Positions 1-64,000 of a DNA stretch of 64,000 nucleotides are shown here, in pieces; the first letter of the stretch is position 1, and each line of letters begins with the position of its first letter. Made by a program: the position numbers and the translations under genes. The notes under the pieces were generated by a model that was not told where the DNA came from, did no database searches, and worked only from the letters and a program-made list of their open reading frames with translations. Origin of the DNA: Streptomyces sp. NBC_01754 (GTDB taxonomy: Bacteria; Actinomycetota; Actinomycetes; Streptomycetales; Streptomycetaceae); assembly GCF_035918015.1 (NCBI RefSeq), contig NZ_CP109132.1, positions 6,820,001-6,884,000 of the forward strand, given 5' to 3'.

Positions 1-399
1 GCGCGAGGTGAGCAGGTAGTCGCGCATCACGATGCCGTGCCGGCCCTCCTCGGCCGTCCAGCGGTGCACCCAGGTGCCCCACGCGCCGTCGCGGCCGAAG
101 AGCGAGGCGATCTCGTGGTGGTAGCTGGGCAGGTTGTCCTCGGTCAGCAGGTTCACCACGAGGGCGATCTTGCCGAGGTCGGTGACCTTGGACTGGTCGC
201 TCCGCCACGCCTCTCCGTCCTCGAAGAGACCGGGGAAGTTGCGGCCGTCGGAGAACGGCACGTACTCGTGGGGCATCCAGTCCTTGGCGACCTTGAGATG
301 GCGGTTGAGCTCCTTCTCCACCACCTCTTCCAGTGCGTAGAGCAGTTGGGCGTCGGTCCACGCCTTCGAACTGCCGAGGTGGGGAGAGGCTAGCGTCAC
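1..399 (-). CDS. acyl-ACP desaturase (DesA-like), C-terminus cut by window edge
   Basis: This looks like a soluble diiron acyl-ACP desaturase that inserts a double bond into acyl chains bound to acyl carrier protein. Only the first 133 residues are in the window. Visible diiron-ligand motifs are an early Glu in the helix LEEVVEKELNRH, a Glu in LLTEDNLPSYHHE, and the EExxH motif in WTAEEGRHG. I chose the GTG at 399 because AGGAGT lies at 405-410 just upstream and the protein then begins MTLASPHLG. An inverted repeat at 427-444 upstream suggests control by a dedicated repressor. Family assignment is firm from the motifs; the acyl substrate is not known. Confidence 0.85.
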   Translation of the reverse strand, partial: MTLASPHLGSSKAWTDAQLLYALEEVVEKELNRHLKVAKDWMPHEYVPFSDGRNFPGLFEDGEAWRSDQSKVTDLGKIALVVNLLTEDNLPSYHHEIASLFGRDGAWGTWVHRWTAEEGRHGIVMRDYLLTSR

Positions 400-426
400 G
401 GGGTACTCCTGGGGACGGGAGAAAAT

Positions 427-459
427 ACCTACGGCGACGTAGGTTACGTGACCGTAGGT
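427..459. promoter_or_regulatory. palindromic operator upstream of the desaturase gene
   Basis: ACCTACG and CGTAGGT form a perfect inverted repeat around GCGA at 427-444. A second, degenerate copy overlaps it (GGTTACG, TGAC, CGTAGGT at 442-459). The site lies 28-60 bases before the GTG of the desaturase gene, where a repressor would block transcription. TetR-type lipid sensors often control desaturase genes, but no regulator gene for this site is visible in the window. Confidence 0.55.
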
Positions 460-555
460 TAAGGCGGCGGTAAGCTCATATCCAAGCCCGGACCTCGTGG
501 TGTCCGATTACGTACCGTTATCCGCGCAGGTGGGGTGCGGTGCGGGTGAGTCGGG

Positions 556-2265
556 TCAGCCTCCCCCGGCCGGTGTGCCGGAGTCCCGCGGCCAGGGGCG
601 TACGGGCGAGTCGGCAGGTTCGGCGGCCCGTGCGGAGGCCCCGGGGACCTCACCGGGACCGACGGCGCGGAGCCCGTCCCCGTCCAGCAGCACCAGCCGT
701 GTCATGCCCAGCGACTCGAGGAACGGCAGATCGTGGCTCGCCACGATCAGCGCCCCCTCGTAGGCTTCCAGGGCCTCGGTGAGCCGTCGTACGCTCGACA
801 GGTCGAGGCTGTTCGTCGGCTCGTCCAGCATCAGCAGCCGCGGCGCCGGTTCGGTGAGCAGCAGCGCCGCCAGCGTCGCCCGGAAGCGCTCGCCGCCGGA
901 GAGGGCCCCGGCGGGCAGGTCCGCCCGGGCGCCCTTGAACAGGAAGTGCGCCAGCCGGGCGCGGATCCGGTTGTCCGTGGCCCCCGGCGCGAAGCGGGCC
1001 ACGTTGTCCACCAGGGACGTCCCGTCGTCCAGCAGGTCCAGCCGCTGGGGCAGGAAGCCCACCGGCACCTCGGCCGCCACCTCGCCGGAGAGGGGCGCGA
1101 GCTCCCCCGCGATCGTCCGCAGCAGGGTCGTCTTGCCCGCGCCGTTGCGGCCCACCAGCGCGATCCGCTCCGGTCCCCGAAGGTCCCAGCTGAGGCCCCG
1201 CGCCGGCCCGTGGGCGAGGCGCAGATCCCGCAGGGCCAGCACGCCCCTGCCCGGATGCACCCGGGTGTGGGGCAGTTCGACCCGGATCTCGTCGTCGTCC
1301 CGTACCGCCTCCACGGCGTCGTCGCGCCGCTCCTTCGCCTCCGCGAGCCGCTCGGAGTGCAGGATGCGGTGCTTCCCGGCCGACTCCTGGGCCGTCCGCC
1401 TGCGCTGGTTCATCACGGCCTTCGGCTCACGCTTGGTGTCCCACATCTTCTGGCCGTACCGTTTGCGACGGGACAGCTTGACATGTGCCTCGGCCAGTTC
1501 ACGCTTCTGGCGCCGGACGTCGGCCTCCGCCACCCGCGCCGTCCGGCCGGCCGCCTCCTGCTCCGCGGCCAGCGCCTTCTCGTACGCCGAGAGGTTGCCG
1601 CCGTACCAGGTGACCGACCCGTCCCGGAGCTCCGCGATCCGGTCGACCCGCTCCAGCAGTTCCCGGTCGTGGCTGACCACGACCAGCGCCCCGGTCCAGG
1701 CGGCGACCGCGTCGTACAGCCGCTCGCGGGCGTACACGTCCAGGTTGTTGGTGGGTTCGTCCAGCAGCAGGACCGAGGGGCGGGCCAGCAGCAGGGCCGC
1801 CAGCCGCAGCAGGACGCATTCGCCCCCCGACAGATCGCCGGTCCTGCGGTCGAGTCCCACGGAGGCCAGGCCCAGTTGGCCGAGGGCGGCGCGGGCGCGC
1901 TCCTCGACGTCCCAGTCGTCCCCCACGGTGTCGAAGTGCTCCTCGCGGACGTCACCCGACTCGATGGCGTGCAGGGCCCGGCGTCCGGCGGCGATGCCCA
2001 GGGCCTCGTCCACCCGCTGCTCGGTGTCCAGGGCGAGGTCCTGCGGAAGGTGGCCGATGTCGCCGACCGCCGTGACCTGCCCCCCGGTGGGGGTGAGCTC
2101 CCCCGCGATCAGGCGCATCAGGGTCGACTTCCCGCAGCCGTTGAGGCCGATGAGGCCGGTGCGCCCGGGGCCCACGGCGAGTTGGAGGCCGTCGAAGACA
2201 TCGGTGCCGTCCGGCCAGGAGAAGGAGAGTTCGGAGCAGGTGAGTTGTGGGGCGGAAGCAGGCAC
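556..2265 (-). CDS. ABC-F family ATPase (ribosome-associated, no membrane domain)
   Basis: Two ABC ATPase domains lie in one chain without membrane segments, which is the ABC-F pattern; members act on the ribosome as translation factors or antibiotic-resistance proteins. Walker A motifs are GLNGCGKST and GRNGAGKTT; both halves have an LSGGE-type signature and LLLDEPTNNLD or MLDEPTNSLD. A charged linker with many Arg and Lys residues separates the halves. The frame stays open to 2370. I prefer the GTG at 2265 (569 aa) because GGGAG sits six bases upstream; an ATG at 2313 would add 16 residues but has no ribosome site. Whether it gives drug resistance or is housekeeping cannot be told from sequence. 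Confidence 0.85.
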   Translation of the reverse strand: MPASAPQLTCSELSFSWPDGTDVFDGLQLAVGPGRTGLIGLNGCGKSTLMRLIAGELTPTGGQVTAVGDIGHLPQDLALDTEQRVDEALGIAAGRRALHAIESGDVREEHFDTVGDDWDVEERARAALGQLGLASVGLDRRTGDLSGGECVLLRLAALLLARPSVLLLDEPTNNLDVYARERLYDAVAAWTGALVVVSHDRELLERVDRIAELRDGSVTWYGGNLSAYEKALAAEQEAAGRTARVAEADVRRQKRELAEAHVKLSRRKRYGQKMWDTKREPKAVMNQRRRTAQESAGKHRILHSERLAEAKERRDDAVEAVRDDDEIRVELPHTRVHPGRGVLALRDLRLAHGPARGLSWDLRGPERIALVGRNGAGKTTLLRTIAGELAPLSGEVAAEVPVGFLPQRLDLLDDGTSLVDNVARFAPGATDNRIRARLAHFLFKGARADLPAGALSGGERFRATLAALLLTEPAPRLLMLDEPTNSLDLSSVRRLTEALEAYEGALIVASHDLPFLESLGMTRLVLLDGDGLRAVGPGEVPGASARAAEPADSPVRPWPRDSGTPAGGG

Positions 2266-2481
2266 AGGGGTCTCCCGGACGTGTCGGTGGAGGATGACGG
2301 ACGGCTCGGACATCGAGGACGTACGGACACACGCGCGCGGCGCACGGCACGCGGGGCGGTGTACGGACACCTCAGATGTGGAGCAACGTCCCTCTCCGAT
2401 CCGACGACAGCGGGAACAACGAACACGCTACGAGCGCACGTGCCGCCCGGCAACCCGTTTTCGGCGGGCCCGGCGCCGGGC

Positions 2482-2892
2482 TCAGCCGCCGAACAGCTCG
2501 GCGAGATCGCGGTCCAGACCGAGGAAGCCGGACTCCTCGCCCACCGGGACCAGCTCCTCGGCCCGTGCCAGGAACCGCCGCAGCTCGGCGGTGCGGACGT
2601 GCACCATGGCGATGCCCTCGGCGGCGTGGAACTCGAGCACCGTCCGGTCGTAGCCGAAGGGCCGCACGCGCACGTCACCCATTCCGGCCGTGGTCTCCAT
2701 CCCGCTGGCCAGCAGCTCGCGGGAGAACTCCCAGGACACCTCGGTGCCTTCCAGAGTGGCGCACCCCGGGAAGGCCATGCGGACGGCGAAGGGGTCCTCA
2801 CGGTCGTAGTGCAGGGTGGCCGGCAGGGTCTCCATCCGCGGAGCGGACGCCACCATGCGGGCCTGTACGGACTGCTCGATAGCGCTGGACAA
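2482..2892 (-). CDS. SsgA-like sporulation/cell division regulator (SALP)
   Basis: This 136-residue protein matches the SsgA-like family, found in sporulating actinomycetes, whose members guide FtsZ positioning and wall remodelling during sporulation. Family-like features are LHYDREDPFAVRMAFP, EVSWEFSRELLASG, GDVRVRPF and a C-terminal LDRDLAEL. The length fits the usual 130-145. I chose the TTG at 2892, preceded by GGGAG; the frame is open to 2964 but the extra residues look unlike the family. It is a single gene on the minus strand, divergent from endonuclease V. Which SsgA-G subgroup it belongs to is not clear. Confidence 0.82.
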   Translation of the reverse strand: MSSAIEQSVQARMVASAPRMETLPATLHYDREDPFAVRMAFPGCATLEGTEVSWEFSRELLASGMETTAGMGDVRVRPFGYDRTVLEFHAAEGIAMVHVRTAELRRFLARAEELVPVGEESGFLGLDRDLAELFGG

Positions 2893-3091
2893 GACCTGCT
2901 CCCTCTCGTCGGACGAACGGACACCGGCAGGGGGGTAGACGCCGGAACGGCTCGTTCCGTGCACCGGTGCGCGGCGTGAGCTGCGTCACCGCCCGGCTTC
3001 TCCTCTGCCCCGTTTCGGCCGCCGCACCCTGGACGGTCCCTTTCCCTGGCCCGTGGGGGAGGCCCGCCGCCCCGCCTAGACTGAGCACACC

Positions 3092-3769
3092 ATGACGACC
3101 TTCCCGATGCCCGCCGACGAGGCCGAAGCCCGAGCCCTCCAGGACGTGTTGCGAACACGGGTGGTACTCGACGAGAGCGGGCCGCCGCCGGGCTCCGGCC
3201 ATGTCACCGGTGTCGACGTCGCCTACGACGACGAGCGGGACGTGGTCGTCGCGGCGGCCGTCGTGCTGGACGCGGCGACGCTCGACGTGGTCGCCGAGTC
3301 CACCGCGCGGGGCCGGGTCGGCTTCCCTTACGTCCCCGGGCTGCTGGCCTTCCGGGAGATCCCCACCGTGCTGGCCGCCCTGGAAGCGCTCCCCACCGGT
3401 CCGGGGCTGGTCGTCTGCGACGGTTACGGGCTGGCCCATCCGCGCCGGTTCGGCCTCGCCAGCCATCTCGGCGTACTCACCGGACTGCCCGTCATCGGTG
3501 TCGCGAAGAACCCGTTCGCCTTCCGCTACGAAGAACCGGGGCCCCGCCGCGGCGACTTCAGCCCGCTGCTGGACGAAGGCGAGGAAGTGGGGCGGGCGTT
3601 GCGTACCCAGGACGGCACCAAGCCCGTATTCGTCTCCGTCGGCCACCGCACCGGCCTGGACAACGCCTGCGCCCACACCCTGGCGCTGGCCCGCGACTTC
3701 CGCCAGCCGGAGACCACCCGCAGGGCGGACGCCCTGTGCCGGGCGGTGCTGCGGGAAGCCGTCGCCTGA
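3092..3769 (+). CDS. nfi: endonuclease V (deoxyinosine 3' endonuclease)
   Basis: Endonuclease V nicks DNA near deoxyinosine formed by adenine deamination and so starts repair. The 225-residue length fits. Visible family features are GVDVAYDDER near the N-terminus (metal-binding Asp), FPYVPGLLAFREIP, VCDGYGLAHPRRFGLASHLG in the middle (catalytic Asp and the wedge region), and GVAKNPF followed by a conserved late HRTGLDNA. There is no clear ribosome-binding site: a TAGACT box lies nine bases before the ATG, suggesting a transcript that starts at or almost at the start codon. The gene stands alone. Confidence 0.93.
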   Translation: MTTFPMPADEAEARALQDVLRTRVVLDESGPPPGSGHVTGVDVAYDDERDVVVAAAVVLDAATLDVVAESTARGRVGFPYVPGLLAFREIPTVLAALEALPTGPGLVVCDGYGLAHPRRFGLASHLGVLTGLPVIGVAKNPFAFRYEEPGPRRGDFSPLLDEGEEVGRALRTQDGTKPVFVSVGHRTGLDNACAHTLALARDFRQPETTRRADALCRAVLREAVA

Positions 3770-3851
3770 GTCCTGGACGGCCGCGGGATTGTTGCCTACC
3801 CCGTACATCCCCGCATGTTGTTCGTCGAACATCCGGGGCAGGCTGGTATGC

Positions 3852-3998
3852 ATGATCGACCAGAACACGCCTCGTATGAGCACCGGAACCGTACGCCTCT
3901 CCCAGCGCGGCGTTGCCGTGGGCATGACCCTCGGCGTCGTCGCGGGAGCCGCCTGGACCGTCTCCATGGTCTGCACGCTCGCGTCCTGGATGCTCTGA
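3852..3998 (+). CDS. small single-span membrane protein, hypothetical
   Basis: A 48-residue reading frame follows endonuclease V. It has a polar N-terminus and one hydrophobic stretch (GVAVGMTLGVVAGAAW onward to the C-terminus), so it is probably a one-pass membrane peptide. A second ATG at 3876 (MSTGTVRLSQRG) is an alternative start. No strong ribosome site is visible for either. I do not recognise a function. It is listed because its composition is protein-like and the gap would otherwise be empty. Confidence 0.45.
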   Translation: MIDQNTPRMSTGTVRLSQRGVAVGMTLGVVAGAAWTVSMVCTLASWML

Positions 3999-4046
3999 CC
4001 CGGCGGGGCCCCAGGGCCGCGCGCCCGGCCGGTGCGACCCGACGGC

Positions 4047-5237
4047 TCAGAGCGTCGCCGCCACCCGGAAGCGGATCCCGGCCGACCGCAGCCGCTCCAG
4101 CAGCGCGTCACCCATGGCCACGGCCGTCGTGACCTGCCCCGAGGTCGCGGGCAGCTCGTCCAGGGCCAGGCACAGGGTCGCCTGGGCCAGCATCTTCGCC
4201 GTCTCGTCGTAGCCCGGGTCGCCGCCCGAGACCTCCGTGAAGACCCGCCGGCCGCCGCCCTCGCCGACGAAACGGACCGTGAACCAGCTGCGCCGCCTGC
4301 GCTCCTCGCCCGGGCCGGAGCCCGCCTCGTAACGGCCCGTCAGCCAGTCACGCACCGCCGGCACCTGCGCGGCGCCGGCCAGCACGCCCAGGGCCGCGGT
4401 GCCCCCGAGTGCCACCGGCAGGTGCTTCACCGAGGCGAAGTGCCGGTAGCGGAAGTCGGGGCCGTAACGTTCCAGCGCCCGCGCCGAGCGCTCCACCACC
4501 CGCGGGTCCAGGGTAGGCAGCGGCAGCGCCCAGGTGCCGGTCGCCGGGCTGAAGTGCGGGGAGCCCTGTGGTGCGCGGGCCCGGCGGCCGACGAGGCGGG
4601 GCTCGTGCAGCCGGCGCTCCCTCGCGGCCCGTGCCGCCTGCCGGCCGCGGCCCAGCGCGGTGAGCGCCGAGGCGAACGTACCGCCGGAGAAGACCGCGCC
4701 GGCGCGGACGAAGCCGTCCACGGTCAGCGGCACACCCTCGGGGAGCTGCCGGACGGTGAAGTAGGCGCCCAGGTCGTGGGGTACGGAGTCGAAGCCGCAG
4801 GCGTGCACGATCCGGGCGCCGGTCTCCCGGGCGCGGGTGTCGTGGCGGAGGTACATCGTGTCGACGAACTCCGGCTCGCCGGTGAGGTCGGTGTAGTCCG
4901 TCCCCGCCTCGGCGCAGGCCGCGACCAGCTTCTCGCCGTGGTGGACGTACGGCCCCACCGTAGACGCCACCACGCGCGTGGACCCGGCGAGTTCGCGCAG
5001 CGCGTCCGCGTCGTCCGCGTCCGCCGTGAGCAGCGGCAGATCCGCGCACCGCGGATCGGCCGCTGCCAGCCGCTCGCGCAGCCGTTCCAGCTTGGGCAGG
5101 CTGCGGCCGGCCAGGGCCCAGCGGCAGCCGTCCGGCGCGTGCGCCGCCAGACAGGCGGCCGTGAGCGAGCCCACGAAGCCCGTGGCGCCGAAAAGGACGA
5201 CGTCCAAGGGGCGTTCCACCCCGTGCTGCCTGTTCAT
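4047..5237 (-). CDS. saccharopine dehydrogenase-like / trans-acting enoyl reductase family protein
   Basis: The 396-residue protein starts with a Rossmann NAD(P)-binding motif, VLFGATGFVGSLTAACL. It continues in the pattern of the mycobacterial trans-acting enoyl reductase and saccharopine-dehydrogenase-like family (TVGPYVHHGEKLVAACAEAGTDYTDLTGE, then ACGFDSVPHDLGAYF). Members reduce unsaturated acyl intermediates or related substrates using NADPH; the substrate here is unknown. The ATG at 5237 has GGAGG just upstream. It is divergent from the fatty-acid degradation operon and ends close to the small membrane ORF. Fold assignment is firm; reaction is inference. Confidence 0.82.
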   Translation of the reverse strand: MNRQHGVERPLDVVLFGATGFVGSLTAACLAAHAPDGCRWALAGRSLPKLERLRERLAAADPRCADLPLLTADADDADALRELAGSTRVVASTVGPYVHHGEKLVAACAEAGTDYTDLTGEPEFVDTMYLRHDTRARETGARIVHACGFDSVPHDLGAYFTVRQLPEGVPLTVDGFVRAGAVFSGGTFASALTALGRGRQAARAARERRLHEPRLVGRRARAPQGSPHFSPATGTWALPLPTLDPRVVERSARALERYGPDFRYRHFASVKHLPVALGGTAALGVLAGAAQVPAVRDWLTGRYEAGSGPGEERRRRSWFTVRFVGEGGGRRVFTEVSGGDPGYDETAKMLAQATLCLALDELPATSGQVTTAVAMGDALLERLRSAGIRFRVAATL

Positions 5238-5439
5238 GCGTGCCTCCGCTGGGGTCGGCGCCGGTATGAGCAGCCAGAGGCTAGCGGACCCGTGCGTGCG
5301 CCGTGCGTGCGGGCGGGTTCCGGTGCGAGAGGATCCCCGAAGAACTAAGCGCTTGCTCGGCCGTAAGGGTTGTGCGCAGCGCGCTCCGTTCTTAGCATCA
5401 TCGATGTTACATCAGTTGTGTCACACCGTTGGGGGTTCG

Positions 5440-6591
5440 ATGGCAACGACAGGGCACGCTCCGTACGGACCGCTGACCGGGGTGCGCGTCGTCGAACTGG
5501 CGGGTATCGGGCCCGGACCGTTCGCCGCGATGCTGCTGGCCGACCTCGGGGCCGACGTGGTGCGCGTCGACCGTCCGGGCGGACCCGGGCTGGGCATCGA
5601 CCCGGCGTACGACCTCACCAACCGCAACAAGCGGTCGGTCCTTCTCGATCTCAAGGCGGAAGGCGGTGCCGCGCGGGTGCTCGACCTCGTCGCACGCGCC
5701 GACATCCTGATCGAGGGCTACCGTCCGGGCGTCGCCGAACGCCTCGGCGTGGGCCCCGGCACCTGCCTGGAGCGCAACCCGCGACTCGTCTACGGGCGGA
5801 TGACCGGATGGGGTCAGGACGGCCCGCTCGCCGACCGGGCGGGGCACGACATCGCCTACATCGCCCTCAGCGGCACCCTCTCCATGATCGGCGAGCCCGA
5901 TGAGCCGCCCACCCTCCCCGCCAACCTGCTCGGCGACTACGCGGGCGGCTCGCTGTATCTGACCGTCGGTGTGCTCGCCGCCCTCCAGTACGCCCGTACG
6001 CCCGGCGGCACCGGGCAGGTCGTGGACGCGGCCGTCGTCGACGGCTCCGCCCACCTCGCCACGATGATCCACGGCATGCTGGCGGCCGGCGGCTGGCAGG
6101 ACCGGCGCGGCTCCAACCTCCTGGACGGCGGATGCCCCTTCTACGGCTGCTACGAGACGTCCGACGGCGGGTACATGGCGGTCGGGCCGCTCGAAGCGCG
6201 CTTCTACGAGGAGTTCGCCACCCTGCTCGGCCTGGGTGAGGCCGCCGCGGCCCGCGACGACCCCGGCCGCTGGCCGGAGCTGCGCGGCGCCGTCGCGGAG
6301 CGCTTCTCGACCCGTACCCGCGCCGAGTGGACCGGTGTCTTCGAGGGGACGGACGCCTGCGTGGCCCCCGTCCTCTCGCTCCGAGAGGCGCCGGACCACC
6401 CCCATCTCGCCGCCCGCGCCACCTTCGTGGAGCACGGCGGCCTGACCCAGCCCGCTCCGGCGCCCCGGTTCTCCGTGACGCCCTCCGCGGTGCGCCGCGG
6501 GCCCGCCCGGCCCGGCGCGGACACCGACGAGATCGCGACGGACTGGGACGTTCCGCGACTGCGGACCACCACAACGGCGGACGCCGGCTGA
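5440..6591 (+). CDS. CaiB/BaiF-type CoA-transferase or acyl-CoA racemase
   Basis: This 383-residue class III CoA-transferase family protein is closest in pattern to alpha-methylacyl-CoA racemases. It shows the N-terminal GPLTGVRVVELAGIGPGPFA, the CoA-binding DLGADVVRVDRP, NRNKRSVLLDLK, and the region NLLGDYAGGSLYL with the likely catalytic Asp. Racemases make 2-methyl branched acyl-CoAs of the right hand for beta-oxidation. It begins the degradation operon, followed 82 bp later by the acyl-CoA dehydrogenase. The ATG at 5440 is chosen because the family start MATTGHAPYGPLTG follows it. Racemase versus transferase cannot be decided here. Confidence 0.85.
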   Translation: MATTGHAPYGPLTGVRVVELAGIGPGPFAAMLLADLGADVVRVDRPGGPGLGIDPAYDLTNRNKRSVLLDLKAEGGAARVLDLVARADILIEGYRPGVAERLGVGPGTCLERNPRLVYGRMTGWGQDGPLADRAGHDIAYIALSGTLSMIGEPDEPPTLPANLLGDYAGGSLYLTVGVLAALQYARTPGGTGQVVDAAVVDGSAHLATMIHGMLAAGGWQDRRGSNLLDGGCPFYGCYETSDGGYMAVGPLEARFYEEFATLLGLGEAAAARDDPGRWPELRGAVAERFSTRTRAEWTGVFEGTDACVAPVLSLREAPDHPHLAARATFVEHGGLTQPAPAPRFSVTPSAVRRGPARPGADTDEIATDWDVPRLRTTTTADAG

Positions 6592-6673
6592 TGGTCCTCG
6601 CGGCACCACGGGGCGCCGCCCCGGCCCACCCGCCCCGCAACCCCCCTCACCGACCCGCCCCAGGGAGTCCGAA

Positions 6674-7816
6674 GTGCAGCGGCAGATCTTCACCGACGAA
6701 CACGAGGCGTTCCGCCGGACCGTCCGTACCTTCCTGGACAAGGAGGTGCTCCCTTACTACGAGCAGTGGGAGAAGGACGGCGTCGTCGCTCGCGAGGCAT
6801 GGCTCGCGGCCGGCCGGCAGGGGCTGCTCGGCCTCGCCGTACCGGAGGAGTACGGGGGAGGCGGCAACGACGACTTCCGCTACAGCGCCGTACTGGCCGA
6901 GGAGTTCACCCGGGCCGGTACACCCGGACTCGCCCTCGGCCTGCACAACGACATCGTCGGCCCCTATCTGACCTCGCTCACCACCGAGGAACAGAAGCGC
7001 CGCTGGCTGCCCGGATTCTGCGGCGGCGAGACCGTCACGGCCATCGCCATGACGGAACCCGGTGCCGGCTCCGACCTCCAGGCCATCCGCACCACCGCCG
7101 AGGACAGGGGCGACCACTGGCTGCTCAACGGGTCGAAGACCTTCATCTCCAACGGCATCCTCGCCGACCTGGTGATCGTCGTCGCCCGGACCTCCCCCGA
7201 GGGCGGCGCGAAGGGGCTCTCGCTGATCGTCGTCGAACGCGGCGCCGAGGGCTTCGAGCGGGGCCGCAACCTCGACAAGATCGGCCAGAGGTCCCAGGAC
7301 ACCGCCGAGCTCTTCTTCCACGACGTCCGCGTCCCCAAGGAGAACCTCCTGGGGGAGCGCGACGGCGCCTTCGTCCACCTCATGACCAACCTGGCCCAGG
7401 AGCGGATGGGCATAGCGGTCGCCGGGATCGCCGCCGCCGAACACCTCCTGGAGATCACCACCCGGTACGTCAAGGAGCGCGAGGCCTTCGGGCGGCCGCT
7501 CTCCAAGCTCCAGCACATCCGGTTCGAGATCGCCGAGATGGCCACCGAATGCGCCGTGACCCGGAGCTTCCTGGACCGTTGCATCGTCGACCACTCGGAC
7601 GGCACGCTCGACGCCGTGCACGCCTCGATGGCCAAGTGGTGGGCCACCGAACTCCAGAAGCGGGTCGCCGACCGCTGCCTCCAACTGCACGGAGGATATG
7701 GCTATATGACGGAGTACCGGGTCGCCAGGGCGTTCACGGACGGCCGCATCCAGACCATCTACGGCGGAACGACCGAGATCATGAAGGAGATCATCGGCCG
7801 TTCGCTCCTCGCCTGA
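6674..7816 (+). CDS. acyl-CoA dehydrogenase
   Basis: An FAD-dependent enzyme that introduces the first double bond into acyl-CoA in beta-oxidation. The 380-residue length is typical. Signatures are [12 protein letters not shown] in the middle, [17 protein letters not shown] near the C-terminus, and [12 protein letters not shown] at the end, which includes the usual flavin/substrate contact region. The GTG start at 6674 has GGAG seven bases before it. It is the second gene of a four-gene operon for fatty-acid breakdown. Chain-length preference cannot be read from the sequence. Confidence 0.93.
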
Positions 7817-7857
7817 CGCGAACCTCTCCGCGCAACCCTTCCCGAAAGGCAGCTGAC

Positions 7858-9072
7858 TTGAGCACCGAAGCGTACGTCTACGACGCGATCCGCACCCCGC
7901 GCGGCCGCGGCAAGGCCAACGGGGCCCTGCACGGCACCAAGCCGATCGACCTCGTCGTCGGCCTCATCCACGAGATCCGGGCGCGCTTCCCGGACCTGGA
8001 CCCGGCCGCGATCGACGACATCGTCCTCGGTGTCGTCAGCCCGCTGGGTGACCAGGGGTCCGACATCGCCCGGATCGCCGCCATCGCGGCCGGGCTCCCG
8101 GACTCCGTCGCGGGCGTCCAGGAGAACCGCTTCTGTGCCTCCGGTCTGGAGGCGGTCAACCTGGCCGCCGCCAAGGTCCGTTCGGGCTGGGAGGACCTGA
8201 TCCTGGCCGGGGGCGTCGAGTCGATGTCCCGGGTCGCGATGGGCTCCGACGGCGGCGCCTGGGCCATGGACCCGATGACCAGCTTCGAGACGGGCTTCGC
8301 CCCGCAGGGCATCGGAGCGGACCTCATCGCCACCGTCGAGGGCTTCAGCCGCCGCGACGTCGACGAGTACGCCGCCCTCTCCCAGGAGCGCGCCGCCGCG
8401 GCCTGGAAGGAGGAGCGGTTCGCCCGCTCCGTCGTCCCCGTCAGGGACCGCAACGGCCTGCTCGTCCTCGACCACGACGAGCACATGCGTCCCGGCACCA
8501 CGGCCGACTCGCTCGCCTCCCTCAAGCCGTCGTTCGCCACCATCGGCGAGATGGGCGGCTTCGACGCCGTCGCGCTGCAGAAGTACCACTGGGTCGAGAA
8601 GATCGACCACGTCCACCACGCGGGCAACTCCTCCGGCATCGTGGACGGCGCCGCACTCGTCGCGATCGGCTCGAAGGAGGTCGGCGAGCGCTACGGACTC
8701 ACCCCGCGCGCCAGGATCGTCTCCGCCGCCGTCTCCGGCTCCGAGCCGACCATCATGCTGACCGGCCCCGCACCCGCCACCCGCAAGGCGCTCGCCAAGG
8801 CCGGGCTCACCATCGGGGACATCGACCTCGTCGAGATCAACGAGGCCTTCGCCGGCGTCGTCCTGCGCTTCGCCCGGGACATGGGCCTGACCCTCGACAA
8901 GGTCAACGTCAACGGCGGCGCCATCGCCCTCGGTCACCCCCTCGGCGCCACCGGCGCGATGATCCTCGGCACGCTCGTCGACGAACTGGAGCGCCAGGAC
9001 AAGCGGTACGGCCTCGCCACCCTCTGCGTCGGCGGCGGTATGGGCATCGCCACCGTCGTCGAGCGTCTCTGA
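7858..9072 (+). CDS. fadA: acetyl-CoA C-acyltransferase (thiolase, FadA-type)
   Basis: The 404-residue thiolase cleaves 3-ketoacyl-CoA with CoA to acetyl-CoA and a shortened acyl-CoA, the last step of beta-oxidation. The acyl-accepting Cys lies in [12 protein letters not shown]. The second catalytic region has [15 protein letters not shown] with the His, and the last Cys is in [10 protein letters not shown] chose the TTG at 7858, preceded by AAAGG with eight bases spacing; the protein then starts [18 protein letters not shown], the normal thiolase start. It is separated from fadB by 35 bp, so the two partner subunits are co-transcribed. Confidence 0.94.
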
Positions 9073-9107
9073 CCGTCCCGGCCCCCCTCTTACGGAGAAG
9101 AAAACCC

Positions 9108-11279
9108 ATGACCGAGAGCACGACCATCCGCTGGGAACAGGACGAGACCGGCATCGTCACCCTCGTCCTGGACGACCCCGGCCAGTCCGCCAACACGATG
9201 AACCAGGCGTTCAAGGACTCGATCGCCGCCGTCGCCGACCGGGCCGAGGCCGAGAAGGACACCATCCGGGGCATCGTCTACACCTCCGCGAAGAAGACCT
9301 TCTTCGCGGGCGGCGACCTCAAGGACATGATCAAGGTCGGTCCCGAGGACGCCCAGGCCGCCTTCGACGCCGGCACCGCCATCAAGCACTCACTGCGCCG
9401 CATCGAGACCCTGGGCAAGCCGGTGGTGGCCGCGATCAACGGCGCCGCGCTCGGCGGCGGTTACGAGATCGCGCTCGCCTCCCACCACCGCGTCGCCCTG
9501 GACGCCCCCGGCTCCCGTATCGGCCTGCCCGAGGTCACCCTGGGCCTGCTGCCCGCGGGCGGCGGCGTCACCCGCACCGTACGCCTCATGGGCATCACCG
9601 ACGCGCTGCTCAAGGTCCTGCTCCAGGGCACCCAGTACACCCCCGCGCGCGCACTGGAGAACGGCCTGGTCCACGAGATCGCCGCCACGCACGAGGAGAT
9701 GCTCGCCAAGGCGCGCGCCTTCATCGACACGCATCCCGAGTCGCAGCAGCCCTGGGACGTCAAGGGCTACCGCATCCCCGGCGGCACCCCCGCCCACCCG
9801 AAGTTCGCGGCGAACCTGCCCGCCTTCCCCGCCAACTTGAAGAAGCAGCTCGCGGGCGCGCCCATGCCCGCGCCCCGCAACATCATGGCCGCGGCGGTCG
9901 AGGGCTCGCAGGTCGACTTCGAGACCGCGCTGACCATCGAGGCCCGCTACTTCACCGAGCTGGTCACCGGCCAGGTCGCGAAGAACATGATCCAGGCCTT
10001 CTTCTTCGACCTCCAGGCCGTCAACTCCGGGGCCAGCCGCCCGAAGGCGATCGAGGAGCGCCAGGTCCGCAAGGTCGCCGTACTGGGCGCCGGGATGATG
10101 GGCGCGGGCATCGCCTACTCCTGCGCCCGCGCCGGACTCGACGTCGTCCTCAAGGACGTCTCCGCCGAGGCCGCCGCGAAGGGCAAGGCCTACAGCGAGA
10201 AGCTGCTCGCCAAGGCGCTCTCCCGGGGCCGTACGACCGAGGCGAAGCGCGATGCGCTGCTCGCCCGGATCACCCCGACCGGCGACCCGGCCGACCTCGC
10301 GGGCTGCGACGCGGTGATCGAGGCGGTCTTCGAGGACACCGCGCTCAAGCAGAAGGTGTTCCAGGAGATCCAGGACGTCGTCGAGCCCGACGCGCTGCTC
10401 TGCTCCAACACCTCCACACTGCCCATCACCGTGCTCGCCGAGGGCGTGGAGCGGCCCGCCGACTTCATCGGGCTGCACTTCTTCTCGCCGGTCGACAAGA
10501 TGCCGCTGGTGGAGATCATCAAGGGTGAGCGGACCGGCGACGCGGCGCTGGCCCGCGCCTTCGACCTGGTGCGCCGGATCAAGAAGACCCCGATCGTCGT
10601 CAACGACTCCCGCGGCTTCTTCACCTCCCGCGTCATCGGCCACTTCATCAACGAGGGCGTCGCGATGGTCGGCGAGGGCATCGAGCCCGCGTCGGTCGAG
10701 CAGGCCGCGGCCCAGGCGGGCTACCCGGCCAAGGTCCTCGCGCTGATGGACGAGCTGACGCTCACCCTCCCGCGCAGGATCCGCGACGAGACCCGACGGG
10801 CGGTCGAGCAGGCGGGCGGAACCTGGCCGGCCCACCCCGCCGACGCGGTGGTCGACCGGATGGTCGACGAGTTCGGGCGGCCCGGACGCAGCGGGGGAGC
10901 GGGTTTCTACGAGTACGGCGAGGACGGCGGGCGCGGCCTGCTGTGGCCGGGGCTGCGCGAGCACTTCGGCAAGCCCGGTACCGAGATCCCGTTCGAGGAC
11001 ATGCGGGAGCGGATGCTCTTCTCCGAGGCGCTGGACAGCGTCCGCTGCCTGGAGGAGAACGTCCTGACGACCGTCGCCGACGCCAACATCGGCTCGGTCA
11101 TGGGCATCGGCTTCCCGCCGTGGACCGGCGGCGTGCTCCAGTACATCAACGGCTACGAGGGCGGCCTGCCCGGCTTCGTGGCCCGCGCCCGGCAGCTCGC
11201 CGAGCGCTACGGGGACCGCTTCCTGCCGTCCTCGCTTCTGCTGGAGAAGGCGGAGAAGGGCGAGACCTTCCACGACTGA
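9108..11279 (+). CDS. fadB: FadB-type bifunctional enoyl-CoA hydratase / 3-hydroxyacyl-CoA dehydrogenase
   Basis: A 723-residue fusion. Residues 1 to about 310 form the enoyl-CoA hydratase domain (oxyanion-hole segments FFAGGDLKDM and GAALGGGYEIAL). From about residue 320 follows a 3-hydroxyacyl-CoA dehydrogenase with the NAD motif VAVLGAGMMGAGIAY, LHFFSPVDKMPLVE, and a C-terminal helical domain. It hydrates enoyl-CoA and oxidises the hydroxyacyl product, handing ketoacyl-CoA to the thiolase encoded just upstream. GGAG precedes the ATG. It closes the operon; the MerR gene lies tail-to-tail with it. Confidence 0.95.
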   Translation: MTESTTIRWEQDETGIVTLVLDDPGQSANTMNQAFKDSIAAVADRAEAEKDTIRGIVYTSAKKTFFAGGDLKDMIKVGPEDAQAAFDAGTAIKHSLRRIETLGKPVVAAINGAALGGGYEIALASHHRVALDAPGSRIGLPEVTLGLLPAGGGVTRTVRLMGITDALLKVLLQGTQYTPARALENGLVHEIAATHEEMLAKARAFIDTHPESQQPWDVKGYRIPGGTPAHPKFAANLPAFPANLKKQLAGAPMPAPRNIMAAAVEGSQVDFETALTIEARYFTELVTGQVAKNMIQAFFFDLQAVNSGASRPKAIEERQVRKVAVLGAGMMGAGIAYSCARAGLDVVLKDVSAEAAAKGKAYSEKLLAKALSRGRTTEAKRDALLARITPTGDPADLAGCDAVIEAVFEDTALKQKVFQEIQDVVEPDALLCSNTSTLPITVLAEGVERPADFIGLHFFSPVDKMPLVEIIKGERTGDAALARAFDLVRRIKKTPIVVNDSRGFFTSRVIGHFINEGVAMVGEGIEPASVEQAAAQAGYPAKVLALMDELTLTLPRRIRDETRRAVEQAGGTWPAHPADAVVDRMVDEFGRPGRSGGAGFYEYGEDGGRGLLWPGLREHFGKPGTEIPFEDMRERMLFSEALDSVRCLEENVLTTVADANIGSVMGIGFPPWTGGVLQYINGYEGGLPGFVARARQLAERYGDRFLPSSLLLEKAEKGETFHD

Positions 11280-11349
11280 CGGCTGCCCGGCGGGCCGTGT
11301 CCGCCTGCCGGGGCGGGCTCACCCTGCGGGCCGTGTGCGCCACGGCGGT

Positions 11350-12078
11350 TCACTCCGCGGTGAACGCGGCCCGCAGCTCCTCCTTGAGCGACCGCTGGAA
11401 CGCCGTCAGCAGCGCCTGGAGCACCATCGGCTGCATATGGGCCGACAGCGACTTCATCGCCTTCACGTGCTCCGGATCGGCCTCCCGCTCCCGGTACGGA
11501 TTCCACACCTCGTCCCGGAACAGCCGGGTCAGCTCCTGGGCGGCCGAGCGCGTGTGCTCCAGCAGCACCGTGCGCGCGGCCAGGATCGTCTCGTGCGCGA
11601 TCGGTACGTCCAGCAGCTCCACCCCGAGACGCAGCAGTCCCACGTCCACCCGGAAGCCGCCGTCCCCCTCGCGCCGCTCCAGGACGCCCATCGCCACCAG
11701 CCGGTCCACATCCGGCTCCGTGAGCGCCCGCCCCGCGCGCCGCTCCAGCTCCGCCCGCTCCAGGTCCTCGGCCGCGTCCGGTGCCCAGGACGCCACCAGA
11801 GCCCGGTGGATGGCCAGGTCGTGGGCGCTCAGATCGGGCGGCAGCTGCTCGAGGTACCGCTCGATGGCGGCGAGTGTCATGCCCTGGTGCTGGAGCTCCT
11901 CGATCAGCGCGAGACGCGAGAGGTGGGCCGGCCCGTAGTGCCCGACCCGGCGCGGACCGATCACCGGGGGCGGCAACAGCCCCCGGGTGCCGTAGAAACG
12001 CACGGTGCGCACGGTGACACCCGCGCGCGCGGCGAGTTCGTCGACGGTGAGCGTCGGCTCCTCGTTCCCGGTGGCCAT
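11350..12078 (-). CDS. MerR family transcriptional regulator, candidate controller of the fatty-acid operon
   Basis: The N-terminal part is a MerR winged helix (LTVDELAARAGVTVRTVRFY, then RVGHYGPAHLSRLALIEELQ). A dimerisation helix and a C-terminal sensing domain of about 150 residues follow, with no cysteine cluster typical of metal-sensing MerR proteins, so an organic or acyl-CoA ligand is more likely. It is convergent with the beta-oxidation genes and has a 7-bp inverted repeat upstream of its own start (12131-12158), suggesting autoregulation. GGAGCA precedes the ATG at 12078. The regulatory target is inference from position. Confidence 0.87.
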   Translation of the reverse strand: MATGNEEPTLTVDELAARAGVTVRTVRFYGTRGLLPPPVIGPRRVGHYGPAHLSRLALIEELQHQGMTLAAIERYLEQLPPDLSAHDLAIHRALVASWAPDAAEDLERAELERRAGRALTEPDVDRLVAMGVLERREGDGGFRVDVGLLRLGVELLDVPIAHETILAARTVLLEHTRSAAQELTRLFRDEVWNPYREREADPEHVKAMKSLSAHMQPMVLQALLTAFQRSLKEELRAAFTAE

Positions 12079-12130
12079 GACTGCTCCTTGTCGCGAACGG
12101 CCCGCCGTGCGGACCCGGATCCTTCAGGTG

Positions 12131-12158
12131 CAACAGTATTGCTGTCTCACCACTGTTG
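12131..12158. promoter_or_regulatory. candidate MerR operator in the merR / macro-domain intergenic region
   Basis: CAACAGT at 12131-12137 and ACTGTTG at 12152-12158 are exact inverted copies separated by 14 bases. The site lies 53 bases upstream of the MerR start, on the side where its promoter must be, and 48 bases upstream of the divergent macro-domain gene. MerR proteins bind such dyads inside promoters. A sequence partly similar to it (TGTGTCACACCGTTG) occurs at about 5418-5432 ahead of the CoA-transferase gene. Confidence 0.5.
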
Positions 12159-12206
12159 TGAAAGCGTCCCGGCGGCATTGTCGGCGGTGGGCCGTACGGT
12201 GAGAGC

Positions 12207-12683
12207 ATGTCGGGGATCACGTATCTGCGGGGGGACGCCACCGCGCCGTCGGGCGAGGGCGTCAAGATGATCGTGCACTGCTGCAACGACCGCGGGGGCT
12301 GGGGCAAGGGCTTCGTGCTCGCCCTGTCCCGCCGCCGGCCGGCGCCGGAGGCCGCCTACCGCCGTTGGTACCGCGAGCGTGCGGGCAACGACTTCGGCCC
12401 CGGGGCCGTGCAGTTCGTCCAGGTGGAACCGTGCCTCTGGGTGGCGAACCTGGTGGGCCGGCACGGCACGCGCACCGGTGGCGAGGGCGCACCGGTGCGC
12501 TACGAGTCGCTGGACGAGGGCCTGCGGCGGGTGGCGGAGAAGGCCGCCGGGCTGGGGGCCTCGGTCCACATGCCGCGGATCGGCTGCGGACTGGCGGGCG
12601 GGAGCTGGTCCCGGGGCGAACCCCTCGTATCCGAGCGGCTGGTGGGCCGTGTCACGGCGGTGACGGTGTACGACCACGGGTAG
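12207..12683 (+). CDS. macro domain protein (ADP-ribose binding or hydrolase)
   Basis: A stand-alone 158-residue macro domain. Motifs are ITYLRGDATAP at the start, IVHCCNDRGGWGKGF (the loop that contacts ADP-ribose, of the type with NDxGxWGxGF), and VHMPRIGCGLAGGSW near the end. These match the TARG1/Poa1-like branch, whose members remove ADP-ribose from glutamate or from ADP-ribose 1''-phosphate. There is no obvious ribosome site; TACGGT lies six bases before the ATG, so the message may be leaderless. No ADP-ribosyltransferase gene is adjacent, so the substrate is unknown. Confidence 0.85.
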   Translation: MSGITYLRGDATAPSGEGVKMIVHCCNDRGGWGKGFVLALSRRRPAPEAAYRRWYRERAGNDFGPGAVQFVQVEPCLWVANLVGRHGTRTGGEGAPVRYESLDEGLRRVAEKAAGLGASVHMPRIGCGLAGGSWSRGEPLVSERLVGRVTAVTVYDHG

Positions 12684-12788
12684 CCGCCGGGGCGCCTTGG
12701 CCGAGGGGCTGCGGGCAGACGTTCGAGGTGGCTGTGTTTCCGCCGGCCTGTGGTTGAGTGGAAGGCGTCACGGCGGACGGGGAGGCTC

Positions 12789-13421
12789 ATGGCGGCACAG
12801 GACACCGAGGCGGCCCTGCTGGCCCGGGCGCTCGGAGAGACGCCGTCCTCCGACGCGCTGAGTGAGCAGATCCTGGACGCGGCACGCGAGCAGTTCATGA
12901 CGTTCGGGCTGCGCCGCTCCACCGTCGACGACGTGGCCAAGCGCGCCAAGGTCTCGCGGGTCACGGTGTACCGGCGGATCGGCAACAAGGACAGTCTGGT
13001 GTCGGCCTGCCTGCTGCGCGAGTACCGGCGCTTCGTCGTGGACGTGGACGCAGCGGTCGCCGCGCTGCCCACCACCCAGGACCGCCTCGTCGAGGGTTTC
13101 GTGGCCGTGCTCCGGCACATCCGTGAACACCCCCTGGTGGGCGGGCTGCTGAGGCTGGAACCGGAGATCATGCTGCCCTTCCTCACCCTGGAGAGCGGCC
13201 CCGCCTTCCTCGCGATGCGCGGATATCTGGCCGACCGGCTGCGCGACGCCCAGCGGGCCGACGGGCGTCCGGAGACGGATCCGACGCCGGTTGCCGAACT
13301 CATGGTGCGGATCACCGTCTCCTTCCTCCTCAACCCGGTGAGCTGCTTCGCGCTCGACGACGACGAGCAGGTGCGCGCCTTCGCCCGCCGCTACCTGCTC
13401 CCGCTGCTCGGCGCCGACTAG
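12789..13421 (+). CDS. TetR family transcriptional regulator
   Basis: The 210-residue protein has the TetR N-terminal helix-turn-helix: ILDAAREQFMTFGLRRSTV then DDVAKRAKVSRVTVYRRIG with the typical tyrosine. The C-terminal ligand domain is variable, as usual. I chose the ATG at 12789, directly preceded by GGGGAGG; a GTG at 12750 would add 13 unlikely residues. It faces the MpaB-like gene at 13568-14446, and an inverted repeat in the divergent MpaB promoter region (14534-14559) is a plausible target, though that link is inference. Confidence 0.88.
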   Translation: MAAQDTEAALLARALGETPSSDALSEQILDAAREQFMTFGLRRSTVDDVAKRAKVSRVTVYRRIGNKDSLVSACLLREYRRFVVDVDAAVAALPTTQDRLVEGFVAVLRHIREHPLVGGLLRLEPEIMLPFLTLESGPAFLAMRGYLADRLRDAQRADGRPETDPTPVAELMVRITVSFLLNPVSCFALDDDEQVRAFARRYLLPLLGAD

Positions 13422-13495
13422 CGCCGCGGCAGGCGACGCCCGCCCGACGACCGCCCGACGACCGCCCGACGGGCGGACGGCGCCTGCCGGGCCGC

Positions 13496-13519
13496 GGGCC
13501 GCCCCGTGGGCGGCGGCCC
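13496..13519. terminator. possible bidirectional terminator hairpin between convergent genes
   Basis: GGGCCGCC at 13496-13503 can pair with GGCGGCCC at 13512-13519 around an 8-base loop. It lies between the ends of the convergent TetR and MpaB-like genes. There is no T-run on either side. Just upstream is a short tandem run of CCCGACGACCG units (about 13441-13470). Confidence 0.35.
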
Positions 13520-13567
13520 GGACGCCGGATCCGGCGGCGGGCGGTCACCCCGCGCGGGGCGTCCGCG

Positions 13568-14446
13568 TCAGGCGCGCTCCCGGGGCAGGGGCTCCAGCGG
13601 GCGGGCCCTGGCCCAGTGCGGACCCAGGTCGTCGAGGTGGTAGCCGAAGGGGTAGCTGCGCGGCCGGGGCCGGGACGGCAGCCACCGGGGCCGGGCCGGC
13701 AGCAGGCCCACGCCGTGCGACCGGACGCGCACCAGCCCTTCGGCGGCCACCCGCACCCAGCGCGGCTGCGGCCGGAACCCCAGTGCGCGCAGCAGCGGCT
13801 CGTCCAGCAGCGCCAGCGAGAGGCGGGCCACCAGCGGGCGCAACGGGGCGGGGTACCAGTGGGCCATGACCCGGAAGGTGGCGGTGGCGACGCGCCGGTT
13901 CGCCGGATCGTAGGCGAACATCGTCCGCTCGTAGGAGTCCAGCAGCTCCTCGAAGCCCTGGTAGGTGTCCGGGGCACCGGTGATCCCCATCATGGCCGCC
14001 GTCCTGTTCGCCGCCTCCGCCAGCGCCTGCACCTCCTGCGGGCACAGGGGGCGCCAGCCGAACCGGTCGATCCACCGCTTGGGGCCGACGACCGTGGTGG
14101 CCAGGACGTAGAGGTAGTCCTCGTTGGCTATGCGGTACCTGCCGTGGATCCGGTTGAGCCGGCGGGCCGCCGCACGCGCCCGCTCCGAATCGAACCCCTC
14201 GGCCGCCATCTCGTAGCCGAACAGGACGGTGTCGTCGTACCGCTTCTGGCCGTTGCGCTCGAACTCCTGGGTCCGGTCCAGGAGTACGGAGATGCGGGGC
14301 ACGCCGTAGTCGCGCAGGAAGGCGACGCCGATGCCCTGCCGGTAGTCCCAGGGGAACTCGTACTGCGACATCAGCCGAATGATCTCGGCGCAGTCATGTG
14401 CGGGATCCATGCGCCGGATCTCGCGTAAGCGGCTGTAACGGCCCAT
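13568..14446 (-). CDS. oxygenase MpaB family protein (DUF2236), copy 1
   Basis: A 292-residue member of the DUF2236/MpaB family, related to latex-clearing protein and to fungal MpaB; characterised relatives bind heme b and cleave olefinic chains with oxygen. Family-like segments are RLNRIHGRY with the following YLYVLATTVVGPKRWIDRFGW, where a His and Arg cluster near the heme is expected. I chose the ATG at 14446, which has AGGAGGTGG upstream; the open frame continues to 14539. It is divergent from a second, different family member. The substrate is unknown. Confidence 0.78.
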   Translation of the reverse strand: MGRYSRLREIRRMDPAHDCAEIIRLMSQYEFPWDYRQGIGVAFLRDYGVPRISVLLDRTQEFERNGQKRYDDTVLFGYEMAAEGFDSERARAAARRLNRIHGRYRIANEDYLYVLATTVVGPKRWIDRFGWRPLCPQEVQALAEAANRTAAMMGITGAPDTYQGFEELLDSYERTMFAYDPANRRVATATFRVMAHWYPAPLRPLVARLSLALLDEPLLRALGFRPQPRWVRVAAEGLVRVRSHGVGLLPARPRWLPSRPRPRSYPFGYHLDDLGPHWARARPLEPLPRERA

Positions 14447-14533
14447 CCGTGCCACCTCCTGAAGAGCGGGCGTGCGGCCCCCCGGGGCGCGAACTCCGCT
14501 CCGCCGTGGCGTGGCGGTTCCCTCGCCCCGGAG

Positions 14534-14559
14534 AGTCAAAGTTACAAATACTATTGACT
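14534..14559. promoter_or_regulatory. inverted repeat in the divergent promoter region of the two MpaB-like genes
   Basis: AGTCAA at 14534-14539 and TTGACT at 14554-14559 are inverted copies separated by 14 AT-rich bases, in an otherwise very GC-rich context. The TTGACT half could also be a -35 box for the rightward gene. The spacing and position suit a repressor such as the nearby TetR protein acting on both genes. Confidence 0.5.
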
Positions 14560-14696
14560 TGTTTCATCGGGGGCGTCAACACTGCGGACAGGGAGGCGTG
14601 GGCGCCCGGCGGTCCGGTGGCCCGCCCGCGCCCGCATACTGGAACACGTACGGGCCGGGTGCCCTCCCGGGCGCCCGCGATCACTGGGAGCCCTGG

Positions 14697-15611
14697 ATGA
14701 GCAGTGCCGACATCGGCCGGACCGGCCCTGTCCCGCCCCCGCCGGGCGGCGTCCTGTGGAGCCTGGCCGGTGACGTCCGGGGCCTGCTCATGCTGCCCGC
14801 CGCCCTCACCCTCCAGGTGGCGCACCCCGCCGTCGGCGCGGGCGTGGACGAGCACTCGGTCTTCCGCACGGACCCGTGGGGACGGGGCGAACGCTCCCTG
14901 CGCTCGCTCCAGCTCTGGGTGTACGGGGGAGAAGCGGCAGCCGAGGAGGGGCGCCGGCTCCGTAAGCTGCACCGCACCATCCAGGGCACCGACACCCGGG
15001 GCCGCCGCTACCACGCGCTCGCCCCCGCGAACTACGCCTGGGTCCACGCGACCGGCTTCCCCGTGTACCGGCACGCCTCGCGTTACCTGGTGCGCCCGCT
15101 CACCGGGGCCCAGGAACGGGCGCTCTACCGGGAGTGGCTCCAGGTCGGCCGGATCCTCGGGATCCACGACCGCGACATGCCGCAGACGATCGAGGAGTTC
15201 TGGCCGTACTACCGTGCCGTGCTCGCCGGCGGCATCGAGCGGACCGCCGTCGTGGAGGAACTGGTGGCCACCGACCAGCCCGTACCGCCCCCGGACCGGG
15301 GGCCGTTGGTCCTGCGGCTCCTGTTCAGGGCGCTGTGGCCGGTGCTGCTCCCGCCGTTGGCGCGCTTCCGCCGGTTCGTCACCGTCGGGCTGATGCCGCC
15401 GGACGCACGCGAGGCACTCGGGCTCGCGTGGAGTGACGCCGAGGAGCGGCGGCTGCGGAGGTTCTGCGGCCTCGTGCGGCGCGTCGTGCCCGTCCTGCCC
15501 GAACGGCTGCGCTATCTGCCGCCCGCCCGCAGGGCTCGGGCGGCGTGGCACGCGGAGCGCGGGGCCCGGGACGTCAGGCCGAGGCGCGCCGGATCAGTTC
15601 GGTCGGGGTGA
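14697..15611 (+). CDS. oxygenase MpaB family protein (DUF2236), copy 2
   Basis: A 304-residue DUF2236 protein divergent from copy 1. It begins with the family's GGVLWSLAGDVRGLLMLPAA followed by LQVAHPAVGAGVDEHS, where the conserved His is a likely heme contact, then RLRKLHRTIQGTD and YAWVHATGF. The ATG at 14697 has GGGAG six bases upstream; earlier in-frame sequence does not resemble the family. The 3' end overlaps the convergent LacI gene by 38 bp. Heme use and olefin cleavage are known for relatives only; the substrate here is not known. Confidence 0.78.
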   Translation: MSSADIGRTGPVPPPPGGVLWSLAGDVRGLLMLPAALTLQVAHPAVGAGVDEHSVFRTDPWGRGERSLRSLQLWVYGGEAAAEEGRRLRKLHRTIQGTDTRGRRYHALAPANYAWVHATGFPVYRHASRYLVRPLTGAQERALYREWLQVGRILGIHDRDMPQTIEEFWPYYRAVLAGGIERTAVVEELVATDQPVPPPDRGPLVLRLLFRALWPVLLPPLARFRRFVTVGLMPPDAREALGLAWSDAEERRLRRFCGLVRRVVPVLPERLRYLPPARRARAAWHAERGARDVRPRRAGSVRSG

Positions 15612-16626
15612 CCACCGAGTCGGGCCACTCGCCCGTGCCGCTGTCCAGCCGCTCCATCAGCAGCCGCACCATGAGCCGGCCCATGCCCTCCACGTCCTGC
15701 CGGACGGTCGTGAGCGGGGGATCGGTGTTCTCGGCGACCGAGGCCATGTCGTCGAAGCCGACCAGCGCCACCTCCTCCGGCACCCGCAGCCCCTTCTCGC
15801 GCAGCACCCGCAGGGCCCCCGACGCCATCAGGTCGTTGGCGACGAAGACCCCGTCCAGATCCGGGCGGGCCTCCAGCAGCCGTGTCATCGCCCGGGCCCC
15901 GCCGTCGGCGGTGAAGTCGCCGTCCACGGTCAGCGCCGGATCGGCGTCCGGCAGCACATCGTGGTAGCCGTCGATCCGGTCGAGCGCCGAGGTCTGGTCC
16001 CGCGGGCCCGCGATGTGCGCGATCCGACGCCGGCCGAGGGAGACCAGATGGCGCACGGCCTCGCGGGCACCGCCCCGGTTGTCGCAGTCGACGTACGGCC
16101 CCGGGGCCCCGGCGCCGTCGGCCCTCGCCGGATGTTCCGGGCGTCCGCCGTAGACGGTCGGCACCCTGAATCTGCGGATGATCGCGGGCAGTTCGTCGTC
16201 GGTGTGCAGGGAGAAGGCCAGGACACCGTCCACGTGCCCGCCGGCCAGGTAGCGGGTGACCCGGTCGAAGTCGCCCCTGCCCTCCACCAGCAGCAGTACC
16301 AGCTGCGCGTCGTGCGCGTTGAGCTCGCGGCTGATCCCGCGGATCTGGCGGGAGAAGAACGGGTCGGAGAAGATCCGGAACTCGGGTTCGTCGATGATCA
16401 CGGCCACCGCCCCGTTGCGCCGGGTGACCAGGGTCCGGGCCGCGTGGTTCGGGATGTAACCGAGCTCGTCGACCGCCCTGCGCACCTGATCCACCAGCGG
16501 CTGCCGCACCCCGGCGCCGCCGTTGACGACCCGGGACACCGTCGCCCGGGACACACCCGCGCGGGCCGCGACCGCCTCCAGGGTGGGCCGGACGTCACGC
16601 TGCGGATCGGGGGTCGGGTCGGGCAA
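15574..16626 (-). CDS. LacI family transcriptional regulator
   Basis: The 350-residue protein has the LacI helix-turn-helix and hinge (TLEAVAARAGVSRATVSRVV then GYIPNHAARTLVTRR). A periplasmic-binding-protein-like sensor domain follows, ending in GFDDMASVAENTDPPLTTVR. I chose the TTG at 16626, with GAGGAG upstream; without it the frame runs into unrelated sequence. It is divergent from the BCCT transporter gene, so it probably controls uptake of that substrate. The ligand is not identifiable. Confidence 0.88.
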   Translation of the reverse strand: MPDPTPDPQRDVRPTLEAVAARAGVSRATVSRVVNGGAGVRQPLVDQVRRAVDELGYIPNHAARTLVTRRNGAVAVIIDEPEFRIFSDPFFSRQIRGISRELNAHDAQLVLLLVEGRGDFDRVTRYLAGGHVDGVLAFSLHTDDELPAIIRRFRVPTVYGGRPEHPARADGAGAPGPYVDCDNRGGAREAVRHLVSLGRRRIAHIAGPRDQTSALDRIDGYHDVLPDADPALTVDGDFTADGGARAMTRLLEARPDLDGVFVANDLMASGALRVLREKGLRVPEEVALVGFDDMASVAENTDPPLTTVRQDVEGMGRLMVRLLMERLDSGTGEWPDSVVTPTELIRRASA

Positions 16627-16764
16627 GAGAGACGCTCCTCGGGCGCGCGCGCCCGGCCGGGAACGGCCGGAACGGGCGGGGTCGGCACGAACGCCCGCCA
16701 GCCTAACCGCCCGGCCGGCACCGTCGGGCGGCCCGGTTCCGAGGCACATCCCCGCATAAACGGT

Positions 16765-16781
16765 CAAGCGGTCACGGCTTG
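16765..16781. promoter_or_regulatory. possible LacI operator before the BCCT transporter gene
   Basis: CAAGC and GCTTG form a short dyad with a 7-base centre at 16765-16781, about 80 bases before the transporter start and 140 before the LacI start. The arms are short and the centre is odd, so this is only a candidate. Confidence 0.3.
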
Positions 16782-16860
16782 TTGATTCCGGAAGGCGCGC
16801 GCCGCGTGTGGTACTGCCTACGGAGAGCGATAAGTTCGCAATACGCGAAAGGTGCCATTT

Positions 16861-18600
16861 GTGTCGTACGACGAGCAGAGGACGGGCGGTCGGGGGGACC
16901 ACCTCCCGGTCACAGCCGATCTCCCCGCGGAACCGGGTCACGGCCGCCGCCCCACGACCGACCGGGTGGTCTTCGGCGTCACGGCGGTGCTGACCGTCGC
17001 CTTCGTGATCTGGGGCTCCACAGCCACCAAGTCGCTGGAGGACGTGTCCAACACCCTGCTCAACGGCCTCATCCACAACGGTGGCTGGGCGTTCATGCTG
17101 GCCGCCTCCGGTTTCGTGGTCTTCGCCCTCTGGCTCGCGATCAGCCGGTACGGGAAGATCCTGCTCGGCCAGGACGGCGAGGAGCCCGAATTCCGTACGG
17201 TCTCCTGGGTCGCGATGATGTTCAGCGCGGGTATGGGGATCGGCCTGATGTTCTACGGGGTGAGCGAGCCGCTGGCCCACTTCCGCAACCCACCGCCCGG
17301 CACCCATCCCGCCGACTCCGCCGAGGCGATGCAGACATCGATGGCGACCACCCTCTTCCACTGGACGCTGCACCCGTGGGCGATCTACGCCGTCGCCGGG
17401 CTCGCCATCGCGTACAGCACCTACCGGCGGCGCAGGCGGCAGACCATCAGCGCGGTGTTCGAACCGCTCATCGGCGCCCGGCGTGCCCACGGCGGCGTCG
17501 GCCGGGTCATCGACATCCTGGCCATCTTCGCGACCCTCTTCGGTTCGGCGGCCTCGCTGGGGCTCGGCGCACTCCAGATCGGCAGTGGTTTCCAGGAGCT
17601 CGACTGGATGGAGGAGACCGGCACGGGCCTGCTGGTCGCGATCATCGCCGTCCTGACGGCCGGGTTCGTCGTCTCGGCCGTGTCCGGTGTCGAGCGGGGC
17701 GTCCAGTGGCTGTCCAACATCAACATGGTGCTCGCCCTGCTCCTGGCGGTCTTCGTCTTCGTCGTCGGTCCCACCGTCATCGTGCTCGACCTGTTCCCCA
17801 CCTCGATCGCCGGGTACTTCGGCAACCTTCCCCAGCTCGCCGGGCGCACCGAGGCCACCGGGGAGGGGCAGGTGGCCGACTGGCTCGCCGGCTGGACGGT
17901 CTTCTACTGGGCGTGGTGGATCTCCTGGACGCCCTTCGTCGGCATGTTCATCGCCAGGATCAGCCGCGGCCGGACGATCCGCCAGTTCGTCGGCGGGGTC
18001 ATCCTGGTGCCCAGCACGGTCAGCCTCATCTGGTTCGCCGTGTTCGGCGGTTCCGCGATCAGGCTGGACCAGGCCGGCCGGCTCAGCGGGGTCGGCGACA
18101 CCCAGGAGGCGCAGCTCTTCGGAGTGCTCCAGCAGTTCCCGGTCGCCACGGTGACGAGCGTCCTCGTCATGGTCCTGGTGGGCATCTTCTTCGTCTCCGG
18201 CGCCGACGCGGCCTCGATCGTGATGGGCACGCTCTCACAGAGGGGTGTGCTCGAACCCGCCCGCTGGGTCGTGATCTTCTGGGGCGTCGTCACCGGCGCC
18301 GTGGCGGCGGTCATGCTGCTCATCGGCAACGGACAGGAGAACGCGCTGGCGGGGTTGCAGAACCTGACGATCCTGGTGGCCGCGCCGTTCACCGTGGTGA
18401 TGGTCGGCATGTGCGTCTCCCTGATGCGGGACCTGCGGCACGACCCGCTGATCGTCCGGAGGGAGTTCGGGGTGGAGGCCGTCGAGTCCGCGGTGATCCA
18501 GGGCCACGCCAAGTACGACGGCGACTTCGAGATCCGGATCGGCCCCGGCGCCACCGAGGTCACCACCGACGAGCGGCGCAAGCCCGCCCCGCCCGCCTGA
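16861..18600 (+). CDS. BCCT family transporter (betaine/carnitine/choline type)
   Basis: A 579-residue membrane protein with about twelve hydrophobic segments. The family signature lies at WAWWISWTPFVGMFIARISR, and the earlier MMFSAGMGIGLMFYGVSEP is the glycine-rich TM3 motif that decides Na+ or H+ coupling (GMGIG type, as in Na+- or H+-coupled betaine/choline carriers). The C-terminal tail is soluble. I chose the GTG at 16861, preceded by GAAAGG with a good spacing; a GTG at 16852 overlaps that ribosome site. It is paired with the divergent LacI regulator, suggesting substrate-induced uptake rather than purely osmotic control. Confidence 0.9.
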   Translation: MSYDEQRTGGRGDHLPVTADLPAEPGHGRRPTTDRVVFGVTAVLTVAFVIWGSTATKSLEDVSNTLLNGLIHNGGWAFMLAASGFVVFALWLAISRYGKILLGQDGEEPEFRTVSWVAMMFSAGMGIGLMFYGVSEPLAHFRNPPPGTHPADSAEAMQTSMATTLFHWTLHPWAIYAVAGLAIAYSTYRRRRRQTISAVFEPLIGARRAHGGVGRVIDILAIFATLFGSAASLGLGALQIGSGFQELDWMEETGTGLLVAIIAVLTAGFVVSAVSGVERGVQWLSNINMVLALLLAVFVFVVGPTVIVLDLFPTSIAGYFGNLPQLAGRTEATGEGQVADWLAGWTVFYWAWWISWTPFVGMFIARISRGRTIRQFVGGVILVPSTVSLIWFAVFGGSAIRLDQAGRLSGVGDTQEAQLFGVLQQFPVATVTSVLVMVLVGIFFVSGADAASIVMGTLSQRGVLEPARWVVIFWGVVTGAVAAVMLLIGNGQENALAGLQNLTILVAAPFTVVMVGMCVSLMRDLRHDPLIVRREFGVEAVESAVIQGHAKYDGDFEIRIGPGATEVTTDERRKPAPPA

Positions 18601-18613
18601 GCACGGCCGCGGC

Positions 18614-19549
18614 TCAGCCCACCAGCCGGGCCGCGGCCTCCGCACACCCCCACGCCACCGTCACCCCCGCCCCGCCGTGCCCGTAGTTGTGCACCAGCAG
18701 GCCCCCGCCCGGCAGCTCCTCCGCATCGATCCGGACCCCGGTGTCCCGGGACGGCCGAAGCCCCACCCGGTGGGCGATCACCCGGGCCCCGGCAATCTCC
18801 GGCCGCACCCGCGCGCAGCGCGCCACGATCGCCTCCGCCGTCCGCGGATCGGGGTCCATTCGCCAGTCGTCCGCCTCCGCCGTACCCCCCAGCACCAGGC
18901 CGCCCGGCTGCGGGAAGAAGTACGTCGTCGCGCTCGACGCCGGGTCCGCCTCGGCGAACCACTCGTGCACGCCCGGGTTCTCCACCACCACCAGCTGGCC
19001 CCGCACCGGCCGCATCCCCGGGTCAGGGACCAGCGCGCGAGCACCGAGACCGGCGCAGTCGACCACCACCGGCGCCTCGGCGGCAGCCTCCTCGAAGGAG
19101 TGGACCGTGCGCTGCTCCAGCACGCCTCCCGCCGCCTCCAGCCGCCGCTCCAGCCACCCCAGGTGCACCGGCATGTCGATGAGCGGCAGTGTCACCCGCA
19201 GCCCCCCGGCCACCTCCGAGGCCCCCGCCAGCCGGGCCGCCCACGGCCCCAGTGACGAGAACCGCTCGCCCCCGTGCGTCCCGGCCACCATCCGTACGCC
19301 GGTCTCCCCGGGCGACTCCGCCAGCTCCTCGTACACCCGCAGCGTCTCCAGCGCCCAGTCGCCGACCAGCGCCTCGGGCTCGATCCGGTACGGCCACCAC
19401 AAGGCGCCCGCCACCGCCGACGTGGTGGCCGCCGCCGGGTCCCGCGACCACACCCGCACCCGATGGCCGCGCTCCGTCAGTACCAGCGCGGTGGCCAGTC
19501 CGCTGACCCCGCGTCCCACCACGACCACGTCCGCCGTCCCACCGCTCAT
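18614..19549 (-). CDS. FAD-dependent oxidoreductase, D-amino-acid oxidase-like
   Basis: The 311-residue protein begins with an FAD-binding motif, VVVVGRGVSGLATALVL, then RVWSRDPAAATTSAVAGALWWPY, which is typical of D-amino-acid oxidases. Later motifs are VDCAGLGARALVPD, RGQLVVVENPG and the C-terminal VHNYGHGGAGVTVAWG, which closes the flavin site. Members deaminate D-amino acids oxidatively, giving peroxide and keto acid. The ATG at 19549 has GGGAG eight bases before it. It is convergent with the BCCT gene, with only 13 bp between their stops. Confidence 0.87.
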   Translation of the reverse strand: MSGGTADVVVVGRGVSGLATALVLTERGHRVRVWSRDPAAATTSAVAGALWWPYRIEPEALVGDWALETLRVYEELAESPGETGVRMVAGTHGGERFSSLGPWAARLAGASEVAGGLRVTLPLIDMPVHLGWLERRLEAAGGVLEQRTVHSFEEAAAEAPVVVDCAGLGARALVPDPGMRPVRGQLVVVENPGVHEWFAEADPASSATTYFFPQPGGLVLGGTAEADDWRMDPDPRTAEAIVARCARVRPEIAGARVIAHRVGLRPSRDTGVRIDAEELPGGGLLVHNYGHGGAGVTVAWGCAEAAARLVG

Positions 19550-19973
19550 CCCCGCCACTCCCGTCACCGTGCGCCCCGCCGCTTCGCCCCGGACCGTCGG
19601 CGCGGTCCGGGAATTCCGCGACAAGTGGATCACGCGAGTCACGACAGCGGTGCGGGGCCGGACGGTCTCGCCGCGTCGGGCAGGCCCTTGAGTCCTTCGC
19701 GATGACCGGGCGCGCAACCAGTGAGTCGGCCGCCCTTCCTGCGCCATGCTCCGAAGGAGCCGTGAGCGTGCCCAGGGCGACGGGACCTGCGCCAACGGGA
19801 CGAAGCGCCGCTGTTTCGCTGTGCGCCGGAGGCCGGCCGGCGAGACGGGACACGCCGGGCGGGCCTGTCTGATCTTCACACACCGGACGACTCGCGTGGG
19901 TGTCTCCAGGTCCCCATGTCCCCGCACCCACCGACCAAGATCAATCGCAACTCCGGCCATTAGAGTCGGAGGC
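19550..19973. other. 424-bp intergenic region with divergent promoters
   Basis: This gap separates the oxidase gene (leftward) from the PPOX gene (rightward). A frame in phase with the PPOX gene is open from 19746, but its residues are Arg-rich and unlike the family, so I do not count it as coding. A TAGAGT box at 19961-19966 stands seven bases before the PPOX ATG. I see no other convincing element. Confidence 0.5.
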
Positions 19974-20633
19974 ATGACACCTCTTCTCGCCGGCAGTGCC
20001 TTCGACTCGCTCCGCCTCGACGCCGTGCGCGACCAGGAGGGACTGCGCCGCGCCTACGAACTCCCCGGCAACGCGGCCGTGCGCAAGCAGATGACCGAAC
20101 TCACCGAGCAGACCAGGCGGTTGATCGGCTGCTCATCGCTGGTCCTGGTCGCCAGCGCGGATGCCGAGGGCAACTGTGACGTTTCCCCGCGCGGCGGCCC
20201 CGCAGGGTTCGTCGCCGTCCTGGACACACGGACGGTCGCGATACCGGACGCGACTGGCAACAAGCGTCTGGACACCCTGCAGAACGTCGTCGCCACCGGG
20301 CGGGCCGGGCTGGTGTTCGTCATCCCGGGGCGCACCACGACGCTCAGGGTGAACGGCCGGGCCTGCGTCTCCACCCGCCCGGAGCTGCTGTCGCAGCTGA
20401 CTGCCGTGGGCAAGCCGCCGGCCAGCGCGCTGGTGCTGGGGATCGAGGAGGTCTACCCGCACTGCCCCAAGGCGCTCCTGCGCAGCGGGGCCTGGAAGCC
20501 GGAGCAGTGGCTGCCGGCGGACGCCCAGCCCACCTCGGCCGAGGTCACGCTGGCCCAGCTGCGGATGCCGGAGCTGACGATCGCTGACATCGAGCAGGCG
20601 GAGTCGGATTCGCTGAGGTACCGGTATGAGTAG
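19974..20633 (+). CDS. pyridoxamine 5'-phosphate oxidase-like flavoprotein (MSMEG_1061-type)
   Basis: A 219-residue PPOX-fold protein. The FMN-barrel pattern is seen in FVAVLDTRTVAIPDATGNKRLDTLQNV, AGLVFVIPGRTTTLRVNGRA and the C-terminal VYPHCPKALLRSGAWKPEQW, matching the FMN-dependent family named after MSMEG_1061. The physiological substrate is unknown. TAGAGT precedes the ATG by seven bases; a leaderless message is likely, because the GGAGG lies only one base before the ATG. Confidence 0.82.
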   Translation: MTPLLAGSAFDSLRLDAVRDQEGLRRAYELPGNAAVRKQMTELTEQTRRLIGCSSLVLVASADAEGNCDVSPRGGPAGFVAVLDTRTVAIPDATGNKRLDTLQNVVATGRAGLVFVIPGRTTTLRVNGRACVSTRPELLSQLTAVGKPPASALVLGIEEVYPHCPKALLRSGAWKPEQWLPADAQPTSAEVTLAQLRMPELTIADIEQAESDSLRYRYE

Positions 20634-20900
20634 CCGGCCGAGCTGCCGTCGCTGAACAACCAGCCGGCCCGGCCCCGCTCCTCGCGACTCGTCGTTCGGA
20701 GAAGGCCAACAGCCAGAAGGTGTTCCACCCCTCGTGGCTGACGGACCACCGCGCCGGGTTCGAGCGCGCCGCGTCCGACGTCTGGAGGGCGGTCCAGGGC
20801 TGCTTCTCGTCGACGGGCCTGGGGCGACAGCGCCGGGCCGCACCACGCGGCGAGGGGCCGTTGCCCGGCGACCCGCCGGTTCGCTTAGGATCGCATCCTG
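20634..20900. other. 267-bp region of uncertain nature
   Basis: No complete gene fits here. Both strands give protein-like pieces without start or stop context (plus strand around 20710-20820, including FHPSWLTDHRAGFERAASD). This could be a decayed gene or repetitive element. The end of the region holds the promoter of the next gene: TTGCCC at 20861-20866, 19 bases, then TAGGAT at 20886-20891. Confidence 0.35.
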
Positions 20901-22541
20901 ATGACTGCCACCCTCGTCGCCAAACACCTCGCCGCCGGGCACGGCGACCGCACACTCTTCACCGGACTCGACCTCGTCGTCGCGCCCGGGGACGTGATCG
21001 GGCTCGTCGGGGCCAACGGAGCCGGGAAGTCCTCGCTGCTCCGCCTCCTGGCCGGACTCGACCGCCCCGAGGACGGTGAACTGCGGCTCTCTCCGCCCGG
21101 CGCCACCGTCGGGCACCTCCCGCAGGAGCCCGAACGCCGGGAGGGCGAGTCCGTACGGGACTTCCTCGCCCGCCGTACCGGGGTCGCCGACGCCCAGCGG
21201 GCGATGGACGCCGCCACCCAGGCCCTGGTCGACCAGGCGCCGGGCTCGGACGACGTCTACGCCGAGACCCTGGAGCGCTGGCTCGCACTCGGCGGCGCGG
21301 ACCTGGACGAACGCGCCGAGGACGTCGCCGCCGAGCTCGGCCTGACCGTCGGCCTCGACCTGCCGATGACGGCCCTCTCCGGCGGCCAGGCCGCTCGCGC
21401 CGGACTGGCCTCGCTGCTGCTGTCCCGCTACGACGTCTTCCTGCTCGACGAGCCCACCAACGACCTGGACCTGGACGGCCTCGAACGCCTGGAACGCTTC
21501 GTGTCCGGACTGCGCGCCGGCACCGTCGTCGTCAGCCACGACCGCGAGTTCCTGATGCGCACGGTCACCAAGGTGCTCGAACTGGACCTCGCCCAGCAGG
21601 AGATCAATCTCTACGGCGGCGGATACGCCTCCTACCTGGAGGAGCGCGAGCGGGCCCGCGCCCACGCCCGCGAGGAGTTCGAGGAGTACGCCGACAAGCG
21701 CTCCGCGCTGGAGAGCCGCGCCCAGACGCAGCGTGGCTGGATGGAGAAGGGCGTCAGGAACGCCCGCCGCAAGGCCACCGACAGCGACAAGATCGGCCGC
21801 AAGTTCCGTAGCGAGTCCAGCGAGAAGCAGGCCGCCAAGGCCAAGCAGACCCAGCGCATGATCGAACGCCTCGACGTCGTCGAGGAACCCCGCAAGGAGT
21901 GGGACCTGAGGATGGAGATCGCCTCCGCCCCGCGGTCCGGTTCCGTGGTCGCCACCCTCCGCGACGCCGCCGTCGTCCGGGGCGACTTCTCCTTCGGCCC
22001 GGCCACCCTCCAGATCGACTGGGCGGACCGGGTCGCCGTCACCGGTGCCAACGGCTCCGGCAAGTCGACCCTGCTGGCCGCCCTGCTCGGCCGGCTGCCC
22101 CTCGACTCCGGCCACGCCTCGCTCGGTTCCGGTGTCGTGGTCGGCGAGGTCGACCAGGCACGGAAGCTGTTCCACGGGACGGAGAGCCTCCTGGCCGCCT
22201 TCTGCGCGGCGGTCCCGGACACCGAGCCGGCCGAGGTCCGCACCCTGCTCGCCAAGTTCGGGCTGCGCGCCGCACACGTGCTGCGCCCGGCCACCACCCT
22301 CTCGCCGGGCGAACGCACCCGCGCCGCCCTCGCCCTTCTCCAGGGCAGGGGCGTCAATCTGCTGGTGCTGGACGAGCCGACCAACCACCTGGACCTGCCG
22401 GCGATCGAACAGCTGGAGGCGGCGCTCGAGGCGTACACCGGCACCCTGCTGCTGGTGACGCACGACCGCCGGATGCTCGAGGCCGTACGCACCACCCGCC
22501 GCGTCCAGGTCACCGACGGCAAGGTCACCGAGACCCGCTGA
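20901..22541 (+). CDS. ABC-F family ATPase, second copy
   Basis: A 546-residue double-ATPase ABC-F protein. Walker A motifs are GANGAGKSS and GANGSGKST; signatures are LSGGQ and the divergent LSPGE; Walker B motifs are FLLDEPTNDLD and LVLDEPTNHLD. The linker carries a long charged helix pair with many Arg and Lys residues (from ERERARAHAREEFEEYADK onward), the part that reaches into the ribosome. It differs from the ABC-F gene at 556-2265 in length and motifs, so they are not recent duplicates. TAGGAT lies nine bases before the ATG, with no ribosome site. Confidence 0.88.
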   Translation: MTATLVAKHLAAGHGDRTLFTGLDLVVAPGDVIGLVGANGAGKSSLLRLLAGLDRPEDGELRLSPPGATVGHLPQEPERREGESVRDFLARRTGVADAQRAMDAATQALVDQAPGSDDVYAETLERWLALGGADLDERAEDVAAELGLTVGLDLPMTALSGGQAARAGLASLLLSRYDVFLLDEPTNDLDLDGLERLERFVSGLRAGTVVVSHDREFLMRTVTKVLELDLAQQEINLYGGGYASYLEERERARAHAREEFEEYADKRSALESRAQTQRGWMEKGVRNARRKATDSDKIGRKFRSESSEKQAAKAKQTQRMIERLDVVEEPRKEWDLRMEIASAPRSGSVVATLRDAAVVRGDFSFGPATLQIDWADRVAVTGANGSGKSTLLAALLGRLPLDSGHASLGSGVVVGEVDQARKLFHGTESLLAAFCAAVPDTEPAEVRTLLAKFGLRAAHVLRPATTLSPGERTRAALALLQGRGVNLLVLDEPTNHLDLPAIEQLEAALEAYTGTLLLVTHDRRMLEAVRTTRRVQVTDGKVTETR

Positions 22542-22743
22542 CCCGGCGGGCCCGACCGTGCCGGTCCCCGGCATCGGGCCGTCCCCGGCACCGGCCGTCC
22601 CCGGCGCGCGGGAGGGCCGGGCGGGTCAGGAGCGAGGACCGCCCGGCCCCGGTCGCCAGGACCGCCGCCGCGCGGGGCCCGGCTCCGTACGGTGGCGGGC
22701 GGCCGGGGCAAAGCGTCCCCGGCCGTCCGCCCGCCGCCGTCCT

Positions 22744-25191
22744 TCAGCGCTTGCGGCCGCCGCGGTCGGGGCCCGTCAGCCCCGCGCGTCGCAGCGCGTC
22801 CGCCATCGCGCTGTTGGCCGGTGCGGCGGCCGGACGGGAAGCACTCCCACCGCCGCCGCCCCCGCGCCGGTCACGGCCCTGGCCGGAGCCGCCCTGCCGC
22901 TGTCCCTGCCCGCCCTGTCCCTGGCCGCCCTGACCCTGCCCCGACTGCCGTTGCCGCGGCGGACGCTCTCCGCCGCGCTCGCGCCGGGGCCCCTGACCGC
23001 CACCGGGCGCGGCGGCCTCGTCGTCGAGCCGGAGCGTCAGCGAGATCCGCTTGCGGGGGATGTCGACGTCCATCACCTTGACCTTGACGATGTCGCCCGG
23101 CTTCACGACATCGCGCGGATCATTGACGAAGGTCCGAGACATCGCCGACACATGCACCAGACCGTCCTGGTGGACGCCGACGTCCACGAACGCGCCGAAC
23201 GCCGCGACGTTGGTGACGACGCCCTCCAGCACCATGTCCGGGACCAGGTCGCCGATCTTCTCGACGCCCTCCCTGAAGGTGGCCGTCCGGAAGGCCGGTC
23301 GAGGGTCGCGCCCCGGCTTCTCCAGTTCCTTGAGGATGTCGGTGACCGTGGGCAGACCGAACCTCTCGTCCACGAAGTCGTCCGGACGCAGCGACCGCAG
23401 GACACCCGTGTTGCCCATCAGCGAGGCGACGTCGCCGCCCGTCCGCTTCACCATCGTGCGCACCACCGGGTACGCCTCCGGGTGCACGCTCGAGGCGTCC
23501 AGCGGGTCGCCGCCCCGGATCCGCAGGAAGCCCGCGCACTGCTCGTAGGCCTTCGGGCCGAGGCGCGCCACGTCCTTCAGCGCCCTGCGGGAGGGGAAGG
23601 GGCCGTTGGTGTCGCGGTGCGTCACGATGTTCTCGGCAAGCGTCGCCCCGATGCCCGACACCCGCGAAAGCAGCGGAGCGGAGGCGGTGTTCACGTCGAC
23701 ACCCACACCGTTCACACAGTCCTCGACCACCGCGTCCAGCGAACGCGACAGCTTCACCTCGGACAGGTCGTGCTGGTACTGGCCGACCCCGATCGACTTC
23801 GGGTCGATCTTCACCAGCTCGGCCAGCGGGTCCTGGAGCCGCCGGGCGATCGACACGGCACCGCGCAACGACACGTCCATGTCCGGCAGTTCCTGAGAGG
23901 CGAAGGCGGAGGCGGAGTACACGGACGCGCCCGCCTCCGACACCATCACCTTGGTCAGCCCCAGCTCCGGGTGACGCTCGCACAGCTCACCGGCGAGCTT
24001 GTCGGTCTCCCGGGACGCGGTGCCGTTGCCGATGGCGATCAGCTCGACGCGGTGCTCCCTGGCCAGCCGCTCCAGCGTGGCCAGGGACTGCTCCCACTTG
24101 TTGGCCGGCACGTGCGGGTGGACGACGTCGGTGGCGACGACCTTGCCGGTGGCGTCCACCACGGCGACCTTCACGCCCGTACGGAAACCGGGGTCGAGCC
24201 CCAGCGTCGCCCGGGTTCCGGCCGGTGCCGCGAGCAGCAGGTCACGCAGGTTCGACGCGAAGACCCGGACCGCCTCCTCCTCGGCGGCCGTACGCAGCCG
24301 CAGCCGCAGGTCGATGCCCAGGTGGACGAGGACGCGGGTGCGCCAGGCCCAGCGCACCGTGTCGCCGAGCCACTTGTCCCCGGGCCGGCCGCGGTCCGCG
24401 ACGCCGAACCGGCGGGCGATCATGTTCTCGTACACCGACGGGCCCGGCCGCTCGGCGGCGTCGGGGCCCTCCGGATCCAGCACCAGGTCGAGCACGTCCT
24501 CCTTCTCGCCCCGCAGCATCGCCAGCACCCGGTGCGAGGGGAGCGCGGTGAACGGCTCGGCGAAGTCGAAGTAGTCGGCGAACTTGGCGCCCGCCTCCTC
24601 CTTGCCGTCCCGCACCCTGGCCACGACCCGGCCCTGTGTCCACATGCGTTCGCGCAGCTCACCGGTGAGGTCGGCGTCCTCCGAGAACCGCTCGGTCAGG
24701 ATCGCGCGGGCGCCCTCCAGCGCCGCCGCCGCGTCCGCCACGCCCTTGTCCCCGTCGACGAACGCGGCCGCCGCGGTGAGCGGTTCCACGGAGGGGTCGC
24801 CGAGCAGTCCGTCGGCCAGCGGTTCCAGCCCCGCCTCACGCGCGGTCTGCGCCTTGGTGCGGCGCTTCGGCTTGAAGGGCAGATAGATGTCCTCCAGCCG
24901 CGCCTTGGTGTCGGCCGCCCGGATCCGTTTCTCCAGCGCCTCGTCGAGCTTGCCCTGTTCGCGTACGGACTCGAGGACCGCCGTACGACGGTCCTCCAGC
25001 TCCCGCAGGTACCGCAGCCGTTCCTCGAGCGTGCGCAGTTGCGCGTCGTCGAGCATCTGGGTCGCTTCCTTGCGGTAGCGCGCGATGAACGGCACGGTCG
25101 AACCGCCGTCGAGCAGCTCGACCGCCGCCTTCACCTGACGCTCGCGTACGCCGAGTTCCTCGGCGATCCTGCCTTCGATGGACGTCGTCAC
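22744..25191 (-). CDS. tex: Tex family RNA-binding transcription accessory protein
   Basis: The 815-residue protein is a Tex homologue. From the N-terminus it has the helical HhH/Tex-N region (IEGRIAEELGVRERQVKAAV, then PFIARYRKEAT), a YqgF-like RNase-H fold (LGLDPGFRTGVKVAVVD), tandem helix-hairpin-helix segments (GVGVDVNTASAPLLSRVSGI) and an S1 RNA-binding domain near residue 650-720 (VLEGVVTNVAAFGAFVDVGV). The last 90 residues are Gly/Gln/Arg-rich and form an actinobacterial-type tail. Tex acts in transcription and RNA handling. I chose the GTG at 25191, where the family sequence begins; the frame is open far upstream. Confidence 0.94.
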   Translation of the reverse strand: MTTSIEGRIAEELGVRERQVKAAVELLDGGSTVPFIARYRKEATQMLDDAQLRTLEERLRYLRELEDRRTAVLESVREQGKLDEALEKRIRAADTKARLEDIYLPFKPKRRTKAQTAREAGLEPLADGLLGDPSVEPLTAAAAFVDGDKGVADAAAALEGARAILTERFSEDADLTGELRERMWTQGRVVARVRDGKEEAGAKFADYFDFAEPFTALPSHRVLAMLRGEKEDVLDLVLDPEGPDAAERPGPSVYENMIARRFGVADRGRPGDKWLGDTVRWAWRTRVLVHLGIDLRLRLRTAAEEEAVRVFASNLRDLLLAAPAGTRATLGLDPGFRTGVKVAVVDATGKVVATDVVHPHVPANKWEQSLATLERLAREHRVELIAIGNGTASRETDKLAGELCERHPELGLTKVMVSEAGASVYSASAFASQELPDMDVSLRGAVSIARRLQDPLAELVKIDPKSIGVGQYQHDLSEVKLSRSLDAVVEDCVNGVGVDVNTASAPLLSRVSGIGATLAENIVTHRDTNGPFPSRRALKDVARLGPKAYEQCAGFLRIRGGDPLDASSVHPEAYPVVRTMVKRTGGDVASLMGNTGVLRSLRPDDFVDERFGLPTVTDILKELEKPGRDPRPAFRTATFREGVEKIGDLVPDMVLEGVVTNVAAFGAFVDVGVHQDGLVHVSAMSRTFVNDPRDVVKPGDIVKVKVMDVDIPRKRISLTLRLDDEAAAPGGGQGPRRERGGERPPRQRQSGQGQGGQGQGGQGQRQGGSGQGRDRRGGGGGGSASRPAAAPANSAMADALRRAGLTGPDRGGRKR

Positions 25192-25349
25192 GGTTTTCCC
25201 GACTCGCCTTCTCGTACTGGCTGTGCTGGCTGTGCCACGGGGGTGCTCCACACCCGGGTGATCCCCTTCGCCTGCATTGTGCCGGGTGGCCGGGTGCCGT
25301 GTCGCGCGACCTTCTCGAACGTGGGCCGGCGGATCCGCTCCCGGGCCGT

Positions 25350-26213
25350 TCAGTCCTTCCCGAGCAGATCGTCCGGGAACGCCCCGGCGGCCGTCGCCGT
25401 GAGCAGGAAACCGCGCCCCAGTTCGGTCAGCCGCTCCACCCCCGCCGCCCCCAGGTGCTCGTAGGGGGCCGCGTCCATCCGGTCCGTGGCCTCCTCCAGA
25501 TCCGCCCTGAGAGCCGTGCCGGCCTGGGTCAGCCCGCCCTCCGTGTCGAGGACGCCGCGCCCGCGCAGCCGCTCCGCCGCCGCGTCCCAGTCGGTGCGCC
25601 GCCAGCCTCGGGTGGCGAGGATCCACCGGGACGCCATGCCCTTGCCGGTCGCCGTGTGGCTGACCAGGGCCTCCACCGGGTCGAGGCCCGCCGCGAGCAG
25701 CGCGGCCAGGTGGGCGTCGCCGCGGTGCTCACGCAGCAGCGTCGCCGCGTGCCAGTAGGCCAGATGCGGTTCCCCGGGTACCGGAAGGTCGGCGTGCGCG
25801 GAGTACAGAGGCTTGGCCGGCCGGGTGCAGCCCTCGGTGGCACGCAGCGCCAGCCGTGCCGCCTCGGCCATCTCGGGGGAGTTCAGGGTCTCCTCGCCGA
25901 GCACCCGGCGCAGCGTCGAGTCGGCGGCCCGCAGCCGTGCGCCGAGCGCCGCGGCGGGTGTGACCACGGACCACACGGCCGGCAGATGACGGGCCACCCG
26001 CGCGTGGTCGAAGTTGTAGAAGGCGGCCGTGACCGTGCCCGGCCCCACCGCGCCCAGCGCGGCGCCGCGGGCGGCGAAGTAGACCGCGTCGGGATCGTCG
26101 AGGCCCAGCTCGCCGAATTCCTCGCCCAGGTCGGGGGAGAAGTAGACGCAGGAGTGCAGCGGGTTGAGCGCGTTGTGGCAGCGCCGTCCGGCGCGCGGCG
26201 GGAGAATACTCAT
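25350..26213 (-). CDS. SCO6745 family protein (winged-helix/MarR-like), function unknown
   Basis: A 287-residue protein that I recognise as the SCO6745 family, predicted to contain a MarR-like winged helix in its C-terminal part (WDAAAERLRGRGVLDTEGGL). The N-terminal part (NALNPLHSCVYFSPDLGEEF, then GLDDPDAVYFAARGAALGAV) is characteristic. No reaction is known. I chose the ATG at 26213: a TAATGT box lies exactly seven bases upstream, which suggests a leaderless message. An ACTG-GT-CAGT palindrome at 26230-26239 overlaps the promoter spacer. It is divergent from the GlxA regulator. Confidence 0.78.
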   Translation of the reverse strand: MSILPPRAGRRCHNALNPLHSCVYFSPDLGEEFGELGLDDPDAVYFAARGAALGAVGPGTVTAAFYNFDHARVARHLPAVWSVVTPAAALGARLRAADSTLRRVLGEETLNSPEMAEAARLALRATEGCTRPAKPLYSAHADLPVPGEPHLAYWHAATLLREHRGDAHLAALLAAGLDPVEALVSHTATGKGMASRWILATRGWRRTDWDAAAERLRGRGVLDTEGGLTQAGTALRADLEEATDRMDAAPYEHLGAAGVERLTELGRGFLLTATAAGAFPDDLLGKD

Positions 26214-26364
26214 GACAGGCACATTACCGACTGGTCAGTACGTTCTGTACCCCCGGGCCTGCTGTGATGTGCGCCACCGTTCCGGTGGTCGGCCGTCGCC
26301 TTCCCCGCGATGGCCGGAAAGGTGGGGAACTCGTCATTGCGGCCGTCGCGCCGGCCCGGCCACG

Positions 26365-27330
26365 ATGACGTCCATGAAGCAGCACACCGTACTCGTCGTC
26401 CTCTTCGACGGCGTCCAGAGCCTCGACGTGAGCGGGCCGATGGAGGTGTTCGCCGGAGCGTCCCGGTTCCCGGACGCCGTGTACGAACTGCGCACCGCCT
26501 CACTGGGCGGGGCGCCCGTCCGCTGCACCAACGGCCTCACCCTCGTCCCCGACGGCGCCCTCGAGGACGCGGTGGTGCCGGACATGCTGCTCGTGCCGGG
26601 TGGACAGGGCACCCGTGACCCCGACCCGGCGCTGATCGACTGGCTGCGCGCGCACGCCCCGGACCCCGACCGGCTGCTCTCGGTCTGCTCCGGCGCGCTG
26701 CTGCTCGCCCGGGCCGGGCAGCTCGACGGCCACCGGGTGACCACCCACTGGGCCCTCTGCGACCGGCTCGCCCGGAACCACCCGGCGGTGGAGGTGGACC
26801 CCGACCCGGTCTTCGTACGCGACGGACGGCTGTCCACCTCGGCCGGGGTCACCGCCGGCATCGACCTGGCGCTCGCCCTGGTCGAGGAGGACCACGGCCG
26901 CGACGTGGCGCTCGCCGTCGCCCGGCACCTCGTGGTCTTCCTGCGGCGCCCGGGCAACCAGGCCCAGTTCAGCGCCCAGCTCACCGCCCAGACCGCCGTC
27001 CGCGCACCGCTGCGGGACGTCCAGCAGTGGATCACCGAGCACCCGGACGCCGACCTCTCGGTGGAGGCGCTGGCCGCCCGGGCCAGGCTCTCGCCCCGCC
27101 ACTTCGCCCGTGCCTTCCGGGCCGAGACCGGGCTGACCCCCGGCCGCTACGTCGAACGCGTACGTCTGGAACAGGCCCGCCGCCTCCTGGAGGACACCGC
27201 CGACGGCGTGGCCGGGATCTCCCGGGCCAGCGGCTACGGCACCCCGGAAGCCATGCGGCGCGCCTTCGTCAAGGCGCTCGGCACGGCACCCGCCGAATAC
27301 CGCCGCCGCTTCCACCCCCGACCCGCCTGA
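26365..27330 (+). CDS. GlxA family transcriptional regulator (DJ-1/PfpI domain plus AraC helix-turn-helix)
   Basis: The 321-residue protein has an N-terminal class I glutamine-amidotransferase-like domain (VVLFDGVQSLDVSGPMEVF, with the nucleophile-elbow Cys in LSVCSGALLLARAGQLDG). About 100 C-terminal residues form an AraC DNA-binding domain (SVEALAARARLSPRHFARAF, then GYGTPEAMRRAFVKALG). GlxA-type regulators often control a neighbouring DJ-1-like enzyme, which is exactly what follows 59 bp downstream. Start is ATG 26365 (MTSMKQ) or 26374; neither has a clear ribosome site. Confidence 0.88.
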   Translation: MTSMKQHTVLVVLFDGVQSLDVSGPMEVFAGASRFPDAVYELRTASLGGAPVRCTNGLTLVPDGALEDAVVPDMLLVPGGQGTRDPDPALIDWLRAHAPDPDRLLSVCSGALLLARAGQLDGHRVTTHWALCDRLARNHPAVEVDPDPVFVRDGRLSTSAGVTAGIDLALALVEEDHGRDVALAVARHLVVFLRRPGNQAQFSAQLTAQTAVRAPLRDVQQWITEHPDADLSVEALAARARLSPRHFARAFRAETGLTPGRYVERVRLEQARRLLEDTADGVAGISRASGYGTPEAMRRAFVKALGTAPAEYRRRFHPRPA

Positions 27331-27389
27331 CCGCCACGGGGGCCGCCCACCCGCGCCCCGCCCACGACCGCCGACGACATGAGGAATCC

Positions 27390-28025
27390 ATGCAGATCGC
27401 CATCGTGCTCTTCGACCGCTTCACCGCACTCGACGCGGTGGGCCCCTACGAGATGCTCAGCGGCGTCCCCGGCGCCGAGACCTTCTTCGTCGCCGAGCGG
27501 ACGGGAGCCGTCCGCAACGACAGGGGCAGCCTCCGCCTCGTCGCCGAACGCAGCCTGGGCGAGGTGCCCGCCCCGGACGTGGTGATCGTGCCGGGCGGCC
27601 CCGGACAGAGCGCGCGGATGGAGGACGGGGCCCTGCTCGACTGGCTGCGCGCGGCCGACGCCACCAGCACCTGGACGGCGTCGGTGTGTACCGGGTCGCT
27701 GCTGCTGGCCGCGGCCGGACTGCTCACCGGCCGGCGGGCCACCTCGCACTGGCTGGCCCTCGGCACGCTGGAGCGGTACGGGGCCGAACCGACCGGGGAA
27801 CGCGTCGTGTTCGACGGGAAGTACGTCACCGCCGCCGGTGTCTCCGCCGGCATCGACATGGGGCTCACCCTGCTCGGCAGGATCGCGGGCGACGACCGTG
27901 CCCGGACCGTGCAGCTCCTGACCGAGTACGACCCCCGGCCGCCCTACGACGCGGGATCGCCCGAGAAGGCGCCGGCCGCCCTGGTCGAGGAGTGCCGCGC
28001 CAGGAGCCGTTTCATCCTGACGTAG
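27390..28025 (+). CDS. DJ-1/PfpI family protein, isonitrile-hydratase-like
   Basis: A 211-residue DJ-1/PfpI enzyme. It has IVLFDRFTALDAVGPYEML at the start, the nucleophile elbow ASVCTGSLLLAAAGLLTGRR with the Cys, and a distal GKYVTAAGVSAGIDMGL. Relatives include isonitrile hydratase (InhA), which converts isonitriles to N-formamides; the sequence resembles that branch but the substrate is unproven. GAGGAA precedes the ATG. It follows the GlxA regulator, and its 3' end overlaps the convergent enoyl-CoA hydratase gene by 14 bp. Confidence 0.82.
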   Translation: MQIAIVLFDRFTALDAVGPYEMLSGVPGAETFFVAERTGAVRNDRGSLRLVAERSLGEVPAPDVVIVPGGPGQSARMEDGALLDWLRAADATSTWTASVCTGSLLLAAAGLLTGRRATSHWLALGTLERYGAEPTGERVVFDGKYVTAAGVSAGIDMGLTLLGRIAGDDRARTVQLLTEYDPRPPYDAGSPEKAPAALVEECRARSRFILT

Positions 28026-28818
28026 GCACGGCGCCGCCGGGCTCCGTCGTATAGGTGAAGCGGGGCGCGCGGCGCTCCAGGAAGGCGGCGACCCCTTCGT
28101 CGGTGTCGCCGCTGCCGCGGGCCTGCGCCGACCAGTACGCGTCCCGGTCGGTGCGCCCGTCGGCGAACTCCTTCGCCGCGCCCTGGGTCAGCTGCGAGCG
28201 CGACGCCAGCACCCGTGCGAAGGCGCGCACCCGCTGCTCCAGCCCGTCCGCCGGCAGCACCTCGTCCACCAGCCCGGTGCGCAGCGCGCGCTCGGCACCG
28301 ATCAGCTCGCCGGAGAACAGCAGGAACTTCGCCGTGGCCGGGCCGACCAGCGCCACCAGCCGACGGGTCGACGAGGACGCGTAGACGATCCCCAGCTTGG
28401 CCGGGGTGATGCCGAACGAGGCCCTCTGGTCGGCGAAGCGCAGATCGCAGGCGGTCGCGAGCTGGCTGCCGCCGCCCACGCAGTGTCCGCGCACCACCGC
28501 CAGCGTCGGCCTGGGAAAGGCGGCCAGCGCCTCCTCGGCCCGCACCGCCAGTTCCTGCGGGCGCCTGGCGGGATCCCGGAGCGAGGTGATGTCCGCGCCG
28601 GCGCAGAAGGTCTCACCGGCGCCGGTGAGCACCAGTACCCGCACGGTCGGGTCGGCGGCCAGGGACTCCAGCAGGCCGGGCAGCGCCTCCCACATGTCCG
28701 CGGTCATCGCGTTGCGCTTGGCGGGATTGCTGATGACGACGGTGGCCACGCCGTCCACGACACCGTGCTCCAGCCGGGGCCCGGCGGCCGTCGCGCACGG
28801 CTGCTCCCTGGTTTCCAT
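28012..28818 (-). CDS. enoyl-CoA hydratase/isomerase family protein
   Basis: A 268-residue crotonase-fold protein. The two oxyanion-hole segments are ETFCAGADITSL and GHCVGGGSQLATACD. Dodecameric-type position 'AKLGIVY' follows, and the C-terminus is typical. The conserved catalytic Glu pair of true hydratases is not obvious, since the second site reads QLATACD, so it may isomerise, hydrolyse or decarboxylate an acyl-CoA. The ATG at 28818 lies seven bases after a TAGCAT box, so the message is probably leaderless. Confidence 0.82.
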   Translation of the reverse strand: METREQPCATAAGPRLEHGVVDGVATVVISNPAKRNAMTADMWEALPGLLESLAADPTVRVLVLTGAGETFCAGADITSLRDPARRPQELAVRAEEALAAFPRPTLAVVRGHCVGGGSQLATACDLRFADQRASFGITPAKLGIVYASSSTRRLVALVGPATAKFLLFSGELIGAERALRTGLVDEVLPADGLEQRVRAFARVLASRSQLTQGAAKEFADGRTDRDAYWSAQARGSGDTDEGVAAFLERRAPRFTYTTEPGGAVPTSG

Positions 28819-29078
28819 GCGCCGGATGCTATCCGCAGGGCCCGCACCCGCGACCGGGAGGGGGATCCGTGCGGCCGCCGAATCGTCAGCCTGATGGCGG
28901 ACCAGAGGCGACCGAACAGGACAGGAAGTAGACACATGTCTGGCTTTTTCGTGCAGCTTCGATCTGATGGCCGCCATAAGTGAGCACTTCCGGTCGGCTG
29001 TCGAGCCCGCCCCGGTGGTTCCCGACACTCTTTACCCGGTAGTCAGTGACAGGCGAGTCGAGAGCGGGTGGCCGGTCC

Positions 29079-29534
29079 ATGGAGAGCCGCGAGAGGGTCC
29101 CGGACCACTCCGTGCCGTACGAAGGGGTGTGGCGCTTCACCGCACCCTCCACCGACGCCTCGGTGCCGCAGGCCCGGCACGCCGTGCGGGACCTGCTGAG
29201 GAGGCAGGGTGTACCCGTCGAGGACGCCGTGCTGCACGGGCTGCTGCTGATCGTGTCGGAGCTCGTCACCAACGCGGTCAAGCACGCGGCCCTGCTCTCG
29301 CCCGAGCTCGCCGTGGAGGTGGCCATCGGAGCGGAGTGGATCAGGGTCTCCGTCGAGGACAACCACCCCTACCGCCCCACCGCCCTGGTCACCGACCACG
29401 GGCAGACGGGCGGCCGGGGGCTGCTGCTGGTCCGCGAGATCACCGCGGAGGCGGGCGGATCCTGCGCCGTGGAGCACACGGCGGGCGGCGGCAAGGTCAT
29501 CTGGGCGGCGATGCCGCTCAAGGCCGGGCTCTGA
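29079..29534 (+). CDS. RsbW-like ATP-binding protein (anti-sigma factor / HATPase_c)
   Basis: This 151-residue protein has a GHKL ATP-binding fold of the RsbW type: the N-box IVSELVTNAVKHA, then VSVEDNHPYRPTA and the G-box GQTGGRGLLLVREI. Streptomyces encodes dozens of such proteins, most without a known partner sigma factor or antagonist. No anti-sigma antagonist is adjacent. The ATG at 29079 has GGGTGG upstream; the frame extends to 29046 without a better start. Confidence 0.83.
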   Translation: MESRERVPDHSVPYEGVWRFTAPSTDASVPQARHAVRDLLRRQGVPVEDAVLHGLLLIVSELVTNAVKHAALLSPELAVEVAIGAEWIRVSVEDNHPYRPTALVTDHGQTGGRGLLLVREITAEAGGSCAVEHTAGGGKVIWAAMPLKAGL

Positions 29535-29556
29535 CCGCCCCGCCCGCCGCGCCGGA

Positions 29557-30150
29557 TCACCAGCCGGCCGCCGGGCCGGTCAGCTCTCTGATCGCGGGCC
29601 GGGCCGCGTCCAGCACCGTCATGAACCACACGGAGAACGGGGCGTCGGCATGCCGCTCCGCGAGCTCGCCCGCCGTCACGAACGCCGTCTCGCCCACCTC
29701 CTCCGCGTCCGGCCGCACCGCCTCCTGCACCATCCCGACGAACAGGTGGTTGAACTCCTGCTCCACCAGTCCGGAGGCCGGGTCCGGGTGGTTGTAGCGG
29801 ACCGTGCCGGCCGCGGCGAGCAGCGAGGGGGAGACCCCCAGCTCCTCGTACGTACGCCGGGCGGCAGCCGCGAAGGGCGCCTCGCCGGGGTAGGGGTGGC
29901 CGCAGCAGGTGTTCGACCACACGCCGGGGGAGTGGTACTTGCCGAGCGCCCGGCGCTGGAGCAGCAGCCGTCCCTGCTCGTCGAAGAGGAAGACGGAGAA
30001 CGCCCGGTGCAACTGACCGGGCGCCTGGTGGGCCGAGAGCTTCTCCGCGGTGCCGATGGTGGTGCCGCTCTCGTCGACCAGTTCGAGCATGATCGCTTCT
30101 GCAGTGCCGTTCGACGAGCTGTGCGTCGCGGTGGCTGGTGTGGTCGGCAT
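29557..30150 (-). CDS. idi: isopentenyl-diphosphate delta-isomerase (type 1)
   Basis: A 197-residue Nudix-like enzyme that interconverts IPP and DMAPP. Motifs are LHRAFSVFLFDEQGRLLLQ, WSNTCCGHPYPGE with the catalytic Cys and metal His, and EFNHLFVG with the active Glu. I prefer the ATG at 30150, which has AAGG six bases upstream; the in-frame ATG at 30156 overlaps that site. It supplies the isoprenoid precursors needed by the hopanoid genes 10 kb away, and occupies the same relative place as idi in S. coelicolor (from memory). Confidence 0.93.
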   Translation of the reverse strand: MPTTPATATHSSSNGTAEAIMLELVDESGTTIGTAEKLSAHQAPGQLHRAFSVFLFDEQGRLLLQRRALGKYHSPGVWSNTCCGHPYPGEAPFAAAARRTYEELGVSPSLLAAAGTVRYNHPDPASGLVEQEFNHLFVGMVQEAVRPDAEEVGETAFVTAGELAERHADAPFSVWFMTVLDAARPAIRELTGPAAGW

Positions 30151-30291
30151 ACCCATCCTTCGCTTTGGTTACCGGCCTCGTGCGCCGGACCCCTCGAGTC
30201 CGGTCAAGTCTGCCGTACCGAAGCCGCTCGTCCGTACCGCGGGTGCTGGCATGTCCCGTGCCCCAAGGGCCCCGGTACCGGAACGAGTGAC

Positions 30292-31233
30292 TCAGTGGCA
30301 GAGCCTAGCCTCGTGCTCGGCGTGCCCGCTCGGCTCCAGCTGGAAGGTGCAGTGCTCCACGTCGAAGTGGTCGCCCAGACAGCCCTGCAGTGCGTGCAGG
30401 AGCTTCTCGTGCCCGATGGAGTCCAGCATCTCCTGGTGCACGACGACGTGCGCGGACAGGACCGGCATCCCGGAGGTGATCGTCCAGGCGTGCAGGTCGT
30501 GGACGCCCAGCACTCCGGGCAGAGCCGTGATGTGGGCGCGTACCTCCGCCATGTCCACGCCCTTGGGTGCCGACTCCAGCAGCACGTCGAGCGTCTCGCG
30601 CAGGAGCTTCACCGTCCGCGGCACGATCATCAGGCCGATCAGGAGCGAGGCGATCGGGTCGGCGGCCTGCCAGCCGGTCGCCATGATGACGCCGGCCGCC
30701 ACCAGTACCGTCACCGAGCCGAGGGTGTCCGCGAGGACCTCCAGATAGGCGCCCCGCACATTGAGGTTGTCGTGCCGGCCGCGCATCAGCAGGGAGAGCG
30801 AGACCATGTTGGCGACCATACCGACGGCGGCGAACGCGAGGGCCAGCCCGCCGCGGGTGTCGGCCGGGGTGATGAAGCGCTCGACTGCCTCGAAGACCAG
30901 GTAGGCGCCGACCCCGAGCAGCAGCAGGCAGTTGGCCAGCGCCGCGAGGATCTCGGCGCGGGCGTAGCCGAAGGTGCGGTTGGGACCGGCCGGGCGGTTG
31001 GCGAAGTGGATGGCCAGCAGCGCCATCCCCAGCCCCAGCGCGTCGGTCGCCATGTGGGCCGCGTCCGCGATCAGGGCCAGGGAGTCGGCGAGCAGCCCGC
31101 CGACGATCTCCACGACCATGACGCCGAGCGTGATGCCCAGGGCTATGCGGAGCCGTCCGCGGTACGCGGCGGCCGCGGTGCCCGTGGGGGGCGCTCCTGT
31201 GCGCGTGTGCCCGTGGTCGTGGCCGGCACCCAT
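30292..31233 (-). CDS. cation diffusion facilitator family transporter (zinc efflux type)
   Basis: A 313-residue membrane protein of the CDF family with six hydrophobic segments. TM2 carries DSLALIADAAHMATDALGL and TM5 carries YLEVLADTLGSV; together they supply the His/Asp site for Zn2+, Cd2+ or Co2+ antiport with protons. A His-rich N-terminus (GHDHGHTRTG) and a soluble C-terminal domain (VHDLHAWTITSGMPVLSAHV) fit the CzcD/ZitB branch. The ATG at 31233 has GGAGGC upstream. No metal regulator is adjacent. Confidence 0.9.
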   Translation of the reverse strand: MGAGHDHGHTRTGAPPTGTAAAAYRGRLRIALGITLGVMVVEIVGGLLADSLALIADAAHMATDALGLGMALLAIHFANRPAGPNRTFGYARAEILAALANCLLLLGVGAYLVFEAVERFITPADTRGGLALAFAAVGMVANMVSLSLLMRGRHDNLNVRGAYLEVLADTLGSVTVLVAAGVIMATGWQAADPIASLLIGLMIVPRTVKLLRETLDVLLESAPKGVDMAEVRAHITALPGVLGVHDLHAWTITSGMPVLSAHVVVHQEMLDSIGHEKLLHALQGCLGDHFDVEHCTFQLEPSGHAEHEARLCH

Positions 31234-31412
31234 ACGTACGCCTCCAGAGCGCTCGGACGTGCCGGGCGCGGACCGCCCGGCACGGCCCAGTGAACTACGG
31301 GGAGGGGGTATCGGGCAACACGGCACTGAACACCGTTGTCATATGCTCTGACCTGCGCGGATGTGTACGGGTCCAGGAAGTGCGGGCGCGCGGTCGGGTG
31401 GGGTGCGCGTGT

Positions 31413-32417
31413 CTACGGGAGCCCGGGCCCCCTCACCGCGTGCGCGTCCGCGGGACGGAGCAGACACCAGCCCTCCCACGCCGACTCCACCATGTCCCGC
31501 ACCCCGAGCCGGGCCGTCCAGCCCAGCTCCCGCCTCATCCGGTCCGCGGACGCGACGGCCCGGGCCGCGTCGCCGGGCCGTCGCGGTCCCGTCACGGGCT
31601 CGGTGCGCAGACCGGTGACCTCAGCCACCACCGAGGCCAGTTCGCGCACGGAGACGCCCTCGCCCCGGCCGACGTTCACCGTCAGGTCCTCGCCGCCCTT
31701 CCGTCCGCCGAGCCCGCGGGCCACCGCGAGGTGCGCGTCGGCGAGGTCGGCGACGTGGATGTAGTCGCGGACACAGGTGCCGTCGGGCGTCGGGTAGTCG
31801 TCGCCGAAGATCCGCGGCGCCTCCCCACGCGTCAGCCGGTCGAAGAACATCGGCACGATGTTGAAGACCCCGGTGTCCGACAGCCGTGGCTCGGCGGCCC
31901 CCGCCACGTTGAAGTACCGCAGACAGGCCGTGGAGACGCCGTGCGCCCGCCCCGCCGCCCGTACCAGCCACTCCCCGGCGAGCTTGGTCTCGCCGTAGGG
32001 ACTGATCGGCGCGCAGGGGGTCTCCTCCGTGATGCGCTCGACGTCGGGGACGCCGTACACCGCGGCCGACGACGAGAACAGGAAGCGCCGGACCCCGGCG
32101 GCGGCCACGGCCTCCAGCAGCGTGGTGAGGCCGCCCAGGTTCTCCCGGTAGTACAGCAGCGGGTCCTCGACGGACTCGCCGACCTGCTTCTTCGCCGCGA
32201 GGTGCACCACCCCCGTGACGCCGTGTTCGGCCAGCAGCCGGTCGAGCAGCGCGCGGTCCGCCGTCGAGCCGTGCACCAGCGCGACGTCCGGACCGAGCCG
32301 CCCCGCGTCCCCCGTGGAGACGTCGTCGAGCACGACGACCCGTTCGCCGGCCCCGGTCATGGCCTTCGCCACGTGTGCCCCGATGTACCCCGCCCCGCCT
32401 GTGATCAGCCACGTCAT
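31413..32417 (-). CDS. galE: UDP-glucose 4-epimerase
   Basis: A 334-residue extended short-chain dehydrogenase. Motifs are the NAD-binding WLITGGAGYIGAHVAKAM, FLFSSSAAVYG, and the catalytic Tyr/Lys in PYGETKLAGEW, then RYFNVAGAAE, all typical of GalE. It interconverts UDP-glucose and UDP-galactose. TAAACT lies exactly seven bases before the ATG, suggesting a leaderless message. It is divergent from the CDP-alcohol/exporter operon and may supply UDP-Gal to the glycosyltransferase there, which is inference. Confidence 0.9.
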   Translation of the reverse strand: MTWLITGGAGYIGAHVAKAMTGAGERVVVLDDVSTGDAGRLGPDVALVHGSTADRALLDRLLAEHGVTGVVHLAAKKQVGESVEDPLLYYRENLGGLTTLLEAVAAAGVRRFLFSSSAAVYGVPDVERITEETPCAPISPYGETKLAGEWLVRAAGRAHGVSTACLRYFNVAGAAEPRLSDTGVFNIVPMFFDRLTRGEAPRIFGDDYPTPDGTCVRDYIHVADLADAHLAVARGLGGRKGGEDLTVNVGRGEGVSVRELASVVAEVTGLRTEPVTGPRRPGDAARAVASADRMRRELGWTARLGVRDMVESAWEGWCLLRPADAHAVRGPGLP

Positions 32418-32844
32418 GGACGTCAGTTTAGGCTCCCCGACCGGCGCCCGGGGGACCTGTGGACGGCGCTGGGCGGGAGCGGTTTGTGGGACGGGGCGGT
32501 GATCGACGATGATGATCGCGAAGGGCACCGGAGGATGACCGCTTCACTCGAACGAAGCACAAACGGGCGGTGAAATCGGCCTTCCGTTCATCCGATAGCC
32601 TCAGAGCCTGTCGGGTGATCTCCGAACGGACGCCCACGCCCTGGCACGCACGCTTCCCGCGTCGCCGAAATGCCCTGGTAGCTCTGCTACAAGGGCGTTC
32701 CGGCACTTTGGAATCGCACGCTCCGGACCGCGTCCGTCTTCTGTTCGAAGGCGGCCCGGCAGGCTCTCAGCCGACGAGCCGCAGACCCCTCCCGGGGGCG
32801 TACCGTCGTGCGCCGTTCCCGTCACCGCCAAGGAGTGAGTTCGT
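32418..32844. other. 427-bp divergent regulatory region between galE and the CDP-alcohol operon
   Basis: No gene fits here. The galE promoter is at its left end (TAAACT at 32425-32430 on the minus strand). In the middle lies an imperfect hairpin (32672-32696). The right end carries AAGGAG at 32830-32835, the ribosome site of the next gene. The 250 bases between hairpin and galE are less GC-rich than their surroundings, which fits a long untranslated leader or complex promoter. Confidence 0.5.
32672..32696. promoter_or_regulatory. 11-bp imperfect inverted repeat upstream of the CDP-alcohol operon
   Basis: GCCCTGGTAGC and GCTACAAGGGC pair at 10 of 11 positions around TCT, about 150 bases upstream of the operon's first start. 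It has no T-run, so it is either an operator or a leader stem rather than a plain terminator. Confidence 0.4.
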
Positions 32845-34674
32845 CTGTCGACCGCCATCCTCACCGGTGCGCCGGTACCCGGATCGTCGCTCGAGGACGA
32901 TCTGCGGTCACTCGGCTTCGAGGTGTCCGCCGCCGCCGACGCGACCCAGGCCGCCGAACTGCTGGCCCTGGTCCCCGCCGACCGGCGCGTCGCGCTCGTG
33001 GACCCCCGCTTCGTCGGCCACCTCCACGCCCTCAGGCTCGGACTGACCGACCCCCGCTTCGACGCCGCCGCCGTCCCGGGCGCCCTCACCGCCCGGCCCG
33101 CGGCCAGGGGCGCGCTGCTGCGCGCCCTGCGGCGGGCCGGGGACGCCGTCGGGACGGGCAGCCCGGTGGCTCCAGGATCCGCGCCCGCCGCAGAGGACCG
33201 CACGGTGCCCGGCCGGCTGGCCGTGGCGCTGGCCGCCGAGGGCACCGCGGTCCAGCGCCCCGAACTCGGATCACTCACCGCCGCCGTGCCCACCGGCCCC
33301 GGCGAGCGGGCCGCCGCGCAGAGCTCCGTCGCCGCCGTCGACGACGAGGCGGTCCGGCTCCGCAGCGCGGTCAAGGCCCACGACGGCTTCTTCACCACCT
33401 TCTTCATCAGCCCCTACTCCCGCTACATCGCCCGCTGGTGCGCCCGCCGGGGCCTGACCCCGAACCAGGTCACCACCGCCTCGCTGATCACCGCCCTGAT
33501 CGCGGCGGGCAGCGCGGCGACCGGCAGCCGCGGCGGCTACGTCGCGGCCGGGGTGCTGCTGCTCCTGTCGTTCGTCCTGGACTGCACCGACGGGCAGCTC
33601 GCCCGCTACTCGCTCCAGTACTCCACGATGGGCGCCTGGCTGGACGCCACCTTCGACCGGGCCAAGGAGTACGCCTACTACGCGGGCCTCGCCCTCGGCG
33701 CCGCCCGCGGCGGCGACGACGTATGGGTCCTCGCACTGGGGGCGATGGTCCTCCAGGCCTGCCGCCACGTGGTCGACTTCTCGTTCAACGAGGCCAACCA
33801 CGACGCGGTCTCCAACACCAGTCCCACCGCCGCCCTCTCCGACCGGCTCGACAGCGTCGGCTGGACGGTGTGGGTGCGCCGGATGATAGTCCTGCCCATC
33901 GGTGAACGCTGGGCCATGATCGCGGTGCTGACCGCGCTCACCACGCCCCGGATCGTCTTCTACGCCCTGCTCGTGGGCTGCGCGCTGGCTGCCTGCTACA
34001 CCACGGCGGGCCGGCTGCTGCGTTCGCTGACCCGTAAGGCCCGGCGCACCGACCGCGCCATGCGGGCCCTGGCCGACCTCGCCGACTCCGGGCCGCTCGC
34101 CCAGGCGGTCGCCGCGGTGCTCCGGCGTCCGGGAGGCGGGTACACCGCCCCCCTGCTGGCGTTCCTCGGCGGGGCGCTGATGGTCGCCGCGGCCCTGTTC
34201 GCCCCCTTCGGCGGGTGGCTCGTCGTCGGCGCCGCGGTCCTGTACGCCGTCCTCGCGGGTCTTTCCGTCTCCCGGCCGCTGGGCGGGGCGCTCGACTGGC
34301 TCGTCCCTCCCGCCTTCCGGGCCGCCGAGTACTGCGCGGTCCTTGTGCTGGCGGCCCGCAGCGACGCCCCGCACGCCGTCCCCGCGGCGTTCGGGCTGGT
34401 CTCGGCCGTCGCCTACCATCACTACGACACGGTGTACCGCATCCGAGGCGGTACCGGCGCGCCACCGCGGTGGCTGGGGCGCGCGGCCGGCGGGCACGAG
34501 GGACGGACGCTGGTCGTGGCCGTACTCGCCGCCCTGCTCACCGCAGGTCCAGGTTTCACCACGGCCCTCACCGTGATGGCGGTCGCCGTGGCTCTCGTGG
34601 TGCTCGTGGAGTCCATCCGCTTCTGGGTGTCCTCCTCGGCCCCCGCCGTACACGACGAAGGAGAACTCGCATGA
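32845..34674 (+). CDS. CDP-alcohol phosphatidyltransferase with extra N- and C-terminal domains (DUF5941)
   Basis: A 609-residue three-part protein. Residues 1 to about 165 are a soluble segment with a weak resemblance to nucleotidyltransferases (VALVDPRFVGHLHALRLGL) but no G-rich nucleotide loop. The middle is a CDP-alcohol phosphotransferase with the full motif: DCTDGQLAR, then Gly263, Asp267 and Asp271. A third hydrophobic part (about residues 430-600) fits DUF5941. It should move a phospho-alcohol from a CDP carrier to an acceptor in the membrane. I chose CTG 32845, nine bases after AAGGAG; the first ATG/GTG-type start (GTG 32923) has no ribosome site and would lose 26 conserved-looking residues. 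It overlaps the next gene by 4 bp. Confidence 0.8.
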   Translation: MSTAILTGAPVPGSSLEDDLRSLGFEVSAAADATQAAELLALVPADRRVALVDPRFVGHLHALRLGLTDPRFDAAAVPGALTARPAARGALLRALRRAGDAVGTGSPVAPGSAPAAEDRTVPGRLAVALAAEGTAVQRPELGSLTAAVPTGPGERAAAQSSVAAVDDEAVRLRSAVKAHDGFFTTFFISPYSRYIARWCARRGLTPNQVTTASLITALIAAGSAATGSRGGYVAAGVLLLLSFVLDCTDGQLARYSLQYSTMGAWLDATFDRAKEYAYYAGLALGAARGGDDVWVLALGAMVLQACRHVVDFSFNEANHDAVSNTSPTAALSDRLDSVGWTVWVRRMIVLPIGERWAMIAVLTALTTPRIVFYALLVGCALAACYTTAGRLLRSLTRKARRTDRAMRALADLADSGPLAQAVAAVLRRPGGGYTAPLLAFLGGALMVAAALFAPFGGWLVVGAAVLYAVLAGLSVSRPLGGALDWLVPPAFRAAEYCAVLVLAARSDAPHAVPAAFGLVSAVAYHHYDTVYRIRGGTGAPPRWLGRAAGGHEGRTLVVAVLAALLTAGPGFTTALTVMAVAVALVVLVESIRFWVSSSAPAVHDEGELA

Positions 34675-35408
34675 TCGGCCTCGTACTGGCTGCCGGTGCC
34701 GGCCGCCGGCTGCGTCCCTACACGGACGACCTGCCCAAGGCCCTGGTGCCCGTGGACGGCGAGAAGACGGTCCTGGACCTGACGCTGGCGAACTTCGCCG
34801 AGGTCGGTCTCACCGAGGTCGCCGTCGTCGTCGGCTACCGCAAGGAGGCCGTCTACGCCCGCAAGGCCGAGTTCGAGGCCACCTACGGCGTGACGCTGAC
34901 GCTCATCGACAACGACAAGGCCGAGGAGTGGAACAACGCCTACTCCCTGTGGTGCGCCCGTGAGGTCCTGAAGCAGGGCGCCATACTCGCCAACGGCGAC
35001 ACCGTGCACCCCGTCTCCGTCGAGAAGACCCTGCTGGACGCGCGTGGCGAGGGCCGGAAGATCATCCTTGCGCTGGACACCGTCAAGCACCTCGCCGACG
35101 AGGAGATGAAGGTCGTCTCCGAGGACGGGGCCGGCGTACGGCGCATCACGAAGCTGATGGACCCCGCCACGGCGACCGGCGAGTACATCGGCGTGACGCT
35201 GATCGAGCCGGAGGCCGCCGAGGAGCTCGCCGACGCGCTGAAGGCCACCTTCGAGCGCGACCCCGACCTCTACTACGAGGACGGCTACCAGGAGCTCGTC
35301 AACCGGGGCTTCACCGTGGACGTCGCTCCCATCGGTGAGGTCACCTGGGTCGAGATCGACAACCACGAGGACCTCGCCCGGGGCAGGGAGATCGCGTGCC
35401 GGTACTGA
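34671..35408 (+). CDS. sugar/alcohol-phosphate cytidylyltransferase (LicC/PntC-like)
   Basis: A 245-residue nucleotidyltransferase. It has the loop GLVLAAGAGRRLRPYTDDLPKAL, the VPVDGEKTVLD segment, and EEWNNAYSLWCARE, which is typical of the phosphocholine cytidylyltransferase-like branch; GDTVHP supplies the metal-binding Asp. It should join CTP and a phospho-alcohol to make the CDP-alcohol used by the two phosphotransferases in this operon. AAGGAG precedes the ATG, which overlaps the stop of the gene before it (ATGA). The alcohol could be glycerol, inositol or another polyol. Confidence 0.85.
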   Translation: MIGLVLAAGAGRRLRPYTDDLPKALVPVDGEKTVLDLTLANFAEVGLTEVAVVVGYRKEAVYARKAEFEATYGVTLTLIDNDKAEEWNNAYSLWCAREVLKQGAILANGDTVHPVSVEKTLLDARGEGRKIILALDTVKHLADEEMKVVSEDGAGVRRITKLMDPATATGEYIGVTLIEPEAAEELADALKATFERDPDLYYEDGYQELVNRGFTVDVAPIGEVTWVEIDNHEDLARGREIACRY

Positions 35409-36457
35409 CCCGCCTCATCCCCTCGCCGGTCGTCGTCGACATCCGCCCCGGCGCCCTGGACGACCTGGCGAGCCTCCTGGCCGACCAGCGGATCTCCGCC
35501 TCCGGGAAGCTCGCCGTCGCGATGAGCGAGGGCTCCGGACGAGTGCTGCGCGAGCGGCTCGCCCCCGCGCTGTCGGGCGCCGACTGGTACCCGGTGGCCG
35601 ACGGCACGATCGACTCCGCGGTACGGCTCGCAGACGGCATCAAGGGCAACCGGTACGACGCCGTCGTCGGCCTCGGCGGCGGCAAGATCATCGACGTCGC
35701 GAAGTACGCGGCGGCGCGGGTCGGCCTGCCCATGGTCGCCGTCGCGACGAACCTGTCCCACGACGGGCTCTGCTCCCCGGTCGCGACCCTGGACAACGAC
35801 AACGGGCGCGGCTCCTACGGCGTGCCCACCCCGATCGCCGTGGTCATCGACCTCGACGTGATCCGGCAGGCCCCGGCCCGCTACGTCCGCTCCGGCATCG
35901 GCGACGCGGTGTCCAACATCTCCTGCGTCGCCGACTGGGAACTCGCCCACGAGGTGCGGGGCGAGCACATCGACGGACTCGCGGCCGCCATGGCCCGGCA
36001 GGCCGGCGAGGCCGTCCTGCGCCACCCCGGCGGCGTCGGCGACGACGCCTTCCTCAAGGTGCTCGCCGAGGGACTGGTCCTGACCGGCATCTCGATGTCG
36101 ATCGCCGGCGACTCCCGGCCCGCCTCGGGCGGCTGCCACGAGATCAACCACGCCTTCGACCTGCTGTACCCGAAGCGTGCGGCCAGCCACGGCGAGCAGG
36201 TCGGCCTCGGCGCCTGCTTCGCGATGCACCTGCGGGGCGCCCGCGAGGACGCCCGGCACATGGCGTCCGTGCTGCGCGGGCACGGGCTGCCCGTCCTGGC
36301 CGAAGAGATCGGTTTCAGCGCCGACGAGTTCGTACGGGCCGTCGACTACGCTCCGCAGACCCGCCCGGGACGCTTCACGATCCTGGAGCACCTCAACCTG
36401 TCCACCGACCAGATCAGGGACGCGTACGCCGACTATGCACAAGCCATCCATAGCTGA
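35396..36457 (+). CDS. iron-containing dehydrogenase, sn-glycerol-1-phosphate dehydrogenase-like (AraM/EgsA)
   Basis: A 353-residue group III metal-dependent dehydrogenase. Motifs are the NAD-binding GLGGGKIIDVAKYAA, the segment NLSHDGLCSPVA, and the metal ligands in SGGCHEINHAFD and SHGEQVGLGACF. The pattern is closest to glycerol-1-phosphate dehydrogenases, which reduce dihydroxyacetone phosphate to the mirror-image glycerol phosphate used in archaeal lipids and in Bacillus heptaprenylglycerol. It starts at GTG 35396 (AGGGAG upstream) inside the end of the cytidylyltransferase gene. That its product feeds the cytidylyltransferase is inference; another polyol or aldehyde substrate is possible. 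Confidence 0.78.
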   Translation: MPVLTRLIPSPVVVDIRPGALDDLASLLADQRISASGKLAVAMSEGSGRVLRERLAPALSGADWYPVADGTIDSAVRLADGIKGNRYDAVVGLGGGKIIDVAKYAAARVGLPMVAVATNLSHDGLCSPVATLDNDNGRGSYGVPTPIAVVIDLDVIRQAPARYVRSGIGDAVSNISCVADWELAHEVRGEHIDGLAAAMARQAGEAVLRHPGGVGDDAFLKVLAEGLVLTGISMSIAGDSRPASGGCHEINHAFDLLYPKRAASHGEQVGLGACFAMHLRGAREDARHMASVLRGHGLPVLAEEIGFSADEFVRAVDYAPQTRPGRFTILEHLNLSTDQIRDAYADYAQAIHS

Positions 36458-37214
36458 ACTCCGGCCGGTCGTGCACCCCGCGGGAGTGAAGGACCGGCGC
36501 AGCGGGGAGCACTGGGCGGGCCGCCTCTACATGCGCGAGGTCTCGCTGCGCGTCGACCGGCATCTGGTGAACACCCGGATCACGCCCAACCAGCTGACCT
36601 ATGTGATGACCGTCGCGGGTGTGCTCGCGGCGCCCGCCCTGCTCGTCCCCGGCGTCACCGGGGCGCTGCTCGGCGTCCTCATGGTCCAGCTCTACCTGCT
36701 GCTCGACTGTGTCGACGGTGAGGTGGCCCGCTGGAAGAAGCAGTTCTCGCTGGGCGGGGTCTACCTGGACCGGGTCGGCGCCTATCTGTGCGACGCGGCC
36801 GTGCTCGTCGGCTTCGGGCTGCGCGCCGCGGACCTGTGGGGCACCGGCCGGATCGACTGGCTGTGGGCCTTCCTGGGCACGCTCGCCGCCCTCGGCGCCA
36901 TCCTGATCAAGGCCGAGACCGACCTCGTCGGTGTGGCGCGCCATCAGGGCGGGCTGCCCCCGGTCAAGGAGTCCGCCTCCGAGCCGCGCTCCTCCGGAAT
37001 GGCGCTCGCCCGCCGGGCCGCCGGGGCGCTCAAGTTCCACCGGCTGATCCTCTGTGTCGAGGCCTCGCTGGTCATCCTGGTCGCCGCCGTCCTGGACGCG
37101 GTCAGGGACGACCTGTACTTCAGCCGTCTCGCGGTCGCGGTGCTGGCGGGGATCGCCCTGCTGCAGACCCTCCTGCACCTCGTGTCGGTCCTGGCGTCCA
37201 GCAGGCTGAAGTGA
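36435..37214 (+). CDS. CDP-alcohol phosphatidyltransferase-like protein, atypical active site
   Basis: A 259-residue membrane protein of the CDP-alcohol phosphotransferase family. The first part of the motif is intact (Asp91, Asp94, Gly95, Ala98, Arg99, Gly108, Asp112), but the last Asp of the canonical motif, expected four residues after Asp112, is Ala116 (LDRVGAYLCD). In characterised members that Asp is the proposed base. The enzyme may use another residue such as Asp120, or work on a different acceptor. The gene overlaps the dehydrogenase by 23 bp and the glycosyltransferase by 4 bp, so it belongs to the same operon. Confidence 0.8.
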   Translation: MHKPSIAELRPVVHPAGVKDRRSGEHWAGRLYMREVSLRVDRHLVNTRITPNQLTYVMTVAGVLAAPALLVPGVTGALLGVLMVQLYLLLDCVDGEVARWKKQFSLGGVYLDRVGAYLCDAAVLVGFGLRAADLWGTGRIDWLWAFLGTLAALGAILIKAETDLVGVARHQGGLPPVKESASEPRSSGMALARRAAGALKFHRLILCVEASLVILVAAVLDAVRDDLYFSRLAVAVLAGIALLQTLLHLVSVLASSRLK

Positions 37215-38095
37215 GCTCCCCCATGAAACTCGGCGCGGTCGTCATCACCATGGGCAACCGCCCCGAGGAACTGCGCGCCCTCCTGGAGTCGGTCGCCCGG
37301 CAGGACGGCGACCGGATCGAGGTGGTCGTCGTCGGCAACGGCGCCCCGGTCCCGGACGTCCCGGCGGGGGTACGGACCGTGGAGCTGCCCGAGAACCTCG
37401 GCATCCCGGGCGGCCGGAACGTCGGTATCGAGGCATTCGGGCCGTCCGGCACGGACGTGGACGCGCTGCTCTTCCTCGACGACGACGGGCTGCTGCCGAA
37501 CACCGACACCGCCGAGCTCTGCCGGCGGGCGTTCGGCGCCGACCCGGAACTCGGCATCATCACCTTCCGGATCGCCGACCCGGAGACCGGCACCACCCAG
37601 CGCCGGCACGTGCCGCGGCTGCGCGCCTCCGACCCGATGCGCTCGTCCCGGGTGACCACCTTCCTCGGCGGCGCCAACGCGGTCCGCACCCAGGTGATCG
37701 CCGAGGTCGGAGGGCTCCCCGGCGACTTCTTCTACGCGCACGAGGAGACCGACCTGGCCTGGCGGGCCCTGGACGCCGGGTGGATGATCGACTACCGCGC
37801 GGACATGGTGCTCAACCACCCGGCCACCGCTCCCTCCCGACACGCGGTCTACCACCGTATGGTGGCCCGCAACCGCGTCTGGCTCGCCCGCCGGAACCTG
37901 CCCGCGCTCCTCGTCCCCGTCTACGTCGGGGTCTGGCTGCTGCTCACCCTGGTGCGCAAACCCTCCGGTCCGGCCCTCAAGGCGTGGTTCGGCGGGTTCC
38001 GCGAAGGGTGGACCGAACCCTGCGGACCCCGGCGCCCCATGAGGTGGCGTACGGTATGGCGGCTGACCAGACTGGGCCGGCCACCCGTGATCTGA
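37211..38095 (+). CDS. family 2 glycosyltransferase
   Basis: A 294-residue GT-A fold glycosyltransferase. It starts GAVVITMGNRPEELRALLES, has PENLGIPGGRNVGIEAFG (nucleotide-sugar contact), the metal site FLDDDGLLPN (DxD type) and HEETDLAWRALDAGW with the likely catalytic Asp region. One C-terminal hydrophobic segment (ALLVPVYVGVWLLLTL) could tether it to the membrane. It starts at GTG 37211 within the stop of the gene before it. It probably adds a sugar, possibly galactose given the nearby galE, to the phospho-polyol product. Confidence 0.85.
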   Translation: MSSPMKLGAVVITMGNRPEELRALLESVARQDGDRIEVVVVGNGAPVPDVPAGVRTVELPENLGIPGGRNVGIEAFGPSGTDVDALLFLDDDGLLPNTDTAELCRRAFGADPELGIITFRIADPETGTTQRRHVPRLRASDPMRSSRVTTFLGGANAVRTQVIAEVGGLPGDFFYAHEETDLAWRALDAGWMIDYRADMVLNHPATAPSRHAVYHRMVARNRVWLARRNLPALLVPVYVGVWLLLTLVRKPSGPALKAWFGGFREGWTEPCGPRRPMRWRTVWRLTRLGRPPVI

Positions 38096-38199
38096 GAGGC
38101 TCCCCGCGAGACCATGAGCCGTACACCCTTGTACGGGGATCTGCCCGTCCTGGCCGCGCCCGCTCCCGCCGCGCCCTGTGAAGACGAGAGTTGTGACTT

Positions 38200-39129
38200 G
38201 TGAGTGACACGACCCATGACGGCGGGGTAGCGCTGAGCACGCCGCCGTCCGCCGACGACGGGCTGAGCGCGTCCCAGCTGGCCGCCAAGTACGGCCTGGC
38301 CGTGAGCGGTGCCAGGCCCGGGTTCTTCGCGTACGTCCGGCAGCTCTGGGGCCGCCGGCACTTCATCCTGGCCTTCTCGAGGGCCAAGCTGACCGCCCAG
38401 TACAGCCAGGCCAAGCTCGGCCAGGTGTGGCAGGTGGTGACCCCGCTGCTGAACGCCGTGGTCTACTTCCTGATCTTCGGCCTGATCCTGGGCACCAGGA
38501 GGGGGATGACACAGGAGGTCTTCATCCCCTTCCTGGTGACGGGCGTCTTCGTCTTCACGTTCACCCAGAGCTCGGTCATGGCGGGGGTGAAGTCGATCTC
38601 GGGGAACCTCGGCCTGGTCCGCGCGCTGCACTTCCCGCGTGCCTCCCTGCCGATCTCGTTCTCTCTCCAGCAGCTCCAGCAGCTGTTGTTCTCGATGATC
38701 GTGCTGGTGGCGGTGGCGGTGGGCTTCGGCAGCTATCCGAGGCTGTCCTGGCTGCTGGTGCTCCCCGCGCTGGCCATGCAGTTCGTGTTCAACAGCGGAC
38801 TCGCGCTGATCATGGCCCGGCTGGGCAGCAAGACCCCGGACCTGGCGCAGCTCATGCCGTTCGTCATGCGTACCTGGATGTACGCCTCGGGCGTCATGTA
38901 CTCCATCCCGGTGATGCTGGAGGAGAAGCCCGCGTGGATCGCGGACGTGCTGCAGTACAACCCGGCGGCCGTCTACATGGACCTGGTCCGCTTCGCCCTG
39001 ATCGACGGCTACGGTTCGGAGAACCTGCCGGACCACGTCTGGGCCGTGGCGCTCCTGTGGGCGCTCGTGGTGGGTGTCGTCGGCTTCGTGTACTTCTGGA
39101 AGGCAGAGGAACGGTACGGCCGTGGCTGA
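38200..39129 (+). CDS. ABC-2 type exporter permease (Wzm/TagG family)
   Basis: A 309-residue permease with about six membrane spans of the polysaccharide/teichoic-acid exporter type. The soluble N-terminus ends in FSRAKLTAQYSQAKLGQVWQ, which is the conserved amphipathic gate region ahead of TM1, and QYNPAAVYMDLVRFALIDG near the C-terminus is also family-typical. It pairs with the ATPase that overlaps its end. It starts at GTG 38200, 104 bp after the glycosyltransferase, so it may have its own ribosome site or promoter. It should carry the locus's lipid-linked product across the membrane. Confidence 0.88.
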   Translation: MSDTTHDGGVALSTPPSADDGLSASQLAAKYGLAVSGARPGFFAYVRQLWGRRHFILAFSRAKLTAQYSQAKLGQVWQVVTPLLNAVVYFLIFGLILGTRRGMTQEVFIPFLVTGVFVFTFTQSSVMAGVKSISGNLGLVRALHFPRASLPISFSLQQLQQLLFSMIVLVAVAVGFGSYPRLSWLLVLPALAMQFVFNSGLALIMARLGSKTPDLAQLMPFVMRTWMYASGVMYSIPVMLEEKPAWIADVLQYNPAAVYMDLVRFALIDGYGSENLPDHVWAVALLWALVVGVVGFVYFWKAEERYGRG

Positions 39130-39907
39130 GGAATCGTCCAAGGGACACATCCCGACCGTGATCGCCGACGACGTGCACATCGTGTACCGGGTCAACGGGA
39201 CGGGCGGGGGCAAGGGGAGCGCCACCGCGGCGCTGAGCCGGATCCTGCGCCGGGGCAAGGGGGAGCCGCGGGGCGTGCGCAAGGTGCACGCCGTGCGCGG
39301 GGTCTCCTTCACCGCCTACCGGGGCCAGGCGATCGGGCTCATCGGTACCAACGGTTCCGGCAAGTCCACGCTGCTGCGGGCCATCGCCGGACTGCTGCCG
39401 ACCGAGAGCGGCAAGGTGTACACGGACGGCCAGCCTTCGCTGCTGGGCGTCAACGCGGCCCTGATGAGCGACCTGACCGGTGAGCGCAACGTCGTGCTCG
39501 GGGGTCTCGCGATGGGCATGAGCCGCGAGGAGGTCCGCTCGCGGTACCAGAGCATCGTCGACTTCTCCGGGATCAACGAGAAGGGCGACTTCATCACCCT
39601 GCCGATGCGGACGTACTCCTCCGGCATGGCGGCCCGGCTGCGTTTCTCCATCGCGGCGGCCAAGAACCACGACGTCCTCATGATCGACGAGGCGCTGGCC
39701 ACCGGTGACCGCAAGTTCCGGGTGCGCTCCGAGGAGCGGATCCGTGAGCTGCGCAAGGAGGCCGGCACCGTCTTCCTCGTCAGCCACAACAACAAGACGA
39801 TCCGGGACACCTGCGACCGGGTGCTGTGGCTGGAGAAGGGCGAGCTCCTGATGGACGGCCCCACCGAAGAGGTGCTGAAGGCCTACGAGCGGGAGACCGG
39901 CAAGTAG
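39122..39907 (+). CDS. ABC exporter ATPase (Wzt/TagH family)
   Basis: A 261-residue ATPase. Walker A is GTNGSGKST; the signature is YSSGMAARLRFSIA, and Walker B is VLMIDEALATGD, where the usual Glu follows Asp. The form YSSGM, and LLGVNAALMSDLTGERNV, mark the Wzt/TagH exporter branch. It lacks a long C-terminal carbohydrate-binding domain, unlike many Wzt proteins, so substrate recognition may not depend on a polymer cap. It starts at GTG 39122 and overlaps the permease by 8 bp. A strong terminator follows. Confidence 0.9.
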   Translation: MAEESSKGHIPTVIADDVHIVYRVNGTGGGKGSATAALSRILRRGKGEPRGVRKVHAVRGVSFTAYRGQAIGLIGTNGSGKSTLLRAIAGLLPTESGKVYTDGQPSLLGVNAALMSDLTGERNVVLGGLAMGMSREEVRSRYQSIVDFSGINEKGDFITLPMRTYSSGMAARLRFSIAAAKNHDVLMIDEALATGDRKFRVRSEERIRELRKEAGTVFLVSHNNKTIRDTCDRVLWLEKGELLMDGPTEEVLKAYERETGK

Positions 39908-39922
39908 GACCGACGGCCCGAG

Positions 39923-39952
39923 GGCCCCCGCCGCTCCGACGCGGCGGGGGCC
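39923..39952 (+). terminator. terminator hairpin after the exporter operon
   Basis: GGCCCCCGCCGC and GCGGCGGGGGCC pair perfectly over 12 bp around a 6-base loop (TCCGAC), 15 bases after the ATPase stop. No U-run follows, as is common in Streptomyces. Confidence 0.75.
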
Positions 39953-40255
39953 ACCGCGTGTGTGGCCCCGGATACAGCAGACGCGGGAGAGGCCCGTGGG
40001 GCATCTCCTTCCGGCGGATGACGCCAATCGCACGCGATCCGGGGAAGGTTGGCGGTGCGCGCGACGTTGTACCGGGGCGCGCGGCACCCCGGCGGTGCCG
40101 CGCGAGCTGTACAACGTAAGCTGTACCGGTGCTGATTCGCGGCTGTTCGTGGCGATACGCCCCGGTGTGTCGATCGCGTGTGCGAGTCGCATGGGAGCAA
40201 GTGAGCGGCGTGTCCGAAAAGGGATGTTTTGGGTCGGCAGTGTAGAACGGGAGAT
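39953..40255. other. promoter/leader region of the hopanoid operon
   Basis: This gene-free stretch between the exporter terminator and the hopanoid operon holds a nested inverted repeat at 40064-40117 and further copies of its CTGTAC half-sites to about 40127. Other parts show no gene. The low GC of 40200-40260 fits a promoter close to the first start. Confidence 0.55.
40064..40117. promoter_or_regulatory. nested inverted repeat upstream of hpnC
   Basis: The outer arms ACGTTGTAC (40064-40072) and GTACAACGT (40109-40117) are perfect inverted copies. Inside them CGCGCGGCACC (40078-40088) and GGTGCCGCGCG (40094-40104) also pair perfectly around a 5-base loop. The two dyads share one centre. As DNA this could bind a regulator at each dyad; as RNA it would be a very stable stem. 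Its place about 200 bases before the first hopanoid gene points to control of the operon. Confidence 0.6.
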
Positions 40256-40327
40256 ATGACGGCGATGATGGGGAATCTCCAGCTCCGACGTGGTTCTGCC
40301 GTCCCCGCGTCGGGCGGTACCCAGTGA
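40256..40327 (+). CDS. possible 23-residue leader peptide overlapping hpnC start
   Basis: An ATG at 40256, with GGGAG just before it (short spacing), opens a 23-codon frame that ends in TGA at 40325-40327. Its stop overlaps the GTG of hpnC (40324-40326). Since hpnC has only a weak ribosome site of its own, ribosomes ending here could re-initiate on hpnC. The peptide (MTAMMGNLQLRRGSAVPASG...) resembles nothing I know. It may be only a chance frame. Confidence 0.35.
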   Translation: MTAMMGNLQLRRGSAVPASGGTQ

Positions 40328-41244
40328 TCCGTACCCCGAAGGCGGACACCGACGCCGTCGCGGCCGGCACGCTCGGCAAGGCCGCGGACGAGAACTTCCC
40401 CGTCGCCCCCTTCTTCCTGCCGCGGGCCTGGCGCGACGACCTCATGGCGGTGTACGGCTTCGCCCGCCTCGTCGACGACATCGGTGACGGCGACCTCGCA
40501 CCGGGCGGCGCCGACGCCCGCCACCTCGGGGTGGAGGCCGCGCGGAGCGAGGACCGGCTCGCCGTGCTCGACGCGTTCGAGGCCGATCTGCACCGCGTCT
40601 TCGCGTCCACCGGCGACGGCCCGCACCACCCCCTGCTGCGCGCACTGCGCCCCACCGTGCGGCGCTGCGCGCTCACCCCCGACCCCTTCCTCGGGCTCAT
40701 CGAGGCCAACCGGCAGGACCAGAAGGTCCGCCGCTACGCCACCTACGAGGAGCTGCTGGCCTACTGCGAGCTCTCCGCCAACCCGGTCGGACGCCTCGTC
40801 CTGCAGATCACCGGCACCGCGAGCCCCGAGCGCATCCGCCGGTCCGACGCCGTCTGCACCGCGCTGCAGATCGTCGAGCACCTCCAGGACGTCGCCGAGG
40901 ACCTCGCCCGGGACCGCGTCTACCTGCCGGCCGAGGACATGGCCCGCTTCCACGTCGGCGAGGACGACCTGGCCCTGCCGACCGCCGGAGCGTCGCTGCG
41001 TGCCCTGACCGCCTTCGAGGCGCAGCGCGCGCACGACCTGCTGGACGAGGGAACCGCACTGGTGGGCAGCGTCCACGGCAGGCTCAGGCTGCTGCTCGCC
41101 GGGTTCGTCGCCGGTGGCCGGGCCGCCCTCGGTGCCGTCTCGGCCGCCGGCTTCGACGTACTGCCCGGACCGCCAAAGCCCACCGCGCCCCGTCTGCTGC
41201 GCGATGTGGGAGCAGTCCTGCGAAGAGCGCACAGAGAGAGGTGA
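40324..41244 (+). CDS. hpnC: hydroxysqualene synthase HpnC
   Basis: A 306-residue all-helical trans-prenyltransferase of the squalene/phytoene synthase fold. The first Asp-rich region is ARLVDDIGDGDL and the second is altered (VEHLQDVAEDLARDRVYLP), as in HpnC, where it differs from HpnD. In the three-enzyme route HpnC converts presqualene diphosphate to hydroxysqualene. It is the first gene of the hopanoid operon and overlaps hpnD by 4 bp (GTGA). Phytoene synthase is excluded by the hpnC-hpnD-hpnE order with shc downstream. Confidence 0.92.
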   Translation: MIRTPKADTDAVAAGTLGKAADENFPVAPFFLPRAWRDDLMAVYGFARLVDDIGDGDLAPGGADARHLGVEAARSEDRLAVLDAFEADLHRVFASTGDGPHHPLLRALRPTVRRCALTPDPFLGLIEANRQDQKVRRYATYEELLAYCELSANPVGRLVLQITGTASPERIRRSDAVCTALQIVEHLQDVAEDLARDRVYLPAEDMARFHVGEDDLALPTAGASLRALTAFEAQRAHDLLDEGTALVGSVHGRLRLLLAGFVAGGRAALGAVSAAGFDVLPGPPKPTAPRLLRDVGAVLRRAHRER

Positions 41245-42194
41245 GCCGGACCGTGGAGGGACAGACGACGTACACGTCGGCACCGGTACAGGCCGCGTAC
41301 AGCTACTGCGAGGCCGTCACCGGACAGCAGGCCCGCAACTTCGCGTACGGCATCAGGCTGCTGCCGCACGCGAAGCGGCAGGCCATGTCGGCGTTGTACG
41401 CCTTCTCCCGTCGGGTCGACGACATCGGTGACGGAGCACTCGAACCGGAGACGAAGAGGATCCGGCTGGAGGGCACCCGAGAGCTGCTCGACCGGATCCG
41501 GCACGGCGGCGTCGACGAGGACGACACCGACCCGGTGGCCGTCGCGCTCGCCGACGCCGCCCGCCGGTTCCCGCTGCCGCTGGGCGGTCTCGACGAGCTC
41601 ATCGACGGTGTCCTGATGGACGTGCGCGGAGAGCACTACGAGACCTGGGACGACCTGAAGACGTACTGCCGGTGCGTGGCGGGCGCCATCGGGCGGCTGA
41701 GCCTCGGTGTCTTCGGAACGGCTCCGGGCGTGCCCGGCGCCGACCGCGCCGCCGAGTACGCCGACACGCTCGGCCTCGCCCTCCAGCTCACCAACATCCT
41801 GCGCGACGTCCGGGAGGACGCGGGCAACGGGCGCACCTACCTGCCCGCCGACGACCTCGCCAAGTTCGGCTGTTCCGGGGGCTTCCACCGGGCCACCCCG
41901 CCCCCCGGGTCCGACTTCCCGGGCCTGGTGCACTACGAGGTCCGGCGCGCCCGGGCACTGTTCGCCGAGGGGTACCGGCTGCTGCCGATGCTGGACCGTC
42001 GCAGCGGGGCGTGCGTGGCCGCGATGGCCGGTATCTACCGCCGCCTCCTGGACCGCATCGAGCGCGACCCCGGGGCCGTACTGCGCGGCAGGGTCTCGCT
42101 GCCCGGCCACGAGAAGGCGTACGTCGCGGTGCGCGGCCTCTCGGGTCTCGACGCCCGCCACGTCACGCGCCGGACGGCAAGGGGGCGGGCGTGA
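41241..42194 (+). CDS. hpnD: presqualene diphosphate synthase HpnD
   Basis: A 317-residue squalene/phytoene-synthase-fold enzyme with both Asp-rich motifs: SRRVDDIGDG and TNILRDVREDAGNGRTYLP. It couples two farnesyl diphosphates head-to-head to presqualene diphosphate, which HpnC then converts. GAGAG precedes the GTG, which overlaps the hpnC stop. The C-terminus is followed by a micro-ORF whose ATG overlaps the hpnD stop, so translation is likely coupled through the operon. Confidence 0.93.
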   Translation: MSRTVEGQTTYTSAPVQAAYSYCEAVTGQQARNFAYGIRLLPHAKRQAMSALYAFSRRVDDIGDGALEPETKRIRLEGTRELLDRIRHGGVDEDDTDPVAVALADAARRFPLPLGGLDELIDGVLMDVRGEHYETWDDLKTYCRCVAGAIGRLSLGVFGTAPGVPGADRAAEYADTLGLALQLTNILRDVREDAGNGRTYLPADDLAKFGCSGGFHRATPPPGSDFPGLVHYEVRRARALFAEGYRLLPMLDRRSGACVAAMAGIYRRLLDRIERDPGAVLRGRVSLPGHEKAYVAVRGLSGLDARHVTRRTARGRA

Positions 42195-42313
42195 TGCCGC
42201 GCCGTACCGGCCGGCCGGCCGGGGAGGGACACGCAACCCCGCACCCACCTCGTGCGTCCCAGGACACGGCGATCATGACGAGCACGACGGCACCGCGAAA
42301 GGGAGACGGATGA
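42194..42313 (+). CDS. 39-residue micro-ORF between hpnD and hpnE (DUF6380-like)
   Basis: This small frame fills the only gap in the hpnC-hpnD-hpnE-synthase block. Its ATG overlaps the hpnD stop (TGATG) and its stop overlaps the hpnE ATG (ATGA). The product is hydrophilic, begins MPRRTGRPAGEGHATPHPP and resembles, by memory, tiny DUF6380 proteins in Streptomyces. Perfect overlap at both ends argues that it is translated, at least to couple hpnE to hpnD. No function is known. Confidence 0.5.
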   Translation: MPRRTGRPAGEGHATPHPPRASQDTAIMTSTTAPRKGDG

Positions 42314-43698
42314 ACGGCCCGAGCCCGCAGACCTCCCGGGCGGTCGTCGTCGGAGGCGGACTCGCCGGAGTCACCGGCGCGCTCCGCCTCGCCGACGCCG
42401 GTGTCCGGGTGACCCTGCTCGAAGGCCGCCCCCGGCTGGGCGGACTGGTCTTCTCCTTCAGCCGCGGCGGCCTGTCCGTGGACAACGGGCAGCACGTCTA
42501 CCTGCGCTGCTGCACCGCCTACCGCTGGTTCCTGGACCGGGTCGGGGGGGCCGCCCTCGCCCCGCTGCAGAACCGTCTGGACGTACCCGTCCTGGACGTC
42601 GGACGCGGCGCCGGGCCCCGGCTCGGACGGCTGCGCCGCACCGGGCTACCGGTACCGCTGCATCTGGCCGGCGGGCTCGCCGCCTATCCCCACCTCTCGC
42701 TCGCCGAGAAGGCGGGGGTCGCCCGCGCCGCGCTGGCGCTGGGCCGCCTCGACCCGGCCGATCCCGTCCTGGACGGCATCGACTTCGCGAGCTGGCTGCG
42801 CCGGCACGGGCAGTCCGAGCGCACCCTCGAGGCCCTCTGGGACCTCGTCGGCGTCGCCACGCTCAACGCGAGGGCCCCGGAGGCATCCATGGCGCTCGCC
42901 GCCATGGTCTTCAAGACGGGGCTGCTCTCCGAACCCGGCGCCGCCGACATCGGCTGGGCCGCCGTACCGCTCGGCGACATCCACGACACGCTCGCCCGTA
43001 AGGCCCTCGAGTCCGCGGGAGTCGACGTCCGGCTGCGCAGCCGGGCCACCGCCGTGACCCGTACGGAGGACGGCCGCTGGGCGGTCGAGGCCGACGGCGA
43101 ACGCTTCGAGGCGGACACGGTCGTCCTCGCCGTTCCCCAGGGCCAGGCCCACGGCCTGCTGCCCGAGGGCGCGCTGGAGAACCCCGAACGGCTGCTGGAG
43201 ATGACCGACTCGCCGATTCTCAACGTCCATGTGGTCTACGACCGCAAGGTGCTGCGCAGGCCCTTCTTCGCCGCGATCGGCTCGCCGGTCCAGTGGGTCT
43301 TCGACCGCACCCGGGCCTCCGGCCTCCAGGGCGTCGGGCAGTACCTCGCGGTGTCCCAGTCCGCGTCGCAGGCCGAGATCGACCTGCCCGTCGCCGAACT
43401 GCGCGGGCGCTACCTGCCCGAGCTGGAGCGGCTCCTTCCGGCCGCCCGGGGTGCGGGGATCCGCGACTTCTTCGTCACCAGGGAGCGCACCGCGACCTTC
43501 GCGCCCGTACCCGGGGTGGGACGCCTGAGGCCCGGATCGAGTACCAGGGCCCCGGGACTCCATCTCGCGGGCGCGTGGACCGCCACCGGCTGGCCCGCGA
43601 CCATGGAGGGCGCGGTCCGCAGCGGCTTCACCGCCGCCGACGCGGCGCTCCACGTCCTCGGCAGGCCCGACCGACATCCGCTGCAGGAGGCGGCATGA
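42310..43698 (+). CDS. hpnE: hydroxysqualene dehydroxylase HpnE
   Basis: A 462-residue FAD-dependent amine-oxidase/phytoene-desaturase-fold enzyme. It starts with AVVVGGGLAGVTGALRLADAG, has GGLVFSFSRGGLSVDNGQHV, a typical HpnE feature, and ends GLHLAGAWTATGWPATMEGA. It reductively removes the hydroxyl of hydroxysqualene to give squalene. GGGAGA precedes the ATG. It overlaps the next gene by 4 bp. Phytoene desaturase is an older alternative name for such genes; the hopanoid context makes HpnE much more likely. Confidence 0.92.
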   Translation: MNGPSPQTSRAVVVGGGLAGVTGALRLADAGVRVTLLEGRPRLGGLVFSFSRGGLSVDNGQHVYLRCCTAYRWFLDRVGGAALAPLQNRLDVPVLDVGRGAGPRLGRLRRTGLPVPLHLAGGLAAYPHLSLAEKAGVARAALALGRLDPADPVLDGIDFASWLRRHGQSERTLEALWDLVGVATLNARAPEASMALAAMVFKTGLLSEPGAADIGWAAVPLGDIHDTLARKALESAGVDVRLRSRATAVTRTEDGRWAVEADGERFEADTVVLAVPQGQAHGLLPEGALENPERLLEMTDSPILNVHVVYDRKVLRRPFFAAIGSPVQWVFDRTRASGLQGVGQYLAVSQSASQAEIDLPVAELRGRYLPELERLLPAARGAGIRDFFVTRERTATFAPVPGVGRLRPGSSTRAPGLHLAGAWTATGWPATMEGAVRSGFTAADAALHVLGRPDRHPLQEAA

Positions 43699-44798
43699 GC
43701 AGTACCACCGGAACAAGAGGAGAGTCTGTGACCCCGGCGAACCCGGCTTTCGACACCGTGGCGGACACCACGGACGTCACCGCGCTTCTGGAGCGTGGCA
43801 GGGCCCTGTCAGCGCCGGTACTGCGAGCCGCGGTGGACCGGCTGGCGCCGCCCATGGACACCGTCGCCGCCTACCACTTCGGATGGATCGACGCCCAGGG
43901 CCGCCCCGCCGACGGCGACGGAGGCAAGGCCGTGCGACCGGCACTGGCCCTGCTGTCGGCCGAGGCGGCGGGTGCCCCGGCCGAGGCCGGCGTCCCCGGG
44001 GCGGTCGCCGTCGAACTCGTGCACAACTTCTCGCTGCTGCACGACGACCTGATGGACGGGGACGAGCAGCGGCGCCACCGCGACACCGTATGGAAGGTGC
44101 ACGGTGCGGCCCAGGCGATCCTCGTCGGGGACGCCCTGTTCGCCCTGGCCAACGAGGTGCTGCTGGAGCTCGGCACCGTCCGGGCGGGCCGGGCGGCCCG
44201 CCGGCTGACCTCGGCCACCCGCAAGCTCATCGACGGGCAGGCCCAGGACATCTCCTACGAGCACCGTGAGCGGGTCACCGTCGAGGAGTGCCTGGAGATG
44301 GAGGGCAACAAGACGGGCGCCCTGCTCGCCTGCGCCGTCTCCATCGGGGCCGTGCTGGGCGGCGCCGACGACCGCACGGCCGACATCCTGGAGTCGTACG
44401 GCTACCATCTAGGCCTCGCCTTCCAGGCTGTCGACGACCTGCTGGGCATCTGGGGAGACCCCGGGGCCACGGGCAAGCAGACCTGGAGCGATCTGCGCCA
44501 GCGCAAGAAGTCCCTGCCGGTCGTCGCCGCGCTCGCCGCGGGCGGGCCCGCCTCCGAGCGGCTGGGCGAACTGCTCGCCGCCGACGCCAAGAGCAGTGAC
44601 TTCGACAGCTTCTCCGAAGAGGAGTTCGCCGCCCGCGCGGCGCTCATCGAGGAGGCGGGCGGCCGCGAGTGGACCGCCCAGGAAGCCCGTCGTCAGCATG
44701 CGGTGGCCATCGAGGCACTGCACGGTGTCGACATGCCGGACCAGGTGCGGGCGCAGCTCATCGCGCTCGCCGACTTCGTCGTCGTACGAAAGAGATGA
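43695..44798 (+). CDS. polyprenyl diphosphate synthase (farnesyl/geranylgeranyl type)
   Basis: A 367-residue E-isoprenyl diphosphate synthase. The first Asp-rich motif is LLHDDLMDGDEQRR and the second region is LAFQAVDDLLGIWGDP; between them GNKTGALLACAV is conserved. It condenses IPP with allylic diphosphates and most likely supplies farnesyl diphosphate to HpnD. AGGAGG stands four bases before the ATG at 43695, which overlaps the hpnE stop. A GTG at 43728 also has a good ribosome site, giving a protein shorter by 11 residues. Chain length (C15 or C20) cannot be settled from motifs alone. Confidence 0.9.
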   Translation: MSSTTGTRGESVTPANPAFDTVADTTDVTALLERGRALSAPVLRAAVDRLAPPMDTVAAYHFGWIDAQGRPADGDGGKAVRPALALLSAEAAGAPAEAGVPGAVAVELVHNFSLLHDDLMDGDEQRRHRDTVWKVHGAAQAILVGDALFALANEVLLELGTVRAGRAARRLTSATRKLIDGQAQDISYEHRERVTVEECLEMEGNKTGALLACAVSIGAVLGGADDRTADILESYGYHLGLAFQAVDDLLGIWGDPGATGKQTWSDLRQRKKSLPVVAALAAGGPASERLGELLAADAKSSDFDSFSEEEFAARAALIEEAGGREWTAQEARRQHAVAIEALHGVDMPDQVRAQLIALADFVVVRKR

Positions 44799-44899
44799 TG
44801 ACCATTCAGATATGACAGCGTCGCCGGCGGGCAGCCTCAGGGGGGCCCGCCGACGGAGACCCCAGCACAGCAGAGGATCGACTGCACGAAGGGGAAGCC

Positions 44900-46906
44900 A
44901 TGACAGCGACGACCGACGGAAGCACCGGGGCCGCGAACCTTCGCGCGGTCCCGTTCGGCGATCCGACCGAACCGACCACGGACACGGAAGACGTCCTCGC
45001 CGCCGCGCGCAAGGCCGCGGAGCGCTCGGTGGAGCACCTTCTCGGCAGGCAGGACGAACAAGGCTGGTGGAAGGGGGACCTCGCCACCAACGTCACCATG
45101 GACGCCGAGGACCTGCTGCTCCGCCAGTTCCTGGGAATCCAGGACCCGGACCTCGTCCAGGCGGCGGCCCGCTTCATCCGGGGCGAGCAGCTGGGCGACG
45201 GCACCTGGAACACCTTCCACGAAGGACCGGCGGACCTCTCCGCCACCATCGAGGCGTACGTCGCCCTGAGGCTGGCCGGAGACCGGCCGGACGACCCGCA
45301 CATGATCCGTGCGGCCGGCTGGGTCAGGGAACAGGGCGGCATCGCGGCCTCCCGGGTCTTCACCCGGATCTGGCTGGCGCTCTTCGGCTGGTGGAAGTGG
45401 GACGACCTGCCCGAACTGCCGCCCGAGCTGATGTTCTTCCCCTCGTGGGTCCCGCTCAACATCTACGATTTCGGCTGCTGGGCCCGGCAGACCATCGTGC
45501 CGCTCACCATCGTCTCCGCCAAGCGGCCCGTACGTCCCGCGCCGTTCACGCTCGACGAGCTGCACACCGACCCGGAGCACCCGAACCCGCCCCGGCCGCT
45601 CGCCCCGGCGGTCAGCTGGGACGGCGTCTTCCAGCGGCTCGACAAGGCGCTGCACGTCTACCACCGGTTCGCCCCGCGCCGGCTGCGCCGCGTCGCGATG
45701 AACGAGGCGGCGCGGTGGATCATCGAGCGGCAGGAGAACGACGGCTGCTGGGGCGGCATCCAGCCGCCCGCCGTCTACTCGGTCATCGCGCTCCACCTGC
45801 TCGGCTACGACCTCGACCACCCGGTGATGCGGGCCGGGCTCGCCTCGCTCGACCGCTTCACCGTCTGGCGCGAGGACGGCTCGCGCATGATCGAGGCCTG
45901 CCAGTCGCCGGTCTGGGACACCTGCCTCGCCACCATCGCGCTCGCCGACGCGGGGGTGCCCGCCGACCACCCCGCCCTGGTGAAGGCGGCGGACTGGATG
46001 CTCGGCGAGGAGATCGTACGGCCCGGCGACTGGTCCGTACGCAAGCCGCAACTGGCGCCCGGTGGCTGGGCGTTCGAGTTCCACAACGACAACTACCCCG
46101 ACATCGACGACACCGCCGAGGTGGTGCTCGCACTGCGCCGGGTCCGTCACCCGGACCAGGCACAGGTCGACGCCGCCATCGAGCGCGGCGTGCGCTGGAA
46201 CCTCGGCATGCAGTCCCGCAACGGGGCCTGGGGCGCCTTCGACGCCGACAACACCAGCCCCTTTCCCAACCGTCTGCCGTTCTGCGACTTCGGCGAGGTC
46301 ATCGATCCGCCGTCCGCGGACGTCACCGGGCACGTGGTCGAGATGCTCGCCGTCGAGGGCCGTGCCGACGACCCGCGCACCCGGCGCGGGGTCCGGTGGC
46401 TGCTCGACGAACAGGAGGCGAGCGGGGCCTGGTTCGGCCGGTGGGGCGTCAACTACATCTACGGGACGGGTTCCGTGGTGCCCGCGCTGATCGCCGCCGG
46501 CCTGCCCGCCGGCCACTCCTCGGTCCGCCGGGCCGTCGGCTGGCTGGAGTCCGTGCAGAACGACGACGGCGGCTGGGGCGAGGACCTGCGCTCCTACCAG
46601 GAGGAGAAGTGGATCGGCCACGGCGCCTCGACCGCCTCCCAGACCGCCTGGGCGCTCCTCGCGCTGCTCGCCGCGGGGGAGCGCGACGGCAGGGCCGTGC
46701 AGCGGGGCGTCACCTGGCTGGCCGAGACCCAGCAGGCCGACGGATCCTGGGACGAGCCGTACTTCACCGGGACCGGCTTCCCCTGGGACTTCTCCATCAA
46801 CTACCACCTCTACCGCCAGGTCTTCCCGCTCACCGCGCTCGGGAGGTACGTGTACGGCGAGCCGTTCGCCCCCGGGGGCGCCGTGACCGCCCGCAAGGAG
46901 GGCTGA
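44900..46906 (+). CDS. shc: squalene-hopene cyclase
   Basis: A 668-residue class II triterpene cyclase that folds squalene into hopene and hopanol at the membrane surface. The acid motif DxDD is present as Asp401-Ile-Asp-Asp404 (in YPDIDDTAEVV). QW repeats are visible in QDEQGWWKG, QENDGCWGG, QSRNGAWGAF, QEASGAWFG, QNDDGGWGED and QQADGSWDEP, and the C-terminal GTGFPWDFSINYHLYRQVFP is typical. AAGGGGAAG precedes the ATG. The first 25 residues are a low-complexity N-terminal tail common in actinobacteria. Confidence 0.96.
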   Translation: MTATTDGSTGAANLRAVPFGDPTEPTTDTEDVLAAARKAAERSVEHLLGRQDEQGWWKGDLATNVTMDAEDLLLRQFLGIQDPDLVQAAARFIRGEQLGDGTWNTFHEGPADLSATIEAYVALRLAGDRPDDPHMIRAAGWVREQGGIAASRVFTRIWLALFGWWKWDDLPELPPELMFFPSWVPLNIYDFGCWARQTIVPLTIVSAKRPVRPAPFTLDELHTDPEHPNPPRPLAPAVSWDGVFQRLDKALHVYHRFAPRRLRRVAMNEAARWIIERQENDGCWGGIQPPAVYSVIALHLLGYDLDHPVMRAGLASLDRFTVWREDGSRMIEACQSPVWDTCLATIALADAGVPADHPALVKAADWMLGEEIVRPGDWSVRKPQLAPGGWAFEFHNDNYPDIDDTAEVVLALRRVRHPDQAQVDAAIERGVRWNLGMQSRNGAWGAFDADNTSPFPNRLPFCDFGEVIDPPSADVTGHVVEMLAVEGRADDPRTRRGVRWLLDEQEASGAWFGRWGVNYIYGTGSVVPALIAAGLPAGHSSVRRAVGWLESVQNDDGGWGEDLRSYQEEKWIGHGASTASQTAWALLALLAAGERDGRAVQRGVTWLAETQQADGSWDEPYFTGTGFPWDFSINYHLYRQVFPLTALGRYVYGEPFAPGGAVTARKEG

Positions 46907-46909
46907 CCG

Positions 46910-47560
46910 ATGGCTGATCCGCGCCGGCCGCCGGCCGCCCCGCCGCTGGTGATCGCCTGTGCGCTGGGCATCGAGCTGTTCGCCTTACGCACGGGCAGGG
47001 CGGGCGGCGCCTCGGGACCGGTGACCCTCGTCCGGACCGGTATGGGGCCCCGTGCCGCCGAGACGGCCGTACGGCGCGCGCTCGGCCGGGACGGGGCCCG
47101 CAACGCCGCGGTCCTGGCCTCCGGCTTCTGCGCCGGTCTCGGCCCCGGCATGCACCCCGGGGACGTCGTGGTCGCCGAGGAGACCCGGGACCACGGCGGT
47201 ACCACCCCCTGCACCGGCACCGGCGCGCTGGTGGACGCCCTGGTCAGGGCGGTGCCCGGCCGCACCGTCCACACCGGCCCGCTCTCCGGGTCCGACCACG
47301 TCGTCCGCGGCGCCGAACGCGCCGGACTCAGGGCGACCGGCGCCATCGCGGTGGACATGGAGTCCGCCGCCACACTCCGTACCGCTGTACGGACGGGACC
47401 GCGTGCGGTTGCGGCCGTACGAGTGGTCGTGGACGCTCCGGAACACGAGCTCGTCCGCATCGGCACGGTCCGCGGTGGAATATCGGCATTCCGCGTTCTC
47501 CGTGCTGTCCTTCCGGCTTTCCATGAATGGCACCGATCTTTGCTGCTCCCCAGGAGGTGA
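46910..47560 (+). CDS. hpnG: adenosylhopane nucleosidase HpnG-like (phosphorylase superfamily)
   Basis: A 216-residue nucleoside phosphorylase-fold protein that lies 3 bp after shc. It has VIACALGIELFALR at the start, RTGMGPRAAETAVRRAL, ASGFCAGLGPGMHPGDVVVA, and AVDMESAATLR, where the Met-Glu pair contacts ribose in this superfamily. HpnG cleaves adenine from adenosylhopane to give ribosylhopane. The order shc-hpnG-hpnH supports that role over general methylthioadenosine nucleosidase. GGAGGG precedes the ATG. Confidence 0.87.
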   Translation: MADPRRPPAAPPLVIACALGIELFALRTGRAGGASGPVTLVRTGMGPRAAETAVRRALGRDGARNAAVLASGFCAGLGPGMHPGDVVVAEETRDHGGTTPCTGTGALVDALVRAVPGRTVHTGPLSGSDHVVRGAERAGLRATGAIAVDMESAATLRTAVRTGPRAVAAVRVVVDAPEHELVRIGTVRGGISAFRVLRAVLPAFHEWHRSLLLPRR

Positions 47561-47566
47561 GCCCAG

Positions 47567-48586
47567 ATGGCCATGCCGCTCCGTCAGTCCATCAAGGTTG
47601 CGACGTATCTCGTCGAACAGAAGCTCCGCAAGCGGGACAAGTTTCCGCTGATCGTCGAGCTGGAGCCCTTGTTCGCCTGCAATCTGGCGTGCGAGGGCTG
47701 CGGGAAGATCCAGCATCCGGCCGGTGTGCTCAAGCAGCGCATGCCGGTCGCGCAGGCGGTCGGGGCGGTGCTGGAATCAGGTGCCCCGATGGTGTCCATC
47801 GCAGGCGGCGAACCCCTGATGCACCCGCAGATCGACGAGATCGTGCGGCAGTTGGTGGCCAAGAAGAAATACGTCTTCCTCTGCACCAATGCCATGCTGA
47901 TGCGCAAGAAGCTCGACAAGTTCACCCCCTCGCCCTACTTCGCCTTCGCGGTGCACATCGACGGGCTGCGGGAGCGGCACGACGAGTCGGTCGCGAAGGA
48001 AGGTGTCTTCGACGAGGCGGTGGAGGCGATGAAGGAGGCCAAGCGGCGCGGCTTCCGGGTCACCACCAACTCGACCTTCTTCAACACGGACACCCCGCAG
48101 ACCGTCATCGAGGTCCTCAACTACCTCAACGACGAGCTGAAGGTCGACGAGATGATGATCTCGCCCGCCTACGCCTACGAGAAGGCGCCCGACCAGGAGC
48201 ACTTCCTGGGCGTCGAGCAGACCCGCGAGCTCTTCAAGAAGGCGTTCGCGGGCGGAAACCGGGGCCGCTGGCGGCTCAACCACTCACCCCTCTTCCTGGA
48301 CTTCCTGGAGGGCAAGGCGGATTTCCCGTGCACGGCCTGGGCGATCCCCAACTACTCCCTCTTCGGCTGGCAGCGCCCCTGCTACCTGATGAGCGACGGA
48401 TACGTGCCCACCTACCGGCAGCTCATCGAGGACACCGACTGGGACAAGTACGGCCGGGGCAAGGATCCCCGCTGCGCCAACTGCATGGCGCACTGCGGCT
48501 ACGAGCCGACCGCCGTCCTCGCCACCACGGCGTCCCTGAAGGAGTCCCTGAGGGCGGCACGGGAGACGATCGCGTCGAACCGGTGA
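47567..48586 (+). CDS. hpnH: adenosyl-hopene transferase HpnH (radical SAM)
   Basis: A 339-residue radical SAM enzyme. The [4Fe-4S] Cys set is C38, C42 and C45 (FACNLACEGC), followed by SIAGGEPLMHPQ, the SAM-binding GGE. A Cys-rich C-terminus (CANCMAHCGYEP) is family-typical. It adds a 5'-deoxyadenosyl unit to diploptene to give adenosylhopane, the first step toward C35 hopanoids. A strong AGGAGGTGA precedes the ATG. It lies 6 bp after hpnG, and a terminator hairpin follows. Confidence 0.95.
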   Translation: MAMPLRQSIKVATYLVEQKLRKRDKFPLIVELEPLFACNLACEGCGKIQHPAGVLKQRMPVAQAVGAVLESGAPMVSIAGGEPLMHPQIDEIVRQLVAKKKYVFLCTNAMLMRKKLDKFTPSPYFAFAVHIDGLRERHDESVAKEGVFDEAVEAMKEAKRRGFRVTTNSTFFNTDTPQTVIEVLNYLNDELKVDEMMISPAYAYEKAPDQEHFLGVEQTRELFKKAFAGGNRGRWRLNHSPLFLDFLEGKADFPCTAWAIPNYSLFGWQRPCYLMSDGYVPTYRQLIEDTDWDKYGRGKDPRCANCMAHCGYEPTAVLATTASLKESLRAARETIASNR

Positions 48587-48632
48587 CATGACGGGGCGGC
48601 GGGGACCGGGTACGCCCGGCCCCCAGGCCTCC

Positions 48633-48671
48633 GGCCCGCCGCCCGCGGTTCTTCCCCGCGGGCGGCGGGCC
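48633..48671 (+). terminator. strong hairpin after hpnH
   Basis: GGCCCGCCGCCCGCGG (48633-48648) and its exact complement (48656-48671) enclose a 7-base loop, TTCTTCC. A perfect 16-bp GC stem is likely to stop or reduce transcription, separating the aminotransferase gene from the hopanoid operon. It occupies the place where dxs and ispG stand in the S. coelicolor cluster as I remember it. Confidence 0.75.
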
Positions 48672-48831
48672 GGGCGGCGTCCGGCGCCCCGAGCGGTTCC
48701 CGGCACAGGCCGGACGCGGTGGTGCGGGGCCGGCACCGGCTCGGCCCAGCCGCGATCGCCGGCCGGAACGATGCGGCCCCCAAGGGGCCGAGGACAGTGG
48801 TGGAGCGGGCCATGCCGAAGGAGAGCGGGGA

Positions 48832-50226
48832 ATGAAGGACGACCGGCCGGGGGGCTTCGACCTGGCGAAAATACTGGCGGAACGAGGCGAGGAGCGTTAC
48901 GAGCTGCACGCCCGGCACCTCAACCATCAACTGCCGCGCATGCTCCGCACCCTCGGCTTCGACAAGGTCTACGAGCGGGCCCGGGGCGCGTACTTCTGGG
49001 ACGCGGAGGGCAACGACTACCTGGACATGCTGGCCGGCTTCGGGGTGATGGGGCTCGGCCGGCACCATCCCGTCGTACGCCAGGCACTGCACGACGTCCT
49101 GGACGCCTCGCTGGCCGACCTCACCCGCTTCGACTGCCAGCCGCTGCCGGGACTGCTGGCCGAGAAGCTGCTCGCGCACAGCCCGCATCTGGACCGGGTG
49201 TTCTTCGGCAACAGCGGCACCGAGGCGGTCGAGACGGCGCTGAAGTTCGCCCGGTACGCCACCGGTAAGCCGAGGATCCTCTACTGCGCCCACGCCTTCC
49301 ACGGGCTGACGACCGGTTCGCTCTCGGTCAACGGGGAGGACGGCTTCCGGGACGGCTTCGCACCTCTGCTGCCCGACACCGCGATCGCTCTGGGCGACCT
49401 GGACGCGCTGCGGCGCGAGCTGAAGCGGGGCGACGTGGCCGCGCTGATCGTGGAGCCCGTCCAGGGCAAGGGCGTCCACGCGGCGCCGCCCGGCTTCCTG
49501 CGGGAGGCCCAGGAACTGCTCCACCGGCACAAGGCGCTGCTCGTCGCCGACGAGGTGCAGACCGGCCTCGGCCGGACCGGCGACTTCTACGCCTACCAGC
49601 ACGAGGAAGGCGTCGAACCCGACCTGGTCTGCGTGGCCAAGGCGCTTTCCGGCGGATACGTCCCGGTCGGCGCGACGCTCGGCAAGGAGTGGATCTTCAA
49701 GCGGGTCTACTCCTCGATGGACCGGGTCCTCGTCCACTCGGCCAGCTTCGGCTCCAACGCCCAGGCCATGGCGGCGGGACTCGCGGTGCTCGCGGTGATG
49801 GAGGACGAGGAGACCGTCGCGAACGCCCGCCGGACGGGGGACCTGCTGCGCGAGCGGCTCGCCGCGCTCGTCGGCCGCTACGAACTGCTGCACGAGGTGC
49901 GCGGCCGGGGGCTGATGATCGGCATCGAGTTCGGCCGCCCCTCGTCGCTGAAGCTCCGCAGCCGCTGGACGATGCTCCAGGCCGCCCGGAAGGGACTGTT
50001 CGCGCAGATGGTGGTCGTGCCGCTGTTGCAGAAGCACCGGATCCTGACGCAGGTCTCGGGCGACCACCTGGAAGTGATCAAACTGATCCCGCCCCTGATC
50101 ATCGGAGAGCCGGAGGTGGACCGCTTCGTCACGGCCTTCACGGCCGTCATGGACGACGCGCACAGCGGCGGACTGATGTGGGACTTCGGCAGGAATCTGG
50201 TGAAGCAGGCGATGGCCAACCGCTGA
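48832..50226 (+). CDS. class III aminotransferase, probable hopanoid side-chain aminotransferase (HpnO-like)
   Basis: A 464-residue PLP enzyme of the acetylornithine/4-aminobutyrate fold. It has FFGNSGTEAVETALKFAR, VEPVQGKG, VADEVQTGLGRTGDF, and the PLP Lys in CVAKALSGGYVPVGA. In hopanoid clusters such enzymes (HpnO) reductively aminate the C35 aldehyde derived from ribosylhopane to aminobacteriohopanetriol. It has its own AGGAG and 245 bp of upstream DNA with a terminator, so it may have its own promoter. A general amino-acid role remains possible; the position next to hpnH makes HpnO likely. Confidence 0.8.
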   Translation: MKDDRPGGFDLAKILAERGEERYELHARHLNHQLPRMLRTLGFDKVYERARGAYFWDAEGNDYLDMLAGFGVMGLGRHHPVVRQALHDVLDASLADLTRFDCQPLPGLLAEKLLAHSPHLDRVFFGNSGTEAVETALKFARYATGKPRILYCAHAFHGLTTGSLSVNGEDGFRDGFAPLLPDTAIALGDLDALRRELKRGDVAALIVEPVQGKGVHAAPPGFLREAQELLHRHKALLVADEVQTGLGRTGDFYAYQHEEGVEPDLVCVAKALSGGYVPVGATLGKEWIFKRVYSSMDRVLVHSASFGSNAQAMAAGLAVLAVMEDEETVANARRTGDLLRERLAALVGRYELLHEVRGRGLMIGIEFGRPSSLKLRSRWTMLQAARKGLFAQMVVVPLLQKHRILTQVSGDHLEVIKLIPPLIIGEPEVDRFVTAFTAVMDDAHSGGLMWDFGRNLVKQAMANR

Positions 50227-50238
50227 AGGACTTACGCT

Positions 50239-50273
50239 TTGCCTTCCAGGCAACGAATTTGCCTGGGAGGAAA
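50239..50273. promoter_or_regulatory. tandem operator upstream of the XRE-cupin gene
   Basis: Site 1 (50239-50253) is a perfect palindrome: TTGCCT, TCC, AGGCAA. Site 2 (50259-50273) is TTGCCT, GGG, AGGAAA with one mismatch. Their centres are 20 bases apart, two helical turns, so two dimers could bind the same DNA face. They overlap the start region of the XRE-cupin gene (ATG 50294) and lie just after the aminotransferase stop. Autoregulation is the simplest reading. Confidence 0.65.
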
Positions 50274-50293
50274 GTTCCTGGCTCAATAGGGGT

Positions 50294-50941
50294 ATGAACC
50301 ACCCTGAAGGAGCGGTGACCGACGAGGTTCCCGGCGTCGCCCCCCGCCTGCGGGAGCTGCGCCGTGACCGGGGCCTCACACTGGAGGCCGCCGCCCGGCG
50401 CGCCGGACTCTCCCCGGCGCACCTCTCGCGGCTCGAGACGGGTGGCCGCCAGCCCTCGCTGCCCATGCTGCTCGGGCTCGCCCGGATCTACGGTACGACG
50501 GTTTCCGGGCTTCTCGGTGAGACGCCGCCGGAACGTGACGCGATCGTCCGCAGCGGTCCTCTCGGTGGCCCTCTCGGCGGTTCGCCGGATGTCCGTGCCG
50601 CCGGGCGGGCCGAGGGCGACGGCTGGCGCTACCGCCAGGCGGGCGGGCCGGGCCGTGCCATGCAGGCGCTGCGTGTCCACGTGCCCTACGGCGCCCAGAG
50701 CGACCTCGTGCGGGTCCACCCCGGCGAGGAGTGGCTTTACGTGCTGGAAGGCCGGCTCAGGGTCGCCCTGGGGGAGACACTGCACGACCTCGAGGCCGGT
50801 GACAGCGCGCACTTCGACTCGCTCACCCCGCACCGGATCGCGGCACCCGACCGTGACGGCGCCCAGCTGCTCTTCGTCCACACCCTGCTCCAGAGCCCGG
50901 CCGCCGAGCTGTGCCTGGGCGGCGGGGTCCATCGGCTGTGA
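50294..50941 (+). CDS. XRE-type regulator with C-terminal cupin domain
   Basis: A 215-residue two-domain regulator. Residues about 15-70 are an XRE helix-turn-helix (LRELRRDRGLTLEAAARRAG, then SPAHLSRLETGGRQPSLPM). Residues about 120-205 are a cupin (VRVHPGEEWLYVLEGRLRVAL, then LEAGDSAHFDSLTPHRI), which probably senses a small molecule. It follows the hopanoid aminotransferase by 67 bp and precedes a DUF6126 gene, a pairing I recall from other Streptomyces. Tandem palindromes overlap its promoter. No ribosome site is obvious, so a leaderless start is possible. Confidence 0.87.
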   Translation: MNHPEGAVTDEVPGVAPRLRELRRDRGLTLEAAARRAGLSPAHLSRLETGGRQPSLPMLLGLARIYGTTVSGLLGETPPERDAIVRSGPLGGPLGGSPDVRAAGRAEGDGWRYRQAGGPGRAMQALRVHVPYGAQSDLVRVHPGEEWLYVLEGRLRVALGETLHDLEAGDSAHFDSLTPHRIAAPDRDGAQLLFVHTLLQSPAAELCLGGGVHRL

Positions 50942-51009
50942 GGACCCCGCCGCCCTCGCGGAACCCCTTCGTCACCCTCCGGCCCGTGTGGGCGGAAGAG
51001 AGGACCGTC

Positions 51010-51183
51010 ATGTCCGATTCAGAGAACTACGACCCGCTCACCCCGTACCGGCCGGACAGCAAGGAGACGCAGGAGCGCCGGATGCCGCGCGGAGTCGTGA
51101 TCCGGCTCTTCGCCTACCTGGTGGCCGGACACGTCATCGCGGGCTTCCTCTACATCCTGTTCACCGTCGCCGGCGAAGGCTGA
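51010..51183 (+). CDS. DUF6126 family small membrane protein
   Basis: A 57-residue protein that begins MSDSENYDPLTPYRPDSKET and has one hydrophobic stretch near the C-terminus (VIRLFAYLVAGHVIAGFLYI), so it is a single-span membrane peptide. I recognise the pattern as DUF6126, which occurs next to XRE-cupin regulators in streptomycetes. AGAGAGGA lies six to ten bases before the ATG. It probably shares the transcript of the regulator. Function unknown. Confidence 0.72.
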   Translation: MSDSENYDPLTPYRPDSKETQERRMPRGVVIRLFAYLVAGHVIAGFLYILFTVAGEG

Positions 51184-51251
51184 CCCACAGGGTGCACGCG
51201 AGGTCCGGGTCGCACGAAGTCGCGGCCCGGGTTTCAGGCGTCCCCGACCGT

Positions 51252-52061
51252 TCAGGCGTCCCCGACCAGGCGCTCGCGCAGCTTCTCGCGCGTCCGGGGA
51301 GCGAGTTCCAGCCCTTCCTCCAGGTAGCGCTCCGTGCCGCCCCAGTTCTCCTCGATCGTGGCGAACGCGGCGTCGAGGTACTCGGCGCGCGCGCCGAAGA
51401 GCGGGTTGAGCAGTTCCCCCACCTCGTCCGACATGCCCGCGGCCGACGTGTCGCTGCGCCGTACCTCGTAGCGGCGGCGCGGGTCGTCGGACTTGAGGTA
51501 GTCGGCCTCGATGGCCTCCCTCTCCACGCCGACCGCCAGCAGCGAGACCGCGATCGACAGGCCGGCGCGGTCCTTGCCGGCGGCGCAGTGCATCAGCGCC
51601 GGCACGCTGTCCTCGGCCAGAGCGTGCAGTACCCGGCTGTGTTCGGCGGTGCGGTCGGTGATGATCGCCCGGTAGGAGGCGATCATGCGCTCCGTGCCCT
51701 TGCCGCCCGCGAGGAGCGAGCGCAGTTGCTCGATGTTCCCGTCGCGGACCAGCCGCCAGAACTCGGCGCCGTCCGCCGGGTCGGAGAGAGGGACGCTGAC
51801 GTTCCGGACGCCGGGCAGCTCCACGTCGTATCCGTCGAGCTTGTGGTCGGCCGCGTTGCGGAAGTCGAAGACCGTGTGCAGGCCGAGCCCGGCCAGGAAG
51901 GCGGTGTCGGCCTCGGTGGCCCGTGCGAGATGGCCGCTGCGGTAGAGGCGCCCGTACCGCACCGTGCGGCCGTCGACGGTCGGGAGGCCGCCCACGTCGC
52001 GGAAGTTACGGACACCGGTGAGCTCGATGTCGGTCGACGGAACCTCTGGCAGCTGCGTCAC
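51252..52061 (-). CDS. tyrosine-protein phosphatase-like (dual-specificity type)
   Basis: A 269-residue protein of the bacterial Tyr phosphatase family related to MptpB/PtpB. The P-loop is HCAAGKDRAGLS with the catalytic Cys and Arg; GVRNFRDVGGLPTVDGRTVR and RYGRLYRSGHLARAT are the family N-terminus, and VFDFRNAADHKLDG holds the likely general-acid region. It dephosphorylates phospho-tyrosine or phosphoinositides in relatives; the target here is unknown. GTG start at 52061 has AGGAG five bases before it. It is convergent with the DUF6126 gene. Confidence 0.88.
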   Translation of the reverse strand: MTQLPEVPSTDIELTGVRNFRDVGGLPTVDGRTVRYGRLYRSGHLARATEADTAFLAGLGLHTVFDFRNAADHKLDGYDVELPGVRNVSVPLSDPADGAEFWRLVRDGNIEQLRSLLAGGKGTERMIASYRAIITDRTAEHSRVLHALAEDSVPALMHCAAGKDRAGLSIAVSLLAVGVEREAIEADYLKSDDPRRRYEVRRSDTSAAGMSDEVGELLNPLFGARAEYLDAAFATIEENWGGTERYLEEGLELAPRTREKLRERLVGDA

Positions 52062-52434
52062 AAGGACTCCTGGAGTGTCTGGCGTCGGCGCCGCTCGCCG
52101 ACGAGGGCACGCTCGCGACGATACGACATGGGCTCATCGGACAAGCTGGTCGGCTTTACCTCCGATGTCCGTCGCCGGGGTGGCGGACCGGGATCCGCCG
52201 CATGTCCGTATTGAGTTGTTTGGTAGAACATGGCCCGCTTGTACGGGACATGAGGGGAGGCGGGTGAGCGGGATCATATCCGTGACGGTGTGTGGCGAAG
52301 CCGGAGGCGGCCATTCCGTACGGTGTGCGGAATGCCAAGATCCGTAATCCACGGAGTGTGACGGGAATTCCGGTGCGGAATTGGGCGGTGGATTCCAGGC
52401 CGTGTCCGGTGGCTTGTTCCCGGCCCGTCGGCTC
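52062..52434. other. upstream region of the riboswitch-controlled wall hydrolase gene
   Basis: No gene fits this 373-bp stretch. It holds two related short palindromes: ATTCCG and CGGAAT around 9 bases at 52313-52333, and around GTG at 52367-52381. Both read GTGCGGAAT on the right arm. They lie where the promoter of the riboswitch transcript must be. Confidence 0.5.
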
Positions 52435-52638
52435 GCTTAACGTCACCGTCAATCCGGACGGAACGCCTAATCCTGCCGCCGTCCGGAATCCGCACCGACC
52501 CACGTGTGGCAGGAGCGGGGGAACCAGGTAAGTCGCCGTCCGGATTCGTCCGGAATGGCTCGGGGTCAAGTCGCGTTCACCCGCGGCCGGGCATCTCCAG
52601 TCCGAACCCGACAGCTCACCTCGCAGGCGCCGGAGAGG
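52435..52638 (+). promoter_or_regulatory. ydaO-type c-di-AMP riboswitch
   Basis: The leader matches the ydaO/yuaA class. The conserved pieces occur in order: CGCTTAAC at the 5' end, the stem GTCCGGAATCCGC, GCGGGGGAACCA, a GGGGTCAAG element in the usual place of GGGGTGAA, and the 3' core CCGAACCCGACAGCTCACC followed by CTCGCAGGCG. It ends about ten bases before the wall-hydrolase ATG. This class turns expression off when c-di-AMP binds, and in Streptomyces it precedes genes for resuscitation factor RpfA and other wall-lytic enzymes. Ends are approximate. Confidence 0.85.
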
Positions 52639-52647
52639 AATCCCCCC

Positions 52648-53607
52648 ATGCCCGCAAAGGGTAAGCACCGTCGTATCACGTCCGGTCCGATCACTCGTGG
52701 CGTCCTTGCCGCGGGGACCGGCGGCGCAGTCCTCGCTCTTCCGCTGCTGGGCGCCACCGGTGCGCACGCGGCGGAGCAGTCGGCGCCCGCCGCCAAGTCC
52801 GTCGCCACCGCCGCGCAGAGCGCGCCCGCCGCCTCCGCCGCGAAGAAGGCGAACACTCCGAAGACCTACTCCGTGGTCTCCGGTGACCACCTCTCGAAGA
52901 TCGCGGCCGACCAGAAGCTCAAGGGCGGCTGGCAGAAGCTGTACCAGGACAACCGGGACGTCGTCGGCGACAACCCGAGCCTGATCTTCCCCGGCATGAA
53001 GCTGACCCTCGGCGCCAAGGCGTCCGGCGCGGCCGCTCAGACGGCCCCGTCGAAGGCCGCTCCGTCGAAGGCCGCTCCCTCCGAGGCCGCCCCGGCCAAG
53101 GCCCAGCCGGCCGCCGAGTCCGCGCCTGCGCCCAAGGCTTCGGCCCCGGCCCAGAACGCGGCCGCCGAGACCTCCCAGCCCGCCTCCGAGAGCGACAGCT
53201 CCGGCTGGGCGACCCCGGTGGCCGCCGCCGCCGTCACCACCCAGTACCGCGCCTCCGGCGCCAGCTGGTCCAGCGGCTACCACACCGGCTCCGACTTCCA
53301 GGCCGCCTCCGGCACCAGTGTCCGGGCCATCGGCGCGGGCACCGTGGTCTCGGCCGGATGGAGCGGCGCGTACGGCAACGAGATCGTCATCCAGCACAGC
53401 GACGGCATGTACTCCCAGTACGCCCACCTGTCCTCGCTCGGCGTCTCGGCCGGCCAGACCGTCACCGGCGGCCAGCAGATCGGTCTGTCCGGCTCCACCG
53501 GCAACTCCACCGGCCCGCACCTCCACTTCGAGGTCCGTACCGGCCCGGGTTACGGCTCGGACGTCGACCCGATCGCCTACCTGCGTTCGCACGGCGTCTC
53601 CATCTGA
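52648..53607 (+). CDS. LysM domain plus M23 peptidase, secreted wall hydrolase
   Basis: A 319-residue exported protein. Residues 1 to about 41 form a signal peptide ending near GAHAAEQ. A LysM peptidoglycan-binding domain follows at about residues 70-117 (YSVVSGDHLSKIAADQ, then LIFPGMKLTL). Next is an Ala/Pro/Lys/Ser-rich linker with repeats of APSKA, then an M23 endopeptidase domain with Zn ligands in SSGYHTGSDFQAASGTSV and GPHLHFEVR. It should cut peptidoglycan cross-bridges during growth or germination. GGAGAGG precedes the ATG. A ydaO-class riboswitch governs it. Confidence 0.93.
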   Translation: MPAKGKHRRITSGPITRGVLAAGTGGAVLALPLLGATGAHAAEQSAPAAKSVATAAQSAPAASAAKKANTPKTYSVVSGDHLSKIAADQKLKGGWQKLYQDNRDVVGDNPSLIFPGMKLTLGAKASGAAAQTAPSKAAPSKAAPSEAAPAKAQPAAESAPAPKASAPAQNAAAETSQPASESDSSGWATPVAAAAVTTQYRASGASWSSGYHTGSDFQAASGTSVRAIGAGTVVSAGWSGAYGNEIVIQHSDGMYSQYAHLSSLGVSAGQTVTGGQQIGLSGSTGNSTGPHLHFEVRTGPGYGSDVDPIAYLRSHGVSI

Positions 53608-53655
53608 CGCGGTCCGGCGGGCCGGTGGTCTCACCGGTTGCCCGGTTGCCCGAAG

Positions 53656-53696
53656 GGGAGGGGCGGTGCGCGGCGGCGCACCGCCCCTCCCTTTAT
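53656..53696 (+). terminator. rho-independent terminator after the wall hydrolase gene
   Basis: GGGAGGGGCGGTGCGC and its exact complement form a 16-bp stem around GGCG (53656-53691), followed directly by TTTATT. This is the clearest intrinsic terminator in the window. Confidence 0.88.
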
Positions 53697-53796
53697 TCCG
53701 GCTTCACCAAGATCTGACCGGGTGGTTCTTCTCACCACCCGTCAAGGCCTTATTACGGTCGCGTAAGTCACATTGCACGGTGCAGGATATGTGCTC

Positions 53797-54639
53797 GTGG
53801 CAGACGATTCGAGAAACAGACAGCACAGCATCATCGGGTCGTACGCAGCGATAGGCGACAGCTTCACCGAGGGAGTCGGAGACCCCGGCCCCGACGGGAC
53901 GTTCGTCGGCTGGGCGGACCGTCTCGCGGTCCTCCTCGCAGACCAGCTTCCCGCCACCGGTGGAGCGACGGATCCCGCGGGCGATCCCCACGGGCACTTC
54001 AGGTACGCCAATCTCGCCGTACGCGGACGCCTCCTCGACCAGATCGTCGAGGAGCAGGTGCCCCGTGCCAAGGAGCTGGCCCCGGAGCTGGTGAGCTTCT
54101 GCGCGGGCGGCAACGACATCATCCGTCCCGGTACCGACCCCGACGACGTGGCCGAACGCTTCGAGCGCGCGGTGGCCGACCTGACGCGTTCGGTCGGCAC
54201 CGTCATGGTCACCACCGGGTTCGACACCCGGGGTGTTCCGGTGCTCCGGCACCTGCGTGGCAAGATCGCCACGTACACCGCCCATGTCCGGGCCATCGCC
54301 GACCGCTACGACTGCCCGGTACTGGACCTGTGGTCGCTGCGGTCCGTGCAGGACCGGCGGGCCTGGGACGACGACCGGCTGCACCTCTCGCCCGAGGGAC
54401 ACACCCGGGTGGCGCTGCGGGCCGCCCAGGTGCTCGGCATCGAGGTACCGGCCGATCCCGACCAGGCGTGGCCGCCGCAGGCACAGCGCGGGACCCTCGA
54501 GGTACGGCGCGACGACATCCACTGGGCACGCGAGTACCTCGTCCCGTGGATCGGCCGACGGCTGCGCGGCGAGTCCTCGGGAGACCACGTCGAGGCCAAG
54601 CGGCCGGACCTGCTGCCTCTTCGAGCGCTCAGCCGGTGA
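53797..54639 (+). CDS. SGNH/GDSL hydrolase family protein
   Basis: A 280-residue SGNH hydrolase. Block I is AAIGDSFTEGVGDPG with the nucleophilic Ser, block II Gly region is NLAVRGRLLDQIVE, block III is FCAGGNDIIRPG, and block V is DDRLHLSPEGHTRVAL with Asp and His. Such enzymes deacylate lipids, sugars or wall polymers. I chose the GTG at 53797, following AGGA; GTG 53791 is close. It has no signal peptide, so it is probably cytoplasmic. Its 3' end overlaps the convergent STM4011-like gene by 11 bp. Confidence 0.87.
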   Translation: MADDSRNRQHSIIGSYAAIGDSFTEGVGDPGPDGTFVGWADRLAVLLADQLPATGGATDPAGDPHGHFRYANLAVRGRLLDQIVEEQVPRAKELAPELVSFCAGGNDIIRPGTDPDDVAERFERAVADLTRSVGTVMVTTGFDTRGVPVLRHLRGKIATYTAHVRAIADRYDCPVLDLWSLRSVQDRRAWDDDRLHLSPEGHTRVALRAAQVLGIEVPADPDQAWPPQAQRGTLEVRRDDIHWAREYLVPWIGRRLRGESSGDHVEAKRPDLLPLRALSR

Positions 54640-55612
54640 CGAGGGGGAGCGGCCGCCGGTGCGGCGCACGGCCGACGAGCCCGTCCGGTGCGGGTGCCCG
54701 CACCGGACGGGCGGGTATCCGCTCCAGGACGCCCCCGGCGAAGACGTCGTACAACGGCAGGGACTCCAGGTGCACATAGCCGATGTGGCAGTCGCACACG
54801 GTGAGGGGGCAGCCACGCGGGCCCAGTGAACGCCGGTAGCTGCCGTCGTAGAGATTTCCGAGCTCGGCCCGGACGAAGTGGCAGCGGCGCACCGTACCGT
54901 CACCGTCGACCGAGATCACCGACTCACCGGTCCGGCAGGGCAGCCCGGCCGAGACATGGGGGTGCCTGCTGTAGGCGAACAGCGGGTCCAGAGCGGTCCA
55001 CCGGTCCGCCTCCTCGTCCGTGTAGGTGTGGCCCTCGGCCGCGTTGACCCAGAGGTACACCTCGGACGGCAGCGCGGCCCGGAGCCGTCCGGCCTCCTCC
55101 AGATGGGCCGGGAGCCCCACCACCCCGACGCTGAAGCGGACACCGAGCTCCGACAGCTCCCGGCACCGGCCGAGGAACCTGTCGTACGGCGTCTGGCCCG
55201 GGTGGTACGTGCACCAGAGGGCGGCCTTCTCCCGGTCGGCGCCGGCCAGCCAGCCGGTGCGGCAGCTGAGGTTTGTCTGGACGGCGACCCGGCGGACGTG
55301 CGGCAGCAGCGACAGCTCGACCAGGGCACGCCGGTACCAGGACCGTGTCAGGCCCTCGCCCCACGGGGTGAACAGCACCGAGATCCGGTCACCGGTCTGT
55401 GCGGCGACCCAGGAGGCGAAGCGCTCCAGCGCCGCGCGGTCCGCGCGCAGTTGCTCCCCGCTGTCCCGGCGCTTGGCGAACGGGCAGTAGGGGCAGTCGT
55501 AGTCGCACGAGGCCAGCGGGCCGCGGTAGAGGATCGTCAGGTCCGCGCCGGGTGCCTCCGCGGCCTTCACGGGGGTGGCCGCTCGTTCGGTGGACGCCGG
55601 ATCCGTGCTCAT
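54629..55612 (-). CDS. STM4011 family radical SAM protein
   Basis: A 327-residue radical SAM enzyme; the cluster Cys set is C36, C40 and C43 (LASCDYDCPYCPFAKR). It has TPWGEGLTRSWYRR, TNLSCRTGW and ends with a second Cys-rich part, GCPLTVCDCHIGYVHLE, which may hold another iron-sulfur cluster. I recognise the pattern as the family named after Salmonella STM4011. It is the last gene of the five-gene STM4011-4015-like operon, 8 bp after the STM4012-like gene. The C-terminal 30 residues are Pro/Arg-rich. The reaction is unknown. Confidence 0.85.
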   Translation of the reverse strand: MSTDPASTERAATPVKAAEAPGADLTILYRGPLASCDYDCPYCPFAKRRDSGEQLRADRAALERFASWVAAQTGDRISVLFTPWGEGLTRSWYRRALVELSLLPHVRRVAVQTNLSCRTGWLAGADREKAALWCTYHPGQTPYDRFLGRCRELSELGVRFSVGVVGLPAHLEEAGRLRAALPSEVYLWVNAAEGHTYTDEEADRWTALDPLFAYSRHPHVSAGLPCRTGESVISVDGDGTVRRCHFVRAELGNLYDGSYRRSLGPRGCPLTVCDCHIGYVHLESLPLYDVFAGGVLERIPARPVRAPAPDGLVGRAPHRRPLPLVTG

Positions 55613-55620
55613 CGGGCGGC

Positions 55621-56967
55621 TCACTTGGCCTCGTACGCGGCCATCGCGGCCCGTACGGCGGGGGAGAACAGCTCCGGGCCCAGCGCGTCGGAGTGGGCCA
55701 GACCCTCGGGCGACAGCCGCAGCCGGCCGGGCTCCGCCGATCCGTCCAGCCAGCCGCGCTCCGCGAAGCGGTCCAGCTCGGCCGGGAAGTCGGCGCGCGG
55801 ATCCGTGCCGAACCGCTCGCGGTAGTCGGCCGACAGGAGGCCCTCGGCCTGGAGGAGCGACTGCAGCAGGTGGCGTCTGCGGGCCTCGTCCCCGGTGACG
55901 TACCGCCCGACCTCGGCCCGGGAGAAGTCCTCGGTCGTGGTGAAGCCGTCGATGATGCCGCGGACCTCCCGCGTCTCCACCGCGTAGTCGAAGGAGTAGT
56001 GCAGCGAGGAGGTGTACGAGCGGGCACCGCAGCCGAGCCCGATCATTCCGTCGGTCTGGCAGGCGTGGTCCCCGGGGCCCGCCTGCGGGGCGTCCGCGCG
56101 GCGGAACATGCGCATCGACACCTGCTCGTAGCCGTGGGCCAGGAGATGGTCGCGGCCCGCCCGGTACAGCCGCAGCCGCTGCTCGTCCCACGTGTGGTCC
56201 GGTGCGTCGGCGGCGCCCCGGTGCCGGCCGAGACCCGTCAGCGGGCGTACGTACAAGGGGTAGAGGTAGAACTCCTCCGGGTGCCAGGCCAGGGCGGCGT
56301 CCAGCGAGAACCGCCAGCTCTCCGCCGTCTGCCCGTCGATGCCGTAGATCAGGTCGATGTTGAGGACGGGGACCCGGGCGTCGCGGATGCGGCCCAGGGC
56401 GTCCTCCACCTCCCGGCGGTGCTGCGGCCGGACGGCGGCCCGGGCCTCGGCGTCGACGAAGCTCTGGACGCCGATACTGACGCGGGTGGCGCCGCGGTCG
56501 GCGAGCACCGCCAGCCTCTCCGCCGTCGCGGTCGCCGGAGAGGTCTCCACCGACAGCGGAACGTCCCGCAGATCGGCTCCCATGCGCTTCTCCGCGATGT
56601 CGCAGAGCCGCTCCAGCTCCCCGGCGGTCAGGAAGGTGGGCGTGCCGCCGCCGAACGCGGCGGCGGCGAAACGCACCGGTTCCTCGTCACCCAGCGCGTC
56701 CCGGACGGCCGTGGCCTGCCGGTCCAGGGCGTCGAGGTAGCGCCTGGTCAGCTCGTCCGGTGCGCCGATCCTGGTGAACAGGTTGCAGAAGCCGCAGCGG
56801 ACCTCGCAGAACGGTATGTGGAGGTAGAGGGAGAGCGCGTCCTTGGGTTCGGACGCCCACAGCCCGCTCAGGAGCGGGCGCCCGGCGGGGTGCCCCGCGA
56901 GCGGGCGGTAGGCCGTCTTGTGCGGGTAGGCGTAGACGTAGCTCTGGTACGGCCTGGTACTGGTCAT
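55621..56967 (-). CDS. STM4012 family radical SAM protein (HemN/HemW-like)
   Basis: A 448-residue radical SAM enzyme of the HemN/HemW fold. The Cys set is C54, C58, C61 (IPFCEVRCGFCNLF), with AAFGGGTPTFL, VSIGVQSFVDAEA and MIGLGCGARSY typical of that fold. Despite this likeness it does not carry the features that would make me call it the coproporphyrinogen oxidase of the cell, and it is bound into the STM4011-4015-like operon. Its ATG overlaps the stop of the hydrolase gene (ATGA). Known HemN-like enzymes include methylases and cyclases in natural-product pathways; the substrate is unknown. Confidence 0.85.
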   Translation of the reverse strand: MTSTRPYQSYVYAYPHKTAYRPLAGHPAGRPLLSGLWASEPKDALSLYLHIPFCEVRCGFCNLFTRIGAPDELTRRYLDALDRQATAVRDALGDEEPVRFAAAAFGGGTPTFLTAGELERLCDIAEKRMGADLRDVPLSVETSPATATAERLAVLADRGATRVSIGVQSFVDAEARAAVRPQHRREVEDALGRIRDARVPVLNIDLIYGIDGQTAESWRFSLDAALAWHPEEFYLYPLYVRPLTGLGRHRGAADAPDHTWDEQRLRLYRAGRDHLLAHGYEQVSMRMFRRADAPQAGPGDHACQTDGMIGLGCGARSYTSSLHYSFDYAVETREVRGIIDGFTTTEDFSRAEVGRYVTGDEARRRHLLQSLLQAEGLLSADYRERFGTDPRADFPAELDRFAERGWLDGSAEPGRLRLSPEGLAHSDALGPELFSPAVRAAMAAYEAK

Positions 56968-57833
56968 CGGGAGGCCCCCGCGTCGAGGAAGAAGTGGGCG
57001 TACGGCACGGTCCAGACGGATTCGTGACCCAGCCGGTGACCGGTGTAGCCGTCGTCCCCGTATGCCGTGCCGTGGTCGGAGCAGACGATCGCGAAGCACC
57101 GGCGGCGGCTGCTCACCGCGGCGAAGAGGCGCCCGATGTGCCGGTCCACGTACTCCAGGGCGGCGGCGTGCGTCTCCCTGGAATCGCCCGCGTCGGCGGT
57201 GGCGCCGGGCAGGTGGAACCAGTTGGGCTGGTGCAGGGCCGACACGTTGACGAAGAGGAACAGCCGCTGCTGGGGCGGCAGCCGGGCCACGACGTGCTCG
57301 GCACGGGCCACCTGTTCCTCGAAGGAGGTGGGGGAGGCTACCCCGAACCCCGGTTCCCAGTGGCTCTCCTGGAAGAGGGCGGGCAGCACCGAGCCGAGCG
57401 GAGGACGGCGGTTGAAGAAGCCGACACCGCCGATGCACACGGTGCGGTAGCCGGCACCGGCGAGAGCGGAGGGCAGGTCGGCGGTGTCGTGGACGAACGT
57501 GCCGTCCGCGGTGGACTCGCTGCCCGCGAAACGCGCGGCGAACAGCCGCGGATGCGGGCCGGGAGCGGCCGGCGTCGGCAGGAACCCGGCGAACATCGCC
57601 TGATGGGAGGCGTAGGTGAAGCTGCCCGGCGCGTGCCTCTTCTCCCAGACCCCGCCCGGCAGACGGCGGGCCAGGTTCGGAATGCGTCCGGCGGCGGCGA
57701 GCTCCTCGGCCACGTCGAAGCGCAGGGTGTCCAGGGTGACGAGCAACAGGTCGTCGCTGCCCACCACCGCGTTCATGTCGGGGTCGCGGGTGCCCGGGAC
57801 ACGGGCGGCGGGGTCAGGGGAGAGGGACGGCAC
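56964..57833 (-). CDS. STM4013/SEN3800 family hydrolase (alkaline phosphatase superfamily)
   Basis: A 289-residue hydrolase. The N-terminal LLVTLDTLRFDVA and the later CSDHGTAYGDDGYTGHRLGH are the two metal-binding halves of the alkaline-phosphatase/sulfatase superfamily. The nucleophile is probably Thr or Ser in GSFTYASHQAMFAGF, with no sulfatase Cys-x-Pro-x-Arg motif, so a phosphatase or phosphodiesterase is more likely. I chose the GTG at 57833 because AGGAG stands about six bases upstream; an ATG at 57776 has no ribosome site. It overlaps STM4014 by 20 bp and STM4012 by 4 bp. Confidence 0.83.
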   Translation of the reverse strand: MPSLSPDPAARVPGTRDPDMNAVVGSDDLLLVTLDTLRFDVAEELAAAGRIPNLARRLPGGVWEKRHAPGSFTYASHQAMFAGFLPTPAAPGPHPRLFAARFAGSESTADGTFVHDTADLPSALAGAGYRTVCIGGVGFFNRRPPLGSVLPALFQESHWEPGFGVASPTSFEEQVARAEHVVARLPPQQRLFLFVNVSALHQPNWFHLPGATADAGDSRETHAAALEYVDRHIGRLFAAVSSRRRCFAIVCSDHGTAYGDDGYTGHRLGHESVWTVPYAHFFLDAGASR

Positions 57834-59019
57834 GAAGGCTCCTCGCTCGCTCGTACATGGGCGGCCGGCCTTCGGCGCGGCGCTTTCGCGGCACGGCCCG
57901 CAGGATCGCGGCCACCTGTGCCGCGTAGGTGTCCATCCCCTCCGCACCACTGCCCGGCAGACCGGTCAGACGAGGCAGGAGATCCCCGAAGGCGTTGACC
58001 TCACCGACGGCGAACCGCCGCCAGCCGGTGGCCGGGAGCAGGTCGACACCCACGCACAGGGTGTCAGGGAAGCAGGCGGCGGCCCGCTCGCAGACCGTGA
58101 GCGCCTCGGCCCAACTGCCGCCCGCCGCCTCGGTCGCGGCCCGCACCTCGTCGAGATCGCCGCGTGCTCCGCCCAGGTGCAGATTGGTCATGGGGGAGCG
58201 GCTGGTCCGTACGACGGCGTGCGTCGCCCGGCCGGCCACCACCACGACCCGGAGGTCGGCGGCCCGGCCGCCCCGCACCGATGCCTTCGGCAGCCACCGC
58301 TCGATGTGCAGACCGTCCGGAGCGAGGGCGTCGACCAACCGCGCCACCTCGCCCTCGGTCGTGCACCGGCGCACCCGGAGGGAGTTGAAGAGCCGGCCCG
58401 TCTCGTCCCGCTCCACGGACGTGGTCGCCCGCACCCGGCCGGGCCCGGCCGTCTCCACGGCCAGGACCCCGGAGGCGGACGACCCGTGGGCGAGTTTCAC
58501 GAACGCCCTCGGCATCCGGTGGTCCGCCATCAGCCGGCGTACGTCCGTCCAGTCACGCACCGGTGGCGCGGCCGGCCCGGAGGTGGGCGAGTCGGGTACG
58601 CGTACTCCGGCTGCTCCCAGGACACCGTGGCACAGGCGCTTGTCGAACAGCACCGCGACGTCCTGGGGGCCGTCCAGCAGAACCGCCCCCGCGGCGGCGG
58701 CCGCCCGCTCCACATCCCGTACGGCGGTGATGAAACGGGCGTACCAGAGGGCCGAACCCTCGACCCGGGTCGTGTCCTCCACCCCGCGCAGCAGCCGCTC
58801 CACCTCGGCGTCCTCACCGGGCGAGTCGATCCTGACCCGTTCACCGGGCAGGAAGACCGCCTCGCCCCCCAGCACCCGGCGCCAGGACACGGTGCGCGCC
58901 TCGGGGAGCCCGGCGGCCCGCACCGCGTCCTGGAAGAGGGCGACCCTGCGGTTACCGGGGTTGCCGACGACGGCGAGGCGCGGACCGGTGCTATTCGCCG
59001 GCAACGACATGGCGGGCAC
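57814..59019 (-). CDS. STM4014 family protein (ATP-grasp-like)
   Basis: A 401-residue protein. It starts with a Rossmann-like LAVVGNPGNRRVALFQDAV, and the middle and end have ATP-grasp features: DKRLCHGVLGAAGVRVPDS, AFVKLAHGSSASGVL with the ATP-binding Lys, and GEVNAFGDLLPRLTG with the Mg-binding Glu and Asn. ATP-grasp enzymes ligate a carboxylate to an amine or thiol via acyl phosphate. I recognise the family named STM4014. The GTG at 59019 has GGAGGA close upstream. It sits between the hydrolase and the leucine-rich-repeat gene. Confidence 0.83.
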   Translation of the reverse strand: MPAMSLPANSTGPRLAVVGNPGNRRVALFQDAVRAAGLPEARTVSWRRVLGGEAVFLPGERVRIDSPGEDAEVERLLRGVEDTTRVEGSALWYARFITAVRDVERAAAAAGAVLLDGPQDVAVLFDKRLCHGVLGAAGVRVPDSPTSGPAAPPVRDWTDVRRLMADHRMPRAFVKLAHGSSASGVLAVETAGPGRVRATTSVERDETGRLFNSLRVRRCTTEGEVARLVDALAPDGLHIERWLPKASVRGGRAADLRVVVVAGRATHAVVRTSRSPMTNLHLGGARGDLDEVRAATEAAGGSWAEALTVCERAAACFPDTLCVGVDLLPATGWRRFAVGEVNAFGDLLPRLTGLPGSGAEGMDTYAAQVAAILRAVPRKRRAEGRPPMYERARSLRAVPLP

Positions 59020-59108
59020 CGTCGTCCTCCGGATCCCAGGTGTCCGCCTCGCCGAGTGTCCGCCTCGCCGAGGTCGACGTGGCGTGCTGGACGTCCGTCA
59101 TCGTCCGA

Positions 59109-60068
59109 TCACTCCGCGACCGTGGTGTAGCGGCCCGCGGCGCCCCGGCCGTCCCAGGGCTCGCACCGTTCGGAGACGTCGACCCGGACTCCGTGCGGCT
59201 CCAGCGCCCCGATGACCCGGCGCTCCATCGGCGGGGTCATGAAGTGGTGGTGCAGGTCGAGCGAGGCCAGGTGGGTGAGGGGCTGGCCTTCGAGCAGCGC
59301 GGCCGCCCCCTCGTCACCCAGCGTGCCGGACGAGAGGTCCAGGCTCCGGAGCCGGGCGGCGACGGGGGCCGAGGCCATCGCGGCCGCGATCTCGTTCTCC
59401 AGCTCGCTGTTGCGCAGGCCGAGGTGGTGGAGACCGGGGAAGCGGGTCCCGGAGAGCAGCGGAGCGAGGTCCCGCAGCGTCGCGTCACCGCCGTAGGCGG
59501 ACACACCCAGCCAGAGCTCGAGGTGTTCCAGCGAGGGCAGTTCGCTGTCCACGACCCCGCGCACCACCTCCGCCGGCAGCCCGCCGCTCTCGACGGTCAG
59601 CGTCCGCAGGGCCGCGTGCGTCACCGGCGGGAACACCAGGCCGCTGCCGCCTCGCACACCGAGCTCGGTCAGGGCGGGGAAGGCGGCGAGGAGAGCGGTG
59701 ACGTCCGACTGCTCGATCCAGGAGATCTCGGACTCCTCCATCACCAGGTCTCCGACGAAGACGGCCTCCAGCGAGGTGAGGCGGTCGGCGGCGGCCACGA
59801 CGAGGCCGATGGGATACGAGGAGTCCTGATCGGCGGCCTCACCCCACTGCCCGATGATCAGTGCCCGTACCCCGCCGGGGTCGACGGCTTCGAGGAACGC
59901 GCCGAAGAGCTCTTCCCAGGTGCGCTCCCCCTCGTCGTCGTCGTACGGATCGACACGGATGCGCCAGGCCGCGTCCCCCGCCGCCGGCCGTGCGGCCCCA
60001 CCGGTCTCCTGCTGGAAATCCACGGCCGGGAGGCCGAGCAACGCGTGCAGATGTTCCACACCGGACAT
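59109..60068 (-). CDS. STM4015 family protein (leucine-rich-repeat-like)
   Basis: A 319-residue protein with a repeating pattern, for example LPSLEHLELWLGVSAYGGD, FPGLHHLGLRNSELENEIA, LRSLDLSSGTLGDEG and LASLDLHHHFMTPP, so the C-terminal half is a leucine-rich-repeat solenoid. The N-terminal half has VDPYDDDEGERTWEELFGAF. I recognise the family STM4015. It is the first gene of the operon and has AGGAG before its ATG. A scaffold or substrate-binding role is plausible; no enzyme motif is visible. Confidence 0.83.
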   Translation of the reverse strand: MSGVEHLHALLGLPAVDFQQETGGAARPAAGDAAWRIRVDPYDDDEGERTWEELFGAFLEAVDPGGVRALIIGQWGEAADQDSSYPIGLVVAAADRLTSLEAVFVGDLVMEESEISWIEQSDVTALLAAFPALTELGVRGGSGLVFPPVTHAALRTLTVESGGLPAEVVRGVVDSELPSLEHLELWLGVSAYGGDATLRDLAPLLSGTRFPGLHHLGLRNSELENEIAAAMASAPVAARLRSLDLSSGTLGDEGAAALLEGQPLTHLASLDLHHHFMTPPMERRVIGALEPHGVRVDVSERCEPWDGRGAAGRYTTVAE

Positions 60069-60266
60069 GGCGCTGAGCTCCTGTTGCTGAGGACGATTGA
60101 TGTCCGCAAGGTCTATCAAGTCCTGCTGACAACCCGGTGGCCGGGCCCGGCGGCAGGCCGTCGCCAGGCCCCGGGGAACGCCGGGTACCTCCTCACTGTC
60201 AGACCCCCGCCGTAGCGTTCTGTCCGTGGTCGGCACAGCGGGTGCCGCCTGGAGGGGGAGACGTCT

Positions 60267-60593
60267 GTGTACCGGCAGGGTGATGTGCTGATCATGCCTC
60301 TGGAGGAGTCGGCGGTGCCGTCCCAGTTCCTGAAGGCGCCGGGCGAACTGCGCGACGGGCGGGGGCGGATGGTGCTCGCGCTCGGCGAGGTCACCGGTCA
60401 CGCGCACGCGGTGCGGGGTCCCGGCCGGCTCCTGCGGGAGGCCGGTCCCTTCGGACCGATGCTCCTCCACCTCCCAGAGGGCGGCCGTGTCGTGCACGAG
60501 GAACACGCCGTCATCGCCCTGCCGAAGGGCTGGTTCCGTGTGGTGCGGCAGCGGGAGTACGCACCGGGTGCCGTCCGCATCGTCGCCGACTGA
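60267..60593 (+). CDS. conserved hypothetical protein, partner of the DUF6745 gene
   Basis: A 108-residue small protein. It begins MYRQGDVLIMPLEE and has the conserved-looking pieces LALGEVTGHAHAV, HLPEGGRVVHEEHAVIALPK and VVRQREYAPGAVRIVAD, a pattern I remember as typically paired with DUF6745 proteins. The regular beta pattern and His residues (TGHAHAV, HEEH) suggest a small cupin-like or metal-binding barrel, but this is inference. It starts at GTG 60267 with GGAGGGGGAG upstream. It is divergent from the STM4015-like gene. Confidence 0.7.
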   Translation: MYRQGDVLIMPLEESAVPSQFLKAPGELRDGRGRMVLALGEVTGHAHAVRGPGRLLREAGPFGPMLLHLPEGGRVVHEEHAVIALPKGWFRVVRQREYAPGAVRIVAD

Positions 60594-60691
60594 CGGGCGC
60601 GGACGGTGCGGTGACACGGCGGAGCGCCCGGCACGCGTGCCGGGCGGGTGATGTGTGGTCGGCGGAGACTCGGACGGGGACGGGAACAGCG

Positions 60692-61693
60692 ATGCAGTAC
60701 GTGAACGACTGGCGGGCCGTGGCGGCGGCGACGGGCGCGGCGGACCGGCACGCGGCCGAGGACGGGGTGCGGCTGGCCTACCGCGGCGCCGGGCTCGCCG
60801 AACCGGAGCGGATCGTGTGGGTGGATTCGCCGCGGGCGGCCGTCGAGGCGGTGGAGGAACTGGCCGACGCGGGACGATCGGTGCGTGAGGAGGTACGCAC
60901 CCTGCCCTGGGCCGGGGAGCGCCGCCGGATGTACGACGAGTTGGGCCCGGCCGGCTGGTCCGCCCTGTGGTCCGCCACCGGGGCCCAGCTGTGGGAGACC
61001 ACGGCAGCCCTGGCCGAGCGCATACGGGCGGGGATCGTCACCGGACTCGCCGGCGTGCCCGAGGACGAGTCCCGCGTGCGGCTCGTGCTGCTCGACGCGG
61101 TCCTCGGCCAGCACGACGCGGCCTGGCTCGCCGCCTTCGACGGCCGCGGCGACCGGCTGACCGGACTGGCCCAGGTCGCCAGGAACGCCGGCTGGTGGTG
61201 GCCCTACGAGCGGGCCGTGGTGATCAGCGAGCGGCCGGTGGAGCTCCACCGTGACGAGGCCGGCCGGCTCGACCGGGGAGACGGCCCCGCACTCGCCTAC
61301 CGAGACGGCTTCGCACTCCACGCCTGGCGCGGCATGCCGGTACCGGCCGCGTTCCTCGACGAGTTGGCGGCCCTGACCCCCGAGCGGATACGCGCCGAGG
61401 AGAACGCCGAGCTGCGCCGCGTGATGCTGGAGTACTACGGTTACGACCGCTACCTCGCCGAATCGGGTGCCGAGCCGGTGCACCGGGACGAGACCGGGAT
61501 CCTCTGGCGGATCGCGCTGGACGGCGACGAGGACGTCGTCATGGTCGAAGTCGTCAACTCGACTCCGGAGCCGGACGGTTCATGTCGCACCTACTGGCTG
61601 CGCGTGCCGCCGGCCACGAGGACGGCGAAGGCCGGCGTCGCCTGGACCTTCGGTCTCGACGGTGAGGCGTACGCACCGCTGCGCCAGACCTGA
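60692..61693 (+). CDS. DUF6745 domain-containing protein
   Basis: A 333-residue protein with the features of DUF6745: helix-rich N-terminus, and the marker region ELHRDEAGRLDRGDGPALAY followed by DGFALHAWRGMPVP, where a short motif of the HRDxGxLHxxxGPA type is seen twice (again VHRDETGILWRIAL). These resemble bacterial repeat units used in sensing or binding, but the function is unknown. It lies 98 bp after the small partner gene and probably shares its promoter. The ATG at 60692 is the first with a good upstream purine run. Confidence 0.75.
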   Translation: MQYVNDWRAVAAATGAADRHAAEDGVRLAYRGAGLAEPERIVWVDSPRAAVEAVEELADAGRSVREEVRTLPWAGERRRMYDELGPAGWSALWSATGAQLWETTAALAERIRAGIVTGLAGVPEDESRVRLVLLDAVLGQHDAAWLAAFDGRGDRLTGLAQVARNAGWWWPYERAVVISERPVELHRDEAGRLDRGDGPALAYRDGFALHAWRGMPVPAAFLDELAALTPERIRAEENAELRRVMLEYYGYDRYLAESGAEPVHRDETGILWRIALDGDEDVVMVEVVNSTPEPDGSCRTYWLRVPPATRTAKAGVAWTFGLDGEAYAPLRQT

Positions 61694-61896
61694 CCCGGAC
61701 CGGCCGGGCGCCTCCTCGCGCGGGCGCGCACTTCGCACCCGGGGCGGGGAACCACGGGCGCGGTCGTGGAGGCGACGTCCAAGGGGGGCGACCCGGAGCC
61801 GGTCATCGGGCTTGCCCGCGCTCCCCCCGTGGAGACACGGCCGCGACGGGGGGCCGGAGGCGGAATCCTTTGGCACGCACGGACGTTGGATCCGGC

Positions 61897-62337
61897 ATGA
61901 GCGACAACGGAACCGGACGTGAAGCACTGCTCCGCCTCGTCGGTGCATACGACGGAGGTGTGCTCGTCACCCTCAAGCGCGACGGCAGGCCCCAGCTGTC
62001 CAACGTGAACCACGCCTATTACCCCGACGAAGGGGTGATCCGGGTCTCGATCACCGAGGACCGGGCCAAGACGCGCAACCTGCGCCGTGACCCGCGTGCG
62101 AGTTACCACGTGACCGGTGACGACCGAGGGGCGTGGACGGTGGCGGACGCCACCGCCGAGCTCAGTGCGCCCGCCGCCGCGCTCCACGACGAGACGGTGG
62201 AGCGGCTGATCACGCTCTTCCGGGACGTCCAGGGTGAACACCCTGACTGGGACGACTACCGGCGAGCCATGGTGCGGGACCGCAGGGTCGTCCTCACCCT
62301 GCGGATCGAGCACGTGTACGGTCAGCTGCGTGCCTGA
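61897..62337 (+). CDS. PPOX-class F420-dependent or FMN oxidoreductase
   Basis: A 146-residue split-barrel flavin/deazaflavin protein. It has LVGAYDGGVLVTLKRDGRP, then QLSNVNHAYYPDEGVIRVSITEDRAKTRNLRRDPRAS, which is the F420/FMN-phosphate contact region, and VVLTLRIEHVYGQLRA at the end. The pattern fits the actinobacterial PPOX-class F420-dependent family. I chose the ATG at 61897; TTGGAT lies five bases upstream, so a leaderless message is possible. Substrate unknown. Confidence 0.85.
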   Translation: MSDNGTGREALLRLVGAYDGGVLVTLKRDGRPQLSNVNHAYYPDEGVIRVSITEDRAKTRNLRRDPRASYHVTGDDRGAWTVADATAELSAPAAALHDETVERLITLFRDVQGEHPDWDDYRRAMVRDRRVVLTLRIEHVYGQLRA

Positions 62338-62440
62338 CGCAGCGCCGCGCGGAGGCGGCCTCCTGGCCCGGTCGGCCGTCGGTCCGCCCCCGGAGCGTCC
62401 CGCACCCACGACGAAGCGACCCCCACTCCCAGGAGACGCT

Positions 62441-63682
62441 GTGACCGCCGACAGACAGCCTTCCCTCCGCGCGAGACTCCGCTCGCTCCGTCCCGTGGCC
62501 TTCGGCGCGGAGCCTGACGGGGCACGGATGGAGCGCATCCGCAGCTCGCCGCATTTCGCCGACGGTGTGTTCCGGAACCCGGTGGAGGCGGAGATCCGCC
62601 CCTCCGGCTCCATGCTCGACTTCGCCAAGGTCTACTTCCGCAAGGAGGAGAGGGCCCGCAGGGCACCGAGCGGAGTCGTCCCGGTCCACGCGACGACCGT
62701 GGCCGACCTGGCCGAGCCGCCCGCCACGGGTCTGCGGCTGACCTGGCTCGGGCACTCCAGCGTGCTCGCCGAGATCGACGGCGCGCGGGTACTGTTCGAC
62801 CCTGTGTGGGGCGAACGCTGCTCGCCGTTCTCGTTCGCCGGGCCCAAGCGCCTGCATCCCGTGCCCCTGCCGCTCGCCGCGCTCGGCTCCGTCGACGTCG
62901 TCGTCATCTCGCACGACCACTACGACCACCTCGACCTGCCGACGATCAGGGCCCTGGCGGGCAGCGGCACGGTCTTCGCGGTGCCGCTCGGGGTCGGTGC
63001 CCATCTGGAGCACTGGGGCATCGCGCCCGGCCGGATCCATGAGCTCGACTGGCACGAGAGCGCGCACGTCGCCGGGATCACCCTGACGGCCACTCCGGCC
63101 CGGCACTTCTGCGGTCGCGCCCTGCGTAACCAGCAGCACACCCTCTGGGCGTCCTGGGTGGCCGCCGGACCCGACCACCGCGTCTACCACAGCGGGGACA
63201 CGGGCTACTTCTCCGGCTTCCAGGACATAGGCGCCGAGCACGGCCCCTTCGACGCGACCATGGTCCAGATCGGGGCGTACTCGACCAACTGGCCACAGGA
63301 GCGCAGGCACGGCCGGCCTGATCCGGGACCCTGGCCCGATATCCACATGAGTCCGGACGAGGGCGTCAGGGCGCACCTCGACCTCCAGGGCGGTGATCCG
63401 GCCGCGGGCGTCATGCTGCCGATCCACTGGGGCACGTTCAATCTCGCCCTCCACCCGTGGGCCGAGCCCGCCGAGTGGTCCATGCGGGCGATGGCGGCCG
63501 TCGGGGCGACGATGGCGGCCCCCCGGCCGGGGGAGCCCTTCGAGCCCACCGAACCGCAGCCGGTCGAGCCGTGGTGGCGAGCCGTCGCCGAGGAGCCGGC
63601 CGCCGGCTGGGGCCACTGGCCGCCGGTGCACGTGCCGCTTCCACGGCACACCGCAAGCGGCGACCTGGTGGCCGACGCCTGA
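62441..63682 (+). CDS. MBL-fold metal-dependent hydrolase (NAPE-PLD-like)
   Basis: A 413-residue metallo-beta-lactamase-fold protein. Metal motifs are ISHDHYDHLDLP (HxHxDH), TPARHFCGR, YHSGDTGYF and LPIHWGTFNL. The order and the N-terminal region with GLRLTWLGHSSVLAEIDG resemble N-acylphosphatidylethanolamine phospholipase D-like and UlaG-like hydrolases. A phosphodiester lipid is a likely substrate but unproven. The GTG at 62441 has AGGAG five bases upstream. Confidence 0.87.
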   Translation: MTADRQPSLRARLRSLRPVAFGAEPDGARMERIRSSPHFADGVFRNPVEAEIRPSGSMLDFAKVYFRKEERARRAPSGVVPVHATTVADLAEPPATGLRLTWLGHSSVLAEIDGARVLFDPVWGERCSPFSFAGPKRLHPVPLPLAALGSVDVVVISHDHYDHLDLPTIRALAGSGTVFAVPLGVGAHLEHWGIAPGRIHELDWHESAHVAGITLTATPARHFCGRALRNQQHTLWASWVAAGPDHRVYHSGDTGYFSGFQDIGAEHGPFDATMVQIGAYSTNWPQERRHGRPDPGPWPDIHMSPDEGVRAHLDLQGGDPAAGVMLPIHWGTFNLALHPWAEPAEWSMRAMAAVGATMAAPRPGEPFEPTEPQPVEPWWRAVAEEPAAGWGHWPPVHVPLPRHTASGDLVADA

Positions 63683-63685
63683 CCC

Positions 63686-64000
63686 CTACGACGGCCGCCC
63701 GGAGGTGCGCAGCAGCGCCTCCAGCGGTCGTACGCCCTCGCCCGAGAAGAGACCGGAAGCCGTCGCCACCCGCCGGTCCCGTGCCGGTCCCGGCCGGGTC
63801 AGGACGTCCAGGGTCCGCACCAGCGTTCCGGGGTCCGGCGCGTGGTCGGCGAGGCCGAGTTCCGCCATCCTTTCGGCCCCCTCCCGGCCGTGCCCCGGAA
63901 CGGTGCGGTAGCTGACGACCGGCACACCGCAGGCCATGGCCTCGAGCGCAGTCTGACCTGCGGCGTTGTCGATGAGCGCGCGGGAGGCGGACAGCAGCCC
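63686..64000 (-). CDS. glycosyltransferase C-terminus (GT28/MGDG synthase-like), cut by window edge
   Basis: The last 104 residues of a larger protein. The piece ALIDNAAGQTALEAMACGVP followed by VSYRTVPGHGREGAERMAELGL matches the nucleotide-sugar-binding C-terminal domain of GT28-type enzymes such as monogalactosyldiacylglycerol synthases (DNAAGQTA with EAMACG). The N-terminal half and the start codon lie outside the window. It is convergent with the MBL-fold gene, with 3 bp between the stops. Confidence 0.72.
   Translation of the reverse strand, partial: GLLSASRALIDNAAGQTALEAMACGVPVVSYRTVPGHGREGAERMAELGLADHAPDPGTLVRTLDVLTRPGPARDRRVATASGLFSGEGVRPLEALLRTSGRPS

What the first reader, a model, noticed from the sequence alone, without database searches (positions are those of the whole stretch)
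54629..60068. Five-gene STM4011-STM4015-like operon: uncharacterised radical-SAM system
Five minus-strand genes are packed with 4-20 bp overlaps or gaps of under 100 bp: LRR-like (STM4015), ATP-grasp-like (STM4014), AP-superfamily hydrolase (STM4013), HemN-like radical SAM (STM4012) and a second radical SAM (STM4011). A set that spans Salmonella and Streptomyces implies a horizontally spread, self-contained pathway. Two radical steps, a ligase, a phosphohydrolase and a repeat scaffold look like a small-molecule or peptide modification route, with the LRR protein perhaps holding the substrate. I know of no assigned product. No precursor peptide gene is visible.
Basis: partly seen in the sequence, partly recalled or inferred. 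Interest (0 to 1): 0.82.

Follow-up and report, generated by a model that had tools for sequence, protein, structure and literature searches.

The report
Leucine-rich carrier protein radical-SAM operon
A five-gene bacterial operon of unknown function, found from Streptomyces to Salmonella, makes a leucine-rich-repeat protein that almost always ends in the same amino acid, glutamate, which suggests that the neighbouring enzymes attach and build something on that end.

Summary
Observation confirmed. Five minus-strand genes (54629-60068) each pass the NCBIfam cut-off for STM4015, 4014, 4013, 4012 and 4011. All five occur in the same order in 78 of 80 related loci (57 of the 80 are Paenibacillaceae).

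New finding: the last residue of STM4015 is glutamate in 93 of 93 proteins from the loci and in 299 of 303 database proteins that reach the tail. STM4014 is an ATP-grasp enzyme; its profile finds LysX first among solved structures, almost tied with a biotin carboxylase, then RimK. In Streptomycetaceae the glutamate is kept in 106 of 109 copies from STM4011-positive genomes but in 5 of 10 genomes without an intact STM4011.

Most likely STM4015 is the missing substrate: a leucine-rich carrier that STM4014 loads at its terminal glutamate and that the other enzymes then act on. This is inferred; ligation, chemistry and product are untested. It is not an amino-group-carrier or pearlin system by their defining features.

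The parts
59109..60068 (-). STM4015: LRR protein, 319 aa; proposed carrier/substrate
   Evidence: NF038076, 384 bits; AlphaFold2 model from 44 sequences, mean pLDDT 95, alternating strands and helices; 33 columns conserved in 97% or more of 93 sequences, 32 of them before the last residue, including E114, S116, W117
59109..59138 (-). C-terminal tail of STM4015 (AGRYTTVAE, then stop): terminal Glu319 after an acidic linker
   Evidence: terminal E in 93 of 93, 299 of 303 that reach the tail, 326 of 351 when truncated and hybrid entries are counted too; mean net charge of the last 25 residues -6.8
57814..59019 (-). STM4014: ATP-grasp enzyme, 401 aa (GTG start), proposed ligase
   Evidence: NF038074, 457 bits; profile A2: 1uc8 'lysine biosynthesis enzyme' 1.8e-5, biotin carboxylase 9yx0 2.0e-5, 3vpd 3.1e-5, RimK 5zct 2.6e-4; Pfam ATP-grasp families in relatives, none at 0.001 for the window protein
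56964..57776 (-). STM4013: alkaline-phosphatase-superfamily hydrolase/transferase, 270 aa
   Evidence: NF038075, 418 bits; PF00884 7.1e-11; D16, T54, D234, H235, H247 conserved in 97% or more of 89
55621..56967 (-). STM4012: HemN-like radical SAM enzyme, 448 aa
   Evidence: NF006067, 633 bits; PF04055 and PF06969 HemN_C; HemN 1olt 1.3e-25, NocN 9p2u 1.6e-15
54629..55612 (-). STM4011: radical SAM enzyme with SPASM/Twitch-like C-terminal domain, 327 aa
   Evidence: NF038073, 415 bits; CX3CX2C plus C226, C244, C268, C273, C275 conserved in 97% or more of 51; C-terminal part matches SkfB 6efn 3.2e-4; PF13186 only 0.07
60267..60593 (+). 108-aa protein with conserved GHxH and HxEH (possible metal site), divergent partner
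   Evidence: no Pfam family; 25 invariant positions in 6 aligned homologues; paired with DUF6745 at this operon
60611..61693 (+). DUF6745 protein, divergent partner
   Evidence: PF20530 1.1e-117; strong form in 57 of 150 genomes, 56 of them STM4011-positive; 14 STM4011-positive genomes lack it

Best explanation
STM4015 is a proteinaceous carrier: a leucine-rich-repeat domain with an acidic C-terminal arm that ends in glutamate. STM4014, an ATP-grasp enzyme, activates a carboxylate of that terminal Glu (alpha or gamma) with ATP and joins it to the amino group of a small molecule, probably an amino acid. The LRR domain and tail then present the tethered group to STM4011 and STM4012 (one SPASM-like and one HemN-like radical SAM enzyme, so two radical steps, for example oxidation, cross-linking or methylation) and to STM4013 (phosphate transfer or hydrolysis). 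In the enterobacterial and Bacteroides loci read here a HAD phosphatase takes part as well. Shown: gene content, conserved order, the near-invariant C-terminal Glu, that STM4014 is an ATP-grasp enzyme, and an association between tail retention and pathway presence. Inferred: that ligation happens at Glu, the order of steps, and whether the product is released or stays as a modified LRR protein.
For: Terminal Glu: 93 of 93 in 10 plasmid-record loci plus the scan loci; 299 of 303 database proteins that reach the tail, although Bacteroidales, enterobacterial and Streptomyces tails otherwise differ (WYYPMITE, IYMNAMYTE, WRYVAVGE). It is not a gene-overlap artefact: both codons are used (GAG 48, GAA 44), also in the 37 copies whose STM4014 start lies 5 bp or more downstream. 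Ligase: the top PDB profile hit of STM4014 is LysX (1uc8), with 3vpd and RimK also in the list. LysX joins an amino group to the gamma-carboxyl of the C-terminal Glu of LysW, and an E54A mutant of the homologue ArgW is an arginine auxotroph (PMC10433800, passages). In trans: three distal paralogues whose bodies are 50-57% identical to the operon copy of the same genome keep the tail (ERYVAAAE, DRYVSAGE, TRYVAVSE); of 13 distal copies read, 10 end in Glu. Relaxation: Glu in 106 of 109 copies from STM4011-positive genomes of the 150-genome genus sample (plus the window) against 0 of 3 genomes of that sample without an intact STM4011 (Fisher 8.8e-5), or 5 of 10 when the 394-genome family sample is added (Fisher 6.9e-5; 2.4e-4 with the related tail-less clade counted once on each side). 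None of these tests is corrected for phylogeny. No other precursor: no small ORF family shared by three or more taxa in 15 loci. Links: STM4014-STM4013 in one ORF in Embleya L019; STM4011-HAD in one ORF in Bacteroides L015.
Against: No experiment and no structure of the complex. The LysX/LysW recognition motifs are absent (GSWGR 0 of 84, EDWGE 0 of 93). The tail as a whole is little more conserved than the body (mean modal fraction 0.69 against 0.63, aligned linker 0.57): Glu319 and the Arg at -7 (0.97) stand out, and many body positions are equally invariant. The model gives the tail high confidence (pLDDT 91-92 for residues 301-319), so its conservation may be partly structural. Five of ten orphan proteins keep Glu without the pathway, and three distal copies in STM4011-positive genomes (L138, L139, L151) have lost it. 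L135, L137, L138 and L139 are one clade, 66-81% identical. The positive set came from the genus sample only, while seven of the ten negative genomes came from the family sample. No protease or amidase for release is among the genes.
Confidence: 0.42

Rival explanations
1. RiPP-like: STM4015 is a precursor with a very large LRR leader. The radical SAM enzymes modify the tail residues themselves (W/Y, R, Y), and the tail is excised as a cofactor-like product, as with PQQ or mycofactocin (recalled).
For: STM4011 has a SPASM/Twitch-type domain like SkfB, and STM4012 is nearest to HemN and the radical SAM methyltransferase NocN among solved structures. The tail is short, and STM4015 is tandemly duplicated in L012, L018, L020, L022 and L096.
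Against: The aromatic and Arg residues are not invariant: enterobacterial and many other database tails read IYMNAMYTE, EYPYPILTE and so on. Only the terminal Glu and roughly [PA/V]-x-hydrophobic-[T/G/S/A] are kept. No protease is among the genes, and an ATP-grasp partner would need another role.
Confidence: 0.2
2. The modified LRR protein is itself the end product. STM4014 adds one or more amino acids to the acidic tail, as RimK does to ribosomal protein S6, and the other enzymes adjust the modification to switch the binding of the LRR domain.
For: PF08443 RimK matches 2 of 47 STM4014 relatives, RimK 5zct and 4iwx are profile hits, and the tail is acidic (mean net charge -6.8). Many Bacteroidales members carry an N-terminal WGR domain (precomputed PF05406).
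Against: Two radical SAM enzymes and a phosphate enzyme are more chemistry than a polyglutamate tag needs.
Confidence: 0.16
3. The tail is only a docking tag: the LRR protein is a scaffold, and the enzymes bind the free C-terminal Glu without modifying it while working on a diffusible substrate.
For: It explains a free C-terminus of constant residue and tails kept in distal paralogues.
Against: It leaves the ATP-grasp partner without a link to the tail.
Confidence: 0.13
4. The tail is a structural C-cap of the LRR domain and has no catalytic meaning.
For: The model is confident over the tail, and half of the orphan proteins keep it.
Against: A cap does not require the chain to stop at one residue in 299 of 303 proteins, and orphan proteins with good LRR profile scores have lost the tail.
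Confidence: 0.09

Closest known systems
LysW/LysX and ArgW/ArgX amino-group carrier protein (AmCP) pathways
   Same: Carrier whose last residue is Glu; an ATP-grasp partner whose first PDB profile hit is LysX; acidic C-terminal arm.
   Different: Carrier is a ~320-aa LRR protein, not a ~54-aa zinc protein; no EDWGE, no GSWGR; radical SAM and phosphate enzymes instead of LysZ/Y/J/K.
Pearlin pathways (TglA/TglB, TmoA/TmoB)
   Same: Small molecule built at the C-terminus of a gene-encoded carrier, with radical SAM chemistry in the tmo case (PMC9303977, passages).
   Different: Pearlins use a tRNA-dependent PEARL ligase and a carrier peptide and release the product with a protease; none of these is among the seven genes.
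RimK / ribosomal protein S6 modification
   Same: ATP-grasp enzyme acting on a protein with Glu (listing and abstract starts).
   Different: Substrate would be an operon-encoded LRR protein; further radical SAM steps.
Radical SAM RiPP systems with SPASM enzymes (SkfB; PQQ and mycofactocin recalled)
   Same: SPASM-like radical SAM enzyme; conserved end of the putative precursor.
   Different: No small precursor peptide found; tail residues other than the terminal Glu vary.
NCBIfam families STM4011 to STM4015 (NF038073, NF006067, NF038075, NF038074, NF038076)
   Same: The window proteins are members.
   Different: The family names carry no function; the terminal Glu and the DUF6745 pair are not in the passages seen of the two papers found by locus name.

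Membership tests
STM4011-4015 cassette (NCBIfam) | each protein exceeds its curated cut-off | tested here: met
   5 of 5
STM4011-4015 cassette (NCBIfam) | five genes adjacent in the order 4015-4014-4013-4012-4011 | tested here: met
   window; 78 of 80 scanned loci
Amino-group carrier protein pathway (LysW/LysX) | carrier ends in Glu | tested here: met
   93 of 93; 299 of 303 that reach the tail
Amino-group carrier protein pathway (LysW/LysX) | EDWGE motif in the carrier | tested here: not met
   0 of 93
Amino-group carrier protein pathway (LysW/LysX) | LysX-type ATP-grasp ligase | tested here: inconclusive
   LysX is the first PDB profile hit but nearly tied with a biotin carboxylase
Amino-group carrier protein pathway (LysW/LysX) | GSWGR motif in the ligase | tested here: not met
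   0 of 84; the commonest loops read GS-x-A-x-G
Amino-group carrier protein pathway (LysW/LysX) | zinc-binding Cys residues in the carrier | tested here: not met
   no Cys among the columns conserved in 97% or more of 93
Amino-group carrier protein pathway (LysW/LysX) | ligation of a substrate amine to the terminal Glu | not testable with these tools
   needs enzyme assay and mass spectrometry
Pearlin | PEARL (tRNA-dependent) ligase | tested here: not met
   no such match among the seven genes (NCBIfam and Pfam for five, Pfam for two)
Radical SAM RiPP | radical SAM enzyme with SPASM-type domain | tested here: met
   STM4011 profile: SkfB 3.2e-4, five conserved C-terminal Cys; PF13186 only 0.07 for the window protein
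Radical SAM RiPP | dedicated small precursor peptide | tested here: not met
   no small ORF (20-130 aa, within 2.5 kb, outside the known genes) shared by three or more taxa in 15 loci
Radical SAM RiPP | RRE (precursor-recognition) domain | not tested
   no search for RRE was run
RimK family | RimK-type ATP-grasp domain | tested here: inconclusive
   PF08443 in 2 of 47 relatives, not in the window protein; PDB profile hits 5zct and 4iwx

The most novel reading that the evidence does not exclude
The operon makes a conserved, cofactor-like small molecule of unknown structure on the C-terminal glutamate of a leucine-rich-repeat carrier protein. This would be a third kind of gene-encoded amide carrier, beside LysW-type AmCPs and pearlin peptides, spread over at least five phyla. 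Streptomycetes would run one enzyme set on several carriers of different LRR body but the same tail.
Probability: 0.28. Interest if true: 0.9.

Novelty: new variant of a known kind. Interest (0 to 1): 0.67.

Why it matters
The five families are common (STM4011 over cut-off in 177 of 394 Streptomycetaceae genomes; DNA related to STM4013-4011 in 154 of 5,426 E. coli genomes), yet no function is named for them in the papers searched. The near-invariant terminal glutamate gives a precise, testable entry point: which residue, which enzyme first, and which assay. It could reveal a new carrier-tethered pathway and its product.

Tried and rejected
Conserved small precursor peptide: 787 small ORFs outside the known genes in 15 representative loci gave no family shared by three or more taxa. 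The unfiltered version returned mostly shadow ORFs inside the genes and was discarded.

DUF6745 as a second tail substrate: its C-terminus (Y.P..(Q/E)T or EA in 22 of 22 linked proteins) looked similar, but seven unlinked DUF6745 proteins also end in Y..L.R(R/A)T, so the end is probably a domain feature.

Terminal Glu as a by-product of overlap with the STM4014 start: rejected.

Defence system: only one weak PADLOC match, of STM4012 (3.5e-6, residues 155-239). Phage origin: PHROGs matched only the 108-aa and DUF6745 proteins, weakly; STM4012 was not submitted.

The 108-aa protein has no solved relative by profile. A paper search for radical SAM + leucine-rich repeat + ATP-grasp + precursor found 0. 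A looser one listed 14, none about this operon by title.

Rows dropped before counts. STM4011-positive set (109 copies, one of them a fragment in G309): the broken operon of G262 (L152) was left out; L151, under the family cut-off, was kept as a loss. STM4011-negative set (10): G350, with a broken STM4011, an intact STM4014 and a kept tail, was left out, as were G485 and G669, whose matches are under 33 bits. STM4012 and STM4013 were sought in the ten only within the fetched stretches. Of 351 database proteins, 326 end in Glu; the 303 are those that pass a crude length rule, and its four exceptions are three truncated or hybrid entries and P0188 (YPYIN). The three protein searches list at most 120 hits each. 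One search drops proteins of unusual length and those without a clear start, so STM4011 counts rest on 51.
Full report
What is there. The window lies in a Streptomyces-type genome (contig 1, 6820001-6884000; the genus follows from the named relatives). From the sequence, STM4015 is followed by an 89-bp gap, STM4014 by 37 bp, STM4013 and STM4012 share ATGA, and STM4012 and STM4011 are 8 bp apart. Upstream, 198 bp from the STM4015 start, two genes run the other way: a 108-aa protein (60267-60593) with no Pfam family and a DUF6745 protein (60611-61693; PF20530, 1.1e-117). On the far side a GDSL hydrolase gene (53773-54639) converges and overlaps the end of STM4011 by 11 bp.

How conserved it is. 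A protein search of the plasmid collection found STM4011 in 13 records of 8 genera, and ten of these loci were fetched. With profiles built from the first loci, all five genes were found in the same order in 78 of these 80. L080 lacks STM4015 and STM4014, the match in L084 starts near a contig end, STM4012 of L086 is in two pieces, and STM4014 of L081 is short. Complete operons occur in Actinomycetota, Bacillota, Pseudomonadota (Methylobacterium, Undibacterium, Salmonella), Deinococcota and one cyanobacterial MAG (L099). The Bacteroides plasmid copy L015 has only remnants of STM4013 and STM4012, and an Armatimonadetes MAG (L084) shows only part. Seventeen of the 20 actinobacterial scan loci hold the DUF6745/108-aa pair, as do 6 of the 10 plasmid loci. 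In 150 Streptomyces genomes STM4011 and STM4015 are both over cut-off in 68, STM4011 alone in 2 and STM4015 alone in 3. Strong DUF6745 is in 57 genomes, 56 of them STM4011-positive; the other, G332, holds an STM4011 fragment next to it, and 14 STM4011-positive genomes lack DUF6745. Of 5,426 E. coli genomes, 154 hold the STM4013-4011 part, all on chromosomes. In the one read, the operon lies between ompL and typA with a HAD phosphatase gene as sixth member; the Salmonella record L014 has the same neighbours.

What the proteins are. STM4014 has no Pfam match at 0.001 in the window itself, but relatives match ATP-grasp families (PF14397 in 11, PF02655 in 10, PF14398 in 5 and PF08443 RimK in 2 of 47). 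A nine-sequence profile finds 1uc8 first among solved structures (named 'lysine biosynthesis enzyme'; LysX by recall; 1.8e-5), then 1uc9, a biotin carboxylase (2.0e-5), 3vpd and RimK; D-Ala ligases follow. The LysX lead is thin. STM4011 has CX3CX2C and five conserved C-terminal cysteines, and its C-terminal part matches SkfB. STM4012 is HemN-like with a HemN_C domain. STM4013 belongs to the alkaline-phosphatase superfamily. By position, T54 would be the nucleophile and D16, D234, H235 and H247 metal ligands; this is recalled knowledge of the superfamily applied to conserved residues.

The key observation. STM4015 is an LRR protein (AlphaFold2 model, mean pLDDT 95). Its last residue is Glu in 93 of 93 proteins from the loci, in all 120 Streptomyces hits listed, and in 299 of 303 database proteins that reach the tail; counting every listed database protein, truncated ones included, it is 326 of 351. 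The residues just before are less strict: in the loci, [WY]R[YF]x[AS][LVI][TGS]E is typical, but enterobacterial tails read IYMNAMYTE and Bacteroidales tails WYYPMITE. Before the tail comes a variable acidic linker (counted from the end, the commonest residue at -13 to -25 never exceeds 49%; mean net charge of the last 25 residues -6.8). In the alignment the tail as a whole is only slightly more conserved than the body (0.69 against 0.63) and 32 earlier columns are also conserved at 97% or more. What is unusual is that the invariant residue is the very last one. The Glu is not forced by gene overlap.

Test against pathway loss. In Streptomycetaceae I read 109 STM4015 C-termini from STM4011-positive genomes of the genus sample: 41 in L105-L134, 54 in L174-L211, the window, and 13 copies outside the operon. 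Of these, 106 end in Glu. Ten genomes have STM4015 over cut-off and no intact STM4011: three in the genus sample (G222, G263, G287) and seven more in the family sample (G345, G361, G394, G458, G463, G472, G656). None of the ten has STM4014 over cut-off. Five keep Glu (G345, G361, G394, G463, G656) and five have lost it. Fisher p is 8.8e-5 within the genus sample (106 of 109 against 0 of 3), 6.9e-5 for 5 of 10, and 2.4e-4 with the related clade counted once on each side. The result is suggestive, not clean: three copies outside the operon in STM4011-positive genomes have lost the Glu, half of the orphans keep it, four of the tail-less proteins form one clade, and the samples are unequal. In the other direction, three paralogues with bodies 50-57% identical to the operon copy keep the tail, as expected if one enzyme set recognises the tail on several carriers.

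Mechanism. LysX links the amino group of alpha-aminoadipate to the gamma-carboxyl of the C-terminal Glu of LysW, and replacing that Glu in ArgW makes the strain an arginine auxotroph (PMC10433800, passages). Pearlin pathways build amino-acid-derived products on the C-terminus of a carrier peptide, and the authors compare this with AmCPs (PMC9303977, passages). An ATP-grasp enzyme next to an LRR protein with a near-obligatory C-terminal Glu fits the same logic. I therefore propose that STM4014 loads a small amine on STM4015 and that STM4011, STM4012 and STM4013 modify it there. The single ORFs STM4014-STM4013 (Embleya L019) and STM4011-HAD (Bacteroides L015) support shared function and suggest phosphate chemistry. 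A separate STM4013-like gene stands beside a radical SAM protein, a P-loop kinase-like protein and a NUDIX-like protein in Kitasatospora L017 (judged by eye), and beside a NUDIX gene in S. albidoflavus L016; this also fits phosphorylated small molecules. What is loaded, what is made and how it is released are unknown.

Relation to known kinds. It may work like an AmCP or pearlin system but is a member of neither: EDWGE and GSWGR are absent, the carrier has no conserved cysteines, and no PEARL is among the genes. The novelty claim is narrow. The five families were already named; in the library of papers, locus or family names gave three papers, of which two were opened at the passages and only list the genes in tables and the third was not opened. 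DUF6745 gave none. I did not see the terminal Glu described in these passages, but most subscription papers are not held.

Noticed in passing
window 60267-61693: Divergent pair: 108-aa GHxH/HxEH protein and DUF6745 protein, strongly co-occurring with the operon; in Deinococcus and Methylobacterium the DUF6745 protein has an LRR-like N-terminal part (by eye).
   Followed up: partly
L017:4768-8187 and L016:6693-8264: STM4013-like hydrolase in a different setting: next to a radical SAM protein, a P-loop kinase-like protein and a NUDIX-like protein (L017, by eye), and next to a NUDIX gene and a gene annotated lasso peptide B2 (L016).
   Followed up: no
L019:3300-5435: STM4014 and STM4013 lie in one ORF in an Embleya plasmid.
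   Followed up: no
L015:7965-9530, L014:8834-9568, L219:7900-8598: STM4011 and a HAD phosphatase domain lie in one ORF in a Bacteroides plasmid; a HAD phosphatase gene follows STM4011 in the Salmonella and E. coli records read.
   Followed up: partly
database proteins P0121-P0240: Many Bacteroidales-type STM4015 proteins carry an N-terminal WGR domain (precomputed PF05406) before the LRR region.
   Followed up: no
L135, L137, L138, L139: A clade of STM4015 proteins outside the operon in which three of four tails end in ISVGPLTY-like sequence instead of Glu; their partners, if any, are unknown.
   Followed up: partly
H29 (NZ_OZ546938.1:2657457-2661124): An E. coli copy of the operon has an IS1 transposase annotated within the matched stretch, beside STM4012 and a second radical SAM entry.
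   Followed up: no
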